This document shows positions 1-64,000 of a stretch of DNA of 64,000 bases, one piece after another (within the stretch, counting starts at the first letter, position 1; every line of letters starts with the position of its first letter). A model generated the notes under the pieces. The model saw only the letters and a list, made by a program, of their open reading frames with translations, was not told where the DNA came from and searched no databases. The DNA is taken from assembly GCF_025548535.1 (NCBI RefSeq), contig NZ_JAJLQW010000002.1, positions 186,001-250,000 on the forward strand. Reading direction: 5' to 3'. The stretch comes from Undibacterium sp. Jales W-56 (GTDB lineage: Bacteria; Pseudomonadota; Gammaproteobacteria; Burkholderiales; Burkholderiaceae_D). Made by a program: the position numbers and the translations under genes.

Positions 1-72
1 GTATTGGAGAAAATCGTTGCTTCAGTTGGTATCACATTAATTGCCATCGGCTATAATCCGTAAATTGTTTTC
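1..72. promoter_or_regulatory. Leader upstream of bamD with a TATAAT box
   Basis: No gene is visible before bamD. A perfect TATAAT lies at 52-57, about 15 bp before the first possible bamD ATG; no well-spaced -35 box is evident (the best is TTGGTA at 26-31, 20 bp away). If the box is used, the leader would be very short. In many Burkholderiales a divergent rluD lies upstream of bamD, so the region may also serve a gene outside the window. Confidence 0.35.
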
Positions 73-888
73 ATGCACATGCAAAAATCTATGCAAATTA
101 AATCTATAAAATTGTTTGGCCTCATCCTCGCTATGTCGCTGGCTGGCTGTGGAGTATTCGGTGAAAAGAACGATGAAACCAAAACATGGAATGCTGCAAA
201 ATTATACGCTGAAGCAAAAGATGAATTGAACAATGGTGGTTATGAAAAGGCGGTTCAGTACTTTGAGCGCCTGGAATCGCGCTTTCCTTTCGGTACTTAT
301 GCCCAACAGGCGCAGATGGAAATTGCCTACGCCTACTATAAGCAAGGCGATCAGGCACAAGCTCTGGCAGCAGTTGAACGCTTCATCAAGCTGCATCCGA
401 ATCACGAAAGCGTCGATTACATGTATTACCTGCGCGGCCTGATCAACTTCAACGACCAGCTCGGCATCATGAATTTTCTGGCGAATCAGGACATTACCGA
501 ACGCGATCCCAAAGCTTCACGCGACTCATTCGATGCTTTCAAGCAATTGGTAGTGCAATTTCCTGACAGTAAATATACGCCGGATGCGATTTCCCGCATG
601 AAGTATCTGGTCAATGCCCTGGCTCAATACGATGTGCACGTAGGCAATTATTATCTGCGGCGCGGCGCTTATCTGGCTGCCGCCAACCGGGCACAATCGG
701 CGATTACTGAATACCCGGATGCACCGGCAACGGAAGAGGCGATGTCGATTCTGGTGCGCTCCTATGACGCAATGGGCATGACAGAACTGCGTGATGATGC
801 GAATCGCGTATTTGTAAAAAATTTCCCGAATAGCCCTTATCTGAACGGTAAGGGCGGAAAAAAAACCGCTTGGTGGAAGCTCTGGTAA
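73..888 (+). CDS. bamD: BamD, outer-membrane assembly lipoprotein
   Basis: BamD (older name ComL) is the essential lipoprotein of the BAM complex, which inserts beta-barrel proteins into the outer membrane with BamA. The 271-residue product has a lipoprotein signal ending in LAGC (Cys26) and then a TPR-rich body: YAEAKDELNNGGYEKAVQYF is the first repeat, followed by FERLESRFPFGTYAQQA, the typical BamD start. Length fits the family. In-frame ATGs at 73, 79 and 91 all leave a workable signal peptide and none has a strong ribosome-binding site, so the exact start is open. It is convergent with yaaA, with a shared terminator between them. Confidence 0.96.
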   Translation: MHMQKSMQIKSIKLFGLILAMSLAGCGVFGEKNDETKTWNAAKLYAEAKDELNNGGYEKAVQYFERLESRFPFGTYAQQAQMEIAYAYYKQGDQAQALAAVERFIKLHPNHESVDYMYYLRGLINFNDQLGIMNFLANQDITERDPKASRDSFDAFKQLVVQFPDSKYTPDAISRMKYLVNALAQYDVHVGNYYLRRGAYLAAANRAQSAITEYPDAPATEEAMSILVRSYDAMGMTELRDDANRVFVKNFPNSPYLNGKGGKKTAWWKLW

Positions 889-918
889 TCCGATAAACCA
901 GGCGGTTCCACTAAATAG

Positions 919-948
919 GAAAAAGCCGTCAGATCTGACGGCTTTTTT
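919..948. terminator. Bidirectional rho-independent terminator between bamD and yaaA
   Basis: A perfect 26-bp palindrome (921-946; arms AAAAGCCGTCAGA and its complement) ends in a T run on the plus strand and an A run on the other side, so it can end both convergent transcripts. Confidence 0.9.
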
Positions 949-960
949 ATGTATTCAGAT

Positions 961-1737
961 TTAATCCATCAACTTGCGGCGAAAAATCCAGCGCTGCTGA
1001 TCCGATTCCTCGGGATAATAGGCATAGCCTTCAAGATCAAACTTTTTTAATTTTTCAGGATGCTTGACTTTATGCAGCGCGCAATAGCGCGCCATCAAGC
1101 CTCTGGCACGCTTCGCATAGAATGAAATAATTTTATATTGGCCGTTTTTCCAGTCTTTGAAAATCGGGGTAATCACTGGCCCAGGTAACAATTTGGTTTT
1201 CACTACCTTGAAATATTCTTCGGAGGCCAGATTGACCAGCGTTTTATTTTTTCGATCTTCCAAAACCTGACTCAGAATCTCAGTCACCTTGCCTCCCCAA
1301 AACGAGTACAGGGTATTTCCCTGTGCATTTTGCAATTGCGTTCCCATCTCCAGGCGATAAGCCTGCATCAGATCATAAGGTCGTAACACCCCATACAAGC
1401 CGGACAAGATGCGCACATGTTCCTGAAGATAATTCGACTGCGCCAGACTTAACTGAGGCGCTTGCAAACCTTCATACACATCGCCATTAAATGCCAGCAC
1501 CGCTGGCTTTACGCTCTCATTTTTCGGAGTACGCGACCAAGCATGGAAGCGTGCCACGTTCAGTTCCGCCAGATTGGATGAAATATCCATCAGTTCCGAT
1601 AATTGATCTGCCCTTAAATTTTTTGCGATTTTGATTAATTTAGCGGCATCGTCCATTAATTCGGGATGACTGGCTAATTTTGTTTTTACCGGTGTTTCGT
1701 AATCCAGACTTTTAGCAGGCGATAATACGATCAGCAT
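961..1737 (-). CDS. yaaA: YaaA, peroxide-stress DNA-binding protein
   Basis: YaaA (DUF328/UPF0246) limits intracellular free iron during H2O2 stress in E. coli and belongs to a DNA-binding fold family. The start chosen at 1737 gives the conserved opening MLIVLSPAKSLDYETP and 258 residues, the usual length; the open frame extends 20 codons further upstream, but that part overlaps the divergent PIN gene and is unlike the family. Conserved segments seen include LSGLYGVLRPYDLMQAYRLE, NLASEEYFKVV and ISFYAKRARGLMARY. Only 16 bp separate its start from that of the PIN gene. Confidence 0.95.
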   Translation of the reverse strand: MLIVLSPAKSLDYETPVKTKLASHPELMDDAAKLIKIAKNLRADQLSELMDISSNLAELNVARFHAWSRTPKNESVKPAVLAFNGDVYEGLQAPQLSLAQSNYLQEHVRILSGLYGVLRPYDLMQAYRLEMGTQLQNAQGNTLYSFWGGKVTEILSQVLEDRKNKTLVNLASEEYFKVVKTKLLPGPVITPIFKDWKNGQYKIISFYAKRARGLMARYCALHKVKHPEKLKKFDLEGYAYYPEESDQQRWIFRRKLMD

Positions 1738-1753
1738 AATATTTTTAAGAAAG

Positions 1754-2212
1754 ATGACAGCCCCAATGATACCTAAGCGCGTGGTGCTTGACACCAATGT
1801 ATGCCTGGATTTATTTGTATTTCACGATCCACGCTGGATTCCGCTGATGAATGGATTGAACGACGGCAGCATTAAAGCCGTCACGTGTGAAGACTGCCGT
1901 CAAGAATGGCTGGTGGTGCTCACCTATCCTCATTTACCGATTCAAGAACATCATAGAGATGGCATCATTCAAGAATTCGATCGATTGGTCGAAACACAAA
2001 TTTTGCCAGAAGCTCTGGCAATCAAACTGCCAGTATGCAGCGACAAAGACGATCAAAAATTTTTAGAGGCCGCAAGAGATGCTCGAGTCGATGTGCTCGT
2101 CACAAAAGATAAGGCATTGTTAAAGCTGGCACGAAAAACCAGACAACTCGGTCTGTATGAAATTGAGACTCCAGACAAATTTATACTCAAGTTAGTACAG
2201 GGAGTGTTGTAA
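1754..2212 (+). CDS. PIN-domain putative ribonuclease (COG1569-like)
   Basis: A 152-residue PIN-fold protein. The N-terminal RVVLDTNVCLDLF carries the first conserved acidic residue, and the later DKDDQKFLEAARDARVDVLVTKDKAL carries the remaining acidic positions of the metal site. Proteins of this group are usually called putative toxin-antitoxin system toxins of the PIN family and are predicted Mg-dependent RNases. No antitoxin-sized gene lies on either side: upstream is yaaA on the other strand, downstream a 221-bp gap and cheZ. Start: ATG 1754 with AAGAAAG just before it, or ATG 1766. Target and toxicity are unknown. Confidence 0.8.
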   Translation: MTAPMIPKRVVLDTNVCLDLFVFHDPRWIPLMNGLNDGSIKAVTCEDCRQEWLVVLTYPHLPIQEHHRDGIIQEFDRLVETQILPEALAIKLPVCSDKDDQKFLEAARDARVDVLVTKDKALLKLARKTRQLGLYEIETPDKFILKLVQGVL

Positions 2213-2433
2213 CTGGCATCACAAGTCTGCATCAACTGGCAAAGTCTTGAATAAATAGATGACAAATTTTATTTCCCAGGGTTATTCTAAGGGCATGGAA
2301 GTCCTGTTACCATAGAGTGAGATTGTAAAACCCTCAAACTCAGAGCAATCGAATAAGATTAATCTGTATGAAATACCATGATGCTTGTGGACAAACTCAC
2401 AAACATCGCAGCGATTATGGAGAATAGAGAACT

Positions 2434-3183
2434 ATGACCGATTCAGCAGATGATTTGGACGCATTATTTGAAGAAATGGCCAATCAGCGCGTCGAAGCAG
2501 CGGTTCCGCCCTCAGTAGTTGCGATGGAGCCAGCTGCGCCCCCGACAGAAATACCGACGCCTGCCAAATTAAATCTCCATAGCGCCGAAGCCGACTCTGG
2601 CAAGCCGATGTATGACCGTTTAGGCGGGCTCGTTCGTATGATGCACGATTCGATGCGGGAGCTGGGCTATGACCGTTCGCTATCCGACGTTGCTTCTCAA
2701 ATCTCCGATGCCCAAGGCAGGCTCGAATATGTAGCCTCCCTGACAGAACAGGCAGCGAATAAAGTATTGAACGCCACCGACGCTGGCATGCCGGAACAAG
2801 ATGCCTTAGCGAAAAGTGCAAAAGACTTGGATAGCCGCTGGAGCAGCGTGTTTGCCGGCACCATGAGTGTCGAGGATTTCAAGACTCTCGCCACGGACTC
2901 AAAAACTTTCACGCATACCGTAGTTGCCTCAACGGATGCTGAAAAAGCCCGCCTGCTGGATATCATGATGGCACAGGATTTCCAGGATCTGACTGGTCAG
3001 TTAATCAAGAAAGTGCTGATCATTACCCAGGCAGTTGAACGCGAATTGGCGCAAATTCTTATTGACAATGCACCTCTAGAATTGAAAGAAAAAGCCATCG
3101 AACTGATGGAGGGTCCTTCCGTTCCAAATGCTGCGCTAGAACAGGACGACGTAGATAACCTACTTGATAGTCTGGGCTTCTAA
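2434..3183 (+). CDS. cheZ: CheZ, CheY-P phosphatase
   Basis: CheZ dephosphorylates phosphorylated CheY. The 249-residue protein has the characteristic helical-core motif MMAQDFQDLTGQLIKKVL, whose Gln (in QDLTGQ) is the residue that positions the attacking water in known CheZ, and ends in the acidic peptide DDVDNLLDSLGF that docks CheY. A similar acidic DDLDALFEE stretch sits at the N terminus. Start at 2434 is preceded by GGAGA at 2419-2423. It overlaps cheA by one base (TAATG), so the two are translationally coupled. Confidence 0.93.
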   Translation: MTDSADDLDALFEEMANQRVEAAVPPSVVAMEPAAPPTEIPTPAKLNLHSAEADSGKPMYDRLGGLVRMMHDSMRELGYDRSLSDVASQISDAQGRLEYVASLTEQAANKVLNATDAGMPEQDALAKSAKDLDSRWSSVFAGTMSVEDFKTLATDSKTFTHTVVASTDAEKARLLDIMMAQDFQDLTGQLIKKVLIITQAVERELAQILIDNAPLELKEKAIELMEGPSVPNAALEQDDVDNLLDSLGF

Positions 3184-4988
3184 TGGATGACATGCTGAAA
3201 GAATTTGTCGTCGAGGCTCTGGACCTGGCAACAAATGTGGAAGAACATTTGCTGACCCTGGAGCGGAATCCGGGCGATATGAACACGTTGAACGCCGTGT
3301 TCCGATCCTTCCATACAATCAAGGGTGGTGCCGGATTTATGAATTTGACTGCCATGGTATCGGCATGTCATCTGACAGAAAATCTGTTCGACGCTCTCAG
3401 GACAGGACAAGCGCCGGTGACGCCGATTGCGATTGAGGCGGCGCTGGAAGCCAGCGGATTCGTTGCCGATCAATTGACGGCACTATCAAACGGCACGCAT
3501 CCCGACCAGCTCTCGACCATGCCCAAATCGTTGGAGCAGGTGCTGACCGATGCGATTGAAGGCAAGATCACATCAAGGAAAAAAACGACTGCCTCACCTG
3601 GCGCAGTTGCCGCACCAGAAAAAATAGTGGAAGCCGCAGCAACAGAACCAGGTAACGATGGGGTAAATTGGGAAGCTTACTTCCGCGCAATCACCCCTCC
3701 AGGAACCTTACCCGAACCGGCAGAGTCCGCCACCGCCAGCGAAGAACATGAGGCAGTCAAGACCTCCTTGGCCACAGCCGACACCATAAAGCAGAATGCC
3801 CCCGTCAAAGAAGAAAGTATTCGTATTGACGCGGTCAAGCTTGATGTTTTGTTAGAAGTTGCTGGCGAATCGGTCCAGGCAGCGAATCAGGCAGCGGTCT
3901 TATTAGAAAAATTGTCGCAGTTCAAGTTCGACGGTCAGGCAGCGTCGCTGATGTCAGCGCTGACAGAAACATTAACCCGCGCCTCGCGTTATTCAACCGA
4001 ATTACAGCGTGCAACACTGGCAACCCGCATGCAGCCGGTGGGTCGTTTGTTCCAAAAGTTCCCGCGCTTGATTCGTGAATTGGCACGCGATCTCGGCAAA
4101 GATGTTGATCTGAATATATCCGGTGCCGAAACTGAAGTCGATCGCGTTGTTGTCGACAGCTTGTACGATCCTTTGGTTCACATGCTACGCAATGCCCTTG
4201 ACCATGGCATAGAGACTGCAGAAGAACGTACTGCTGCTAAAAAGTCACCAAGAGCTACGATCTCACTGAAAGCATGGCAGGAAGCCAGCAGCGTCATGAT
4301 CGAAGTAACAGACGATGGCAAAGGCATGGATGCCCAGCGCCTGCGTGACAAAGCAATCTCCAAAGGCTTGATCAATTCGCATGATGCACGTACTGATGAC
4401 GAAGCTTTCCAACTGGTGTTTTTACCCGGTTTCTCTACCAAGGAAGTCGCTTCCAGCGTCTCAGGTCGTGGCGTTGGCATGGATGTGGTCAAGACTGCAG
4501 TCGAACGACATCGTGGCGCCATTCGGATTTCATCGCATCTCGGCACCGGTACCACTTTCCTGATCCGTTTACCAATTGAGTTATCGATTGTGCCGACTAT
4601 GCTGGTACGTACCGATGGTGCATCGCTGGCACTGCCAATGGCAACCGTGCAGCGCGTTGTAGAACTACCAGAAACCTTTGAGAGCGTCGGCGGTCACCCG
4701 GTATTGCGGGATTTAGGCAGGCCATTACCGGTACGCTCTTTGGGACAAATTCTGGGCTATGAAAAGAGCTCAGAACGCGTCGGCATCGTCATTGCTGCGC
4801 CTAATCCTTACATCCTGTCTGTCGATTCAGTCGACGGTACAGCCGATCTCGTCATTAAACCGTTAACCTGTATCTCGACTCCTGGCATCACAGGAACGGC
4901 ACGCTCCGCCGAAGGCGAACTGGTTCTGGTTACCAGCTTATCGTTCTTACTGGACGGCTGCAAAGTCACTGAAAGACTCAGCGCATAA
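3183..4988 (+). CDS. cheA: CheA, chemotaxis histidine kinase
   Basis: A 601-residue CheA-type kinase. Domains in order: HPt (residues 1-110) with phospho-acceptor His44 in FRSFHTIKGGAGF; an Ala/Pro-rich linker (about 130-210) with no recognisable P2 CheY-binding domain; dimerisation helices (about 212-300); HATPase with N box LVHMLRNALDHGIE, G1 VTDDGKGMD and G2 GRGVGMDVV (about 300-455); and a C-terminal CheW-like domain (about 460-595). The start ATG overlaps the cheZ stop. CheW, CheY, CheR, CheB and receptors are absent nearby, so the partners must be encoded elsewhere. Proximity to the pilin operon makes control of twitching possible, but this is only positional. Confidence 0.93.
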   Translation: MDDMLKEFVVEALDLATNVEEHLLTLERNPGDMNTLNAVFRSFHTIKGGAGFMNLTAMVSACHLTENLFDALRTGQAPVTPIAIEAALEASGFVADQLTALSNGTHPDQLSTMPKSLEQVLTDAIEGKITSRKKTTASPGAVAAPEKIVEAAATEPGNDGVNWEAYFRAITPPGTLPEPAESATASEEHEAVKTSLATADTIKQNAPVKEESIRIDAVKLDVLLEVAGESVQAANQAAVLLEKLSQFKFDGQAASLMSALTETLTRASRYSTELQRATLATRMQPVGRLFQKFPRLIRELARDLGKDVDLNISGAETEVDRVVVDSLYDPLVHMLRNALDHGIETAEERTAAKKSPRATISLKAWQEASSVMIEVTDDGKGMDAQRLRDKAISKGLINSHDARTDDEAFQLVFLPGFSTKEVASSVSGRGVGMDVVKTAVERHRGAIRISSHLGTGTTFLIRLPIELSIVPTMLVRTDGASLALPMATVQRVVELPETFESVGGHPVLRDLGRPLPVRSLGQILGYEKSSERVGIVIAAPNPYILSVDSVDGTADLVIKPLTCISTPGITGTARSAEGELVLVTSLSFLLDGCKVTERLSA

Positions 4989-5006
4989 TTTTGCATCTGA
5001 TCTCTA

Positions 5007-5057
5007 CATCCATCTGATTCTTGCGTCGATGCATATTGCAAGAATCAGAAATGGATG
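5007..5057. terminator. Hairpin downstream of cheA
   Basis: Inverted repeat: arms 5007-5024 and 5038-5057 (core GATTCTTGC / GCAAGAATC) with a 13-nt loop and a 2-nt bulge. There is no T run, so it may be an mRNA-stabilising or rho-assisted 3' end rather than an intrinsic terminator. Confidence 0.5.
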
Positions 5058-5395
5058 CCTGAATGCTTTCAAGCACCAATTTTCCATCTCAAGATTCATA
5101 TATTCAAAGAAAATAGGCAAGCCTATTGCGCTTAGTTTGACCTATAGATGCAAAAACTAAACAGCCTTCACCTGTATTTCACATCGACTTCAAATTTCTA
5201 ATTCAGGCTTGCGGCATGCTGGCTTGCATGTTTTACCGAACATTGGTCAAGCGATGTATACTTGTTCCATCCATAATTCCCTTGCTTGCCATAAGCAAAA
5301 CCTATCCCCATTGTTTAAGCCTGAAAGCGCCGATTAAATTACCGGATGGTCGTTTTTTGCACAAGCATGAACGACCCAATATATAGAACAGATGA

Positions 5396-5424
5396 TTGAA
5401 AATTAAATCTGACAAACTTATTTA
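5396..5424 (+). promoter_or_regulatory. Candidate promoter of the minor-pilin operon
   Basis: TTGAAA (5396-5401) and TATTTA (5419-5424) are separated by 17 bp. This would give a leader of about 170 nt before pilE. Confidence 0.3.
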
Positions 5425-5601
5425 AAAACTTGCAAAGTATCTGCTAAAACATTATTTGTCGACCGCCTATACTGATTGCGAATACCCAAACTATTTTCTG
5501 TATGGCATTGCGTTCGTACTGGAAAATCAACCGCTCATCAGTTCGAGTTGCCACACGGATAGTTTTTCCGGATCATGTTTTTACTCGCAAGGAGAAACGC
5601 A

Positions 5602-6045
5602 ATGGATCCAATCGGCAAACAAGACCCACGCTACCATCGGCATGGCTACGGCTTTACTCTCATCGAACTCATGGTCGTGGTTGCCATAATTGGTATTCTG
5701 GCTGCAATTGCATTCCCCGCATATCAACAATACTTGGTCAAAGGCAGGCGTGCATCCGCACAAAGTGCGCTGATGGACATCGCCCAACGGCAACAACAGT
5801 ATTTGCTGGACGCACGAGCTTATGCGTCGGACTTCAATACGCTGGTTTATAGCGTACCTAACGATGTTGCAACCTATTACACCGTGACGATGTGTCAAAC
5901 GACCGGGTCGCCTTGCGTAGCACCAGGTGGTACTCCGCCTGCTTTTGCCGCTATCGCGACGCCGATAGCAGGCACTCCACAGGCGAACGATGGCATCTTG
6001 AGCATTACTAATACGGGCGCGAAGTCGCCGTCCAATTTGTGGTAG
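5602..6045 (+). CDS. pilE: Type IV minor pilin PilE
   Basis: A type IV pilin with a short leader ending in Gly, cut by the prepilin peptidase before [20 protein letters not shown], with Glu at +5. The start at 5602 is chosen over an upstream in-frame ATG at 5575 because AAGGAGA (5589-5595) lies at the right distance. The product has 147 residues; the globular part holds one Cys pair and ends in the family-like [16 protein letters not shown]. It is the first gene of the operon; in Pseudomonas aeruginosa pilE is last, so the order differs. Minor pilins prime pilus assembly and carry PilY1 to the tip. Confidence 0.9.
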
Positions 6046-6047
6046 GT

Positions 6048-6545
6048 ATGACGATGAACATCCCCTCCTCATGGCCGCGAACTGATCGTTATACGACAGG
6101 TTTCACTTTGGTGGAATTACTGGTGACGGTGGCGGTTGTCAGCATCTTGCTGGCACTCGCGGCTCCCTCGTTTTCTAATCTCATCGCAAGCCAGCGGGCA
6201 AAAGCGGTTGCGTCCGAACTCTTCGCTGCCCTGTCCAGAACCCGCAGCGAAGCGATTGCCCGCAACACCAGCATAACTTTGTCGCCGCAGACTGGTGGAT
6301 GGCAAAACGGCTGGCAAATCCGTGATTCTGCCACTCCCCCCAATCTGCTGGATGATCGCGGCGCTGCCAAAGGCGCTACCGTGACCGGACCTGCCAACGT
6401 CGTTTATCGCGCGTCGGGACGACTCCCGCCGGGCGCTACCCCATCTTTCCTTATTACGACTACGTCCGGCTCAACCAACATATACCAATGCATATCGGTT
6501 GACCTGATTGGTCGCCCCTATATGAAGGCAGCGTCATCATGCTGA
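6048..6545 (+). CDS. fimT: Minor pilin FimT/FimU (GspH family)
   Basis: A prepilin of about 165 residues with leader ending TTG, then FTLVELLVTVAVVSILLALA. The body has the GspH/FimT pattern (ASELFAALSRTRSEAIARN, WQNGWQI). The start is ATG 6048 or ATG 6054; GTAGG just upstream, overlapping the pilE stop, could serve either. The 3' end overlaps pilV by 7 bases. Role: minor pilin in the pilus-initiating complex; some FimT proteins bind DNA during natural transformation, which cannot be judged here. Confidence 0.87.
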   Translation: MTMNIPSSWPRTDRYTTGFTLVELLVTVAVVSILLALAAPSFSNLIASQRAKAVASELFAALSRTRSEAIARNTSITLSPQTGGWQNGWQIRDSATPPNLLDDRGAAKGATVTGPANVVYRASGRLPPGATPSFLITTTSGSTNIYQCISVDLIGRPYMKAASSC

Positions 6546-7123
6546 TAACCAAACATTTTATTCCCAGACATCAGCACGGTACCAGCTTGCTGGAGGTGCT
6601 GATCACCCTTGTGATCCTGGCGTTTGGCTTGCTCGGCCTCGCAGGTTTGCAAAGCAAACTTCATACGGCTGAACTCGAGTCCTATCAGCGTGTTCAGGCA
6701 GTTTTATTATTGTCGGATATTACGGAACGAATCAATGCCAATCAGCCAAATGCTGCAAGTTATGTAACTACCGGCACGATAGGCACCTCGGACAGTCAGC
6801 CTGCGTCATGTGCCAATATCGCGACCGGATCAGCCCGTGACATCTGTGAATGGAGCAATGCCTTGAAGGGGGCAGGAGAAATGTCGGCCGGCAAAAATGT
6901 AGGAGTCATGTTGGGTGCGCGCGGCTGTATCACGCAGATTCAAGCTCCCAATCCAGCTACCGGTGTTTGCACACCGGGCATCTATCTTGTCAGCGTGTCC
7001 TGGCAAGGCATGACCCAGACCCAAGCCCCAACCTACACTTGCGGTCAAAATTTATATGGAGCGGACACGTATCGCCGTACTATTGCGACGCAGGTTTCAG
7101 TCGGGCTGCCGACATGCCAATAA
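6539..7123 (+). CDS. pilV: Minor pilin PilV
   Basis: A 194-residue prepilin: leader MLITKHFIPRHQHG, cleavage, then TSLLEVLITLVILAFGLLGL (Glu+5 present), followed by LQSKLHTAELESYQRVQAVLL, typical of PilV. The start overlaps the end of fimT. The globular region contains several Cys residues suggesting disulfides. Confidence 0.9.
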   Translation: MLITKHFIPRHQHGTSLLEVLITLVILAFGLLGLAGLQSKLHTAELESYQRVQAVLLLSDITERINANQPNAASYVTTGTIGTSDSQPASCANIATGSARDICEWSNALKGAGEMSAGKNVGVMLGARGCITQIQAPNPATGVCTPGIYLVSVSWQGMTQTQAPTYTCGQNLYGADTYRRTIATQVSVGLPTCQ

Positions 7124-7161
7124 CATTATGCTGCGCTACCCACAATAAGGATGCATTCGTC

Positions 7162-8238
7162 ATGGCTATGAGCAAGAAAACCCGACAGTATGGTTTGACA
7201 CTGGTTGAACTGATGGTGGCAATCACCCTGGGCTTGATTGTCGTTGCTGGCCTGAGTGCGCTATTCGTCAACAATAGTCGTGCCCGAAGCGAAATAGAGC
7301 GTGTCAATCAGCAGATTGACAATGGTCGTTATGCCATGCAGTTGCTTACTGATGATCTGAGAAGTGCTGGCTATTTCGGCGAATTCAATCCTAAACTTCT
7401 GGCCTCGCCGGCAACCAAGCCAGACCCCTGCTCGATCGTCCTGAGCGACCTCAAGGCCGCACTGCCACTAGCGATACAAGGCTATGATAACGGTGTCAGT
7501 GCCCCAAGCTGTGTGAGCGATGTGCGAACCGGGACGGACATCGTCGTGGTACGTCGCGCCAGCACCTGCGCGATCGGAGAGACCGACTGCGACGCGGCAA
7601 TCAGCGGCGCTCCTTACTTTCAAGCCTCAACCTGTTCAATAGAACTGGCCGCTACCAATCCGGCCAATTACTATGCTCTGGACACAGACACGTCAAAGTT
7701 AATTGCCCTGCACAAGAATGATTGCACACTCACCACACCGGGAACTATAGCCCCGCTTCGTCAATATCGTACACATATTTATTTCATCGCCAACAATGAC
7801 AAGCCTGGTGACGGCATTCCGACCCTGAAACGTGCAGAACTCGGCGTGGCGGGTGGTGTGGCTGTCTTTACTATCGTCCCGCTGGTAGAAGGGATCGAGA
7901 ATCTGCAAATCGAATACGGCATCGACACCATCGCCACGCCGCCGGCAACCACCGGCAACCCGGCCCTATTCACTGCCGACCCTGACAGTGTCGGCAGTTG
8001 TGCGGGAACGACATGCATAGAAAATTGGCGCAACGTCGTTGCGGCCAAAGTTCATGTACTGGCCCGCAACACGACTCAGAGCACAGGCTATAGCGACAAC
8101 AAGACCTACACACTGGGTCTCCTGGCTGACGGCACTACGGCCAACACTGTCACCCCACCGACCGGTGATCATTATCGACGTCACCTGTACAAATCAGTAG
8201 TGCGCTTAAACAATACCGCAGGAAGGAACACGCCATGA
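7162..8238 (+). CDS. pilW: Minor pilin PilW
   Basis: A prepilin of 358 residues: leader ending RQYG, then LTLVELMVAITLGLIVVAGL. The downstream NGRYAMQLLTDDLRSAGYFGEF is a hallmark of PilW. The reading frame is open far upstream into pilV, but ATG 7162 (or ATG 7168), with AAGG at 7147-7150, gives a normal prepilin leader. It overlaps pilX by 4 bases (ATGA). Confidence 0.9.
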   Translation: MAMSKKTRQYGLTLVELMVAITLGLIVVAGLSALFVNNSRARSEIERVNQQIDNGRYAMQLLTDDLRSAGYFGEFNPKLLASPATKPDPCSIVLSDLKAALPLAIQGYDNGVSAPSCVSDVRTGTDIVVVRRASTCAIGETDCDAAISGAPYFQASTCSIELAATNPANYYALDTDTSKLIALHKNDCTLTTPGTIAPLRQYRTHIYFIANNDKPGDGIPTLKRAELGVAGGVAVFTIVPLVEGIENLQIEYGIDTIATPPATTGNPALFTADPDSVGSCAGTTCIENWRNVVAAKVHVLARNTTQSTGYSDNKTYTLGLLADGTTANTVTPPTGDHYRRHLYKSVVRLNNTAGRNTP

Positions 8239-8798
8239 TATTGACGCCATCCCAGCAACGTGGCGCTACACTGCTGGTGAGCTTGATCATGCTGATCCTG
8301 ATCACCATTCTCGTCGTCACCGCTTTCAAGCTTTCCAAGGGTAATCTGCAGATCGCTGGCAATATGCAACAACGCAATCAGTTACAGGTCGCCGCCCAGA
8401 GCACCATTGAAGAAATCATCAGTACTACCCGATTCACCGATACGCCTACCAACGCCCTGCTCTCACCCTGTAATGCTGTGCTGAATACCAAATGCTTCGA
8501 TGTCACCGGCAAAGGCGGCAAGGATGTCACCGTCGCGGTCACTCTTACATGTACCTCAGTTAAACCCGTTCTTAACGCCAATCTCGACATCAGCAAAACA
8601 GATGACCAGGGTTGCACGGTTGGCGTGCGCGATGACTTATTGGGTGTAGAGGGAGGACCTGGCTCCAGTGATGTTTCTTTTTGCGCAGAGCGGATGTGGG
8701 ACATCCAAGCCGCAGCCACCGACAACTTTACCAGCGCACAATATACCGTTAACCAGGGTACTGCCATACGGGTACCGGTAACGACCACATGCCCTTGA
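8235..8798 (+). CDS. pilX: Minor pilin PilX
   Basis: A 187-residue PilX-N-type protein: QQRG then ATLLVSLIMLILITILVVTA, followed by IAGNMQQRNQLQVAAQSTIEE. As in many PilX proteins the +5 position is not Glu (here Val). GGAAGGA lies 10-15 bp before the ATG, and the start overlaps the pilW stop. PilX works with PilV, PilW and PilY1 at the pilus tip. Confidence 0.88.
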   Translation: MILTPSQQRGATLLVSLIMLILITILVVTAFKLSKGNLQIAGNMQQRNQLQVAAQSTIEEIISTTRFTDTPTNALLSPCNAVLNTKCFDVTGKGGKDVTVAVTLTCTSVKPVLNANLDISKTDDQGCTVGVRDDLLGVEGGPGSSDVSFCAERMWDIQAAATDNFTSAQYTVNQGTAIRVPVTTTCP

Positions 8799-8814
8799 TT
8801 AATTTAGAGAGAAC

Positions 8815-11800
8815 ATGATGAATTTCTTATTCCTATCAAAACGCTGGGGACCATTCCTCAGTTTGAGTCTCAGTCTTGCTGTGGCACCAGTATCGGCAAT
8901 AGCCGAGGATATCGATATCTATCTAGGCTCGTCCGGGGGGACGGCGACCGCCCCCAAGGTTATGATCATGCTGGACAATACGACCAATGACCTGTTTCCC
9001 GCAAAGCTCTCGGCCATCAAAACGGTGCTGGATAAAATCACCGTGCCTATGGATATCGGACTGGCCCTCTACAGTCCCACCGGTTCGCCCAAAGGGGCTT
9101 ATATCCGCTTTGCACCGCGTAATGTTGGCACCGACATGACCAACCGAACCGCGCTGAAAAATATATTGAGCCTGATATCGACCAAGAACGAATATAACGG
9201 GTTGAAGGACGAGCCTGAAGCGTTCTACGAAATCTTTAAATATTTTACCGGAACCAACCCGTATGCTGGCGGATTGCCTCCGAAGAATCCCAATGTGGAT
9301 ATCATCGGAAATGCCGGCAGTTATGCCGGCGCCACTGCGTTCGGCCAGGGTATGACTTCAGGTTTCGCCTATAGCGGCACCGGCCCCTATAGCAGCGTCA
9401 GTACCACCTGCGCCAACGACTTCATCATTTATATCGCTGCGAATAACGGTTTTTCACCCGGTGATGTCCAGGGCAATCAAAGCTATGAGGGTCTCAGCGC
9501 CGGACCGGCACTTCCACCGGCCAGTCTGGCAACCTACTGGGGAGACGAATGGACGCACTATCTCTACAATTATCCGGGCCACAAGATCTCCACGTATGTA
9601 CTTGATGCTGCATCCCCTGGCAACTCTGATGCTTTCTACACTTCCTATTTGCAGGCGGAGGCCAAGCAAGGCGGCGGCACCTGGCAATACGTGACCAGTG
9701 AAGCAGAAATCGTCACCGCGTTGATGAAAATTTTGGTGCAAATCCAGGGTATCAATTCCACCTTCGCATCGGCCAGCCTGCCTGTGAATGCGACCAACCG
9801 CGATCAAAACAAGAATCAGGTTTTCATCCCGATGTTCCGTCCCACCGTAGATGCCTCGCCACGCTGGATGGGTAATCTGAAGCAGTACCAAGTGATCGGC
9901 AGCGGCAATCTCGATTTAGGCGATGTCACTGGCGCTCCGGCGATCAGCCCGGTCACCGGCTTCGTGACCGAATGTGCCACCAGTTTCTGGACTTCGGATT
10001 CCGGTACATATTGGAATAATCTTCCCGGAACACCTAAGGGAACCTGCCCCGTCACCAGCTATTCACCGTATTCCGATTCGCCAGACGGCCCCATTGTTGA
10101 AAAAGGCGGTGTCGCCGAAGTCATTCGTAAAGGGAACAATCCTCCTGCGACAGATACCTCGCCTACGTGGCTTCCCGACAAACGCGTTATCTATACCCAG
10201 CCTGCGGCCGGCGGTTCTTTGGCGACTTTCAGCGCCACATCACCGGGTCTGGCTACTGAAACAGGTTTGACTGGTACTCCATTGACTGATCTGGCCAATT
10301 TTGTGCTTGGTCAGGATGTCAACGACGAAAATGGTAACAAAAATTATACGGAGAGCCGGCCGTCATTACACGGCGATGCGATTCATTCGCGTCCGCTGCC
10401 GATTGACTACGGTACAAACGGTGTCACAGCTTACTACGGCGCCAACGACGGCATGCTACGTGCGGTAGATACGAAAAGCGGTCAGGAGCGTTGGGCTTTT
10501 GTCGCACCGGAGTTTTATTCAAAACTGCCGCGTCTGAAGAATAACCTCCCGCTGATCAGCTACCCCACCATGCCACCCTTAGTGACGCCAACCCCGACGC
10601 CGAAGGACTATTATTTTGACGGTTCAATCAGCCTTTATCAATCCTTAGCCAATGCCAAGATCTGGATCTATCCAACCATGCGTCGCGGAGGACGGATGCT
10701 GTATGCCTTTGATGTCACCAACCCAGCAACGCCAGCCTTCAAGTGGAAACTCGGTTGCCCACATCTGGGCGACGACAACGCTTGTATCAAAGATCCAAAA
10801 GGATTTGACATGTCAAATATCGGACAAACCTGGTCAACACCTAGAGTGACATCCAAGATCCAGGGATATACCGGACCCGTGCTGGTCATGGGTGCTGGCT
10901 ATGACAAGTGCGAAGATGACGACAAGGCCGCGCCAAGCTGCAGCATTACACCGAAGGGTGCTTTCGTTTATGTGATTGATGCAGACACCGGAGTGGTCAT
11001 CAAGTCATTTCCCACTTTGCGCAGCGTGGCAGCTGATGTGGCGCTACTCCCCACAGCAGGAGTGGTGGATCATGCCTATGCAGCTGACACTGGAGGCAAT
11101 ATTTACCGGATCGATTTTGGGGCCTCCGTCAGCAGCTGGAGCATGACTCGCGTGGCTTACACCAATGGCGCAGGCCGCAAGTTCCTCTTCGCTCCAGCGC
11201 TACTGAGAGCTTCAGCAACCAAGGTCTATCTGGCGCTGGGTTCGGGCGATCGTGAACATCCGTTGCAAAGCAACTACCCTTTCAATCCCAGCCCAGGCAT
11301 CACCAATCGTTTCTATGTGTATGTGGATGACTTGGCGGTGGTTCCGACCACGGCGAACAATCTGGACGATACGAAAATCATGTACGACAGAACCGTCAGC
11401 ACCGCAAGCAGTTGCAATGATCTCGCCGTCTTACCCTCGTCGACGATGAAAGGCTGGTTCATGGATTTAAACCAACACCTGCCGGGATTTGCAGAGCAAA
11501 CAGTCACATCCGCTCTGATTGTCGGAGGTACAGTGATGTTCAGCACAAACCGCCCGGTACCTACAGCCGCAGGTACGTGCTCAACCCCTCTCGGTAAAGC
11601 AGAGGGATATATGGTCAATCTATTTAACGGATCCGGCGCAATTGGTGTTTTAGGTGCTTGTGGCGGTGCCAGATCAAGCACATTCGTTGGAGGAGGTCTG
11701 CCTCCATCTCCGGTGTTAGCTACGGTACCAATTAACGGCAAACCGACGACGATCATTATTGGTGCTGCAAATCGAAGCGGTGCGGCTTGCGGTTCCTTGT

Positions 11801-11874
11801 GTGTACAGACACCGCCGTTTCCAAGCTCTCCGAAGCGCAAAACGATTTATTGGAAATCTTCTGGTCAAAATTAA
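8815..11874 (+). CDS. pilY1: PilY1-type pilus tip adhesin
   Basis: A 1019-residue protein with a signal peptide (about 30 residues, ending near AIA), an N-terminal von Willebrand A-like region starting PKVMIMLDNTTND, and a C-terminal PilY1 beta-propeller starting near HSRPLPIDYG (about 525) and including YYGANDGMLRAVD, MLYAFDVTNP, VLVMGAGYDKCEDDD and AADTGGNIYRIDFG. PilY1 caps type IV pili, is needed for pilus extension and acts in adhesion. In typical propellers an Asp-rich calcium loop precedes the AxDTGGxxxR strand; here the equivalent residues (about 740-765) read DVALLPTAGVVDHAYAAD, with most loop aspartates missing. Start: ATG 8815 or 8818. Confidence 0.9.
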   Translation: MMNFLFLSKRWGPFLSLSLSLAVAPVSAIAEDIDIYLGSSGGTATAPKVMIMLDNTTNDLFPAKLSAIKTVLDKITVPMDIGLALYSPTGSPKGAYIRFAPRNVGTDMTNRTALKNILSLISTKNEYNGLKDEPEAFYEIFKYFTGTNPYAGGLPPKNPNVDIIGNAGSYAGATAFGQGMTSGFAYSGTGPYSSVSTTCANDFIIYIAANNGFSPGDVQGNQSYEGLSAGPALPPASLATYWGDEWTHYLYNYPGHKISTYVLDAASPGNSDAFYTSYLQAEAKQGGGTWQYVTSEAEIVTALMKILVQIQGINSTFASASLPVNATNRDQNKNQVFIPMFRPTVDASPRWMGNLKQYQVIGSGNLDLGDVTGAPAISPVTGFVTECATSFWTSDSGTYWNNLPGTPKGTCPVTSYSPYSDSPDGPIVEKGGVAEVIRKGNNPPATDTSPTWLPDKRVIYTQPAAGGSLATFSATSPGLATETGLTGTPLTDLANFVLGQDVNDENGNKNYTESRPSLHGDAIHSRPLPIDYGTNGVTAYYGANDGMLRAVDTKSGQERWAFVAPEFYSKLPRLKNNLPLISYPTMPPLVTPTPTPKDYYFDGSISLYQSLANAKIWIYPTMRRGGRMLYAFDVTNPATPAFKWKLGCPHLGDDNACIKDPKGFDMSNIGQTWSTPRVTSKIQGYTGPVLVMGAGYDKCEDDDKAAPSCSITPKGAFVYVIDADTGVVIKSFPTLRSVAADVALLPTAGVVDHAYAADTGGNIYRIDFGASVSSWSMTRVAYTNGAGRKFLFAPALLRASATKVYLALGSGDREHPLQSNYPFNPSPGITNRFYVYVDDLAVVPTTANNLDDTKIMYDRTVSTASSCNDLAVLPSSTMKGWFMDLNQHLPGFAEQTVTSALIVGGTVMFSTNRPVPTAAGTCSTPLGKAEGYMVNLFNGSGAIGVLGACGGARSSTFVGGGLPPSPVLATVPINGKPTTIIIGAANRSGAACGSLCVQTPPFPSSPKRKTIYWKSSGQN

Positions 11875-11883
11875 TGTATGAGC

Positions 11884-11912
11884 CATCTCGTAACCCTTCT
11901 GGTTACGAGATG
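11884..11912. terminator. Hairpin after pilY1
   Basis: A perfect 12-bp stem (CATCTCGTAACC with its complement) and a 5-nt loop, 9 bp after the pilY1 stop codon. There is no T run directly behind it; position argues for a 3'-end or stabilising structure of the pilin mRNA. Confidence 0.55.
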
Positions 11913-11985
11913 CATCCAGCTACCATTGATTAATTATCGGATGAAATTCACGGATAGTTCGGTCGCAGTAGGAATGTGATTATCG

Positions 11986-12013
11986 TGCCCCCATGCAGAT
12001 CTGCATGGGGGCA
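11986..12013. repeat. Perfect 28-bp palindrome
   Basis: Arms 11986-11999 and 12000-12013 (TGCCCCCATGCAGA and its complement) with no spacer. It lies in non-coding DNA between convergent genes. A T run follows about 10-15 bp later on the plus strand, so it may be a back-up terminator; a protein-binding site is also possible. Confidence 0.6.
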
Positions 12014-12237
12014 TTACTGCAGACGTTTTTTGCAAAGGTCTTAAAATAAACCCGTTCGCTCGGAAGAGAATGGGGGTTTATCTATATTGGGGTGCCGACA
12101 AAGCACTGACCATTCCCAAGACACCGGGACATCAAACCAAAACGTGCGCCAGAACGTTACGACAGCAGGTCAACTTTGGGTGGAAGTAATTCTTGATTTT
12201 TGCCAAGCTTGGCAGCTGGCGATTTCACCACTACCCA

Positions 12238-14646
12238 TCAATGTTTGACAACACCGGCATCACCAACAGCCTCGGGCTTGGCCGCTGCTGCAAGTAACAC
12301 CTCTTCCTCGGTCAAAGCAACTGGCATGCGTTCAAGAGCAATCTCCAATACCTTATCGATCCAGCGAACTGGAATAATTTCCAATTTGTTTTTTACATTA
12401 TCAGGAATATCAGCTAAATCCTTGGCATTTTCTTCTGGTATCAATACCGTCTTAATACCACCACGATGCGCCGCCAATAATTTCTCTTTTAATCCACCGA
12501 TAGGCAATACTTCGCCACGCAAGGTAATTTCTCCCGTCATAGCAACATCCGCGCGCACAGGAATGCCCGTAAAAACGGAAACCAATGCCGTCGTCATTGC
12601 GATACCCGCCGATGGGCCATCCTTCGGCGTTGCACCTTCTGGCACGTGAATGTGGATATCACTTTTTTCAAATACATCGTTTTTGATGCCCAAGCGCTTG
12701 GCACGGCTACGAACTACAGTACGGGCAGCCTCAATCGACTCCTTCATGACATCGCCCAAAGTACCCGTGCGTATCACACCGCCCTTACCCGGCATTGCTA
12801 CCGCTTCGATCGTCAACAAATCACCGCCGACTTCCGTCCAGGCCAAGCCAACCACTTGACCGACCTGATTTTCTTTGACTGCCACACCAAAATCATAACG
12901 ACGAACACCGAGGAATTTATCCAAGTTCTTGGCAGTAATGGTCGCCTTTTTTTCGCTCTTTTTAAGTAAAAGCATCTTCACTACCTTGCGGCAAATCTTC
13001 GAGATTTCACGCTCTAATGAACGCACACCGGCCTCTCTGGTGTAATAACGGATAATGTCGCGGATTGCACTTTCAGATACATTGATTTCACCGTCCTTCA
13101 AACCATTATTCTTGATTTGTTTCGGCAGCAAATAGCGTTGTGCAATACTTGTTTTTTCATCTTCGGTATAACCGGACAAACGAATCACTTCCATCCGATC
13201 CAGCAAAGCAGGCGGAATATTGTATGAATTCGATGTCGCGACAAACATGACATCCGACAAATCAAAATCGACCTCGATGTAATGATCGGAAAACGTATGA
13301 TTCTGCTCAGGATCCAACACTTCCAGCAAGGCAGAAGATGGATCGCCACGGAAATCTGCGCCCATCTTGTCGACTTCATCCAATAAAAATAAAGGATTAC
13401 GTACGCCTACCTTGGACAAACTTTGCAAAATCTTGCCCGGCATGGAACCGATATAAGTACGGCGATGACCGCGAATTTCAGCCTCATCACGCACGCCGCC
13501 TAAGGCCATACGAACAAACTTACGATTTGTCGCGCGAGCAATTGATTGACCCAGTGAAGTCTTACCTACGCCAGGAGGACCAACCAGGCACAAGATTGGG
13601 GCTTTTAACTTATCGACGCGCTGCTGAACGGCAAGATATTCCAAAATGCGTTCTTTGACCTTATCCAGACCGTAATGATCGTCTTCCAATACTTTCTCGG
13701 CATTGGTCAGATCGTTATTTACTTTGGATTTTTTCTTCCAGGGCAAATTCACGATGGTGTCGATGTAATTTCTCACGACCGTCGCTTCAGCCGACATTGG
13801 CGACATCATTTTGAGTTTTTTCAACTCGCCCATCGCCTTATCACGCGCCTCTTTTGGCATTTTGGCAGCTACAATTTTCTTTTCAAGCTCATCGATGTCG
13901 GCGCCTTCATCACCCTCGCCTAATTCTTTTTGAATCGCTTTGACTTGCTCATTCAAATAATACTCGCGTTGAGATTTTTCCATCTGGCGCTTAACACGTC
14001 CACGGATACGCTTCTCTACTTGCAAAATATCGAGTTCGCCTTCCAACTGTCCCAATAAATGCTCGAGACGTTTGGACACGCTGAATATTTCTAAAATGAC
14101 TTGTTTTTGCTCGAGCTTCAGCGGCAGATGAGCTGCAATTGTGTCGGCAAGACGGCCGGCATCATCAATGCCTGACAAAGATGCCAAAATCTCGGGTGGA
14201 ATTTTCTTATTGAGTTTGACGTACTGGTCGAATTGCTGAACGATCGCACGGCGCATCGCCTCAACCTCAGAGTCATCGCCCTCTTCTGGTGGCACCGGTG
14301 TCAGGTCTGCGGTGAAATGCGACTCTGTTTCGGTAATTTTATGGATGCGTGCTCGCTGAGCCCCTTCTACCAACACCTTGACCGTACCATCAGGTAATTT
14401 CAACATTTGTAAAATGTTGGCAATACAGCCTATCTCGTAAATATCATCGGCGGATGGTTCATCCTTGGCGGCGGCTTTTTGAGCGGCAAGCATAATGCTT
14501 TTACCCTGCTCCATTGCGGCCTCCAAAGCCTTGATGGACTTTGGTCGGCCGACAAATAAGGGGATAACCATATGCGGAAAAACCACCACGTCGCGCAAAG
14601 GCAATAATGGTAATTCTGTTTGTTCAGTGATTATGGAAGTTGTCAT
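12238..14646 (-). CDS. lon: Lon, ATP-dependent protease La
   Basis: Lon degrades misfolded and short-lived regulatory proteins. The 802-residue product shows the N-terminal substrate-binding domain ([20 protein letters not shown]), AAA+ Walker [10 protein letters not shown] and Walker [10 protein letters not shown], and the C-terminal Ser-Lys protease with Ser679 in PKDGPSAG and Lys722 in GGLKEK, matching E. coli numbering. Start ATG 14646 has AAGG upstream. It is the last gene of the tig-clpP-clpX-lon block but separated from clpX by a terminator, with its own candidate promoter. Confidence 0.98.
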
Positions 14647-14675
14647 GGCGCACCTTATTCAAAATTTCTAGTAGA

Positions 14676-14704
14676 TAGATTGGCGCACTAGGCTAAAACT
14701 CAAG
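14676..14704 (-). promoter_or_regulatory. Candidate heat-shock (sigma-32-like) promoter of lon
   Basis: On the minus strand, CTTGAG (14704-14699) and GCCAATCTA (ending 14676) are about 14-15 bp apart, close to the sigma-32 pattern CTTGAA / CCCCATnTA. It lies between the clpX terminator and the lon start, 30 bp from the ATG. Lon is heat-shock controlled in E. coli. Confidence 0.4.
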
Positions 14705-14724
14705 CCCGTCATCCGAAAAACAAT

Positions 14725-14760
14725 AAAAAAGCCACACAGAGGAAACTCCGGGTAGCTTTT
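14725..14760 (-). terminator. Intrinsic terminator after clpX
   Basis: Read on the minus strand: an 11-bp stem with G-U wobbles and one mismatch (GCTACCCGGAG against CTCTGTGTGGC), short TTTC loop, then TTTTTT. It separates clpX from lon transcription. Confidence 0.75.
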
Positions 14761-14852
14761 CGATTGAAGCTCAATTTTCTTGTGTAATTAATTGTACTGC
14801 GTATTCCCAAAGCCGTGGATCAATTGTGATATTCACCCACAGTTTCTAGGAA

Positions 14853-16124
14853 TTAAGATTTCGCCCCCGAAACCTTCGGTTGTTCATCATAGATCAGTAA
14901 AGGCTTCGCGCCATTATTGATGGTGTTTTCATCAATCACCACTTTCGACACATTTTGCTCACTCGGCAAGTCGTACATAATGTCCAGTAAAGCGTGTTCG
15001 AGGATAGAGCGCAGTCCGCGTGCACCCGTCTTACGGGCAATCGCTTTCTTCGCAATGGATTGCAGCGCTGCCGGGCGAATTTCCAATTCAGCGCCTTCCA
15101 TTTCAAGCAATTTTGAGTATTGTTTGATCAAAGCATTTTTTGGTTCGACCAGAATCTGAATCAATGCCGCTTCATCTAACTCATTCAATGTTGCAATGAC
15201 TGGCAAACGGCCGACCAGCTCAGGTATGAGCCCAAAACGGATCAGATCCTGAGGTTCCGCATCCTGCATAACCTGGCTGGCGCTTCGCTCGGATTGGCTC
15301 TTGACACTGGCACCAAAACCGATACCGCTACGCTCAGAACGATCAGAGATAATCTTGGCAAGGCCATCAAAAGCACCGCCACAGATAAACATGATATTAG
15401 TTGTATCAATCTGAATGAAATCTTGATTAGGATGCTTGCGTCCGCCTTGCGGCGGTACCGATGCCATCGTTCCTTCAATCAGCTTCAATAAAGCTTGCTG
15501 GACGCCTTCACCTGATACATCTCGGGTGATCGAAGGATTATCTGACTTGCGTGAAATTTTATCAATTTCATCAATATAGACGATACCTTTTTGTGCCCGC
15601 TCAACTTCGTAATTGCAATTTTGCAATAATTTTTGAATGATGTTCTCAACGTCCTCACCGACATAACCTGCCTCGGTTAATGTCGTTGCATCGGCAATAA
15701 CGAACGGTACATTCAACATACGCGCCAATGTCTGCGCCAGTAAAGTCTTACCTGAGCCAGTTGGGCCTACCAGTAAAATATTACTTTTTGCTAGTTCGAC
15801 ATCGTCTTTCTTGCCAAGATGCTTCAGACGTTTATAGTGGTTGTAGACAGCTACCGCCAAAATGCGTTTTGCAGTTACCTGGCCGATAACATATTGATCT
15901 AATAAGGCAGTAATTTCAGATGGCGTAGGTAAATCGGTTTTGGCGCTGGAAATAGACTCCAGGTTACTCACTTCGTCACGAATAATGTCGTTGCATAAAT
16001 CAATGCATTCATCACAGATGAAAACGGAAGGCCCGGCAATCAGTTTTTTAACCTCATGCTGACTCTTGCCGCAAAAAGAGCAATAAAGCAGTTTTTCGCC
16101 AGTGGAGGATTTTTTATCGGGCAT
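14853..16124 (-). CDS. clpX: ClpX, ATPase subunit of ClpXP
   Basis: ClpX unfolds tagged substrates and feeds them to ClpP. The 423-residue protein has the N-terminal C4 zinc-binding domain ([12 protein letters not shown] ... [10 protein letters not shown]), Walker A GPTGSGKT, Walker [10 protein letters not shown], and the RSGIGFGA loop that contacts ClpP. Length matches the family. It lies downstream of clpP with a terminator-like hairpin in the 196-bp gap, so it probably has partial independent expression. Confidence 0.98.
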
Positions 16125-16258
16125 AGTGCGTAGGTTCTTAACGAAAATTTAGCGGATTTGGTTTTGATATTACCTGCAAATTCGATATAAGTCATCGAAC
16201 ATGTTTAGGTTATAAATGATTTAAAAATTCTTGCCACATTTATTTTGTGGCGCTCAAT
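16125..16258 (-). promoter_or_regulatory. clpX leader region with a second hairpin
   Basis: An A+T-rich leader between the clpP terminator and clpX. It contains a 6-bp-stem hairpin (GCCACA ... TGTGGC, about 16233-16251) just past the terminator. A promoter for clpX would have to lie here, but I cannot point to a convincing -35/-10 pair. Confidence 0.35.
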
Positions 16259-16289
16259 AAAAAACGCCCGGACCTGATAAGTGCGGGCG
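16259..16289 (-). terminator. Terminator between clpP and clpX
   Basis: On the minus strand: CGCCCG, 13-nt loop, CGGGCG, then TTTTTT, 31 bp after the clpP stop. The stem is short (6 GC pairs), so it may allow read-through into clpX. Confidence 0.75.
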
Positions 16290-16320
16290 CTTTCTTTATT
16301 TTCAATATTTCTTCAGTACA

Positions 16321-16947
16321 TCAAGCGCGGTTTGTCAAAACTTTATCGATCAATCCATACTCAACTGCAGCATCTGCTGACATGAAATTATCCCTATCCG
16401 TATCTTTGCCGATCTGTTCGATAGTCTGGCCGGTTTTCTCAGCCAAAATACCATTCAGACGTTCACGCAAATACAAAATTTCACGCGCCTGGATTTCTAT
16501 ATCGGAGGCCTGTCCTTGCGCACCGCCCAAAGGCTGATGAATCATAATGCGTGAATTAGGCAAGGAAAAACGCTTACCTTTAGCTCCGGCTGCTAATAAA
16601 AAAGCACCCATCGATGCTGCCAGACCGGTACACAATGTAGAGACATCCGGTTTAATGAACTGCATCGTGTCATAGATCGCCATACCAGCAGAAACTGAAC
16701 CGCCTGGAGAGTTGATATATAGTGAAATATCCTTATCCGGATTTTCACTTTCCAAAAACAACAATTGCGCTACGATCAGATTGGCGGCCTGATCATTAAC
16801 CGGACCAACCAGGAAAATCACACGTTCTTTCAGCAAACGGGAGTAGATATCGTAAGCGCGCTCCCCACGCCCACTTTGCTCTATGACCATCGGCACCATG
16901 CCTAGCATGTTGGTATCTAATGCTGAATTCTGAATGATGCCTGCCAT
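16321..16947 (-). CDS. clpP: ClpP, protease subunit
   Basis: The tetradecameric serine protease partner of ClpX (and ClpA). In 208 residues the catalytic triad is visible: Ser112 in [11 protein letters not shown], His137 in IMIHQPLGG and Asp186 in [10 protein letters not shown]. The N-terminal part includes the usual short propeptide. Only 14 bp separate it from tig upstream. Confidence 0.98.
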
Positions 16948-16961
16948 GTGATTTCCTTTAA

Positions 16962-18305
16962 TTATTGCGCGTTGTTACCCATTAATTCATCGAAAGGCAG
17001 CATCTTGTCTGTGACTTTCGACTTACCTAGTACGTAGTTAACGACGTTTTCTTCCAATACAAGGGCTTCGACTTCAGCCAGGCGATTACGGTCACTGTAG
17101 TAGTATTTAACCACTTGCTGCGGATCTTCGTAACTCTGTGCAAAATCTTCCACCTGAGCCTTGATTTGCGCTGCAGTTGCTTGCAAATTATTCGCTTTAA
17201 CCAGTTCAGCCAAAATCAACCCGAGGCGAACACGGCGCTCGGCTTGTGTGGCAAATAATTCCGGCGGAAACGGCACATCTTTGACATTCATGCCACGTTG
17301 AGCCATATCCTGGCGAGTCATTTCTGCCAAACGCTGTCCGTCCTGCTCAACCAAAGCCTTAGGCACATCAAATTCAACAGCCTTGACTAAAGCATCCATC
17401 ACGCTGTCTTTGGTTTTTGCTTTTACGCGGCCTTTGACTTCACGTTCTAAGTTTTCTTTGATATCGGCACGCATCTTGGCAAGATCGCCATCTTCCACGC
17501 CCAGGCTTTTCGCGAATTCAGCATCCACCTCTGGCAAATGCGCCCATTCCAATTTCTTCAAGGTGATCGTGAATTCAGCCGTTTTGCCTGCGACGTCCTT
17601 ACCGTGATAATCCTCTGGAAAAGCCAATGAGAAAGTTTTGCTCTCGCCTGCCTTCAGACCTAAAGTAGCGGCCTCGAATTCTGGCAACATACGACCCTCG
17701 CCCAATACGAACGCGAAGTCATCCGCTTTACCACCGGCGAATTCAACGCCATCGATCTTGCCGACGAAATCTAAGGTGGCACGGTCACCATTTTGAGCGA
17801 CTGGCTCACCGCCATCGCCATGAGCACCTTGCTCGCCTTTGGTGTGAAAGTGAACGCGTTGCTTGCGCAGGATATCGATGGTTTTATCGATTTCGGCATC
17901 GGACACTTCCGTCTTAACCTGCTCTACTTCTGCAGCGGACAGATCACCGACGACAAATTCAGGATAAATTTCGAAAGTCGCATCGAAGGTCAAACTGCCT
18001 TCGACAGCGCCTTCAGTATTTTTCGGTTCAATCTTCGGATAGCCGGCGACGCGCAATTTATTTTCGTTGGCGGCAACGCTGAAAGCCTGACCGACTTTGT
18101 CGTTCAATACTTCGTTTTCGACCTGGTAACCGTACTGCGCAGCAACCATCTTCATAGGTACCTTACCAGGACGGAAGCCCGGCGCTTTTGCTGTACGTGC
18201 GCGCAATTTCAAACGTTTTTCCACTTCCGACTGCACTTCTGAAATCGGGAAGGAAATAGTAATGCGGCGTTCCAATTTATCTAAAGTTTCGACTGCAGTT
18301 GCCAT
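16962..18305 (-). CDS. tig: Trigger factor
   Basis: Ribosome-associated chaperone and peptidyl-prolyl isomerase acting on nascent chains. The 447-residue protein has the ribosome-binding signature [11 protein letters not shown] near residue 45, an FKBP-type PPIase domain (about 150-250, including [17 protein letters not shown]) and the long helical C-terminal domain. A small Gly-rich insertion ([16 protein letters not shown]) precedes the FKBP domain. It is the first protein gene of the tig-clpP-clpX block and starts 29 bp after tRNA-Leu on the same strand. Confidence 0.97.
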
Positions 18306-18334
18306 GAAAATCGTCCAAATATAAAAAAATTCTG

Positions 18335-18421
18335 TGGTGCGAGGAGGGGGACTCGAACCCCCACACCATTGCTGGCGTCAGGACCTAAACCTGGTGCGTC
18401 TACCAATTTCGCCATCCTCGC
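18335..18421 (-). tRNA. tRNA-Leu(UAG)
   Basis: An 87-nt cloverleaf with long variable arm: acceptor GCGAGGA/TCCTCGC, D-loop AAATTGGTAGACGC, anticodon loop TTTAGGT (UAG), T-arm GGGGGTTCGAGTCCCCC, and an encoded CCA end. It sits immediately upstream of tig in the same direction. Confidence 0.97.
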
Positions 18422-18645
18422 GGGATGAGAACACTAACCAAATTAAAAACTGGCACAAAAGCAAAGGGCGACCCGAAATTCAAGTGTCGCCCAGAACTAT
18501 CGTATGTGGCATTTCAACTCCAGCCGCGTATTCTACTGGATTTTAATCCCATGTGTCTCTTTTTTTCGTATGGTTTTGCAATTAATTCAATGCAGACTCA
18601 CGCCCAAATCGAGAGCAAGTCTGCATCATTTGCCTGATTACTTGG
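18422..18645. other. Intergenic region between tRNA-Leu and the RND gene
   Basis: In 224 bp no gene, terminator or clear repeat is visible. The tRNA promoter must lie here, but no strong boxes stand out. Confidence 0.5.
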
Positions 18646-21600
18646 TCAGACCGGCTTTTTTACCCGGAACCAGGCCGCATACAAGGCGGGTAAAAATAAT
18701 AAAGTCAGTGCGGTTGCGATGATCAAACCGCCCATGATCGCTACTGCCATCGGCCCCCAGAACACCGACCTGGATAATGGAATCATCGCCAATACCGCTG
18801 CCGCTGCAGTCAGAATAATCGGACGGAAACGTCTGACCGCCGATTCAACGATTGCATCCCAGGCAGGCGCTCCGGCTTGAATATCCTGCTCAATCTGGTC
18901 AATCAAGATCACTGAATTGCGAATGATCATACCGAACAGGGCAATCACACCGAGCTGCGCAACAAAACCGAAAGGTCTTTGCAATAACAGTAAAGCCATC
19001 GCCGCACCAGCCACGCCCAGCGGACCCGTCAGGAACACCAGCAAAGAACGCGAGAAACTATGCAACTGCAGCATCAGCAAAGTGAAGATGATGAAAATGA
19101 CCAAAGGTACATTAGCGGCGATCGATTCTTGCGCTTTACCGCTATCTGCAGCCGCACCTGCCAGTTCAATCTTATAGCCAGGCAAAAGCTCCGAACGTAT
19201 CTTATCCAGCTTAGGTGAAATCTGACTGGAAACCGTCGGCCCCTGAATACCGTCGACCACATCGGACTGGACTGTAACTGCCCATTCACGCCCTTCCCGC
19301 CAGACCACACCCGGCTCCCAGACCAGTTTAATCCGCGCCAATTGAGATAAAGGTACGGACTTACCGCTAGCCGTTGGAATATTAGCGTCGCCCAATGCGT
19401 TAACGGTTGAGCGTTCGTCAACAGGCTGGCGAACGACGATATCGATCAATTTATTATCGTCCCTAAATTGCCCCACCGTTGTGCCGGTCAAGATTGTATT
19501 CGCAGCACGCATCACTGTCTGCGAGGTGACGCCCAAAGCACGCAACTTGTCCTGATCCAAATCGATACGGACTACTTTTACAGACTCGTTCCAGTTGTCG
19601 TTGACACCAATCGCATTCGGATTGGTACGCATGACGTCTTTTACGCGATCAGCAATTTCACGGACCTTGGCCACTTCCAGGCCTGTAACCCGGAACTGAA
19701 CCGGATATGGCACGGGTGGTCCATTCGGTAAAATCTTCACGCGACCACGCACCTCAGGGAAATCAACTTTGAATGCCCTCACAATTTTTAAACGCAGTGC
19801 TTCCCTCGCCTTCAGACTTTTAGGCAATACAACGATTTGCGCGACGTTAGTCTGAGGAAAAATCTGATCCAATGGCAAATAGAAACGCGGACTACCGGTG
19901 CCAACATAACTGGTAACGCTTTCTACGTCGTCTTGCTTCTGAATGAAGTTTTCAAATTTTTTCGCTTGCGCTTCAGTCGCGGCAAACGCACTGCCCTCTG
20001 GCAACCACAACTCAACCATCAATTCAGGGCGGCTTGAATCCGGGAAGAATTGCTGCTCAATGAATTTGAATCCGAAGATACCCAAGCCAAACACGCCTAA
20101 GGTAATCAGGATCGTTGTTTTACGCCATTCAACGCACCAATTCACTAATTTGCGGAAACGTGAATAAAACGGCGTATCAAACAATTCATGATGGCCATCG
20201 GCATTCGCCGCAGGTTTTACTTTAAGCAACAAATAGCCCAAATATGGCGTGAATAAAACCGCAGCCAACCAGGAAATAAGCAAGGCTAAAGCATTCACCG
20301 AGAACATAGAAAACGTGTATTCACCGGCAGCGGATTTAGCCAAACCGATCGGCAAAAATCCTGCTGCGGTAATCAAGGTGCCAGTCAACATCGGCATCGC
20401 GGTTGAGGTGTAGGCGAAAGTCGCGGCATCAAAACGGGAGAAACCTTCCTCCATTTTGCGCACCATCATTTCGACCGCAATAATCGCATCATCAACCAGC
20501 AAACCAAGGGCAATGATCAAGGCCCCGAGAGAAATTTTATGCAGATCGATGTCGAAGATACGCATAAACAGGAAAGTCACCGCCAATACCAAAGGAATAG
20601 TTAAGCCGACAACCAGACCTGGCCAGATATCCAGTCGAAAGGGCTTGGTATGCAACCCCAGCGCCAGAAAGCTCACCGCCAGCACAATCACGACGGCTTC
20701 AATCAGCGTATGCACAAACTCGCCAACCGACGAAGCCACCATTTTTGGCTGATCTGAAACACGTTCAATCTGGATACCGACAGGCATTTTGCTCTTTACA
20801 TCATTCATGACCTTCTGCAAATTTTTGCCCAAGTCAATGATATTGCCGCCTTTTTCCATTGAGATGCCAAGGCCGATCACTTCTTTGCCGTTAAAACGCA
20901 TCTTGTCCTGCGGAGGGTTCTTGTACTCGCGCTTCACCGTTGCAAAATCCCCAAGACGGAAGGTCGTACCATTTGCCCGCAACTGCAGATTTTCCAAATC
21001 CTTGACAGTCATTAATGCGCCGGAAATTCTGACTTGCAAATTATCACTGCTCGTCGTCAATACGCCAGTCGCTTCGACCGTGTTTTGGGAATTGATCTGA
21101 CCGACAATCGCCTCAAAGGAAACGCCTAATTGAGAGAATTTTTTCTGAGAAAATTCAATATTAATTTTCTCGTCCTGAACGCCAAACAACTCAACCTTGG
21201 AGACCGTTGGAATACGCAAGAATTGCTGACGTACGAAATCGGCATATTCCTTGACCTGCTCATAGGTAAAACCGTCTCCGGACAACGCAAAAATAGAGCC
21301 GTAAGTATCGCCGAATTCATCGTTAAAAAATGGCCCTAATACGCCTGACGGCAGGGTGTTTTTTATATCGCCGATTTTTTTACGCACCTGATACCAGGAT
21401 TGCGCTGTTTCTTTTGGCGGCGTCGATTCGCGCAATTGCAAAATAATTAAAGTTTCGCCAGGTTTGGAATAACTGCGAATCTTGTCGATGTAGGGTGTTT
21501 CCTGAAGCTTTTTCTCAAGTTTATCCGTGACCTGATCCGCCATCTGCAATGCAGTTGCGCCCGGCCAAATCGCCCGCACCACCATCGCACGGAAAGTAAA

Positions 21601-21738
21601 CGGCGGATCTTCATCCTGCCCCAAACGGCCATAACTCAGAATGCCGCCCAATAGCAAGACGACCATCAGGTAACGCGTCAGCGGAATGTGCTCCAGCGCC
21701 CACCTTGACAGGTTGAAACCTCCTGAGGATTCGCTCAT
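18646..21738 (-). CDS. RND-family efflux permease (AcrB-type)
   Basis: The 1030-residue inner-membrane pump has the RND layout: TM1 (about 22-40), a large periplasmic loop, a TM2-TM7 bundle (about 340-560) including GLLVDDAIIAVEMMVRKME with the paired Asp residues of the proton relay, a second periplasmic loop, and a TM8-TM12 bundle. Early sequence (WALEHIPLTRYLMVVLLLGG, GQDEDPPFTFRAMVVRAIWPGA) resembles the TriC/MexK branch rather than AcrB itself. The start overlaps the end of the fusion-protein gene by 4 bases. No TolC-type channel or regulator is adjacent. Substrate unknown. Confidence 0.92.
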   Translation of the reverse strand: MSESSGGFNLSRWALEHIPLTRYLMVVLLLGGILSYGRLGQDEDPPFTFRAMVVRAIWPGATALQMADQVTDKLEKKLQETPYIDKIRSYSKPGETLIILQLRESTPPKETAQSWYQVRKKIGDIKNTLPSGVLGPFFNDEFGDTYGSIFALSGDGFTYEQVKEYADFVRQQFLRIPTVSKVELFGVQDEKINIEFSQKKFSQLGVSFEAIVGQINSQNTVEATGVLTTSSDNLQVRISGALMTVKDLENLQLRANGTTFRLGDFATVKREYKNPPQDKMRFNGKEVIGLGISMEKGGNIIDLGKNLQKVMNDVKSKMPVGIQIERVSDQPKMVASSVGEFVHTLIEAVVIVLAVSFLALGLHTKPFRLDIWPGLVVGLTIPLVLAVTFLFMRIFDIDLHKISLGALIIALGLLVDDAIIAVEMMVRKMEEGFSRFDAATFAYTSTAMPMLTGTLITAAGFLPIGLAKSAAGEYTFSMFSVNALALLISWLAAVLFTPYLGYLLLKVKPAANADGHHELFDTPFYSRFRKLVNWCVEWRKTTILITLGVFGLGIFGFKFIEQQFFPDSSRPELMVELWLPEGSAFAATEAQAKKFENFIQKQDDVESVTSYVGTGSPRFYLPLDQIFPQTNVAQIVVLPKSLKAREALRLKIVRAFKVDFPEVRGRVKILPNGPPVPYPVQFRVTGLEVAKVREIADRVKDVMRTNPNAIGVNDNWNESVKVVRIDLDQDKLRALGVTSQTVMRAANTILTGTTVGQFRDDNKLIDIVVRQPVDERSTVNALGDANIPTASGKSVPLSQLARIKLVWEPGVVWREGREWAVTVQSDVVDGIQGPTVSSQISPKLDKIRSELLPGYKIELAGAAADSGKAQESIAANVPLVIFIIFTLLMLQLHSFSRSLLVFLTGPLGVAGAAMALLLLQRPFGFVAQLGVIALFGMIIRNSVILIDQIEQDIQAGAPAWDAIVESAVRRFRPIILTAAAAVLAMIPLSRSVFWGPMAVAIMGGLIIATALTLLFLPALYAAWFRVKKPV

Positions 21739-22955
21739 TTGGCGACTCCTGTCGTAGCAACATCATTTCCGGCAGCAGCGCTGACTTTTTCAGAATTTTT
21801 ATCTAAAGCCTTCTCCACACTGCCCGGATCCACGCCGAGAATCGTCACTTTTTGCCCGACTTTCAGCAAATTCACGCCTGCAGTGACCACGTTTTGTCCT
21901 GGCGTCACGCCCTTGGCAACTAAAATATCTTGTCCTGCAGATCCCGCAACGATCACGGGGCTTAGCTTGACTGCGCCACCGTCAACAATCCATACGGAAG
22001 TCGTATTTTTGTCGTTGAACAGCGCCGTCATCGGCAACCGGATCATTGCGTTCGGATTCTTGGCGGCAAATGTGACATAAGCGGTCATGCCCAACTTGAC
22101 GTCTTTAGCAGTTGCCGGCAGTGCCAGTTTTGCCGTGAAAGTGCGTGTGACCGGATCGGCAATGGGCGACAACTCACGCAATTTGGCCGTCAGCACTTCC
22201 CCTTGATTCGCCCATAAACGCACCCGGATATCGGAGATTTGCCGTATCGAATTCACTTTATCTTCTGGAATACCGACAACTACATCAGTCTCACCAGTCT
22301 GCGCCACACGCACTACGGAGGTACCCGTCGCAACAACCTGCCCGACTTCAGCATCGATCCCGGTCACTACGCCGTCGACATCCGATATTAAAGTCGTATA
22401 ACCCGATTGATTGGTCTGATTTCTATAGGAGGCGAGCGCCTGTTCGTAGCTGGCTTGCGCTGCTTTATAGGTAGTGACTTTGCTGTCCAGCACAGCGGCT
22501 GCGACAAAATTTTTCTCTCTTAAATCTTCATAGCGTTTCAGCTCAGCCTTTGCCAGATCACGGTTACTCTCGGCAGCAGTAAGTCCGGCCTTGGCTTGCG
22601 ACTGCGCCAAGGCCAGGTCTTGCGGATCTAACTGCATCAAGACCTGGCCGCGCTTAACCACGCTGCCGACATCAACCTTGCGGGCGACGATCTTGCCGCC
22701 CACCCGAAATCCCAAACGCGATTCAATCCGCGGACGCACTTCCCCGGAGAATTCTGCCGATTGATCGGCCCCGTCCGTGCTCGCTTTGACCACCCTCACA
22801 GGACGTATATCCTCGGTTTTTTCGGCTGGCTTTGAACATCCCGCCAACAAAACCAAAGCAAGAACAGGTAAAAAAGCAACCGGCTTTCCTTTAAACGAAA
22901 GCGCGCTGACCAGCCTGGCTGTGTCATTAAAAACATTTTTTTGCGATGTGGGCAC
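21735..22955 (-). CDS. RND periplasmic membrane-fusion lipoprotein
   Basis: HlyD/AcrA-family adaptor of 406 residues. It begins with a long lipoprotein signal ending in LVLLAGC, then RPVRVVKA, a barrel-sandwich half (LGFRVGGKIVARKVDVGSVVKRGQVLMQLDPQDL), an alpha-hairpin (about 125-185) and the second half motif SDVDGVVTGIDAEVGQVV. The start is GTG 22955, supported by AAAGGAAA about 8 bp upstream. It forms an operon with the RND pump and connects it to an outer-membrane channel encoded elsewhere. Confidence 0.92.
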   Translation of the reverse strand: MPTSQKNVFNDTARLVSALSFKGKPVAFLPVLALVLLAGCSKPAEKTEDIRPVRVVKASTDGADQSAEFSGEVRPRIESRLGFRVGGKIVARKVDVGSVVKRGQVLMQLDPQDLALAQSQAKAGLTAAESNRDLAKAELKRYEDLREKNFVAAAVLDSKVTTYKAAQASYEQALASYRNQTNQSGYTTLISDVDGVVTGIDAEVGQVVATGTSVVRVAQTGETDVVVGIPEDKVNSIRQISDIRVRLWANQGEVLTAKLRELSPIADPVTRTFTAKLALPATAKDVKLGMTAYVTFAAKNPNAMIRLPMTALFNDKNTTSVWIVDGGAVKLSPVIVAGSAGQDILVAKGVTPGQNVVTAGVNLLKVGQKVTILGVDPGSVEKALDKNSEKVSAAAGNDVATTGVAK

Positions 22956-23218
22956 GGGAGTTTTCCTTTACTATGCTGGCTACAAAAGCCAAGGTTATTC
23001 GTTGAAGCGTAGTATGAATTGCCACTTACTGCGATTCTATACCTGGAGCGCGCTGCGAATTGTGGCCCATCGCGGTGACGAATGGGACGCGAATCAGCCG
23101 ATTCAATACAGTTACTGACTTAATGGTTAGTAATTATAGTGGCGAGTCCTTTTTTTGCCAATGACTTTTGAGTCATTAATTTTATACCCGCATCATATCC
23201 TCAAATTCAAGCATAAAC
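22956..23218. promoter_or_regulatory. Divergent promoter region between the efflux operon and hpnC
   Basis: 263 bp with no gene. A weak candidate promoter toward hpnC is TTACTG (23112-23117) and TTATAG (23134-23139) with a 16-bp spacer. Confidence 0.3.
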
Positions 23219-24028
23219 ATGTCTGTAGAACACTACGAAAACTTTCCGGTCGCATCATTGTTACTCCCGGCACGCTTACGCCCTGCGGTAGAGGCCATCT
23301 ATGCATTCGCCAGGACTGCGGATGATATTGCAGATGAGGGAGACGCAATGCCGGAACAGCGCTTGCTGGGCTTGTCGCAGTATGAAACAGAATTACGGCA
23401 GATCGAGACCAGTCAACCATCCGGAAATCCATTATTTGATCGCTTGCACAAGGTGATTCAGCAATACACCCTCCCCATGCAGGCATTTCGGGACTTGCTA
23501 TCAGCATTTAAACAAGATGTCACAACCACAAGGTATAACAGCTACGACGATTTGCTCGACTATTGCAAGCGATCTGCCAATCCGGTCGGCCTGCTGATGT
23601 TACATCTGTATGCGGCGGCGACACCGGAAAACAAGCGTGATTCGGACGCGATATGCTCGGCGCTGCAATTGATAAATTTTTGGCAAGATATCGCGATCGA
23701 CTGGGGAAAGCAACGTGTTTATGTTCCACTGCAAGATTTAATCGCGTTCAACATCGATGAAGCGCAGATCGCAAACCAGCTAAATAGTCCGCAATGGGCC
23801 GCCTTGATGCAGTTTGAAACAAGCAGAACAAGAACCCTGCTCATCAGCGGCATGCCCTTATGCAAACGGTTGCCGGGACGGATAGGCTGGGAGTTGCGCC
23901 TGGTGGTCCAGGGCGGCTTGAGGATATTGGAACGTATCGATGCAGTTGAAGGCGACATCTTTCATCGCCGTCCTCAATTAGGTAAAGCCGATTGGTTTGT
24001 CATGCTGTGGCGGGCCATCAAGATGTAA
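23219..24028 (+). CDS. hpnC: HpnC, squalene synthase-like enzyme (hydroxysqualene-forming)
   Basis: Trans-isoprenyl diphosphate synthase fold, 269 residues. Two Asp-rich Mg-diphosphate motifs are present: RTADDIADEGD near residue 38 and NFWQDIAIDWGKQRVYVP near 155. The opening HYENFPVASLLLPARLRPAVEAIYAFAR is typical of HpnC. In the characterised bacterial route HpnD makes presqualene diphosphate from two farnesyl diphosphates, HpnC turns it into hydroxysqualene and HpnE reduces this to squalene. Here hpnC is separated from hpnDE by about 2.5 kb. No clear ribosome-binding site precedes the ATG. Confidence 0.92.
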   Translation: MSVEHYENFPVASLLLPARLRPAVEAIYAFARTADDIADEGDAMPEQRLLGLSQYETELRQIETSQPSGNPLFDRLHKVIQQYTLPMQAFRDLLSAFKQDVTTTRYNSYDDLLDYCKRSANPVGLLMLHLYAAATPENKRDSDAICSALQLINFWQDIAIDWGKQRVYVPLQDLIAFNIDEAQIANQLNSPQWAALMQFETSRTRTLLISGMPLCKRLPGRIGWELRLVVQGGLRILERIDAVEGDIFHRRPQLGKADWFVMLWRAIKM

Positions 24029-24210
24029 AGGCCTGAAAACTCAGAGATACAGCCGCGATGTTTGCGATAGCAGAGGTACTTAGCTACCAGGCTAATGACA
24101 TGCGTTCATTACACCCTGTTTCACAATTAATCGATCAAAAACCTGACTGGATCTCACTATCCCGCTATGATGCGTGGTGAATAATTCAACGATTACCGAA
24201 CTCACACAAA

Positions 24211-24405
24211 ATGATCATGCAACGTATTTATCTGTTTTTAGCAATTGTTTGTACTACAGTGCTAATCAACGGCTGTACCGTTTTGGCTGTCGCGGATGCC
24301 GCAGTCTCCACCACAGTCAAAGTCGGTAGTGCCGTCGTCGGTACTGCGGTGGATGTGACCGCGGCAGGCGTAAGAACTGTTACCAATAGCAATAAAGAAA
24401 AATAA
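24211..24405 (+). CDS. Small conserved lipoprotein
   Basis: A 64-residue protein with an N-terminal hydrophobic signal and a lipobox (VLINGC, Cys22), followed by a Val/Ala/Thr-rich segment with the pattern VADAAVSTTVKVGSAVVGTA and a short charged tail. Such small lipoproteins recur in Proteobacteria without known function. ATG 24211 or ATG 24217 could be the start. It probably sits at the cell envelope. Confidence 0.75.
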   Translation: MIMQRIYLFLAIVCTTVLINGCTVLAVADAAVSTTVKVGSAVVGTAVDVTAAGVRTVTNSNKEK

Positions 24406-24466
24406 TCCTCAGCATTGCAAATTCACAACTTTCTTCCTACGATTTTTTCTGCGATAGCTCAACGAC

Positions 24467-25171
24467 ATGCCAACCGAATTACAGATCGCCGAACATCGCA
24501 AAGCGCAGCAAGCTGCGAAACTGGCAATGGTCTATCTTACCGGCGCAATCAGCGCCGACGATACGGAACAAAGTATCGCGCGCAAAGCGCATGAATTTTT
24601 ATGTGACGCCGGCTATCAGGAAACCTGGTATTACCAGTGTCCGGCTTTAGTGCTACTGGGTTCCAGAAGTTGCGTGTCAATCTCAGGACGCGATTATCAG
24701 GCCAGTACCGAGACAGTAGGCTCATCCAACCTGATTACGATTGATCTCAGCCCCGCCAGGAGCGAGTATTGGGGCGATTATGCGCGTTCACTGGTTGTCG
24801 AGGACGGCAAGGTCATTGAGCAACCTAAACAACTTGAGTTTAAAAACGGCCTGCATTTCTTGCAGCAACTACATCAGCAAATGCTGCGTCTGGTAAAACC
24901 AAGCACGACGTTCGACCAGTTATTTGAATGGGCCAATGTGCGTATCCGCGAAAGCGGATTTGTGAATCTCGATTACCGCGGCAATGTAGGGCATAGCATC
25001 GCGGCCAGCCGGGATCATCGCCAATTTATCGAAGCCCGCAATTGCGCCAGATTAGGCGATGTCCCCTTCTTTAGTTTTGAACCTTTCGTAAGACTCAAAG
25101 GCGGTCGCTGGGGTTTCAAACACGAGGATATCTTCTTCTTTAACCAAGACGGGCAATTGCAAAGTCTTTAG
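24467..25171 (+). CDS. M24 family metallopeptidase-like protein
   Basis: 234 residues with the pita-bread fold of methionine aminopeptidase/prolidase relatives. All five metal-ligand positions can be placed: Asp93 (TIDLSP), Asp104 (YWGDYARS), His176 (GNVGHSIA), Glu205 (FFSFEPFV) and Glu220 (WGFKHEDIFFF), so catalysis is plausible. It lacks an N-terminal creatinase domain. The substrate is unknown. It is followed by a strong terminator. Confidence 0.85.
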   Translation: MPTELQIAEHRKAQQAAKLAMVYLTGAISADDTEQSIARKAHEFLCDAGYQETWYYQCPALVLLGSRSCVSISGRDYQASTETVGSSNLITIDLSPARSEYWGDYARSLVVEDGKVIEQPKQLEFKNGLHFLQQLHQQMLRLVKPSTTFDQLFEWANVRIRESGFVNLDYRGNVGHSIAASRDHRQFIEARNCARLGDVPFFSFEPFVRLKGGRWGFKHEDIFFFNQDGQLQSL

Positions 25172-25197
25172 CTGATTAAAGATTAACACCTCAATGG

Positions 25198-25230
25198 AAA
25201 AAGCCGGCGTCAATGGATGCCGGCTTTTTT
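25198..25230 (+). terminator. Intrinsic terminator after the M24 gene
   Basis: AAAAAGCCGGC stem with its complement GCCGGCTTTTT plus extra wobble pairs; a T run follows on the plus strand and an A run on the other side, so it could act bidirectionally with the convergent lipoprotein gene. Confidence 0.88.
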
Positions 25231-25278
25231 ATCACCCATTCAGCCTGAAATTCAACCTGAGGAATGAGCGTTTTTAAA

Positions 25279-26151
25279 TTAGTTATTTACGCAATTAATC
25301 GCAATATTGCTGGCGCCTGTCAGATTGCTTAACAAGGCTGTTCCGGCACCGCCAGTGACAGTACAGGTTTGACCCGCAGGTTGCGTGGTGACGGTGACTG
25401 CGTAGGTTTGTCCGTCAACAATCGAATTGGCAAAGGTGAATTTGCCATTCGCAGACAAATACAGCAGATCCGTTCCATTGTCAGCGATCGTCACGGTTTT
25501 TCCAGAACCTAAACCCGTCAGTGTCACGGCTACCGGCACGCTGGCAATACATTTCACCAATACATTATTGGCACCGGTCAAATTGCTGTTATCAACGGTA
25601 CCCGTGCCATTTTGCACGGTGCATGTCTGTGCCGGGGGTTGCGCACCTACTGTTACCGCATAGGTTTGCCCGCTAGGAATATAGAAGGCAAATGTAGCAG
25701 CGCCATTCGTAGACAGGATCAATTTGTCAACATTAACGTTAGTGTTAAAGTTGTTATAGAGGGTAACCGCTCCTGCAGTTAATCCTGACAAAGTGACCGT
25801 AACCGGGACCTTTGGCACGCACTTAACTGAAATATTGGTCACCGCTGCATCGCTGCTCATATGGCCAGAACCGTTCGCCACCGTACAGTTAACCTGAGCT
25901 GGCTGGCTGCCGACCGTAATATTGTAATCCGCGTTGCTAGCGACCTTGAATGAAAATGGGCCATCCACAGTAAGTGCCTGTTTGTAACCGGCAGTATCAA
26001 TTAACACCAACTGGCCACCTGATGTTGTCCCGGAACCCAGGCCAGTCACCGTGCCGCCGACTGTCGTATAGACAAAGCCGCCACATGCCGCCAAGGCGAG
26101 AATCAAGCCTGCCGCCAGGGCGAAGAAGCTCATTTTTTTCATTGTATTCAT
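25279..26151 (-). CDS. Lipoprotein of three tandem beta-rich repeats
   Basis: 290 residues from ATG 26151 (an earlier in-frame TTG exists at 26163). A lipoprotein signal ends in LALAACGG. The rest is three repeats of about 80-85 residues sharing VTLxGLxxG, a GxFxF segment, YxVTVGxQPxxQxCTV, NGxGT, NLTGAxNxxVKC. Each repeat has conserved Cys residues likely to form a disulfide. This looks like a stacked Ig-like or beta-sandwich surface lipoprotein. No function is assigned. It is Thr/Val/Asn-rich and on the opposite strand to its neighbours. Confidence 0.8.
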   Translation of the reverse strand: MNTMKKMSFFALAAGLILALAACGGFVYTTVGGTVTGLGSGTTSGGQLVLIDTAGYKQALTVDGPFSFKVASNADYNITVGSQPAQVNCTVANGSGHMSSDAAVTNISVKCVPKVPVTVTLSGLTAGAVTLYNNFNTNVNVDKLILSTNGAATFAFYIPSGQTYAVTVGAQPPAQTCTVQNGTGTVDNSNLTGANNVLVKCIASVPVAVTLTGLGSGKTVTIADNGTDLLYLSANGKFTFANSIVDGQTYAVTVTTQPAGQTCTVTGGAGTALLSNLTGASNIAINCVNN

Positions 26152-26558
26152 TCGATATTCCAAATTGGTCTAGGTCAAACAGGAGAACTGATCTTAGCTA
26201 TCAATATGACTTATACATAAGCGCAAAATTTCAGCGAGTTCGTTCAGCAAGTTCGTAATGGTATATGAGCTTGGGTCAAAAAGTGCATGTTTGATACAAA
26301 AAGCCTGATTCCGCTTACAAACTATTACAAGTCACGAGCATGGGACTACGCTGATCCATCGGCATTTACAAAAGAAATTTGCCGCATTCCGCTGATAGAA
26401 TTTTCCGGATACGCCAATTATTTTATCCGCCAGCATTTGTGGTCTCCGCCGCAGTCGGTTAGCATAGCGGCTTTCATGCAAGGATAACGGCACCCAGGCC
26501 AGTCTTGCCTGAGATATCCAATTTGACCGCATTCTAACCGCCTAATTACGCATCCCGT
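26152..26558. other. Intergenic region upstream of hpnD
   Basis: About 400 bp. Two overlapping 66-codon open frames exist on opposite strands (26287-26487 plus and 26332-26532 minus). Neither has a ribosome-binding site, a recognisable family or a clear coding signature, so I list no gene. Promoters for hpnD and for the divergent lipoprotein should lie here. Confidence 0.5.
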
Positions 26559-27392
26559 ATGTCTCCAGACGAATATTGCCAACAGAAAGCAGCGCAAAGC
26601 GGCTCCAGTTTTTATTACAGTTTTTTGTTTTTGCCCCAGGAGAGACGCCTCGCCATTACGGCGCTATACGCGTTTTGCCGCGAAGTCGATGATGTGGTAG
26701 ACGAAAGCACTGACGATACCGTCGCGCGCAGCAAATTGAACTGGTGGCGCGGTGAACTCAAAGCCATGCTGGCAAACAGTCCTACGCACCCCGTGACGAA
26801 AGCCTTGCTGCCGCATATGACCCGCTTCGCCTTGGACGGCGCGCATTTGCAGGCCATCATCGACGGTATGGAGATGGATTTAAACCAGACCCGCTATCTC
26901 GATTTTATCGCCCTGCAAAAATACTGCTGGCATGTCGCAGGCGTGGTCGGCGTTTTATCCGCCAGTATTTTTGGCATCAGCAATCCACAAACCAAAGAGT
27001 TTGCCGAGAAACTGGGACTGGCATTCCAGATGACGAATATCATCCGCGATGTCGGCGAAGATGCCCGCAAAGGGCGCATTTATTTGCCAGTCAATGAGTT
27101 GCAACAGTTCAAAGTCACTGCGGCAGATATTCTGAATGCGCGTCATAGTCCCGAATTTGCAGCACTGATGCAGTTCCAGTACCAACGTGCCCAGCAACTT
27201 TACGACGATGCGTTTGCCTTATTGCCTCAGGAAGACAGGAAGGCGCAACGTACCGGCCTCATCATGGCCGCTATTTACCGTGCCTTGCTGGTTGAAATCC
27301 AACGCGATGGCTTTCATGTCCTGAATCAACGCATTTCTTTAACGCCCATCCGCAAACTCTGGCTGGCGTGGATAACCTATATCCGTGGTTAA
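26559..27392 (+). CDS. hpnD: HpnD, presqualene diphosphate synthase
   Basis: 277 residues of the squalene/phytoene synthase family. Motifs: first Asp-rich region CREVDDVVDE near residue 45, second NIIRDVGEDARKGRIYLP near 165-182, and the N-terminal SSFYYSFLFLPQERRLAITALYAF. It condenses two farnesyl diphosphates to presqualene diphosphate. Its stop overlaps the GTG start of hpnE by 8 bases, so the two are coupled. Confidence 0.93.
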   Translation: MSPDEYCQQKAAQSGSSFYYSFLFLPQERRLAITALYAFCREVDDVVDESTDDTVARSKLNWWRGELKAMLANSPTHPVTKALLPHMTRFALDGAHLQAIIDGMEMDLNQTRYLDFIALQKYCWHVAGVVGVLSASIFGISNPQTKEFAEKLGLAFQMTNIIRDVGEDARKGRIYLPVNELQQFKVTAADILNARHSPEFAALMQFQYQRAQQLYDDAFALLPQEDRKAQRTGLIMAAIYRALLVEIQRDGFHVLNQRISLTPIRKLWLAWITYIRG

Positions 27393-28746
27393 GACCAAAT
27401 CGCTTGCCGGCAAGCGGATAGCCGTGATCGGTGCAGGCTGGGCCGGCTGCGCGGCTGCGGTCGAACTGAGCAGCCGCGGCGCGCAGGTGAGCTTGCTGGA
27501 GGCGGCGCGTACCCTCGGCGGCCGGGCCCGCAAAGTCGCAGTCAAACAGCATACGCTCGATAACGGCCAGCATATCCTGCTCGGCGCATACAGCGCGACG
27601 CTGGCATTGATGCATAAGCTCGGGATTCAAATGGATCAGGCGTTTCTACGCCTGCCTTTGCAGATGGTGTATCCCTCAATCGATGAGGGCATGGAATTTA
27701 TTGCGCCTAAGCTCCCTGCACCGCTGCACCTGCTGGTCGCGCTGTTGCGTGCCAAAGGCTTGAGCAGGCCAGACAAAATGGCGCTGGCACGTTTTTCCAG
27801 TACCGCGCGCTGGATGGATTGGCAATTGAATCAGGATTGCAGCGTCAGCGAATTGCTGGAACGCTTTGACCAGACCCCGCGATTATGTCAATTAATGTGG
27901 GTGCCGCTATGTATCGCAGCACTCAATACGCCGCCGGAGCGCGCCTCGGCCCAGGTATTTTTGAATGTATTGAGAGACAGCCTGGGAGCAAGGCGGACGG
28001 CATCCGACATGCTGATCCCCAGGCAAGATTTATCCGCACTCTTCCCTGAGCAGGCGCAGCAGTTTATTCAGCGCGCGGGGGGAATAGTCAAATCGGGGAT
28101 AAGCGTGAAGCGCCTGATACCAGATCGGCAAAACGGTTTTAATACATGGCATCTGGAATGCCATGTCGACGACGCGATCAGCACGCAAGAATTTGACGCC
28201 ATCATTATTGCGACTGGCGCGGAACAAGCGAGTCGCCTGCTGAATGACATGGTGGCGGCTCAAAAGGCTGCACCGCTGCCGTCGTTTGAGTACGAATCGA
28301 TCACCACGTGCTATCTGCAATATCCTCCCTCTGTGCACCTGCGTCGTCCGTTTTTTGCATTAAGAGATCAGCCGGAACAAGGCCACTGGGGACAATTTGT
28401 ATTTGATCGGGGTCAGCTCAACCCAGATCAGGCGGGATTGCTGGCCGTGGTGGTCAGCGCATCGCATCAGGCGACCGATCTGGGCAATGAAGCGCTGGCC
28501 AAGGCACTAGCCTTACAACTGGCGGCCATGTTTGAGATGCCGGAGCTGGCACAGCCTGTATGGCAGCAAATCATTTCAGAAAAGCGGGCAACATTTTCCT
28601 GCACGCCCTCACTGCAACGACCGGATAATCAGCTTGGCCTGGAGAATTGCTTCATCGCGGGCGACTACACCAGATGTGATTATCCGGCTACGCTGGAAGC
28701 CGCCATCCGCAGCGGCATCGCCGCTGCCACGCTTTGCCTGAGCTAG
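27385..28746 (+). CDS. hpnE: HpnE, hydroxysqualene dehydroxylase
   Basis: A 453-residue flavin amine-oxidase-type enzyme that reduces hydroxysqualene to squalene. It starts with the FAD dinucleotide motif IAVIGAGWAGCAAAVEL, then LLEAARTLGGRARK, and ends with the second FAD-contact region NCFIAGDYTRCDYPATLEAA. The start is GTG 27385, inside the end of hpnD. A squalene-hopene cyclase is not in the window, so the final product (hopanoid, other cyclised product or free squalene) cannot be decided. Confidence 0.93.
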   Translation: MVKTKSLAGKRIAVIGAGWAGCAAAVELSSRGAQVSLLEAARTLGGRARKVAVKQHTLDNGQHILLGAYSATLALMHKLGIQMDQAFLRLPLQMVYPSIDEGMEFIAPKLPAPLHLLVALLRAKGLSRPDKMALARFSSTARWMDWQLNQDCSVSELLERFDQTPRLCQLMWVPLCIAALNTPPERASAQVFLNVLRDSLGARRTASDMLIPRQDLSALFPEQAQQFIQRAGGIVKSGISVKRLIPDRQNGFNTWHLECHVDDAISTQEFDAIIIATGAEQASRLLNDMVAAQKAAPLPSFEYESITTCYLQYPPSVHLRRPFFALRDQPEQGHWGQFVFDRGQLNPDQAGLLAVVVSASHQATDLGNEALAKALALQLAAMFEMPELAQPVWQQIISEKRATFSCTPSLQRPDNQLGLENCFIAGDYTRCDYPATLEAAIRSGIAAATLCLS

Positions 28747-28800
28747 AGCAATTGAGCTGAAATTGTGCTGAATTTACAAGGACTGAGTTTTAAATCACTA

Positions 28801-28964
28801 CCCGCAATAGCAGCGCGGCTTTCCAGCACATTTCGGGCTGTAAGCCGCACCGTTATTGCGGAATGACTTTTGAAAATTCTAAAGCTATTCGGTCGGGATG
28901 CAATCAGGCACCAACCGGGGCAATGCGCCGGTATTGCGCAGATTAGCAAGAACGCGCTGCGCCG
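28801..28964 (+). repeat. Diverged copy 1 of an intergenic repeat flanking radA
   Basis: The segment matches 30467-30633 in the same orientation with scattered substitutions and small indels. Shared words include GCGGCTTTCC (28815-28824), CATTTCG, AGCCGCACC, TTGCGGA, GATGCAA, AGGCAC and CGGTATTGCG (28929-28938). A central hairpin GCAATGC-GCCG-GTATTGC (28920-28937) is kept with one G-T wobble. It lies between hpnE and the 3' end of radA and contains no gene. Confidence 0.75.
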
Positions 28965-28994
28965 CCTTCTTGAGCACCGCTTAGCTCTAGTCTT

Positions 28995-30380
28995 CTAGTC
29001 TTTCACATAACTATCGACATCCCGGATCTTATTCAAGGCCTCCTCAATCCGGTCCACGGGTATCAGCGTCAATCCCTCAATCGCTAGCTTGGGCGCATTC
29101 GATTTGGGAATCATGGCAATCGAAAAACCGAGCTTGGCAGCTTCGCGCAGCCGCTCCTGGCCACGCGGCGCCGGTCGTATCTCACCTGCCAGACCAACTT
29201 CACCAAACACCACCAGCCCCTTTGGCAGCGGCTTATTGCGCATTGAGGAATTGATTGCCAGCATCACCGCAAGATCGGCGGCCGGTTCGGTAATTTTGAC
29301 GCCGCCCACGGCATTGATAAAGACATCCTGGTCAAATGCCGCAACCCCGGCATGCCGGTGCAAGACCGCCAGCAGCATCGCCAAGCGGTTTTGCTCCAAA
29401 CCCACCGAAAGACGTTTGGCATTAGGCGCATGCGAGCTATCCACCAGGGCCTGTATCTCGACCAGCAAAGGCCGGGTGCCCTCTTGCGTCACCATCACGC
29501 AGGAGCCGGCGACCTGGGTATCGTGCTGCGACAAAAACAGGGCGGAAGGATTGGAGACGCCTTTCAAGCCACGCTCGGTCATGGCAAACACACCCAGCTC
29601 GTTGACCGCGCCAAAACGATTTTTGATCGCCCGCACCAGGCGGAAACTCGAATGGGTATCCCCCTCAAAATACAGCACCGTATCTACAATATGCTCGAGT
29701 ACGCGAGGACCGGCCAGCGCGCCCTCCTTGGTCACATGCCCTACCAGTATCATCGTGATATTCATGGTCTTGGCGACACGCGTCAACTGGGCGGCACATT
29801 CCCGGACTTGGGCCACCGAGCCGGGTGCAGAACTCAGCGCATCGGAATACATGGTTTGAATGGAATCAATGACGACGACTTGCGGCTTGTGATCGGCCAA
29901 GGTATTCAGGATTTTTTCAAGCTGGATTTCCGCCTGAAGCTGCAAATCCCTGGCATCCACCGCCAGGCGCTTTGCCCGCAAGGCAATCTGCGAACCCGAC
30001 TCCTCGCCGCTGACATACAGGACTTTCTTGATCTTCGACAGGCTCGACAGGGCTTGCAGCAACAAGGTCGATTTGCCGATTCCCGGATCGCCCCCGATCA
30101 AGACCACGCCGCCAGCGACCAGACCGCCGCCCAACACCCGGTCAAACTCATCGATGCCGGTACCGAAGCGCGGCACCTCTTCCGCCTCGATCTCCGCAAG
30201 ATTGAGCACCGGCGCAGTTTGCGCAATGCCTTGATGTTTGGCGGAGAAGCGATTGCCAGCCGTCTCGATAATGGTTTCTACCAGGGTATTCCATTGCTGG
30301 CATGCAGGACATTGCCCCGCCCATTTATTGACTATGCCACCGCACTCGGTACAGGTGTAATTGGTTTTTGGTTTGGCCAT
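28995..30380 (-). CDS. radA: RadA, DNA repair ATPase
   Basis: RadA (Sms) promotes branch migration in recombinational repair. The 461-residue protein has the N-terminal C4 zinc finger (CTECGGIVNKWAGQCPACQQW), RecA-like core with Walker A GGDPGIGKST, the RadA-specific KNRFG motif (RAIKNRFGAVNELG) and a C-terminal Lon-protease-like domain (GGVKITEPAADLAVMLAI). Length is normal. It is monocistronic and flanked by the two repeat copies. Confidence 0.97.
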   Translation of the reverse strand: MAKPKTNYTCTECGGIVNKWAGQCPACQQWNTLVETIIETAGNRFSAKHQGIAQTAPVLNLAEIEAEEVPRFGTGIDEFDRVLGGGLVAGGVVLIGGDPGIGKSTLLLQALSSLSKIKKVLYVSGEESGSQIALRAKRLAVDARDLQLQAEIQLEKILNTLADHKPQVVVIDSIQTMYSDALSSAPGSVAQVRECAAQLTRVAKTMNITMILVGHVTKEGALAGPRVLEHIVDTVLYFEGDTHSSFRLVRAIKNRFGAVNELGVFAMTERGLKGVSNPSALFLSQHDTQVAGSCVMVTQEGTRPLLVEIQALVDSSHAPNAKRLSVGLEQNRLAMLLAVLHRHAGVAAFDQDVFINAVGGVKITEPAADLAVMLAINSSMRNKPLPKGLVVFGEVGLAGEIRPAPRGQERLREAAKLGFSIAMIPKSNAPKLAIEGLTLIPVDRIEEALNKIRDVDSYVKD

Positions 30381-30466
30381 CGCTCGATAGGGAAAACAGG
30401 TTTTCTAAAAAATACGTAATTACGACTTATGCAAAACGACAAATTGCTTAGCACCATGTACATTAA

Positions 30467-30633
30467 CCCGCAGGCTGGATGCGGCTTTCCGAGGCATTTC
30501 GCGCCAACAGCCGCACCCGGCTTGCGGATTCGTTTGAGGGAACTTCTAAAAACCCTTTAATCGAGATGCAACGCTAGGCACAAAACGCAGCAATACGTCG
30601 GTATTGCGAGGCTTTGTAACGACGCGATGCGCT
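30467..30633 (+). repeat. Diverged copy 2 of the intergenic repeat flanking radA
   Basis: Homologous to 28801-28964. It contains GCGGCTTTCC at 30481-30490, CGGTATTGCG at 30599-30608 and the hairpin GCAATAC-GTCG-GTATTGC (30590-30607), here fully Watson-Crick paired. Its second half lies inside the inverted-repeat element 30537-30660. Confidence 0.75.
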
Positions 30634-30660
30634 CGAGTATGGGGTTTTTAGAAGTTCCCT
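30537..30660. mobile_element. MITE-like element with 19-bp perfect terminal inverted repeats
   Basis: 124 bp bounded by AGGGAACTTCTAAAAACCC (30537-30555) and its exact complement (30642-30660); the inverted similarity continues inward imperfectly (TCGAG, CGC). The size, non-coding content and terminal repeats fit a miniature inverted-repeat element or a structured intergenic repeat. No clear target-site duplication is visible. No transposase in the window could mobilise it. Confidence 0.6.
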
Positions 30661-30876
30661 TGACATCCACATGCCATGGAAGCAATTCCCCTTGCTTTTG
30701 TCTGGGCCTCGGTGTCTCGATGGTGAGTGGTTTTGTTTTTTGCGTAAGCCCTACAAATAAAAACTACTGGTATTTTACTCAGTATTGAGCGCATGACTTG
30801 GTCTAAATCACGAATATTCTTTACTTTTCATGGTATAAAGCGAGTCGGTGACATTTTGTAACAGGCACAATAAAGA

Positions 30877-32139
30877 ATGAAACGCGGTTTTTACACAATC
30901 ATGGCGGCGCAGTTTTTTTCTTCGCTCGCTGACAATGCTCTATTGATTGCTTCTATGTCTTTGCTCATTTCCATGCAATCGCCCGCCTGGATGACGCCTC
31001 TGTTAAAGCTTTTTTTCGTTTTATCTTATGTATTGCTGGCGGCCTTTGTCGGCGCATTTGCTGACTCTCTGCCTAAAGGCAAGGTCATGTTTATCACCAA
31101 CTTGATTAAAGTAGGCGGCTGCGCCCTGATGTTCTTTCGCGTGCATCCCTTAATCGCCTATGGCGTCGTAGGCTTTGGAGCCGCCGCCTATTCACCCGCA
31201 AAATATGGCATCCTCACAGAGCTGCTGCCGCCTGAAAAACTGGTCGCCGCGAACGGCTGGATCGAAGGTCTGACAGTAACCTCGATCATTCTGGGTACGG
31301 TATTGGGCGGTTTGCTGGTCAATCCGCATATTTCGGCAATGTTGCTGAATTTCGACTTTCCGGTCCTGGATTTCGCCATCAACACGCCGAATGAGGCTGC
31401 TCTGTCCGTGATCATCAGCTTGTATGCTTTAGCTGCCTTATTCAATCTCAGGATACCCGACACCGGTGCCAAATATGCACGTCAGCAACATAATCCCGTC
31501 AAACTCATCGCTGATTTTGCTGGTTGCTTTACGATCCTGTGGAAAGATAAGCTGGGTCAGATTTCACTCGCGATCACTACCTTGTTTTGGGGCGCTGGTG
31601 CGACCCTGCAATTCATTGTATTGAAATGGGCGGAGAAATCTTTGCAAATGCCTCTGGATAAGGCGGCAGCATTGCAAGGTGTGACAGCGGTCGGTATTGC
31701 TCTGGGTGCGGTGGCCGCCGCGCGCTTCGTTCCGCTGAAAAAATCTTTGTCCGTGATGCCTATGGGTGTCGCGATGGGCTTGGTGGTGATCACGATGACC
31801 ATGGTGACCAACGTCTGGGTCGCTTATCCCTTATTGATATTAATCGGCGCGCTGGCGGGATTTTTTGTAGTGCCGATGAATGCTTTGCTCCAGCATCGCG
31901 GCCATGTGCTGATGAGTGCCGGGCACTCGATTGCGGTGCAGAATTTTAATGAAAATCTGTCCGTGCTGACCATGCTGGCCTTGTACGCCTTGATGGTGTC
32001 CCTCAATTTGAATATTCATGTCGTGATCATCATGTTCGGCCTGTTTGTGTCGGGCACCACTTATCTGGTAATGCGCAAACACGCGGCGAATCAACTTGAA
32101 TTCAACTCGCTGGCTTTAATCGGCGAACAGAAACATTAA
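30877..32139 (+). CDS. lplT: LplT, lysophospholipid transporter
   Basis: A 12-TM major-facilitator protein of 420 residues. The segments FFSSLADNALLIASMSLL, FGAAAYSPAKYGILTELLPPEKLVAANGW and GFFVVPMNALLQHRGH are characteristic of LplT, which flips lysophosphatidylethanolamine across the inner membrane for re-acylation. In E. coli lplT is fused in an operon with aas; no aas gene is adjacent here. It is convergent with the DUF1853 gene, 17 bp apart. Confidence 0.9.
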   Translation: MKRGFYTIMAAQFFSSLADNALLIASMSLLISMQSPAWMTPLLKLFFVLSYVLLAAFVGAFADSLPKGKVMFITNLIKVGGCALMFFRVHPLIAYGVVGFGAAAYSPAKYGILTELLPPEKLVAANGWIEGLTVTSIILGTVLGGLLVNPHISAMLLNFDFPVLDFAINTPNEAALSVIISLYALAALFNLRIPDTGAKYARQQHNPVKLIADFAGCFTILWKDKLGQISLAITTLFWGAGATLQFIVLKWAEKSLQMPLDKAAALQGVTAVGIALGAVAAARFVPLKKSLSVMPMGVAMGLVVITMTMVTNVWVAYPLLILIGALAGFFVVPMNALLQHRGHVLMSAGHSIAVQNFNENLSVLTMLALYALMVSLNLNIHVVIIMFGLFVSGTTYLVMRKHAANQLEFNSLALIGEQKH

Positions 32140-32156
32140 GTCCAGTCTCCAGAACT

Positions 32157-33119
32157 CTATTCATTATTCTCTGAGCGCCGCTGCCTGGCGCTTGCCAGCC
32201 AATGATCCGGCACTACCATGCCGCGGCAGCTTTCCTGCCATAAGCCGCCGTTTTTAGACATGATTGTCAATAAAACAGGCGATTTCTCGCGTTCCGATCG
32301 CTGCCTGATCTGCTCACACAGTGCGGCTTTGTGCAGCACAGCCGATTCCTCCGCCTGGGCCGGCGCAAACCAGTCCAATCTGTCGGGCAGCAATCCGGCA
32401 GCTATATCGAGTTGCTCTACCTCAGCTATAGTCCACCAATAGCCATTGCAATGAGCGGGAGCGATTTCGGGCGGAAACTGCGTCATTGAGGAGAGCCATC
32501 CAGTCCTGTAAAACAGCCAGCCCTTGATGAGGGCTTGCGCCTTGACTACCGGCAGTGGCAATACGGATGTTGCAGCAGGATTCAGGGATAACTGCAATTG
32601 CTGATCAAAAACTTTGTGCAATTTCCCGGATAAGGTATCGACCAGGTTTGGACCAAGATAATCGCGCAGGTGGATCACATCGGTGCTCGCCCCCTGATCG
32701 GCCACATGCACATAAAACTTCGTCGCCAGTTCCCAATGCAGCAATCCCTTTGCGTGATGCAAGAGAAAATCGAATTCACCCAAGGTTTGTTTAGTATTTT
32801 GTATCTGGACATTTTGCGCATACAAAATATGCTGATGCTGCAAATAAAACGCCAGCAAATTTTCGGCATAACGCCCCAGGCGGCGTTGCTGGTGACGCGC
32901 TAAAGCGGTATATAAAGGTTGAGGATGACGGTCAAGGTCGGCGATCCATGCAGCGAATTGAGTCTCGTCAGCAATCACAATATCAGCGATCTTGTCTTGC
33001 CAATGCGGCAGATTCGCGGCCAATAAAGACGGCGAGGTAAGCAACCATACCAAGGCACGTACATGCCGGTCATGCAGATGCTGCCACTGCCGATGAAACT
33101 GGTTCTGATAAGTCGTCAT
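32157..33119 (-). CDS. DUF1853 family protein
   Basis: 320 residues. Conserved segments: QRRLGRYAENLLAFYLQ, LGEFDFLLHH and LLHWELATKFYVH, the last two resembling the acidic/Lys core of PD-(D/E)XK nucleases, followed by LGPNLVDTLSGKL. The function is unknown; nuclease relatedness is inferred from this pattern. It starts 4 bp after the udg stop and is the last gene of the tsaB-rimI-udg operon. Confidence 0.85.
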   Translation of the reverse strand: MTTYQNQFHRQWQHLHDRHVRALVWLLTSPSLLAANLPHWQDKIADIVIADETQFAAWIADLDRHPQPLYTALARHQQRRLGRYAENLLAFYLQHQHILYAQNVQIQNTKQTLGEFDFLLHHAKGLLHWELATKFYVHVADQGASTDVIHLRDYLGPNLVDTLSGKLHKVFDQQLQLSLNPAATSVLPLPVVKAQALIKGWLFYRTGWLSSMTQFPPEIAPAHCNGYWWTIAEVEQLDIAAGLLPDRLDWFAPAQAEESAVLHKAALCEQIRQRSEREKSPVLLTIMSKNGGLWQESCRGMVVPDHWLASARQRRSENNE

Positions 33120-33123
33120 GACC

Positions 33124-33882
33124 TCACATCGAACGCAATGCGAGACAGAGATCTTCCCAGGTTTTGCTCTTCTCCGTTGGCTTGCGCAGCAAGTAAGCCG
33201 GGTGATAAGTCACGACCAGAGGCACATTCTGATAACGGTGCAATTTGCCGCGCAATTGACCTACTGGCGTTTCGGGATTTAAATCGAGCAAAGAAATCGC
33301 CGCGGTTTTACCCAGTGCAATAATGACTTCCGGCTGTATCAAAGCGATCTGTCGCTTTAAATACGGCAAGCATGCCGCCACCTCTTCAGGCAATGGCGCC
33401 CTGTCTTTGCCCTGTGCATCCGTTGGACGGCATTTCACTATATTCGCAATATAGGTATTCTCGCCACGCTGCATGCCCAAGGCACGCAAAATATTATCCA
33501 GCAAATGCCCGGCAGGCCCGACAAAGGGTTTCCCTTGCAGATTTTCCTGATAACCCGGTCCTTCGCCGACGAACAACCATTTCGCATGTCGATCACCGAC
33601 GCCGAATACAGTATTCGCGCGGCCTTCGCACAACTGGCAAGCGCGACACCCCGATACCGTATTTTCCAAACTACCCCAGTCGAGATCGGCTATTGCGGTG
33701 GAGGCAACCTGCATTACCGGGCCGGCATCGGATACGGGAATCTCCGATAAAACCTCAGGCTGAGTATTGGGGTTGGCAGCCGGGATCACAGACTCAGCGT
33801 TATCGCGTAATTTCCAGACCGGGCCAATGCCCAATTCAGTCAAAAAAGCAGCGTGTTGTTCAGCATCATTCATAAGGGTCAC
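33124..33882 (-). CDS. Family 4/5-type uracil-DNA glycosylase with Fe-S cluster
   Basis: 252 residues. A variable N-terminal region of about 75 residues is followed by the UDG-F4-like core: CRACQLCEGR (two cluster Cys), FVGEGPGYQENLQGKPFVGPAG, IANIVKCRPTDAQ (third Cys), EVAACLPYL (fourth Cys) and VTYHPAYLLRK. It removes uracil from DNA to start base-excision repair. The start is GTG 33882 or ATG 33873; neither has a clear ribosome-binding site. It follows rimI by 6 bp. Confidence 0.9.
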   Translation of the reverse strand: MTLMNDAEQHAAFLTELGIGPVWKLRDNAESVIPAANPNTQPEVLSEIPVSDAGPVMQVASTAIADLDWGSLENTVSGCRACQLCEGRANTVFGVGDRHAKWLFVGEGPGYQENLQGKPFVGPAGHLLDNILRALGMQRGENTYIANIVKCRPTDAQGKDRAPLPEEVAACLPYLKRQIALIQPEVIIALGKTAAISLLDLNPETPVGQLRGKLHRYQNVPLVVTYHPAYLLRKPTEKSKTWEDLCLALRSM

Positions 33883-33888
33883 ATGGGT

Positions 33889-34344
33889 TCACAATTCGAA
33901 TCGCATTACAATGGCATCTTCCCGCGTTTGATCGGCCGCCGGGTAATATCCCTTGCGACGACCGATCTCCTTAAATCCAAATTGCCGGTACACATCGACT
34001 GCGCGCTGATTACTGATACGGACTTCGAGCAAAATTGTCTGGCATTCTTTTTCTCGACAGAATACGATCATCCGCTCCAGCAAGATTCTGGCATAGCCTT
34101 TTCCTTGATGGGCGGCATCCACTGCCAGATTCAACAAATGCATTTCATCAACCACTGGCATCAGAATGAAATAACCGATCAATACCTGATCGGCGTCACG
34201 CAAACCGGTGAAATGATAAGCGCTGTATAAAGAATCTAAAAAATTTCCCCGTGTCCAGGGATGGGTATAGACCCTTTCTTCGATGGCCAGAATAGCATCG
34301 ACATCTTCAAAACCGAGCCGGCAAAAATGCATTCCTGCCACCAT
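33889..34344 (-). CDS. rimI: RimI, ribosomal-protein-S18-alanine N-acetyltransferase
   Basis: A 151-residue GNAT acetyltransferase with acetyl-CoA loop HQGKGYARILLERM, LEVRISNQRAVDVYRQFGFKEIGRRKGYYP and EDAIVMRFEL at the end, all typical of RimI. Start ATG 34344 shares a base with the tsaB stop (TGATG). The tsaB-rimI order is common in Proteobacteria. Confidence 0.93.
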   Translation of the reverse strand: MVAGMHFCRLGFEDVDAILAIEERVYTHPWTRGNFLDSLYSAYHFTGLRDADQVLIGYFILMPVVDEMHLLNLAVDAAHQGKGYARILLERMIVFCREKECQTILLEVRISNQRAVDVYRQFGFKEIGRRKGYYPAADQTREDAIVMRFEL

Positions 34345-35033
34345 CAAACCGCTTCTTTCAATTGCTGGCGCTCTGCGGTCGTCAATGCGATTTTATTGCG
34401 TAAGTAAAGTGGCTGCGCTTGCGCGGCATCCAGGCATAATCCTGCATCAAAATTCCTGATCGCCAGTGTTGCAACTTGCCTGGCGTGCGGCATGCACAAA
34501 ACCTGGCGATGGGTTTTATCAAGTTGGCCTAGCACTACGCCATGACCCAGTGCATACACCAAGTTATCCGTCTGCGGCACAACGTCAATATCCGCAGCTT
34601 TCGACAAGACCGGTGCCACGAGCTCTGACCATTTACCGTCTGCATAGCGGTATTGCGCCCAATATACCTCCTCCATGCGGGCGTCTAATACGCAGACGAA
34701 ATCGGTCGCGTCAGATAACTGTCTGGCGGCCTCCGCCATTGCGTACAGACTAATGATAGGCAAAACAGGTAGCTCAGCACCAAATGCCAATCCCTGCACG
34801 ATGCCGCAAGCAGTACGGACGCCGGTAAAGGCACCGGGGCCACAACCAAAAGCAATCGCATCACATTGCTGCAAGGTGATGCCTGCATCCAGCAATAATG
34901 CCTGGATAGCGGGTAAAATTCCCTGGGAATGCGTCTGCACCCCGGATAGTTCGCGACTGATCATAGAGTCACCCGTCATCAAGGCGACCGAAGCCAGCTC
35001 GGTAGAAGTTTCAATTGCAAGTAGCGTTGTCAT
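34344..35033 (-). CDS. tsaB: TsaB, tRNA t6A modification subunit
   Basis: 229 residues of the ASKHA-fold TsaB family, which partners TsaD in threonylcarbamoylation of A37 in ANN-decoding tRNAs. Markers: MTTLLAIETSTELASVAL at the N terminus, LDAGITLQQCDAIAFGCGPGAFTGVR and LYAMAEAA. It is the first gene of a four-gene operon tsaB-rimI-udg-DUF1853 and divergent from the thioredoxin-like gene. Confidence 0.95.
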   Translation of the reverse strand: MTTLLAIETSTELASVALMTGDSMISRELSGVQTHSQGILPAIQALLLDAGITLQQCDAIAFGCGPGAFTGVRTACGIVQGLAFGAELPVLPIISLYAMAEAARQLSDATDFVCVLDARMEEVYWAQYRYADGKWSELVAPVLSKAADIDVVPQTDNLVYALGHGVVLGQLDKTHRQVLCMPHARQVATLAIRNFDAGLCLDAAQAQPLYLRNKIALTTAERQQLKEAV

Positions 35034-35121
35034 ACGCGTATTTTACAGGGCGCAGCCATAAACCAAAACCCGGATCTTTGACTAGCATGGAGAAGAAAAG
35101 CTTTAGGTTAAAATAGAGCGC

Positions 35122-35550
35122 ATGAAATTAGCGACCAATACCGAAGATTTGAACAGCATCAAAAGTCAGTTGCAGAGTAAGCCATGGCTAGTCGCCTGCC
35201 TGTGCGCTGCGTGGTGCGATACCTGCACGAGCTATCGCCGTCAATTTGATGAATTGGCAGAGCAACACCCTAACTTGTGTTTTGCCTGGATAGACATAGA
35301 AGATCAGGCACATCTGGTCGATGAGGTAGAGATTGAAAACTTCCCTACGCTGTTAATTCAGCACAAAGATACAATACAATTTTTTGGCACTATGCTGCCA
35401 GACACTAAACAACTAGATCGCCTGCTGGCTGCCTTAATCGACGCCAGCAAGGATTCAAGCGAACCACCCAGCAAAACCAGCTCTGGCATGAATCAGGGTG
35501 CCCCCGCCGGATGGAGCTTGCGTCAACTCCTACTTAATTGCGCGACTTAA
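35122..35550 (+). CDS. Thioredoxin-family protein
   Basis: 142 residues with a thioredoxin fold: active site AAWCDTCTSYRRQF (CxxC near residue 32), FAWIDIEDQAHLVDEVEIENFPTLLI with the cis-Pro loop (NFPT). No signal peptide is seen, so it is probably cytoplasmic. The last 30 residues are a Ser/Pro/Gly-rich tail outside the fold. A redox role is inferred; partners unknown. Confidence 0.88.
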   Translation: MKLATNTEDLNSIKSQLQSKPWLVACLCAAWCDTCTSYRRQFDELAEQHPNLCFAWIDIEDQAHLVDEVEIENFPTLLIQHKDTIQFFGTMLPDTKQLDRLLAALIDASKDSSEPPSKTSSGMNQGAPAGWSLRQLLLNCAT

Positions 35551-35618
35551 TCGGTGTTACCTCGATTTTGGCATGGGACTTTTGATCTCATCACCTCTCA
35601 AAATATCGGGTAGAAAAG

Positions 35619-35650
35619 AAAAAAGGGACTAGATTTGCATCTAGTCCCTT
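35619..35650 (-). terminator. Terminator of tRNA-Arg copy 1
   Basis: Minus strand: AAGGGACTAGAT, GCAA loop, complement, then TTTTTT. It is 6 bp after the CCA end of the tRNA and identical to the one at 35839-35870. Confidence 0.92.
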
Positions 35651-35655
35651 GAATC

Positions 35656-35732
35656 TGGTGCGGCTGGCAGGAATCGAACCCACGACCCCTTGGTTCGTAG
35701 CCAAGTACTCTATCCAGCTGAGCTACAGCCGC
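35656..35732 (-). tRNA. tRNA-Arg(ACG), copy 1
   Basis: 77 nt with encoded CCA: acceptor GCGGCTG / CAGCCGC, anticodon loop CTACGAA (ACG), T-arm with GGTTCGATTCC. A minus-strand extended -10 box (TGCTATAAT, over 35744-35752) lies 11 bp upstream. Confidence 0.97.
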
Positions 35733-35838
35733 GAAAAAACAAAATTATAGCATAGCAATATTAAATTAGGAATACCTGGCCTGAAATGAGCGACGAACTA
35801 CGCGGCAAATAGTGCTGGCAAATTCAATCCATGAAAAG

Positions 35839-35870
35839 AAAAAAGGGACTAGATTTGCATCTAGTCCCTT
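35839..35870 (-). terminator. Terminator of tRNA-Arg copy 2
   Basis: Identical to 35619-35650: 12-bp stem, 4-nt loop, T6 on the minus strand. Its presence between the two tRNAs means each copy is an independent unit. Confidence 0.92.
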
Positions 35871-35875
35871 GAATC

Positions 35876-35952
35876 TGGTGCGGCTGGCAGGAATCGAACC
35901 CACGACCCCTTGGTTCGTAGCCAAGTACTCTATCCAGCTGAGCTACAGCCGC
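35876..35952 (-). tRNA. tRNA-Arg(ACG), copy 2
   Basis: Same sequence as copy 1, base for base, with the same upstream TGCTATAAT box (over 35964-35972). Confidence 0.97.
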
Positions 35953-36018
35953 GAAAGACCAAGATTATAGCATAGCAATTTTCAGTTGATAAGCCCCTCG
36001 CTTATTTTTCTTTATATC

Positions 36019-37896
36019 TCAAATCTCAACCTGCGAACCGACTTCAATCACCCGATTCGTTGGCACCTGATAGTAATCCGCTGCATCGCGGGCATTACGC
36101 GACATTGCGACGAACAGCCACTCGCGCCACAACGCCATGCCGCTGCCCGGACGAGAAACAATCGTTTGACGGGCAATGAAATATGAAGTTTCCATCGGTT
36201 CGAAAATCAAACCGTGGGCTTCGCATAGTTCAAGTGCCTTCGGAATATCCGGTTCGTTTTTAAAGCCGTAGTTAACATCAATCTGAAAACAGTTATGTCC
36301 CAGATCGACGACCTTGATACGGTCGGCATAAGGCACCCATGGGATTTCCTTATTGTGCAGAGTCAGGAAGATCACGCGTTCATGCAATATTTTGTTATGC
36401 GATAAATTATGCAAGAGCGCATGCGGCACGCCATCCGCCTCACCACGCAAAAATATTGCGGTACCGTAGACCCGGATCGGTGGCGAGACGAACAGAGAAG
36501 ATAAGAAATCTTCCAGAGGAATCGCGTGCTTCTTCAAGTTCTCAAATACCAGTTCACGACCTCGCTTCCAGGTCACCATGACCGTGAACATGATGATACC
36601 CAGCACCACGGGGAACCAGCCACCGTGGAAAAACTTCAACACGTTCGCAGAGAAGAAAGCGAAATCAATCACCAGGAAAAAACCGGTCGCCATAAAACAC
36701 AGGAAGGGATTATATTTCCAGCCATAACGAATCACGAAGAACGTCAGCAAGGAAGTCACCAGCATCGTACCCGTAACAGCAATACCGTAAGCGGAGGCCA
36801 GGTTTGACGAGGAACCAAAACCCACGACGGCAGCCACCACCACGATCAATTGCAACCAGTTGACTACAGGAATATAGATCTGACCGATCTCTTTAGACGA
36901 GGTGTGAATAATCTTCATGCGCGGCAAGAATCCCAGCGAGATCGCCTGCTTTGTCATTGAGAAGGTGCCGGAAATCGTCGCCTGAGACGCAATCACCGTG
37001 GCAATCGCCGATAAGGCGACGAGAGGATAAATACTCCAGGTGCCCAGTTGCGAATAAAAAGGATTGGCGACTGCTTCTGGATTGGAGATCAACAGCGCGC
37101 CCTGCCCCAGATAATTCAAGCCCAGCGCGGGGAATACAATAATAAACCACGCCATGCGGATAGGCTTACGACCGAAATGCCCCATATCGGCGTACAAGGC
37201 TTCGGCACCAGTGAACGCCAACACAACTGCACCCAGAGCAAGGAAAGCCAGCGAGCGGTTTTCCGTCAAAAAATGGACTGCATGCCATGGATTCAAAGCA
37301 CCTAAAATAATTGGCATTTTAATGATGTTGTAAACACCCATAATCGCCAATGCGATAAACCAGACCACCATAATTGGCCCAAACCATTTGCCGATACCTG
37401 CCGAGCCTTTATGCTGTACCGAGTACAAGCCAATCAGTACCATCAAAGTAATCGGAACCACATACGGAGAAAATGCGGGTGTCGCGACCTCGAGTCCCTC
37501 AATCGCCGACAACACCGAGATCGCTGGCGTGATCACGCCATCGCCATAAAACAGCGCAGCACCAAACAGACCAAGCACGAATAATAAAAAATGCCACTTC
37601 GAAGACTTGCCGACCGACTCAAGAGCCATCGCGGTCAGCGCCATGATACCGCCCTCACCCCGGTTGTCCGCTCGCAAAATCAAGGTGACATATTTGACTG
37701 CAACGATAATGAACAAGCCCCACAGGATCAGTGAAACAATACCGAAAATATTTGCTTCCGTGAGCGGTAGACCATGTTCTTTTGAAAAAACCTCTTTCAT
37801 CGTGTAAAGAGGACTGGTGCCGATATCGCCATAGACGATGCCGATGGCAGCTAACGTTAGAGCCGTCAAGCTGCTTTTTGAGTGTTGATTAGCCAA
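36019..37896 (-). CDS. kup: Kup, low-affinity K+ transporter
   Basis: 625-residue KUP/HAK/KT transporter that takes up K+ with H+. The hallmark LAAIGIVYGDIGTSPLYTMKEVF opens the protein, followed by 12 TM segments (up to about residue 450) with GEGGIMAL, ALFYGDGVITPAISVLSAIEG and FTGAEALYADMGHFGRKPI, then a cytoplasmic C-terminal domain. AAGG precedes the ATG. Kup is usually constitutive; the inducible kdp system lies about 10 kb away on the same strand. Confidence 0.97.
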   Translation of the reverse strand: MANQHSKSSLTALTLAAIGIVYGDIGTSPLYTMKEVFSKEHGLPLTEANIFGIVSLILWGLFIIVAVKYVTLILRADNRGEGGIMALTAMALESVGKSSKWHFLLFVLGLFGAALFYGDGVITPAISVLSAIEGLEVATPAFSPYVVPITLMVLIGLYSVQHKGSAGIGKWFGPIMVVWFIALAIMGVYNIIKMPIILGALNPWHAVHFLTENRSLAFLALGAVVLAFTGAEALYADMGHFGRKPIRMAWFIIVFPALGLNYLGQGALLISNPEAVANPFYSQLGTWSIYPLVALSAIATVIASQATISGTFSMTKQAISLGFLPRMKIIHTSSKEIGQIYIPVVNWLQLIVVVAAVVGFGSSSNLASAYGIAVTGTMLVTSLLTFFVIRYGWKYNPFLCFMATGFFLVIDFAFFSANVLKFFHGGWFPVVLGIIMFTVMVTWKRGRELVFENLKKHAIPLEDFLSSLFVSPPIRVYGTAIFLRGEADGVPHALLHNLSHNKILHERVIFLTLHNKEIPWVPYADRIKVVDLGHNCFQIDVNYGFKNEPDIPKALELCEAHGLIFEPMETSYFIARQTIVSRPGSGMALWREWLFVAMSRNARDAADYYQVPTNRVIEVGSQVEI

Positions 37897-38322
37897 TTGT
37901 GTACCTTGTTATTATTGGTGCATTGCACAATAGGTGATCCCGCAGGGAATTTCAAGAGAGAAATTCAGGAATCAGCTAAGCATATGTATTTGTGCAACAA
38001 CTATCGACACTTTGCAAAGTTTTGAGGGTGGTGTCAATAAAAACAAGTGACGGATAGGTAGCGCAATACCAACTCAAAACTCAATTATTCAACAAAAAAT
38101 TGTTCCATCCAATTTTCATGAATAATAAAATCCAATAAATGTTAAATTATGTAAAAAATCATTCAATGAAAGATTTAAATCCTAGTTGATAGAAAGCAAC
38201 ATGTCATATTTCTCTTATTGCAGTCGTATTATTTTGGTTTAACATAAGTGCAACACGAGATGCCTGGCAGTTGTCAATTATAAAGCGCGCAATTCCGATT
38301 TACTCATGGTGTAACTACACTG
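37897..38322. promoter_or_regulatory. A+T-rich divergent region between kup and the signalling cluster
   Basis: 426 bp without a gene. It is markedly richer in A+T than its surroundings, especially 38030-38240. It should hold promoters for kup and for the kinase cluster, but I cannot pick one boundary with confidence. Confidence 0.45.
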
Positions 38323-39660
38323 ATGAACGATCAATTTGACGAATTCAGCTCATTATCACAGCTCCACGAAACGACGGTTTCGCATGGCAACGGAAGTTTA
38401 ACGCCTGCTACACCAACTACAACAGCCCGCCTCCAATACCTGATAGAAAATACCCCCGCAATCATTTACAGCAGCGTACCAACAGGCGATTTCAAGATGA
38501 CCTTCGTGAGTAGCAATGCGCTGCGGGTGCTTGGTTATCATCCGGAAGAAATGGTAGCCGATCCTAATTTCTGGTTTGACCATATTCATCCGGAAGACAT
38601 ACCGCAAATATTCTCCAGTATTGCAATGCTATTTACCGAGGGTAGCAGAACCTACGAATACCGCTTTAAAAGCAGTAATGACCAATACATCTGGATGCAC
38701 GACATGCTCCGTCTGATACGCGATGCCGAGGGGAATCCGATAGAAGTGGTGGGGTCGCTCACGGATATCACGCAACGCAAACAGATGGAAGAAGCCTTGC
38801 AAAAAAAAGGGGAAGAACAACAAGCTCTGATCCAAAAATTACAAGAAGCTCAAGAGCAGTTGCTGCAATCGGAAAAAATGGCCTCCGTCGGCCAACTTGC
38901 CGCTGGTATCGCGCATGAAATCAACAACCCCGTTGGCTTTGTGAATTCGAATATGGGTTCTTTACAAAATTATGTAGGAACCCTGTTTAACGTCATCGAG
39001 CAGTACGATAAATTATTTCAACATATCCCACCCGCTTCCGAATTTCATCAACGATTAGCCGCCATTAGGGAAAAGGCTGATCTGGTTTTTTTAAAAGACG
39101 ATATAGAAGATCTCGTACGGGAGTCGATGGATGGTTTAAAGCGCGTCAAGGACATTGTGCAATCCTTAAAGGATTTTTCCCATGTTGGCGAAGCGGACTG
39201 GCAAGAAGCAGATATCCATCAAGGGCTGGAAAGCACTTTAAACATCGTCAAAAATGAAATCAAATATAAAGCCAATATCGTCAAGGAATACGGAAAATTA
39301 CCGCCAGTGAAATGCCTCATTTCACAACTCAATCAAGTTTTCATGAATCTCTTTGTCAATGCATCGTATGCGATCAAAGACAGCGGTGTTATCCACGTCA
39401 GCACGGGGGTTCAAAACGATTGGGTTTGGATCAAAGTGAGCGACACCGGCTCCGGTATTTCACCCGAAAATCTAAAACATATCTTTGAGCCGTTTTTCAC
39501 CACAAAACCGATAGGCAGCGGCACCGGTTTAGGGCTTTCTTTAGCCTACGGCATTATTAAGAAGCATCGTGGAAAAATCGAAGTTGAAAGTGAATTAGGC
39601 AAAGGAACCAGTTTTACCATACGCCTACCCATACATCCTGAGAATGCACCGGAAACTTAA
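38323..39660 (+). CDS. PAS-domain sensor histidine kinase (first of two paralogues)
   Basis: 445 residues, soluble (no TM segment). A PAS_3-type domain (about 35-152: [33 protein letters not shown]), a coiled coil (about 155-185), then the kinase core with phospho-acceptor His198 in [18 protein letters not shown]. An extra helical segment of about 70 residues separates the two DHp helices, then N box [12 protein letters not shown]1 VSDTGSGI and G2 [12 protein letters not shown]. The core closely resembles that of the kinase at 43672. A 139-bp gap follows, so it may be transcribed separately from the next genes. Cognate receivers are probably the REC domains encoded downstream. Confidence 0.9.
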
Positions 39661-39799
39661 CGCGAGAAATAACGTAATAAATTATCACGAGCGACCTAGA
39701 GATTATGCAGCGCCCTGGAGATGCGGTTACAAATATCACCCAACATACGCTTAACTATTTTTGGCTGAATTTTGACTCTCTTAATTCTTAAAGAACTAT

Positions 39800-42499
39800 A
39801 TGGCAAACCAAATAGATTACAACGCAAAAATAAAGGACATACTTGAATCACACAAAAGTAATGAAACCACATTACTGAAGCGATTAAGTTTTCTTGAATT
39901 TGAACAGAGAGATGCCGAGTCGCTCGCAGACTTGGGGAAAAAAATCTCTCCATATAGAGAAAAACTATTGCGTATATTGTCAGAACACATCAAGAGCGCA
40001 CCTCAATTAAACCAGTTACTTGCACCCTCTGATTATGAAGAATTAGATGAATGTCATCGTCTCTATTTTTCTCTTTTAACTGAAGGAAATTACGACAAAA
40101 CTTATTTACATAACCGACTGAATTCGGCAGTTAAACAACAAAATTTACATCTAAGCCACGAGTGGTATTTAGGTATCTACAGAAAATATTTATCCGAAGC
40201 GACATCATTAGCGTGGGAAATAAGTGAGCATGATTTTTCGCTATTTAGCAGTTATATCGAAGCATTAATCAAACTGGCCTTCTTTGATATCGGCTTGACT
40301 CTCGACGTCTACTTTTATACGGAAAAATGTAAATTAGAAGAGGCAAAAAAAGCGCAGGAACAATTACAGAAAGAATTTTTATTTCAACAAAAACACGATG
40401 AACTCACGGGGCTTCCGAACCGCAGTTTACTGAAAGATCGCACCAAACAAGCCATTTACTCAGCCGACAGAAAAGCGACTACCGTCGCTCTACTCCATTT
40501 AGGTCTGGATCACTTCAAGCTTGTGAACGATGGGGTTGGATATGGTACGGGCGATCAGCTTCTCAAAAACATTGCGGAGCGTCTTCATCAGTGCGTACAT
40601 GAAGCAGATACCGTCTCTTATTATGGCGGCGATGAATTCGTATTAATTCTAAAAGACTTTGAAAAAACAGAAAATATCATCAATGTCTGCGAAAGAATTT
40701 CTTGCGTCATCGCCGAACCCTATTTAGCGAACAACATAGAATTGCATCTCTCCTGCAGTATCGGTATTGCACTTTACCCGCAAGACAGCAGCAATGATGA
40801 TGATCTGTTTACTTTTGCTGATCTGGCGCTTAATCGCGCCAAACATCTGGGGCGCAGCAATTTCCAATTTTATTCAGCAAAAATGAATGAAATCACCAAG
40901 GACAGAGTTGAAATATCGAACGACCTTCACAAAGCGATTATCGCGGAAGAACTCTCGCTGCATTACCAACCCAAGGCAGACCTGCAAACTGGAAAAATCG
41001 TCGGTATGGAAGCGCTACTGCGCTGGGATCATCCCAACAGAGGCATGATTCCGCCCACCTACTTCATTCCTATTGCAGAAGAATCAGGCCTGATCGAAAA
41101 ACTGGGCGACTGGGTCATAAAACAGGTTTGTCGCGACATTGCCGCATGGACAAAAGATGGCGTTATTGCGCCGTGCATCGCCATCAATGTCTCTCCAAGA
41201 CAATTGCAGAATCCATTCTTCACGACCAAGTTACTCAACATCCTGAAAGACATGCAAATCGGGCACGATATGATTTCTCTGGAGGTTACAGAAAGCGTGC
41301 TGATGGATCACAGCAGCCCAGTTGGCAATACCCTGAAAGGATTCAAAGAACATGGTATTGCCTTAGCCTTAGACGATTTTGGCACCGGCTATTCAGCGCT
41401 CAGCTACCTCAAGCACTTCCCCTTCGATTACGTAAAAATAGATCAATCATTCGTTCGAGATGTAATTGAAAATACCGGAGATGCTTCCATTTCAAAAGCA
41501 GTCATTGCGATGGCGCATAGCCTGGGTATTAAAGTCATTGCGGAAGGCGTTGAGACGGAAGCGCAATGTGAATTCTTAAGCCTGAATATGTGCGATCAAA
41601 TCCAGGGGTATTTACTGTCCAGGCCCATGCCAGCAGATCAGGCCAAGGAATTTCTTCAAAGCGAAATCTGCTTGAAAAATCACCTGTTGCGTTTAGAAAA
41701 ACCGCAAAGATCATTACTATTAGTCGACGATGAACCCAATATTTTGTCATCGGTAAAACGACTTTTAAGACGCGATGGGTATCAGATATATACCGCCAAT
41801 AGCGGTCAAGAAGGACTCAAATTACTCAGCGAAAATAAAGTAGACGTCATCGTATCTGATCAAAGGATGCCAGAAATGACGGGAGTTGAGTTTTTACGGA
41901 ACGCAAAAAAACTTTACCCGGACACGATCCGTATCGTTTTATCCGGATATACCGAATTACAATCAATTACGGATGCCATCAACGAAGGAGCCATCTATAA
42001 ATTCCTGACTAAACCTTGGGAAGATGAGCAACTCAGAGAACAGATCGCAGAGGCATTTCGCCACAAAGAAATGGCCGATGAGAATCGTCGTCTCCATATC
42101 CAAATCCAGACAACTAATCAAGAGTTAGCTACCGCCAATCGTTATTTAGCAGATGTATTAAAACAAAAACAATTGCAGATTAAACGCGATGAAACAAGCT
42201 TAGAAATTGTCCGGGAAGTACTGCAATATATCCCGGTACCGCTTGTCGGCATAGACGACAATGACATGATCGCATTCATCAATCAAGCCGCCGAAGTTTT
42301 ATTGGAAAAATCACCCCCGATGCTAGGTGAGGATATACGGCTGTTATCAGAAGATTTCAGTGTCTCCCTCAAAACATATGCTGCCGGTGAAGATTTTCAA
42401 ATCTCGATAGAAGGACACGATTTCATCGTGAACTGGAAAATGATGGGAGAACGATCACAATCGAGCGGAAAATTAATTACCTTACGAATCGCGGATTAG
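39800..42499 (+). CDS. Globin-like/GGDEF/EAL/REC/PAS cyclic-di-GMP protein
   Basis: 899 residues. Order: globin-coupled-sensor-like helical domain (1-175; RLSFLEFEQRDAESLADL and HEWYLGIYRKYL), coiled coil, GGDEF (195-355), EAL (375-620), REC with Asp687 (637-755; VIVSDQRMPEM, FLTKPWED), coiled coil, and a C-terminal PAS-like domain (about 795-890). The EAL motifs look intact: GMEALLRW (Glu404), NVSPRQLQ, LEVTES, DDFGTGYSALSYLK, AEGVETEAQ, QGYLLSRP. The GGDEF signature is kept (276-280), but the usual metal Asp is Gly235 and the inhibitory RxxD is HEAD. At the proximal-heme-His position of globin sensors sits Gln113. The net activity predicted is c-di-GMP hydrolysis, controlled by phosphorylation of REC and by the N-terminal sensor. 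Confidence 0.88.
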   Translation: MANQIDYNAKIKDILESHKSNETTLLKRLSFLEFEQRDAESLADLGKKISPYREKLLRILSEHIKSAPQLNQLLAPSDYEELDECHRLYFSLLTEGNYDKTYLHNRLNSAVKQQNLHLSHEWYLGIYRKYLSEATSLAWEISEHDFSLFSSYIEALIKLAFFDIGLTLDVYFYTEKCKLEEAKKAQEQLQKEFLFQQKHDELTGLPNRSLLKDRTKQAIYSADRKATTVALLHLGLDHFKLVNDGVGYGTGDQLLKNIAERLHQCVHEADTVSYYGGDEFVLILKDFEKTENIINVCERISCVIAEPYLANNIELHLSCSIGIALYPQDSSNDDDLFTFADLALNRAKHLGRSNFQFYSAKMNEITKDRVEISNDLHKAIIAEELSLHYQPKADLQTGKIVGMEALLRWDHPNRGMIPPTYFIPIAEESGLIEKLGDWVIKQVCRDIAAWTKDGVIAPCIAINVSPRQLQNPFFTTKLLNILKDMQIGHDMISLEVTESVLMDHSSPVGNTLKGFKEHGIALALDDFGTGYSALSYLKHFPFDYVKIDQSFVRDVIENTGDASISKAVIAMAHSLGIKVIAEGVETEAQCEFLSLNMCDQIQGYLLSRPMPADQAKEFLQSEICLKNHLLRLEKPQRSLLLVDDEPNILSSVKRLLRRDGYQIYTANSGQEGLKLLSENKVDVIVSDQRMPEMTGVEFLRNAKKLYPDTIRIVLSGYTELQSITDAINEGAIYKFLTKPWEDEQLREQIAEAFRHKEMADENRRLHIQIQTTNQELATANRYLADVLKQKQLQIKRDETSLEIVREVLQYIPVPLVGIDDNDMIAFINQAAEVLLEKSPPMLGEDIRLLSEDFSVSLKTYAAGEDFQISIEGHDFIVNWKMMGERSQSSGKLITLRIAD

Positions 42500-42500
42500 T

Positions 42501-42815
42501 ATGGACGACTATATTCCGATTCAAAATGCCCTGCCCGACATGGTCATCGCCAAAGATGTTGTTGACCAAAATGAGCATGTCTTACTGCCGGAAGGTACCG
42601 TACTCACCTCCACCCATATCCAGTCCTTAATAAAACGCGGCATTACTCAAATTTGCATTCAATTGACTGAGGCAACGGCAATTGATCATAGCGCCGATTT
42701 GTTACGCCAGCGAGAACGTCTCGATCAACTATTTCATAAGACATCCCATTTCCCAATCAATTCTCTCCTCAAGAGCTATGTCATGCAATATCGTGAGGAG
42801 AAGACGAATGAGTGA
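42501..42815 (+). CDS. Stand-alone HD-GYP-associated domain protein
   Basis: A 104-residue protein that starts 1 bp after the previous stop. Residues 4-52 (IPIQNALPDMVIAKDVVD, HVLLPEGTVLTSTHIQSL) match the domain found at the C terminus of the REC/HD-GYP-like protein of this cluster (its residues 391-445). In other proteins this small domain accompanies HD-GYP modules. The rest is a charged helical tail. Function unknown; a binding or adaptor role within the cluster is inferred. It overlaps the HDOD gene by 8 bases. Confidence 0.75.
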   Translation: MDDYIPIQNALPDMVIAKDVVDQNEHVLLPEGTVLTSTHIQSLIKRGITQICIQLTEATAIDHSADLLRQRERLDQLFHKTSHFPINSLLKSYVMQYREEKTNE

Positions 42816-43659
42816 AGCAAATAAAGTATCAATGGCGGAACTTGCCGCAAAACTTCAGCAACTTCCTGCCCTATCATCCATCGTGATGGAGTTACTGCAT
42901 AGCATGGAGACAGATGATGTCGATATCGGCTCGATCGCGACAAAAATTTCACATGACCAAACTTTGACTGCCAAGGCATTGCGTCTCGCCAATTCATCGT
43001 TTTATGGCATGCAATATAAAATAAAAACTATCCAGGAAGCCATCACTTTATTAGGTTTTCGTAGCGTACAGACACTCGTTACTACCAGCGCTATTATCGG
43101 TAACTTTACAGAAAACCAATCCGCCGTTTTTAATATCACCTCGTTTTGGAGACACGCTATCGCCAGCGCAATCTGCGCCCGGGAAATAGCCCATTTTGTC
43201 AACGCAAGTCCCGATAAGGCATTTACGGCAAGTTTGTTGCACGATATCGGAAAACTGGTATTAGCCACTACTTACCGGGAACAATATGCTCAGGTTCTTG
43301 CATCGCAAAAGGAATCTAATACCTATCTGTTCTTGCTGGAAAGAAGTATGCTCGGCATTGACCATGCTGCTGTTGGCAATGCGCTGGCAGCCTATTGGCA
43401 ATTTCCGGAAGAAATACAAAAAGCCATCGCTTATCATCACGAAATTCCACCAGATAACGATAGCAAGTTAGCGATGATAGTGCATATTGCGGACGTGATT
43501 GCACATGCTCTGGATCTGACAAAAATAGAAGAGGATGATGTACCCGAAATCAATGTATTGGCATGGGAACGATTAGGATTAAGCTATGAAGCGTGCAAAA
43601 AAATATTTAATAATACCGAGACGCAGTTTGAAGAAATCTGCCAGATACTTATAGCTTGA
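42808..43659 (+). CDS. HDOD-domain protein
   Basis: 283 residues from ATG 42808, chosen because GAGGAGA lies just upstream; the frame is open further 5' inside the preceding gene. The HDOD domain runs from LAAKLQQLPALSSIVMELL through TLTAKALRLANSSFYGM and LLHDIGKLVLATTY to IAYHHEIP. The HD pair and a HH pair are kept, as in many HDOD proteins, though the domain is generally regarded as non-catalytic in signalling contexts. Its role in the cluster is unknown. Confidence 0.88.
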   Translation: MSEANKVSMAELAAKLQQLPALSSIVMELLHSMETDDVDIGSIATKISHDQTLTAKALRLANSSFYGMQYKIKTIQEAITLLGFRSVQTLVTTSAIIGNFTENQSAVFNITSFWRHAIASAICAREIAHFVNASPDKAFTASLLHDIGKLVLATTYREQYAQVLASQKESNTYLFLLERSMLGIDHAAVGNALAAYWQFPEEIQKAIAYHHEIPPDNDSKLAMIVHIADVIAHALDLTKIEEDDVPEINVLAWERLGLSYEACKKIFNNTETQFEEICQILIA

Positions 43660-43671
43660 TCCGGAGATATA

Positions 43672-45243
43672 GTGATAAATCCCCATTCCAATAAACAAAG
43701 TCAAACAAACGATGCCAGTCCAGACTCGGAAGGCAATTTAACGGTCCGGTCCAGACCAGCAAGTCTGTTGTTACAAGAAAAACCCGACGAATTAGCGTTA
43801 AATTTGATGGATTTAGACTTGTTTCAATTCTTGGATAGCAATCCGGTACCAACCTTCGTCATCAATAAAGAGCACGTTATTACCCATTGGAATAAAGCTA
43901 CGGAACGCTTGCTGGGTTACTCTGCCGGCATGATGGTTTCCACTCAAAAACAATGGCAACCGTTTTACCGCCATAAACGGCCTGTTTTGGCCGATGTCGT
44001 CATCGCAGAGCAGGTAGAAAAAAGTATCAATACCTTCTACGACAAAAAATTTAAGGCTTCAACCTTAATTAAGGGCGCTTATGAAGTCGATGATTTTTTT
44101 CCTCATCTTGGACAGAGCGGGCTCTGGCTGCATTTTACCGCTGCTCCCATCTATAATAATCGCGCTGAAGTAATTGGTGCAATCGAAACACTGGAGGACA
44201 TCACTGAACGCCACGACGCTGAAGAGGCTCTGCGTAAAGCCTATGACGATCTCGACATGCTGGTCAAAAAAAGAACAGTCCAATTGGCAGAAGCCAACCG
44301 GAAACTGGAAGCAGATCTGGAACAGCGGGCCACTATTGAGTTTGAGTTAATTCGACGGAATGGCGAATTAACCCAACTCAATATCCAGCTTTCCAAAGCG
44401 CAGGAACAATTACTGCAGTCGGAAAAATTAGCGTCGATAGGACAATTGGCCGCAGGCGTAGCGCATGAAATCAATAATCCCGTAGGATATATTTTTTCAA
44501 ATTTCAGTTCGCTAGAAAAATACATTACCGATCTGTTCGAGATATTGAGCGCCTACGAATCGGCGGAGCAGCACATCAGCACGTCCGCCGTTCGCCTGGA
44601 ACTTACAGAAATCAAAAACCGGATCGAACTGGAATTTCTGAAGGACGATATCCCGGAATTAATGGCGCAATCTAAAGAGGGAATTGCGCGCGTCCGCAAG
44701 ATTGTCCAAGACCTCAAGGACTTTTCCAGAACCGATACTAATCATGTATGGCAATGGGCTGACCTGCACAGAGGGATAGATTCAACACTGAATATCGTCA
44801 ACAATGAGATCAAATATAAAGCAGATGTGATTAAGGAATATGGAAATATCCCCGACGTTGAGTGCTTGCCAACAGAAATCAATCAGGTCATCATGAATTT
44901 GGTTGTCAATGCCAGTCATGCCATAGGTGAAGAGCGCGGTAAGATTACGGTACGAACCTTCCGTGAGCCTGAATTCGAAGATGAATTTGTGATCATCGAA
45001 GTTGAAGACAACGGATCGGGCATTCCTAAAGAAATTACCTCAAGAATTTTTGACCCGTTCTTTACGACAAAACCGATAGGCAAAGGGACTGGATTAGGCC
45101 TCTCGCTAGCTTATGGTGTGATTCAAAAACATCATGGACGAATTAGCATTAGTTCAGAAGTAGGCAAAGGTAGTTGCTTCCGTATCAGGCTACCGATTAA
45201 ACACGTTGAACCGATTAATCCAGACGAGGAAAGCGCATCGTGA
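43672..45243 (+). CDS. PAS-domain sensor histidine kinase (second paralogue)
   Basis: 523 residues from GTG 43672, supported by GGAG at 43663-43666. A PAS domain (about 50-180; [40 protein letters not shown]), a long coiled coil (185-250), His265 in [18 protein letters not shown], the same inter-helix insertion as the first kinase, and HATPase motifs [31 protein letters not shown]. Soluble. The stop overlaps the start of the next gene by 4 bases, pairing this kinase directly with the REC/HD-GYP-like regulator. Confidence 0.9.
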
Positions 45244-46643
45244 GTGAATCCCTCCTCCCCGATCAGCAATCAGAAGCGGAGCGAATGGAGCAGTTTGTCC
45301 AGTCTGCAAAAATTTTATGTGTCGATGACGAGCCGAATATTCTATCGTCGTTACGCCGTCTTTTTCGTGCCAAAGGTTATAAGGTTTTAATTGCCAATAG
45401 CGGACAAGAAGGCCTGGCAGTGATGGAAACCGAAGCGGTTGATCTGGTCATCTCCGACATGCGCATGCCAGAAATGGATGGCGCTCAATTTTTAGAAAAA
45501 GTCAGAAGTCGTTGGCCCGATACCCTGCGCCTCTTATTGACTGGATATGCGGATGTTCAAGCCATCATCGATGCGATCAATCGCGGTGAAATTTATCGTT
45601 ATATTACCAAGCCATGGGATGATAACGACATCATGCTGGTGGTAAGGCAGGCATTGGAACGCAAGGCGCTGGAGAGCGAAAAACGAAGATTGGAAGCATT
45701 GACTCTACGCCAGAATGATGAGCTCAAAGAATTAAATCATAGCCTGGAAGCAAAAGTCGAAGCCAGGACGGCTGAACTCAAAACAGCGCATGATTCCCTG
45801 GTCCAGGTCAACGACAAACTTAAATCCAGCTTTTTGACTTCGATAAAAGTTTTTTCCAATTTGATAGAAATGCGAGGCGGCAAACTGGCTGGCCGCTCCC
45901 GGCGAGTCGCAGATCTGGCCCGAAAAATCGCCGTCAGAATGGGTTGCAACAACAAAGACTCTCAAGAAATTTTTGTCGCAGGTTTATTGGTCGATATTGG
46001 CAAAATCGGTTTCTCGGACGAGATGCTGAATACACCTGTGAATAATATGAGCGGAGATGAACTGGGGGAATACCATAAACATACGGTAAGGGCGGAACAA
46101 TTGCTATTACCGCTAGAGGATTTGCAAGGAACGGCCAAAATACTCAGGTCACAACACGAACGATTTGACGGCACCGGCTTCCCGGATGGACTACCAGGGG
46201 ATGCTATCCCGTTAGGCGCACGCATACTGGCTCTGGCCAGCGATTACGATAGTCTGCAAACGGGTAGCTTAGTACAACGCCGCTTACCCGCAGATGAAGC
46301 ACAAAGGGTGGTGCAGCGTGGCTTAAAAAGTCGCTATGACGAAAACGTCGTCAATGCATTCAATCAAGTCATGAGCGGCCATCTGGGTGAGCCAGTCGCC
46401 GATAAAGAGATCGCTATCCGCGATCTGCAAGCCGGCATGATCTTATCGACAGAAATGATATCGCGTGATGGCGTCATGCTGTTACCGGCAGATCATATAT
46501 TGACTGATCGTATTATTGAAAAAATACGTCTGTATGATGCGTCTAACGGTGGAAAAATGACCGTCAGAGTCCGTACCGCCCCGCTGAGTGCCGCGGCAAG
46601 CCTGCAGGGAAACTCATACGCCAGCATCATAAGGAGAACATAA
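45240..46643 (+). CDS. Response regulator with degenerate HD-GYP domain
   Basis: 467 residues: REC (22-140) with Asp73 in LVISDMRMPEM and FxxTKPW-type end (YITKPWDDND), coiled coil (140-195), HD-GYP-like domain (196-385), and a C-terminal small domain (391-445). Compared with active HD-GYP enzymes, several metal or active-site positions are changed: the HSRRV His is Arg219, the HD pair is Val251-Asp252, the HHE His pair is Gln305-His306, GYP is GFP (313-315) and the ADxxDA Asp is Ser334. It is therefore predicted not to hydrolyse c-di-GMP. In Shewanella HnoD, a REC/degenerate-HD-GYP protein, acts as an allosteric inhibitor of an EAL enzyme; a similar role here is inferred. Confidence 0.88.
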   Translation: MSESLLPDQQSEAERMEQFVQSAKILCVDDEPNILSSLRRLFRAKGYKVLIANSGQEGLAVMETEAVDLVISDMRMPEMDGAQFLEKVRSRWPDTLRLLLTGYADVQAIIDAINRGEIYRYITKPWDDNDIMLVVRQALERKALESEKRRLEALTLRQNDELKELNHSLEAKVEARTAELKTAHDSLVQVNDKLKSSFLTSIKVFSNLIEMRGGKLAGRSRRVADLARKIAVRMGCNNKDSQEIFVAGLLVDIGKIGFSDEMLNTPVNNMSGDELGEYHKHTVRAEQLLLPLEDLQGTAKILRSQHERFDGTGFPDGLPGDAIPLGARILALASDYDSLQTGSLVQRRLPADEAQRVVQRGLKSRYDENVVNAFNQVMSGHLGEPVADKEIAIRDLQAGMILSTEMISRDGVMLLPADHILTDRIIEKIRLYDASNGGKMTVRVRTAPLSAAASLQGNSYASIIRRT

Positions 46644-47197
46644 TGCGTCGCGCTTTACTAGTGGATGATGAAATCAATGTACTGCATGCCTTACAGCGCA
46701 GCCTTCGCCCCATCGCACAAAAATTGAATTTTGATATTGAGCTATGCAATGACCCCAGGCTTGCCATTCAAAAACTGGCGGCCGCTCAATACGATTTTAT
46801 TATTTCGGACTACCATATGCCGTCGATGAATGGCGTCGATTTTTTCAGGATTGCGAAAGAAATTCAGGGAGATGCCATCCGCATGATGCTGAGTGCCTCG
46901 GCTGACTTTAAGACCATCATGGGTGCCGTCAATGAAGCGGAGGTGTTCCGGTACATCACTAAACCCTGGGAAACCGCCGACCTGGAAGAAAACGTTCGCC
47001 TGGCCCTGGAACTCAGAGAGCAATTGCAATACGACAAACAAGTGCTTGATCAGGCACAAGCGGAACGTGAACGACTTACCCCCGAAGAACTGGAAAAAAA
47101 ACGCCTGGAAGAAAGCGAGCCGGGCATTACCAATGTCATCTGGGACGCACGCGGTGGCGTGCTTCTCGATAACACGGATGATCTTTCCGGCAAATAA
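46643..47197 (+). CDS. Stand-alone REC response regulator
   Basis: 184 residues: REC (1-125) with DD at 8-9 (LLVDDE), Asp56 in FIISDYHMPSM and the KPW motif (YITKPWETAD), followed by a charged coiled coil and a short tail ending GVLLDNTDDLSGK. No output domain is recognised. Start and preceding stop overlap by one base (TAATG). It may be a phosphate sink or a connector for the two kinases. Confidence 0.88.
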   Translation: MRRALLVDDEINVLHALQRSLRPIAQKLNFDIELCNDPRLAIQKLAAAQYDFIISDYHMPSMNGVDFFRIAKEIQGDAIRMMLSASADFKTIMGAVNEAEVFRYITKPWETADLEENVRLALELREQLQYDKQVLDQAQAERERLTPEELEKKRLEESEPGITNVIWDARGGVLLDNTDDLSGK

Positions 47198-47238
47198 TAC
47201 TGGCATAGTCAAGATCATGAATTTCATGGCACTCTGCC

Positions 47239-47278
47239 GATCTGACAACAACCCAATCTCCGGAGAGGCTGTCAGATC
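47239..47278. terminator. Hairpin downstream of the signalling cluster
   Basis: Arms GATCTGACA (47239-47247) and TGTCAGATC (47270-47278) enclose a 22-nt loop with an inner CTCCGGAG palindrome. No T run follows, so termination activity is uncertain. Confidence 0.4.
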
Positions 47279-47354
47279 AACAGGCCTTTAATGATGCAAG
47301 CTTACGCCGCCCCCTGATTCGCTCGCCAGCTCCTTGCCAATCTGAATAACCGGC

Positions 47355-48101
47355 TTAAAAAATTTTACTAATTGACACAACCACCGCAGTTTTACCCATG
47401 AATTTAGCATTCACAGGCGAGGCATAGGTGAGCCGATCGGCATTAGTGCCAATGATGGCAATGGCCCAATTGACTGCCCAGATCTCTTTCGTTGCGCCGA
47501 CTTTCCAGTCGGTGTAAGTCGCGGCAGGATTGCTCTTCACATTTTGCCGACCCACATGCAAATTCAGCACCAACCCTGTATCGATATCCAGGTTTGCGCC
47601 GAGATCCAGATAGCCGCTATTTTTACTGTCGGCATAAGCAAATAAATTCGTCACGGCATGTGAGTACTTTGCGTAGCCAGGGCCATAACCGATTTGTCCG
47701 TAGATCTCGGTTGTATTGGCATTCACCGCCAAGCCATTCGATGGATAAACATAAGTCAAAACGCCGACATCATAGGAGATATTTTTGACGATCTCACCAC
47801 GCTTTCCCGCATATAAATCCAGCTCAAGGTCGCTGCTGCCACCTGCGTCTTTTATCCATTTAATCGTCGATGCCCACGCACCTGCGTAAAGACCGTCAGG
47901 ATTATGCGTGTAATCGACACCGCCCTGCAAGGCAGGCTGTAAGCGGGTTTGCGAAATGCCGCGATAGCGATAATCGGATGTCGCTGCCGCGTTAAAGCTG
48001 AATTCATTATCTGGCCTGGCATCTTCCGCATGAGCTAAGGTGCCGCAAAATAAGCTGGAAAGCGCGCTAATCAGGAGAGTTTTTTGGAGATTGTTTTTCA
48101 C
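47355..48101 (-). CDS. TorF-family putative porin
   Basis: 248 residues from a GTG at 48101. This start gives a clean signal peptide (VKNNLQKTLLISALSSLFCG ending near AHA); the frame extends 24 codons further but without signal character. The mature part has the alternating beta-strand pattern of the family: FSFNAAATSDYRYRGISQT, PALQGGVDYTH, LYAGAWAS, VGVLTYVYP. Predicted outer-membrane beta-barrel; substrate unknown. It follows kdpE on the same strand with a terminator between. Confidence 0.85.
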   Translation of the reverse strand: MKNNLQKTLLISALSSLFCGTLAHAEDARPDNEFSFNAAATSDYRYRGISQTRLQPALQGGVDYTHNPDGLYAGAWASTIKWIKDAGGSSDLELDLYAGKRGEIVKNISYDVGVLTYVYPSNGLAVNANTTEIYGQIGYGPGYAKYSHAVTNLFAYADSKNSGYLDLGANLDIDTGLVLNLHVGRQNVKSNPAATYTDWKVGATKEIWAVNWAIAIIGTNADRLTYASPVNAKFMGKTAVVVSISKIF

Positions 48102-48217
48102 AGTATTTTCACATTCGAATGAAGAGACTACGGACAAAATAAAACTGCCGAGATTGACATCCGGCAAATCCACAACACCAGAGCAATGCCAACAGCGCCA
48201 CTAACTGCCAATGTACA

Positions 48218-48264
48218 AAAAACAGGCGTGCAGAAACCTGCCTCTCAGCCTGGCGAGCTGAGAG
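48218..48264 (-). terminator. Terminator-like structure after kdpE
   Basis: Minus strand: hairpin CTCTCAGC/GCTGAGAG (48242-48264), then a weaker CAGG/CCTG hairpin running into TTTTTT (48223-48218). It would end the kdp transcript before the porin gene. Confidence 0.55.
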
Positions 48265-48331
48265 TAATTGATGAATTTAATGGAGTTCGCTGAACTTAGC
48301 TGCGTGCCAGCGAACTAGGGATTGTGGAGCG

Positions 48332-49033
48332 TCAGGCCGGTAGCAGCAGTCGATAACCCACCGCTGTTTCGGTCAACAGATAACGCGGTTGAGTCGGATC
48401 ATCTTCGAGTTTCTGCCGCAAATGTCCCATGTAAATTCGCAGATAATGTCCATCCTCTGCATGAGATGGACCCCATACCTCGCGCAGCAATTGCAGATTG
48501 GTCACGACCCGCCCCGCATTCTTGACCAGGATACTGAGCAGACGAAATTCCGTAGGCGTCAGATGCACCATATTGCCTGCCTTGGTGACCAGGCGCGCTT
48601 GCTGATCGACCCGGATATCGCCGAATTGAACGATGCCGTCGGCCGCAGCGCCTGGCTGGCGCTGGCGTCGCAAGGTTGCCCGTACGCGTGCCAACAATTC
48701 GCCGACGCCGAACGGCTTACCCAGAAAATCATCGGCACCGGCATCGAGCGCCTTGATTTTATCGGCCTCATTTACCCGCGCGGATAACACGATGACAGGC
48801 ACGCCGGACCACTTGCGTAAATCTTTAATGAAGGCGATGCCATCGCCATCCGGCAAACCAAGGTCGAGAATAATCAAGTCAGGCTGGCGGGTGCCGGCAT
48901 CAATTAAACCGCGCTGAAATCCGCCCGCCTCTTCGACCTGCCAGCCCTCGTCCTCCAGGGCGCTGCGCACAAAACGACGGATTTGCGGCTCGTCCTCAAC
49001 CAATAGCGCGGTAGGCGTAGATTCTGTTTTCAT
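48332..49033 (-). CDS. kdpE: KdpE, response regulator of the kdp operon
   Basis: 233-residue OmpR-type regulator: REC with Asp57 (IILDLGLPDGDG), Lys in GKPFGVGELLARV, and a winged-helix DNA-binding domain (HLTPTEFRLLSILVKNAGRV, YMGHLRQKLEDDPTQPRYL). It activates kdpFABC under K+ limitation or salt stress. It lies 55 bp downstream of kdpD on the same strand. Confidence 0.96.
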   Translation of the reverse strand: MKTESTPTALLVEDEPQIRRFVRSALEDEGWQVEEAGGFQRGLIDAGTRQPDLIILDLGLPDGDGIAFIKDLRKWSGVPVIVLSARVNEADKIKALDAGADDFLGKPFGVGELLARVRATLRRQRQPGAAADGIVQFGDIRVDQQARLVTKAGNMVHLTPTEFRLLSILVKNAGRVVTNLQLLREVWGPSHAEDGHYLRIYMGHLRQKLEDDPTQPRYLLTETAVGYRLLLPA

Positions 49034-49088
49034 CAGTCAATCAGTATTTATTGAGTTGTATTGAATTTTATTGAGTTTATTACAGCAT

Positions 49089-51863
49089 TTACAGATCAGT
49101 CTCAATGCCGGCATCAAAATCCGGCAATGCCGGCGGCGTGCCGAGCGGCAAGGTAAAGCAAATGCAAGCGCCACCCAGTAGCGATTTGGCAGGGGCAATA
49201 CGACCGTTATGCGCCTCTACAATCGCACGGCAAATCGCCAGCCCCAAGCCGACGCCGGGCGTTGCCGACTCGCGTTCGCCGCGGGTAAATTTTTCAAAAA
49301 TAATATCTTCTCGTCCAGGCGGCAATCCGGGGCCATTATCATCGACCATGACCTTGATCGTTTGATGGATATCGTCGATTTCTGCCCCTATCGAGATGGC
49401 CGCATTACCGCTCGAATATTTCGCCGCATTCTCCATCAAATTGCAGAGCACCCGTTCTATCAGCACCGCATCGAAATGCAGCAAAGGCAGATTTGCCGGT
49501 AAATTGGTCTGCACCTTGACCCGTGCCAGCGCCGCCGTGCTGGCGCGCAAGGCACTGCCAACGACCTCTTCCAAAGTTTGCCATTGCAAATTCAATTTCA
49601 CTTCGCCACTTTGTATGCGCGCCATATCCAGCAGATTCGCGACCAGCGCACTCATGCGCAAGGATTCGGCATGCAGATTGTGCGCCATCTGCTGCTGCAA
49701 ATCGCTCAGCGCCGGTTTGGACATGGTCAGGGATTCGGATATGCCTACCAAGGATGTCAACGGCGTTCTCAGATCATGCGACAAGGCGGCCAGCAAGGAA
49801 TTGCGCAAGCGCTCCGACTCCATATGAATCAAAGCCTCTTGCGCCACCTCGATGTAATGCACGCGCTCCAGCGCAATGGCAGCGAGTGCGGCAAATGTAT
49901 CGAGTTGCTGGCGCTGCTCCGGTATTAATATCCAGCGCCGGTTATCCGGCTGTATCGCCAATAAGCCGCGGGTTCGCATCGGTGCCACCAGAGGCAGATA
50001 AAAGAAATTACTTCCGGGCAGCGTATCCGTACCTATTCCCGCGGCTTCGACTTTATCAAAAGCCCATTGCGCTATACCCAAATCCAGTCCCTCTGTCCGC
50101 GTGGCAGGCGCTTGCAATTTGCCCGCGGCATCGGGCAATAACAAAATCGCCCTGGCGCGAAAAGCCCGCTGAATAATTACCTGCGTACTCTCAGAAATCT
50201 GTTCATCTTGCAAGACGCCAGACAGGTCGCGGGCAAACTCATACAAGGCCCGCGCCCGCGATTCGCGGTGAGAGGCAACTCTTGCCTGATAGCGCAAACC
50301 CGCCGTCAAATACCCGGTCAACAATCCCACCGCCAGCATCACTGCAAATGTCACCAGATATTGCAAATCACTGACGGCAAAAGTAAAACGCGGCGGCACA
50401 AAGAAAAAATCGAATACCGCAACGCCGACTACCGTTGCCAATACCGATGGCCCACGCCCCAGACGAAACGCCACCAGCACCACCACCAGCATGAACAGCA
50501 TCGCGATATTCACCAGATGCAAAACGCCCAGCAGCGGTGTGCAGACGACCGCCGCACCGACAATCGCCAGCAGGGCATACAGATAACGTAAGCGTTTGGC
50601 CGCCCAGCGGGTTGGATTGATCGATTGCTCCGCAGCGCTCCATGCGATATTTTCGGCAGTGGTGTCGAAGGCCTGATTGCGGCTGCGGCGATATTGCTGA
50701 TCCGACTGGCCGCTGGCATCATCCGTGCTCGCACGTCCCATCTCGATCAAATCCAGATCCGGTGCCAGCTCCGCCATTTTTCTGTGCAAGGATGTCTGCA
50801 TCCATCGCGGACGATGACGGCCCAGTATGATCTTGGAAAAATTATGGCTATGCGCGTATTCCACGACTTCATGCGCGACATCCTGACCGCTCAGCACGGC
50901 GGTCTTGGCACCGAGATCCTGGGCCAACTTCAGGCTTTTTAAAATCCGCTCGCGCTGGCTGGCAGGCAAACGTTGCAGTTGCGGCGTTTCGACATAGACC
51001 GCATGCCATTCGGCACTGAGCTGGCTCGCCAGGCGTGCAGCGCTGCGTATCAAATGATCGGCACCGGGTTCGCTGCCGACACAAGCCAGCAAAGCGGCAT
51101 CGGTCTTCCAGACTTTGCCTATCGACTTTTCGATACGATAGGCTTGCACATCTTCTTCGACCCGATCGGCGGTGCGGCGCAATGCGAGTTCGCGCAATGC
51201 GATCAGATTTCCTTTGCGAAAAAAATTCTTCGCCGCCCGCTCGGCCTGCTGCGCCTGATAAACCCGTCCGGTTTGCAAGCGCGCCAATAATTCATCGGCA
51301 GGCACATCGACCAGCACCACCTCATCGGCATCATCAAATACCGTATCCGGCACCGTCTCAGCGACGCGGATGCCAGTGATACCGCCCACGACGTCGTTCA
51401 GACTATCAAGATGCTGCACATTGACCGTGGTGTACACATCAATCCCGGCATCGAGTAATTCCTCAATATCCTGCCAGCGCTTAGGGTGGCGTGAGCCGGG
51501 CGCATTCGAATGCGCCAACTCGTCCATCAATATCAAAGGCGGCTTGCGCGCCAATGCGCTATCGATGTCGAATTCGTTCAAGGTTTTGCCGCGATACTCG
51601 ATCGCCTTTGGCGGCAATACCAGCAAACCATCGAGCAAAGCCAAAGTCTCGCGACGACCATGGGTCTCGGCCACGCCGATCAATACCTGCTGCCCTTCCG
51701 ATTGCAATTTGCGTGCAGCGCTGAGCATGGCGTAGGTTTTGCCCACACCGGCGGAGGCGCCGAAATAGATACGCAACTTGCCACGCGAGGCGCGACGCTC
51801 CTGCATTTGCACATGTGCGAGCAATACATCAGGATCAGGGCGTTGGTCGTTCAGATTAGCCAT
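49089..51863 (-). CDS. kdpD: KdpD, K+-responsive sensor kinase
   Basis: 924 residues. N-terminal KdpD domain with Walker A FGASAGVGKT (residues 34-43) and DELAHSNAPGSRHPKRWQD, a Usp-like domain (about 255-380), four TM helices (about 430-530), a GAF-like region (about 550-670), and a kinase core with His696 in ALSHDLRTPLTSLVG, N box CNLMENAAKYS, G1 VDDNGPGLP and G2 GVGLGLAICRAI. It senses low K+ and turgor-related signals and phosphorylates KdpE. Slightly longer than the E. coli protein at the C terminus. Confidence 0.96.
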   Translation of the reverse strand: MANLNDQRPDPDVLLAHVQMQERRASRGKLRIYFGASAGVGKTYAMLSAARKLQSEGQQVLIGVAETHGRRETLALLDGLLVLPPKAIEYRGKTLNEFDIDSALARKPPLILMDELAHSNAPGSRHPKRWQDIEELLDAGIDVYTTVNVQHLDSLNDVVGGITGIRVAETVPDTVFDDADEVVLVDVPADELLARLQTGRVYQAQQAERAAKNFFRKGNLIALRELALRRTADRVEEDVQAYRIEKSIGKVWKTDAALLACVGSEPGADHLIRSAARLASQLSAEWHAVYVETPQLQRLPASQRERILKSLKLAQDLGAKTAVLSGQDVAHEVVEYAHSHNFSKIILGRHRPRWMQTSLHRKMAELAPDLDLIEMGRASTDDASGQSDQQYRRSRNQAFDTTAENIAWSAAEQSINPTRWAAKRLRYLYALLAIVGAAVVCTPLLGVLHLVNIAMLFMLVVVLVAFRLGRGPSVLATVVGVAVFDFFFVPPRFTFAVSDLQYLVTFAVMLAVGLLTGYLTAGLRYQARVASHRESRARALYEFARDLSGVLQDEQISESTQVIIQRAFRARAILLLPDAAGKLQAPATRTEGLDLGIAQWAFDKVEAAGIGTDTLPGSNFFYLPLVAPMRTRGLLAIQPDNRRWILIPEQRQQLDTFAALAAIALERVHYIEVAQEALIHMESERLRNSLLAALSHDLRTPLTSLVGISESLTMSKPALSDLQQQMAHNLHAESLRMSALVANLLDMARIQSGEVKLNLQWQTLEEVVGSALRASTAALARVKVQTNLPANLPLLHFDAVLIERVLCNLMENAAKYSSGNAAISIGAEIDDIHQTIKVMVDDNGPGLPPGREDIIFEKFTRGERESATPGVGLGLAICRAIVEAHNGRIAPAKSLLGGACICFTLPLGTPPALPDFDAGIETDL

Positions 51864-52179
51864 TTTTTAAAAGATATTTTTGAGACATATGGTAGGCTCG
51901 CCTGATGACCGGCAAAGCCAGTCAAATTATCACCGGTTAGTAGTCAAATTAAAAAAACAAGGGAGTATGCCTAAAAACAATACATTCTCCGCTTTATTTA
52001 TATGCGTCGAATAAAAATACCTATAGGAGTATCACTATCCAGCCCATCCTACTACGCAAGCAGTATCAACTGAGTCATCCGCTGAAATCGGGCATCAGGA
52101 ATGCGCACCCATCTTGTTGTCATTTGGCTTAGGTCGCTACTTATTTCACCAATTTATTTCGTCACAGTTAAAGCCTGAC
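51864..52179. other. Gap between kdpC and kdpD
   Basis: 316 bp without a gene, A+T-rich around 51940-52030. This is longer than expected for a single kdpFABCDE operon and may hold a separate promoter for kdpDE. I see no clear terminator or repeat. Confidence 0.45.
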
Positions 52180-52758
52180 TTAATGTCTGATCAATGCCAG
52201 ATTCAACGCCAATACATTCACGCGCGGCTCACCGAATACGCCGAACACGGGTCGCTGCGCGGCTCGTTCGATCAATTGATTCACCTGTTCGACACTCATT
52301 TTACGCTCGCGGGCAATTCGGGGCGCCTGGTATTGGGCTGCAGCGATGCTGATTTCAGGGTCGAGTCCACTCGCCGATGCCGTTACCAGATCGACCGGGA
52401 TGTTTGCCGTGTTACCCGGGTCGGCAGCCTGCAAGCTGGCGATGCGTGTTTTGACCGCATCGATCTGCGCCGGATTTACCGGACCAAGATTCGATCCGCT
52501 GGAACCAACGGCATTATTCGGCATCGGTGCCGTTGCCGATGGGCGGCCCCAGAAATATTGCGGCGAACTGAAGGACTGACCGATCAGACTCGATCCTACG
52601 GTTTTGTCTCCGAGCTTGACGAGGCTACCCTCAGCCTGCTGTGAAAATGCCAGTTTGCCTATTCCCGTCACGGCAAACGGATAAACCACGCCGACCAGCA
52701 AACTTAAACCCGCGAACACGACGACTGCCGGACGTAATTGAGAAAAAATAGATGTCAT
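52180..52758 (-). CDS. kdpC: KdpC, K+-transporting ATPase subunit
   Basis: 192 residues: one N-terminal TM segment (LRPAVVVFAGLSLLVGVVYP), then the conserved FAVTGIGKLAFSQQAEGSL, GQSFSSPQYFWGRPSAT, SGSNLGP and VNVLALNLAL. KdpC stabilises the KdpFABC complex and raises ATP affinity of KdpB. It is 9 bp downstream of kdpB. Confidence 0.96.
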   Translation of the reverse strand: MTSIFSQLRPAVVVFAGLSLLVGVVYPFAVTGIGKLAFSQQAEGSLVKLGDKTVGSSLIGQSFSSPQYFWGRPSATAPMPNNAVGSSGSNLGPVNPAQIDAVKTRIASLQAADPGNTANIPVDLVTASASGLDPEISIAAAQYQAPRIARERKMSVEQVNQLIERAAQRPVFGVFGEPRVNVLALNLALIRH

Positions 52759-52767
52759 GATGCGTCC

Positions 52768-54942
<2,175 letters not shown>

Positions 54943-54977
54943 GTGCTTGTTCCTTAATGAGGTACTGGATAATCAGC

Positions 54978-55012
54978 AAACTTGATTGCAAATGAGTCGA
55001 CAAATCAAGTTT
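54978..55012 (-). promoter_or_regulatory. Intercistronic hairpin between kdpA and kdpB
   Basis: A perfect 10-bp stem (AAACTTGATT, 54978-54987, with its complement 55003-55012) and a 15-nt loop, overlapping the kdpA stop codon. It is A+T-rich with no terminator tail; a stability or translation element is more likely than termination. Confidence 0.45.
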
Positions 55013-56792
55013 AGTGAGCAAACAATTGCAGGTGTTCGACGACAGGACCCAGAGCCAGTGCCGGGATGTAGTTCAATACGCTGATCAGGACCACGGTACC
55101 AACCAGCAAAGAGATGAACATCCAGCCATGTGTCGGCATGGTGCCGGCGTTGGCTTCCAGTCGCTTCTTGGCTGCCAGGGAACCTGCGATCGCGAGGATA
55201 GGAACGATCGTGGCAAAGCGGCCGAACCACATCGCAATCGCCAGCAGCACGTTGTAGAACGGCGTGTTCGCAGACAAACCGGCAAAGGCGCTGCCATTGT
55301 TATTGGCCGCCGATGTGAAGGCATACAAAATCTCAGAAAAGCCATGCGCACCCGGATTGGCAATCCCGGCTTTACCATCGGCTGCCATCACCGCAATCGC
55401 GGTACCGATCAGCACCAGTGCAGGCGTGACCAGGATCACGATGGCGGTCATTTTCATTTCGTAAGCCTGGATTTTTTTACCCAGGTATTCCGGTGTGCGG
55501 CCTATCATCAGGCCCGCGATAAACACGGCAAGAATGGCGAAAATCAGCATGCCGTACAACCCGGAACCGACACCGCCAAACACCACTTCGCCAAACTGCA
55601 TGAAAACAATAGGCACCAGGCCGCCCAGGGGCATCAGCGAATCGTGCATCGCATTGACGGCGCCGCAGGACGCTGCCGTCGTGATCGCGGCAAACAGCGC
55701 CGAGGCACTGATACCGAAGCGGGTCTCTTTACCTTCCATGTTGCCGCCGGATTGCAACGCGCTGGTAACCTGATCCACTCCCAAGGAATGCAGCACAGGA
55801 TGCGCCTGCTGTTCTGCCGCAAACACGCCCAGTGTCAGCACGATAAATAAAATGGTCATGGCACCGAGCACAGCCCAACCCTGACGAATATCACCAACCA
55901 TGCGACCAAAGGCAAAACATAAGGCCGCGGGGATCAGGAAAATACTCAGCATCTGTGCAAAGTTCGTCAGATAATTCGGATTTTCATAAGGATGCGCAGA
56001 GTTCGCATTGAAGAAGCCGCCGCCGTTGGTACCGATCATCTTGATCGCCTCTTGCGAAGCCACAGGGCCCATCGCAATAGTTTGGGTCTTGGCAGTCAAG
56101 GTCTCGGTAATGGGATTGCCTTGCGCATCTTTGATTGGCTGACTATAGGTAATCGGGTCGAGCAAGGACACTTCTTTATAACCATCGAAATTCTGGATCA
56201 CGCCTTGCCCCATCAAAAACACCGCAAAGATCAGCGACAAAGGCAATAGCAAGTACAAAGTGGCGCGCGTGATATCGACCCAAAAATTGCCGAGCGACTG
56301 AGAAGAATGACGGGAGAAACCACGGATCAGCGCGAACACCACTGCGATGCCGGTCGCGGCGGAAAAGAAATTTTGCCCGACCAGTGCCAGCATTTGGGTC
56401 AGATAACTCATGGTGGACTCGCCAGAGTAACCCTGCCAGTTGGTGTTACTGACAAAACTCACGGCCGTGTTAAAAGCGGAATCGGGACTGACATTCGCCA
56501 TGCCTTGCGGATTCAGCGGCAGCCATTGCTGCACCCGTTGCAGCACATAGACGACTAAAGCACCGAGGGTATTAAAAACCAGCAAGGCAATTGCATAGAC
56601 TTTCCAGCCCATACCCTGCTGCGCATCGACACCCGCCGTGCGGTATAACATGTTTTCAACACGACCCAGCCAGCCCCAACCCGGCACACGTCCGGCGGCT
56701 GCGAGTCTGGCAATAAAATGACCTAGCGGATACGCCATCGCCAATAACAGCGCAAAAAAAACCAGCAGTAAAACAATCGCTTGCGTTGTCAT
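55011..56792 (-). CDS. kdpA: KdpA, K+ channel-like subunit
   Basis: 593 residues from ATG 56792, supported by GGAGG 8 bp upstream and by the normal KdpA opening [20 protein letters not shown]; the frame is open 55 codons further upstream but that part overlaps kdpF and the microprotein in another frame. KdpA is related to SKT channel subunits with four selectivity-filter-like repeats: visible [46 protein letters not shown] and [13 protein letters not shown]. The start overlaps the kdpF stop by one base (TGATG). Confidence 0.97.
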
Positions 56793-56881
56793 CACAATTC
56801 CTCCGCTTTCAATAGAGCTACCACCAGGTAGATCAGCAAACCCGCCGCCACTATCGCGGCAACCAGATGAACGATCGTCAT
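56792..56881 (-). CDS. kdpF: KdpF, small stabilising subunit
   Basis: A 29-residue single-TM protein reading [19 protein letters not shown] then a short [10 protein letters not shown] tail, the size and pattern of KdpF. GGGAGAA lies just upstream of the ATG. The stop codon overlaps the kdpA ATG, and its start overlaps the stop of the preceding microgene. KdpF stabilises the KdpABC complex in the membrane. Confidence 0.92.
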
Positions 56882-56982
56882 TGCGCTTCTCCCAATGCAT
56901 GACAAACCAGCGTAAACGCCCAAACCAACAGGAAGAATCCAATGATTCCTCCAACAAAAACCAGATCCATAAAATCCGTCAT
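56878..56982 (-). CDS. 34-residue membrane microprotein at the head of the kdp operon
   Basis: A short gene with start ATG 56982, GAGGG upstream, and stop overlapping the kdpF start by 4 bases (ATGA). The product begins [20 protein letters not shown] and continues with a hydrophobic WAFTLVC and a polar HALGEAQ end: a single predicted TM helix. Its tight coupling to kdpF argues that it is translated. It is not KdpF itself; similar unnamed microgenes may precede kdpF in other Burkholderiales, though I cannot check. Function unknown, perhaps a second accessory of the Kdp pump. Confidence 0.75.
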
Positions 56983-57043
56983 CACTGCCCTCAGGGGTGT
57001 TGTTTTAACGAGGATAAGAATAGCGGGATGTATCTAAAGATTT

Positions 57044-57100
57044 TGTAAAGACTGGGGGGATGGGTGTAAACAGAATGTAAAAATCGGAATGTAAAAATCG
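57044..57100 (-). promoter_or_regulatory. Candidate KdpE operator: TGTAAA repeats upstream of kdp
   Basis: Four TGTAAA words (57044, 57066, 57077, 57091) occur in 57 bp. Two lie in a perfect tandem repeat of 14 bp, GAATGTAAAAATCG (57073-57086 and 57087-57100). On the coding strand of kdp these read TTTTTACA, like the T-rich TTTACA-type KdpE site of E. coli. A possible -10 region (TATTCT, near 57025) lies downstream. Confidence 0.6.
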
Positions 57101-57269
57101 GGCGGCGACGATCGAACCGGATTGAACATGATTGGAAAGCTTGAACAATACAAGAATAGAGTGACGCCAAGCGTCAAAACCGGCAAGGAGCTGAGGCATA
57201 CGCGCAGCAGTCGCACCAGATCATTCATGCGCACAGAACAGGCACAGGAATTAATATCGTCCACCAAAG

Positions 57270-57302
57270 AAAAATGCCCGCTTAACTTTCGTTAAGCGGG
57301 CA
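57270..57302 (-). terminator. Terminator of tRNA-Ser
   Basis: Minus strand: TGCCCGCTTAAC, GAAA loop, exact complement, T5. It lies 9 bp after the tRNA CCA end and isolates the tRNA from the kdp promoter region. Confidence 0.92.
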
Positions 57303-57311
57303 GATATTCTT

Positions 57312-57405
57312 TGGCGGAGGCGGTGAGATTCGAACTCACGATACAGGTTTAAGCCCATATGCTTCCTTAGCAGGGAAGTGCCTTCGGCCACTCGGCCACG
57401 CCTCC
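57312..57405 (-). tRNA. tRNA-Ser(GCU)
   Basis: 94 nt with a long variable arm: acceptor GGAGGCG/CGCCTCC, discriminator G, encoded CCA, anticodon loop CTGCTAA (GCU), T-arm with GAGTTCGAATCTC. Confidence 0.97.
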
Positions 57406-57496
57406 ACACGTTTGCGACTGATTACTCAATCACAATCGAGACCGAGATAATAGCTGCTTGTTCGGAATTGGTCAACAACCAAGCCAGAACAATCTG

Positions 57497-58756
57497 CTAA
57501 TTTCCTTCGGTGGATTCCAGGCCGAAGGCTTTGTGCAGGGAACGTACGGCTAATTCCATGTATTTCTCATCGATCAGCACTGAGATCTTGATTTCTGAGG
57601 TCGAGATCATCTGGATATTAATGCTCTCTTCCGACAGGGTACGGAACATCTGCGATGCGATACCGACGTGGCTGCGCATGCCGACACCGACCACGGAAAC
57701 CTTGGAGACCTTGGGGTCGCCAATGATGCTGCCGGTGCTGATGTGTTCCTTGACGCTGCCTTCCAGCACTTGCATGGCCTTAGCGTACTCGCCGCGCGGT
57801 ACCGTAAACGTGAAGTCGGTTTTGCCGTCCACAGACTGGTTCTGGATGATCATGTCGACTTCGATATTCGCATCGGCAATAGGACCCAGGATCTGGTAGG
57901 CAATGCCTGGCTTGTCCGGGACGCCGAAGACGGTGATTTTTGCTTCATCACGGTTAAACGCGATGCCGGTGATGGTAGCTTGTTCCATATGTGTATCTTC
58001 CTCAAACGAAATCAGGGTGCCGGAATTCATTTCTTCTTCCAGCGGAATTAATGGGTCTGTCAACGAGGACAAGACACGGGTCGGCATGCGGTAGTTGCCG
58101 GCAAATTCGACCGAGCGGATCTGCAGGACTTTTGAGCCCAGCGAAGCCATTTCCAGCATCTCTTCAAAGGTCACCGTCTTCAGGCGACGGGCATCGGACA
58201 CCACGCGCGGATCGGTTGTATAGACGCCATCAACGTCAGTGTAGATCAGGCATTCTTGCGCCTTCATTGCAGCGGCCACGGCCACGGCTGAGGTATCAGA
58301 ACCGCCACGACCCAGGGTCGTGATATTGCCCAGCTCGTCAACCCCCTGGAAGCCCGTAATAATCACGATCTTGCCGGCATCCAGGTCGGCACGGACTTTA
58401 GCATCATCAATCGAGGCGATCCTTGCCTTGGTATGTGCGGAATCGGTTTTAATTGCAACCTGCCAGCCGGCGTAAGACACGGCTTCCTTGCCGACCGCAT
58501 GCAGCGCCATCGACAATAGCGCGGAGGAAACCTGTTCGCCGGTAGAGGCAATCATGTCTAGTTCGCGAGGATCAGGCTGCGCCATAATTTCTTTGGCCAG
58601 ACCGAGCAGACGATTGGTTTCGCCGGACATGGCGGACGGCACCACAACAATCTGGTGACCTGCATCATGCCATTTGGCAACGCGCTTTGCGACGTTCTTG
58701 ATGCGTTCAGTCGAACCCATCGAAGTGCCGCCGTATTTGTGGACGATTAGAGCCAT
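57497..58756 (-). CDS. lysC: Aspartokinase
   Basis: 419 residues. It phosphorylates aspartate in the first step of Lys/Thr/Met synthesis. Kinase domain: LIVHKYGGTSMGSTERI, MSGETNRLL, GRGGSDTSAVAVA and YTDVDGVYTTDPR. Two ACT domains follow (from about 265), the likely site of Lys/Thr feedback. I looked upstream for a lysine riboswitch and saw no matching structure. It is monocistronic in this window. Confidence 0.96.
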   Translation of the reverse strand: MALIVHKYGGTSMGSTERIKNVAKRVAKWHDAGHQIVVVPSAMSGETNRLLGLAKEIMAQPDPRELDMIASTGEQVSSALLSMALHAVGKEAVSYAGWQVAIKTDSAHTKARIASIDDAKVRADLDAGKIVIITGFQGVDELGNITTLGRGGSDTSAVAVAAAMKAQECLIYTDVDGVYTTDPRVVSDARRLKTVTFEEMLEMASLGSKVLQIRSVEFAGNYRMPTRVLSSLTDPLIPLEEEMNSGTLISFEEDTHMEQATITGIAFNRDEAKITVFGVPDKPGIAYQILGPIADANIEVDMIIQNQSVDGKTDFTFTVPRGEYAKAMQVLEGSVKEHISTGSIIGDPKVSKVSVVGVGMRSHVGIASQMFRTLSEESINIQMISTSEIKISVLIDEKYMELAVRSLHKAFGLESTEGN

Positions 58757-59230
58757 AGATGTAGAAAACCTAAAGGGTAAAAAATGCGGAAAATCAACCC
58801 TTTACTCTACATGCTGCTACGCAAAATAACAAGTGAAGCCTGCCTGTTTTTTAGGCAGACCTTGCTTGAAAAAAATCACTTATAGCGAGTTCGCCGTCAG
58901 AAGTCTGAACAGTTTGCTTATGGAATTGCCAGGTTTGCACGGCTACCAGCTGATGGCTACCAGCACCAAGTTGCAGCCGGAATCTAAGAATTAAGAAAAA
59001 TAAAGGGAGTATAGGATAAATCATCATATTTCCGCTTATCCAGCATACGTTTCCTTGAGTAATACATTGATACATCTACCCAGTATCTAAAATCAATCAG
59101 ATCCCAGAATTAAATACGGGAGTGCTAAAAATGAAAATCGGTAAATTACTTATTTGCATAAGGATATAAAAAAATGATTGCAGGCACTACATCATTTTGT
59201 CTTGAATGAAGACCGGATGAAAATAACAAA
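58757..59230. other. 474-bp gap between lysC and the DUF1415 gene
   Basis: No credible gene; a 74-codon minus-strand frame (58851-59075) lacks a ribosome-binding site and family resemblance. A small hairpin CTGCCT/AGGCAG with an all-T loop lies at 58840-58858. The lysC promoter should be here. Confidence 0.5.
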
Positions 59231-59797
59231 TTACTTTTTACGTGCTGATGGGAATAATTTACGCCAGCCATCCAACCCCAGGTCGCGCATGGTCTGGATG
59301 TTTTTTTCATAGATCATATCGGCATCTGGAAAAGCCGCAATTGCCTTGTCGATGCTTTCTTCGCGGATCAAATGCAGACATGGGTAGGGTGAACGATTGG
59401 TAAAGTTTTCGATATCGTCAGGATCGGTACCGGCAAATTGGTAATCCGGGTGAAAACTGGCAATTTGTAAAATTCCCTCCAGATCGAGTTCTTGCAAAGC
59501 CGCATCTGCCACATCCAGAAAATCGTTGTAATCCAAAAAATCCCTCAGTACATAAGGGTGAATCAGGATACTGGTTTCGATTTTCTCGGGATTGGCTTCG
59601 GCTAATAGTTCCAGCTCTTTTACCAGGTCCTGCAGCAGCTCATCCGGTGTTTTCGCTTCACTGACAGTAAACCGAATCTGCTGCTTGACCTGAACGGCTT
59701 TAGCGAACGGACATAAATTCAAACCGATCACGGCTTTTTCCAGCCAAAGTTCGGTCGCGGCAATCGCTTCGGTAGCATTGATCAAATTGGCGGGCAT
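59231..59797 (-). CDS. DUF1415 family protein
   Basis: 188 residues from ATG 59797 with GGAAG upstream; the frame is open 15 codons earlier but the family begins near AATELWLEKAVIGLNLCPFAK. Further conserved segments: ILIHPYVLRDFLDYNDFLD, ASFHPDYQFAGT and NRSPYPCLHLIREESIDKA. The Cys of NLCPF and the His residues are conserved in the family. Function unknown. Confidence 0.88.
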   Translation of the reverse strand: MPANLINATEAIAATELWLEKAVIGLNLCPFAKAVQVKQQIRFTVSEAKTPDELLQDLVKELELLAEANPEKIETSILIHPYVLRDFLDYNDFLDVADAALQELDLEGILQIASFHPDYQFAGTDPDDIENFTNRSPYPCLHLIREESIDKAIAAFPDADMIYEKNIQTMRDLGLDGWRKLFPSARKK

Positions 59798-60013
59798 AAC
59801 AACAGTCTTCCAATGAAAAGAAGACGCAAGAATAGCATGCAATTATTTCATACCGCAGTGCGGCAAAAATAAATTACCCCCTCTTGCGCCTTACAAGCTC
59901 AGCCTTGGTTCCATTACATCACTTCGACATCATGGTAACAATCCGACCGGGAACCAGTATAAGGAGCTGAGCAAGAGCCTGGATGACGACATACCGGCAT
60001 CCTGATCAATGAC

Positions 60014-60715
60014 TTATTTGCCGTCACCGGCAATCATTTTGTAGGTAACTGCACCGATTGCTGCACCGGCAATCGGTGCAGCCCAGAACAACCATAGCTG
60101 CTGCACCGCCCAACCACCGACGTATAAAGCAACACCGGTGCTGCGTGCCGGATTTACCGAGGTGTTAGTCACAGGAATGCTGATCAGGTGGATCAAGGTC
60201 AGACCCAGGCCAATTGCAATGGGTGCAAAACCTTTCGGCGCTCTGGCATCGGTAGCGCCGAGAATAATCACCAGAAAAAACATCGTCATCACAGCCTCAG
60301 TCAGCCATGCCGCCTGCAAGGAATAACCGCCGGGCGAATGTTCGCCATACCCATTTGAAGCAAAACCTGCCGCTACATCAAAGCCCGGCTTGCCGCTGGC
60401 GATCATGAACAAAATACCGCCGGCCACAATCCCGCCCAGAACTTGCGCCACGATATAAGGTAATAATTGATTCGCAGGAAAGCGTCCGCCGACCCACAAA
60501 CCGATAGATACCGCTGGATTTAAATGACAACCGGAAATGTGGCCAATGGCATATGCCATCGTCAATACCGTCAGGCCAAAAGCCAGAGAGACGCCGTGCA
60601 AACCAATCCCCACACCGGGAAAAGCGGCGGCCAGCACGGCACTGCCGCAACCGCCCAGAACCAACCAAAAAGTCCCAAAAAATTCAGCGCCGTATTGTTT
60701 CATTTGCTCACTCAC
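60014..60715 (-). CDS. aqpZ: Aquaporin Z
   Basis: A six-TM water channel of about 230 residues with both NPA boxes: [13 protein letters not shown] (first) and [15 protein letters not shown] (second, with the selectivity-filter Arg). The start is GTG 60715 (AGGA directly upstream, 233 residues) or ATG 60703, which aligns with the AqpZ N terminus ([20 protein letters not shown]). Role: rapid water flux during osmotic change. Confidence 0.95.
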
Positions 60716-60942
60716 TTTCCTGAAAGAAGGATAGATTCATTTTTTACGATACGATAATTGCCCTGATGTAGCTGTCGCACCGATGAGCATTAATATAACA
60801 AATTAATATTGCCATATTGAAAAATTTATGAAAATGGTGACGTTGATGCAAATAGCAAATTGCAGTCTATGATTTGAATATCTTGATCAAATTCGCCCAC
60901 AGAATGCGGATATGCGTCAGGCGTTCCTGAGCGCTTATCCAT

Positions 60943-60974
60943 AAAAAAAGCGATCCGTTGCCAGATCGCTTTTT
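60943..60974 (-). terminator. Terminator after aceB
   Basis: AAAAAGCGATC and GATCGCTTTTT arms with an 8-nt loop; the minus strand ends in a T7 run. It can also work on the plus strand. Confidence 0.9.
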
Positions 60975-61014
60975 ATCAATTCATTACCTATCTTAACGAT
61001 ATGCGTCGAATAAA

Positions 61015-62601
61015 TTAAATTTCTTCATATAAAGGCAAAGTCAAGAATTCAGCGAAGGAATCCGAAGTCGACATCTCTTCAAAAATCACAGCAGCACGAT
61101 CATAAGTCGCACCTGAACCGACCAATTCTTTCACCTTGGCAAGTTCCTGCGGGATCATGGCGCGCACTAAATCTGCGGTGATCTTAGTGCCGTCTTCCAG
61201 CAAGCCTTTGCTCGAACGTATCCATTGCCATACCTGGGAACGGCTGATTTCTGCCGTCGCTGCATCTTCCATCAAATTGTGAATCGGCACACAGCCATTA
61301 CCGGCCAGCCATGCGCCCAGGTAATGGATGCCGACGTTGATGTTGTAACGCAGACCGGCTTCGGTAATCGGTGTTTCCGGTTGGAAGTTCAGCAAATCTT
61401 TTGCAGTAACTTCGACATCGGGACGTTGCTTGGAAATTTGATTCGGCGCGTCGCCCAATACTTTTTTGAATTCCGTCATCGCCAGTTCTACCAAGCCCGG
61501 ATGCGCCACCCAGCCGCCATCGTAGCCGTCGGTCGCATCGCGCGCTTTATCAACACGCACGCCCCCCATTGCGACATCATTCTTTGCCGGATCGTTTTTG
61601 ATCGGGATCAGGGCGGCCATACCGCCGATCGCCGGCGCATTACGCTTGTGGCAGGTTTTCAACAGCAATAAGGCATACGAACGCATGAAAGGCGCCGTCA
61701 TCGTGACCTTGGCACGGTCTGCCAGGCAGAAGTCTTTATTGTTCTTGAATTTTTTGATGCAAGAGAAAATATAATCCCAGCGCCCCGCATTCAAGCCTGA
61801 GCTGTGTTCACGCAATTCATACAGGATTTCATCCATTTCAAATGCGGCGACGATCGTTTCAATCAGCACGGTGGCTTTGACGGTGCCTTGCGGCAAGCCG
61901 ATTTCATTTTGCGCCATCACGAAGATATCATTCCACAGACGCGCTTCCAGATGCGACTCCATCTTTGGCAGATAGAAATAAGGACCGGCGCCGCGCGCCA
62001 GTTGCTCTTTGGCGTTATGGAACAGGAACAGCGCAAAATCAAAAATACCGCCGGAGATACGCTTGCCATCGACCAGTACATGTTTTTCATCAAGATGCCA
62101 GCCGCGCGGACGCACTACCAGCGTCGCAACCGTATCATTGAGTTGATAGCTTTTACCGTTTTGTTCCAGGCTGATCGTGCGACGCACGGCATCGCGCATA
62201 TTCAGCTGACCTGTCAATTGATTATCCCAATTTGGCGTGTTGGAATCTTCAAAATCGGTCATGTAACTATCGGCACCGGAGTTCAGGGCATTGATCACCA
62301 TCTTGCGCTCTACCGGACCGGTAATCTCGACGCGACGGCATTCGAGTGCTTTGGGAATCGGCGCGATTTTCCAATCGCCTTCGCGGATATGTTTAGTCTC
62401 CGGCAAAAAATCTGGCAATTCACCCGCATCCAGACGTGCTGCGCGGGCTACCCGGGCAGCCAATAATTCCTGACGACGCGGCTCAAAAGCGCGGCTCAGT
62501 TTAGCGACTAATTCGAGTGCTTCCGGAGTCAGGATTTGTTCAAAGCCCGGTTTGATTTCACCCGTAATTTGCATGCCTGCTGGCAAAGTGATGTGTGTCA
62601 T
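61015..62601 (-). CDS. aceB: Malate synthase A
   Basis: 528 residues. It condenses glyoxylate and acetyl-CoA to malate in the glyoxylate bypass. Visible motifs: DFEDSNTPNWDNQLTGQLN, VVRPRGWHLDEKHVLVDG and YFYLPKMESHLEARLWNDIF with the catalytic-site surroundings, and GGMAALIPIKNDPAKN. Isocitrate lyase is not in the window. It lies 34 bp downstream of the dehalogenase gene and is probably co-transcribed with it. Confidence 0.96.
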   Translation of the reverse strand: MTHITLPAGMQITGEIKPGFEQILTPEALELVAKLSRAFEPRRQELLAARVARAARLDAGELPDFLPETKHIREGDWKIAPIPKALECRRVEITGPVERKMVINALNSGADSYMTDFEDSNTPNWDNQLTGQLNMRDAVRRTISLEQNGKSYQLNDTVATLVVRPRGWHLDEKHVLVDGKRISGGIFDFALFLFHNAKEQLARGAGPYFYLPKMESHLEARLWNDIFVMAQNEIGLPQGTVKATVLIETIVAAFEMDEILYELREHSSGLNAGRWDYIFSCIKKFKNNKDFCLADRAKVTMTAPFMRSYALLLLKTCHKRNAPAIGGMAALIPIKNDPAKNDVAMGGVRVDKARDATDGYDGGWVAHPGLVELAMTEFKKVLGDAPNQISKQRPDVEVTAKDLLNFQPETPITEAGLRYNINVGIHYLGAWLAGNGCVPIHNLMEDAATAEISRSQVWQWIRSSKGLLEDGTKITADLVRAMIPQELAKVKELVGSGATYDRAAVIFEEMSTSDSFAEFLTLPLYEEI

Positions 62602-62635
62602 AAGATTCTCCGCTATTAAAATAAAAATATAAAAA

Positions 62636-63313
62636 TTAAACCTGTGTATCTAAAAACTGAATGACGTCTGTGAGCGACTTACCCTGACCGTGCGGCACCA
62701 CGCCGAGCTCCTCCAAAGGCGCATCGTTTCGGTTGACCCAAAAAGTCGTATAGCCAAACCAGGTCGCACAACAGGCATCCCAGCAATTACTCGACACGAA
62801 TAAAATATTTTTGACGGGCAGGTCAAACATATCCGGTGCCATTTGATAAGCCTCAGGCGCGGTCTTAAATTTTTTTACTGCATCGACCGACAACAAGTGA
62901 TGAAAAATACCTTGCATATCGGCAGCATCAACAGCCGACTGCAGCATATGCTGATTGCCATTCGAGAGGATCGCCAGCTTCAATCCGCGCTCGCGCAATT
63001 GCTTCAGCACGGCGAGATTTTCTGGAAAAGCTTGCAAGCGTGCGTACTGCCCCATGAGGGCATTTTGCGCATCCAGACTCAACTGCAAGCGCAATTTATT
63101 ACATGCATAAACCAACGCATCCTGGGTTACTTCCCAAAACGGTTTATACATACTGCACATGGTGCGCAAACGCGTATATTCGATTTGCTTGTCGCGCCAC
63201 AGCCCAGCTAAAGCCAGACCATTACCCGGGAAAATTTTCTCCCCCAGTTCGCCTATCGAGTACACATCAAACAGCGTACCGTAAGCATCAAAAGCAATTG
63301 CCTGAATGGACAT
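62636..63313 (-). CDS. Haloacid dehalogenase, type II
   Basis: 225 residues from ATG 63313 (the frame is open to a TTG at 63328). HAD-fold nucleophile Asp9 in AIAFDAYGTLFD; LAILSNGNQHML, KKFKTAPEAYQ and FVSSNCWDACCATWFGYTTFW match L-2-haloacid dehalogenase active-site blocks. The classical reaction releases halide from 2-haloacids, giving glycolate from haloacetate. Placement before malate synthase suggests a two-carbon acid pathway, but the true substrate could be another small phosphate or acid. Confidence 0.88.
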   Translation of the reverse strand: MSIQAIAFDAYGTLFDVYSIGELGEKIFPGNGLALAGLWRDKQIEYTRLRTMCSMYKPFWEVTQDALVYACNKLRLQLSLDAQNALMGQYARLQAFPENLAVLKQLRERGLKLAILSNGNQHMLQSAVDAADMQGIFHHLLSVDAVKKFKTAPEAYQMAPDMFDLPVKNILFVSSNCWDACCATWFGYTTFWVNRNDAPLEELGVVPHGQGKSLTDVIQFLDTQV

Positions 63314-63545
63314 GAGTGAAACAATCAAAATAGGACGGTATTTTTAAATAATCAAAAAATCCGCCATTGATAAAGAAAACATCAAGTGAGTGATACGCAG
63401 TATATTCACTAGAAATAATTATAAATACGACGTTTTATCACTTTATCTTTGCGTTTTAGTTAAAGATAAATCGTATGCTTGACCAATATCATTTATATTT
63501 ATCAAATGTAACGCCATTTTTCCTGTTTTAACTTACGACAATAAT
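63314..63545. promoter_or_regulatory. Divergent promoter region between the dehalogenase and LysR genes
   Basis: 232 bp, strongly A+T-rich (63330-63540), no gene. The divergent arrangement is typical for a LysR regulator controlling the adjacent operon. A TnA-type inverted repeat is not clear enough to mark. Confidence 0.4.
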
Positions 63546-64000
63546 ATGGATCAATTCAAACAAATTTCTACTTTTGCCGAAGTCGCCGCCCGCGGCAGCC
63601 TGTCTGCCGCGGCCCGCGCTGAAGGCGTTGCACCGGCCATGATAGGCCGTCGGCTAGATGCGCTTGAAGAACGATTGAGCGTGAAATTATTACAGAGAAC
63701 CACACGTAAAATCGCCCTTACCAACGAAGGCGCTGCATTTCTGGAAGACTGCCAGCGCATCCTGGCGGAACTTGAAGAAGCGGAGACTTCAGTTTCAGAA
63801 CGCAGTGCGCGTGCCAGCGGTCAATTGACGATCTCGGCGCCGGCGGGTTTTGGTCGTCAGCATGTAGCGCCACTGGTACCGTCTTTTTTAAGCGAACACC
63901 GGGACGTCAAACTCACGCTCAGCCTGAATGATCGCGTGGTTGACCTGATTGGCGAGGGGGTTGATGTGGCAATCCGTATCGCCTCGCTGAGCGACTCCAA
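63546..64000 (+). CDS. LysR-family transcriptional regulator, 5' part
   Basis: 151 complete codons, then cut by the window end. The N-terminal winged helix is intact: FKQISTFAEVAARGSLSAAA, VAPAMIGRRLDALEERLSVK and LLQRTTRKIALTNEG. The effector domain begins at GQLTISAPAGFGRQHVAPLV. Divergent from the dehalogenase-aceB pair, so it may regulate that pair; this is inferred from position. Confidence 0.92.
   Translation, partial: MDQFKQISTFAEVAARGSLSAAARAEGVAPAMIGRRLDALEERLSVKLLQRTTRKIALTNEGAAFLEDCQRILAELEEAETSVSERSARASGQLTISAPAGFGRQHVAPLVPSFLSEHRDVKLTLSLNDRVVDLIGEGVDVAIRIASLSDS

Follow-up and report, generated by a model that had tools for sequence, protein, structure and literature searches.

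Do the seven co-directional genes at positions 38323-47197 (plus strand) of an Undibacterium DNA stretch of 64,000 nt (the window) form one c-di-GMP circuit and, if so, of which kind? A sequence-only reading had placed seven genes there, and an ORF check of the window recovered all of them. The cluster appears to be a signalling hub that many related bacteria have in common: two kinases probably govern an EAL enzyme that destroys c-di-GMP, and the sensor domain, in some relatives also the EAL enzyme itself, seems to have been exchanged or lost. Its genes and domains are:

38323..39660, plus strand: kinase 1 (HK1, P0001), soluble PAS histidine kinase, 445 aa, HEINN
39800..42499, plus strand: Protoglobin-GGDEF-EAL-REC-PAS protein (P0002), 899 aa
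39863..40321, plus strand: Protoglobin domain of P0002, residues 22-174 (Pfam)
40136-40138, plus strand: Gln113 of P0002 at the globin F8 position, instead of His
40391..40858, plus strand: GGDEF domain of P0002 (Pfam), first metal Asp replaced by Gly
40919..41626, plus strand: EAL domain of P0002 (Pfam), eight checked catalytic residues intact
41717..42046, plus strand: receiver domain of P0002 (RECb; Pfam)
42209..42322, plus strand: PAS-like C-terminal domain of P0002 (weak match)
42501..42815, plus strand: p104, small protein of 104 residues, no Pfam family
42808..43659, plus strand: HDOD protein (P0004), 283 aa from ATG 42808 (Pfam)
43672..45243, plus strand: kinase 2 (HK2, P0005), soluble PAS histidine kinase, 523 aa, GTG start, HEINN
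45240..46643, plus strand: NosR-family REC/degenerate HD-GYP regulator (P0006), 467 aa (NCBIfam, Pfam)
46643..47197, plus strand: lone receiver (REC7, P0007), 184 aa, phospho-acceptor Asp intact (Pfam)

Kinase 1 is followed by a spacing of 139 nt. From 39800 onward the genes nearly touch or overlap, as had been described, with gaps of 1-12 nt or overlaps of 1-8 nt: P0002 and p104 are 1 nt apart, ATG 42808 is the most likely start of the HDOD gene, which thus overlaps the p104 stop by 8 nt, kinase 2 follows after 12 nt, and the kinase 2/P0006 and P0006/REC7 pairs overlap by 4 and 1 nt, respectively. A promoter/terminator scan of 37800-39850 returned sites no more numerous than in shuffles, and no RNA element or riboswitch exceeded the gathering scores at the cluster (the window gives only four tRNAs). 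The description of two soluble PAS kinases holds as well, i.e., P0001 exceeds the Pfam cut-offs for PAS_3 and HATPase_c (HisKA slightly below, 24.9 vs 26.9) and P0005 those for PAS, HisKA and HATPase_c, and transmembrane-like stretches are absent from all cluster proteins (the highest Kyte-Doolittle mean over 19 residues is 1.39; the neighbouring Kup-like protein, our yardstick, reaches 2.52).

The sequence-only reading had staked its proposal on a conserved neighbourhood, and the core set indeed recurs in 98 of 129 distinct related loci. Here, a core locus encodes a REC-PAS protein plus an HDOD or kinase-2-like protein on the same strand as the NosR-type gene; counts stem from a six-frame HMM pass, and longest-ORF picks fail in many G+C-rich loci. 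Judged by sequence, the cluster is a conserved betaproteobacterial set of two PAS kinases, an EAL-REC-PAS protein with a variable N-terminus, p104, an HDOD protein, a REC/degenerate HD-GYP protein and a lone REC. Gene order is kept across many genera, well outside Undibacterium, and within this genus the distribution is patchy (P0006 relative in 12/35 other genomes). Kinase 1 orthologues (at least 500 bits, either strand) lie near the NosR-type gene in 50/129 distinct loci. The HEINN motif is kept in 50/50 kinase 1 and 82/82 kinase 2 proteins, and the receiver Asp in 125/125 NosR-type proteins, 72/72 lone receivers and 97/98 REC-PAS proteins, the remaining one being a gap. The HDOD protein, which had been taken for an extra, turns out to be a core gene (82/98 core loci), while the lone REC is missing from 38/98.

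Within a tree of the genome's receivers, from which C1:1178850 (internal stop codon) and lower-scoring receivers were left out, the three cluster receivers fall together with a local support of 0.989, separate from 20 others. Each receiver type is also its own clade across distant loci (support 0.972, 0.980 and 0.992). Kinase 2 matches kinase 1 with 321.5 bits, compared to 110.5 bits for the next kinase of the genome, and their kinase cores are 56% identical. The grouping of the receivers and the kinship of the kinases favour a branched circuit of two kinases and three receivers. It is very improbable that the genes are just neighbours which belong to separate signalling pairs and share no circuit: kinase 1 does stand apart upstream, elsewhere it is often on the opposite strand or not found, and any common wiring has to be inferred, but the overlapping genes, the order kept across genera and the paralogy of receivers and kinases speak against such a separation. 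On the other hand, the helix-1 positions that presumably set kinase specificity read I,N,H,Q,R in the lone receiver and P,N,S,K/R,R in the other two. The lone receiver may thus have another kinase as its partner, and both this difference and its absence from many core loci count against the branched circuit.

With regard to the central protein, P0002 exceeds the Pfam cut-offs for Protoglobin (66.1 bits, cut-off 25), GGDEF, EAL and Response_reg. Its C-terminal PAS stays below threshold (15.9 bits full-length, 19.5 bits as fragment); PAS (PF00989) reaches E <= 0.01 in 7 of the 12 REC-PAS proteins scanned, window included. All eight residues at what we take to be the catalytic and metal positions of an EAL domain (E N E D D K E Q) are intact, which agrees with the predicted EAL enzyme. 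The GGDEF domain is likewise present and keeps its motif, but the position that we take for the first metal Asp holds Gly, such that it is probably an inactive cyclase.

The proposed globin-like sensor stands as far as the Protoglobin domain is concerned, but the haem-ligating His at the F8 position is absent: it aligns to Gln113, with the alignment anchored by L-x-L and W-Y-L just after, and is missing in 6/12 distinct globin-bearing proteins, window included. The model of the domain (pLDDT 80.1) finds globin-coupled sensors as best PDB matches at E 0.0056 and above, i.e., no PDB match below E 0.001, and among solved structures a sequence search with the globin yielded a single, weak globin hit (2w31, E 0.015). 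Like the globin-coupled sensors (DosC, AfGcHK, HemAT), P0002 carries its Protoglobin N-terminally, in front of a c-di-GMP domain as in DosC; it differs by its degenerate cyclase and by Gln at the position of the haem-binding His, which is H98 in DosC according to the available part of PMC5549716. Direct switching of EAL by a functional haem-based O2 sensor would fit the clear Protoglobin match and the His kept in the other 6/12 proteins, and a His four residues past Gln113 could conceivably replace the ligand. Given the well-anchored Gln and the loss of the His in half of the proteins, we consider it improbable.

P0006 exceeds the Pfam cut-offs for Response_reg and HD_5. At the positions assumed by us to bind metal in HD-GYP domains (H...HD...H...HH...D) it reads RVDHQHD, with V251-D252 in place of the HD dyad, and thus lacks the site of an HD-GYP phosphodiesterase. 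The REC/degenerate HD-GYP protein had therefore been identified correctly; what had been missed is its nearest named family, the NosR family (NCBIfam NF053512), which it matches with 571.6 bits (cut-off 400) as the only protein of the genome above this cut-off.

This raises the possibility of a nitric-oxide circuit of the NosP-NosK-NosR type, whose sensor was lost, replaced or is encoded elsewhere. In the Burkholderia system, NosK phosphorylates NosR and carries a reported HEINN motif (PMC12570481, available part), and the cluster shares with it a REC plus degenerate HD-GYP protein of the same curated family and soluble HEINN kinases, here two. However, P0006 is encoded here alongside p104, HDOD and an EAL-REC-PAS protein, as well as a second kinase and a lone receiver, and its own genome, rated 100% complete, contains neither a FIST (PF08495; NosP) nor an H-NOX (HNOB, PF07700; Hno sensor) match. 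A close FIST relative (at least 300 bits) within 11 kb is found in only 4/129 distinct related loci; beyond these, L151 and L152 show a remote one (22-23% identity). Such a circuit is hence quite unlikely, and 'NosR family', as a database name, should not be read here as a sign of nitric-oxide sensing.

How constant is the EAL enzyme? It is fused to REC-PAS in 78/98 core loci and intact in 61/77 relatives, which speaks for selection on phosphodiesterase activity in most lineages, Undibacterium included. The REC-PAS protein lacks an EAL domain in 17/98 core loci, and for 13 of these no other EAL occurs in the examined stretch (up to 11 kb, for some less than 2 kb on one side). That is, EAL is common but dispensable, and phosphodiesterase control is seemingly not universal, such that the earlier circuit centred on EAL inhibition cannot be the general function. 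Loci with intact EAL and a scored NosR-type protein mostly show a changed HD-GYP site (48/61, window included), with 13 full sites, 26 with 1-2 changes and 22 with 3 or more. The respective numbers are 6, 4 and 5 for degenerate, 6, 5 and 6 for absent, and 1, 0 and 3 for partial or unknown EAL. A reciprocal swap, i.e., a dead EAL where HD-GYP is intact and vice versa, is not borne out by this mixed cross-tabulation: both sites are intact in 13 loci and neither in 20 of the 93 scored core loci. An independent-pairs test on the tree has few informative pairs (8), with the HD-GYP state differing in none or one per draw.

These counts bear on another reading, in which a constant hub of REC-PAS, p104-HDOD, kinase 2 and the NosR-type pseudo-enzyme would signal by protein contacts, with EAL and inputs (globin, CHASE, Cache, MASE1) exchangeable. 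It would explain the EAL-less loci, the widely varying N-terminal sensor of the REC-PAS protein (10 examined) and the 20 loci with neither an intact REC-PAS-fused EAL nor a full HD-GYP site, 16 of which show no other EAL in the examined stretch. This number depends on a strict residue rule that scores even single changes and conservative changes as loss; moreover, a separate EAL elsewhere in EAL-less genomes could serve, and most core loci do have a fused, intact EAL. We thus regard an enzyme-optional hub as a real but rather unlikely possibility.

For the cluster at hand we assign about an even chance to a conserved branched phospho-signalling module of two kinases and three receivers that lowers c-di-GMP. 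In response to a presumed signal, the two related soluble PAS kinases would phosphorylate the three paralogous receivers, i.e., those of the EAL phosphodiesterase, the NosR-type pseudo-HD-GYP protein and the lone receiver. Phosphorylation would set EAL activity, with the direction of regulation inferred by us; the pseudo-enzyme would modulate the EAL protein as an HnoD-like brake, the lone receiver could compete for phosphate, and the p104-HDOD pair might act as a non-enzymatic reader of the result. The branched module is supported by the conserved order, phospho-sites and EAL, by the paralogy of receivers and kinases and by the changed HD-GYP site in most intact-EAL loci, and Hno and NosK-NosR, as far as their available descriptions go, provide precedents.

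The likeness to Hno had been proposed from the parts list and, at this level, is even closer than thought, since the Shewanella oneidensis circuit also comprises two kinases (HnoK/HnoS) and three regulators (HnoB/HnoC/HnoD), according to the accessible parts of PMC6335343 and PMC8846402. Thus, an EAL receiver protein, a degenerate HD-GYP receiver protein and a third receiver are common to both. In contrast to the transcription factor of Hno, P0007 matches Response_reg only, without a recognised DNA-binding Pfam domain. Furthermore, EAL precedes REC in P0002 and comes with globin, GGDEF and PAS, and HDOD and p104 are added.

The 104-residue domain protein shares a domain with P0006, which makes up the N-terminal half of p104 and lies at the C-terminus of P0006, while no Pfam family covers p104; its model (pLDDT 83.6) has no PDB match below E 0.001. 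A first BLAST pass (L019-L038) suggested p104 to be unique to the window, which is wrong: the HMM finds it in 56/129 distinct loci and a profile search in 75/145 family genomes. The HDOD gene lies directly 3' of p104 in 55 of the 56 distinct p104-bearing NosR loci. P0004 matches HDOD above the Pfam cut-off and shares this domain with c-di-GMP effectors such as SadB, which binds c-di-GMP and whose HDOD is without HD-GYP activity (PMC6543031, available part). It differs from SadB in its pairing with p104 and in that no YbaK-like domain is among its Pfam matches. Tentatively, and with considerable doubt, we suggest that this betaproteobacterial group uses most of its NosR-family proteins not as nitric-oxide regulators but within a hub that would be new to the literature, made up of REC-PAS, p104-HDOD, two kinases, pseudo-HD-GYP and lone REC. 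Its sensor and EAL would be exchangeable, and it would survive the loss of all c-di-GMP catalytic sites with protein contact as output, probably via p104-HDOD. The widely conserved loci provide a natural series, i.e., the same kinases and receivers with EAL intact, decayed or absent and HD-GYP intact or dead, which makes the roles of degenerate HD-GYP regulators and of HDOD proteins in c-di-GMP signalling testable. The p104-HDOD pair also recurs elsewhere in the same genome, beside a cNMP-binding/GGDEF protein, which together with the c-di-GMP binding of SadB further supports the branched module; if the hub suggestion is true, this would be an effector pair of a portable kind, which one and the same genome uses with a phosphodiesterase at one place and with a cyclase at another.

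Seven genes running in one direction span 38323-47197 of the window, and genes 2 to 7 each abut or overlap their neighbour. In gene order, Pfam assigns a PAS kinase (P0001, kinase 1), a Protoglobin-GGDEF-EAL-REC protein (P0002), an HDOD protein (P0004), a second PAS kinase (P0005, kinase 2), a REC-HD protein (P0006, NosR-type) and a lone REC (P0007), with p104, a protein of 104 residues, between P0002 and P0004. The seven-gene observation of the sequence-only reading was correct and its domains are borne out. The HDOD gene most likely starts at 42808, i.e., within the 3' end of p104. None of the seven proteins shows a transmembrane-like stretch, and the rest of the 64-kb window holds no further cluster part scoring over its cut-off. 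The flanking genes, named by eye from their translations, are:
36019-37896, minus strand: Kup-like potassium transporter
48332-51863, minus strand: KdpE/KdpD-like genes

With regard to family, P0006 reaches 571.6 bits against the NCBIfam model NF053512 'NosR family' (cut-off 400) and is the single protein above this cut-off in its own genome (4.19 Mb, completeness rating 100%). All 11 members of our alignment A1 match the model at E ≤ 1e-50. According to PMC12570481, NosR is a degenerate HD-GYP regulator; NosK phosphorylates it, a step controlled by the haem-FIST protein NosP. The authors hypothesise that NosR acts by inhibiting a phosphodiesterase or by activating a cyclase. This family membership had been left out of the sequence-only reading, which compared the cluster with the Shewanella oneidensis H-NOX circuit (Hno) only. 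Neither a FIST nor an H-NOX match was found in the own genome, whose one protoglobin is that of P0002. Since the respective sensors were not found, the module as a whole belongs neither to NosP-NosK-NosR nor to Hno; its link to NosK-NosR is one of family, that to Hno one of design. Among the loci from other genomes, a FIST (NosP-like) gene lies near the NosR-type cluster in L057, L144, L154 and L158, which are possible links between the module and NO sensing. At 10597-13815 of L038 (genome G031), a FIST protein is directly followed by a GGDEF-EAL-REC protein; the NosR-type gene is absent from that contig stretch.

A search of 60 genomes, the own genome among them, gives relatives of P0006 at E ≤ 1e-60 in 18; for the other same-genus genomes the count is 12/35, such that the cluster has a patchy distribution in the genus. 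With the limit at E ≤ 1e-80, 159/392 family genomes, from 21/44 genera, contain a relative. We annotated 141 stretches (140 loci, L019-L158, and the window) using HMMs built from the window and BLAST-picked relatives in the same loci. Discarding 2 without a NosR-type gene and 10 duplicates leaves 129 distinct loci, for which all counts are conditional on the selection (nearly all loci were picked for having a P0006 or P0002 relative), loci of near species are non-independent, and absences are upper bounds because contig ends cut some loci. Up to 11 kb from the NosR-type gene and on its strand, we find a REC-PAS protein (P0002 type, with or without EAL) in 103 loci, HDOD in 88, EAL in 87, kinase 2 (at least 500 bits) in 82, the lone REC in 72 and p104 in 55. 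Over the same distance on either strand, kinase 1 (at least 500 bits) is found in 50/129 and FIST in 4/129.

Conservation of the gene set in relatives, the check proposed along with the sequence-only reading, held up: 98 of the 129 distinct loci are core loci, i.e., combine REC-PAS with HDOD or a kinase-2-like protein (at least 250 bits). They comprise HDOD (82), kinase 2 at 500 bits or more (76), lone REC (60), p104 (54) and kinase 1 (45), while p104, HDOD, kinase 2 and lone REC are all present in 31. A frequent order is EAL-REC-PAS, p104, HDOD, kinase 2, NosR-type, lone REC, relative to which kinase 1 is placed upstream, downstream or reversed. In another Undibacterium genome (G026), the NosR-type gene is split over two reading frames (L027, 6068-7380, minus strand); the other cluster genes identified at that locus are whole.

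The receivers were compared in a FastTree tree of the cluster receivers, orthologues from six distant loci and 20 other own-genome receivers, the latter being mostly the genome's best NosR-model matches, i.e., a subset of its receivers. All three cluster receivers fall together with their orthologues in a single group (local support 0.989), inside which the receivers of the NosR-type protein (0.972), the EAL protein (0.980) and the lone REC (0.992) are separate clades. At the compared helix-1 positions, which we take to be the kinase-specificity sites of receivers, the EAL protein shows P,N,S,K,R, the NosR-type protein P,N,S,R,R and the lone REC I,N,H,Q,R. Given these residues, the receivers of the EAL protein and the NosR-type protein look like substrates of one kinase; for the lone REC this is less certain. 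Kinase 1 is the top other own-genome match of kinase 2 (56% identity, 321.5 bits; next kinase 110.5).

All eight catalytic residues checked are intact in the window's EAL domain, as in 61/77 relatives, and the enzyme is probably functional in the window. The GGDEF domain retains its motif, and its first metal Asp is replaced by Gly; an accepted motif together with this Asp is found in 13/48 GGDEF relatives. The seven HD-GYP ligand positions read RVDHQHD in the window (vs. HHDHHHD). The full site is present in 38/125 proteins, and a quick tree implies at least five state changes; 'degenerate' is here a strict residue rule that says nothing on activity, and some of the substitutions, such as D to E, are conservative. 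In L129, L132, L140, L145 and L148 (4/5 labelled Zoogloea), six or seven of the eight catalytic residues are changed in the REC-adjoining EAL, and the NosR-type protein has the full HD-GYP signature.

The EAL enzyme is common across the cluster loci, yet not their invariant part, because the REC-PAS protein lacks it in 17/98 core loci (3 further loci are truncated at a contig end), 13 of which have no other EAL within the stretch covered. These EAL-less core loci argue against the cluster as a simple Hno copy. In 20/93 scored core loci, we find no intact REC-PAS-fused EAL and no full HD-GYP site; another EAL protein lies nearby in 4 of these loci but not in the other 16. Janthinobacterium loci L092, L093, L096 and L105 are among these 16. 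The cluster is best read as a branched module of two kinases and three receivers whose usual output would be a c-di-GMP phosphodiesterase, to which we give an even chance. No published description was found by title or abstract start in the open literature, with subscription journals mostly uncovered, which weakly suggests that the cluster is unreported.

We conclude that the N-terminus of P0002 has a globin fold, one probably without the usual haem binding. In DosC, haem is bound by the proximal His (H98), according to PMC5549716. At the His column of the aligned relatives (I-x-H-Q-x-L-G-L, F-A-H-Q-x-M-G-L), the window carries Gln113 (K-Q-Q-N-L-H-L); among 12 distinct proteins with a globin, the window's included, this His is kept in 6 and absent in 6, and two of the keepers, L021 and L022, are near-identical. 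An AlphaFold globin model from five sequences (mean pLDDT 80.1) has globin-coupled sensors as best PDB matches, none below E 0.001. In ten relatives examined, the N-terminus is MASE1-PAS, PAS, HAMP-PAS-GAF, CHASE-PAS, Cache-PAS, PAS-GAF or CBS-GAF; some other relatives have no N-terminal sensor.

No Pfam family matches p104 over a cut-off; at E ≤ 0.01, the window's p104 has no match and 28 members have a single stray one. In an hhalign comparison, the N-terminal half of p104 matches the domain at the C-terminus of the NosR-type protein (probability 95.7, E 1.1e-8). HDOD directly follows p104 in 55/56 distinct NosR loci with p104. Since the HDOD protein SadB binds c-di-GMP (PMC6543031), we infer a role for p104-HDOD as a c-di-GMP-linked effector pair. 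p104 is present in 75/145 family genomes. In 10 loci examined with p104 and no NosR-type gene in the stretch, HDOD adjoins p104 every time, and a GGDEF protein comes next in 4, all from same-genus genomes. The own genome has two copies of p104; on its contig C20 (L179, 9057-11304), the second p104-HDOD pair (9057-10282) precedes a cNMP-binding/GGDEF protein encoded at 10300-11304, in which the motifs VDLDHFK and GGEEM are present.
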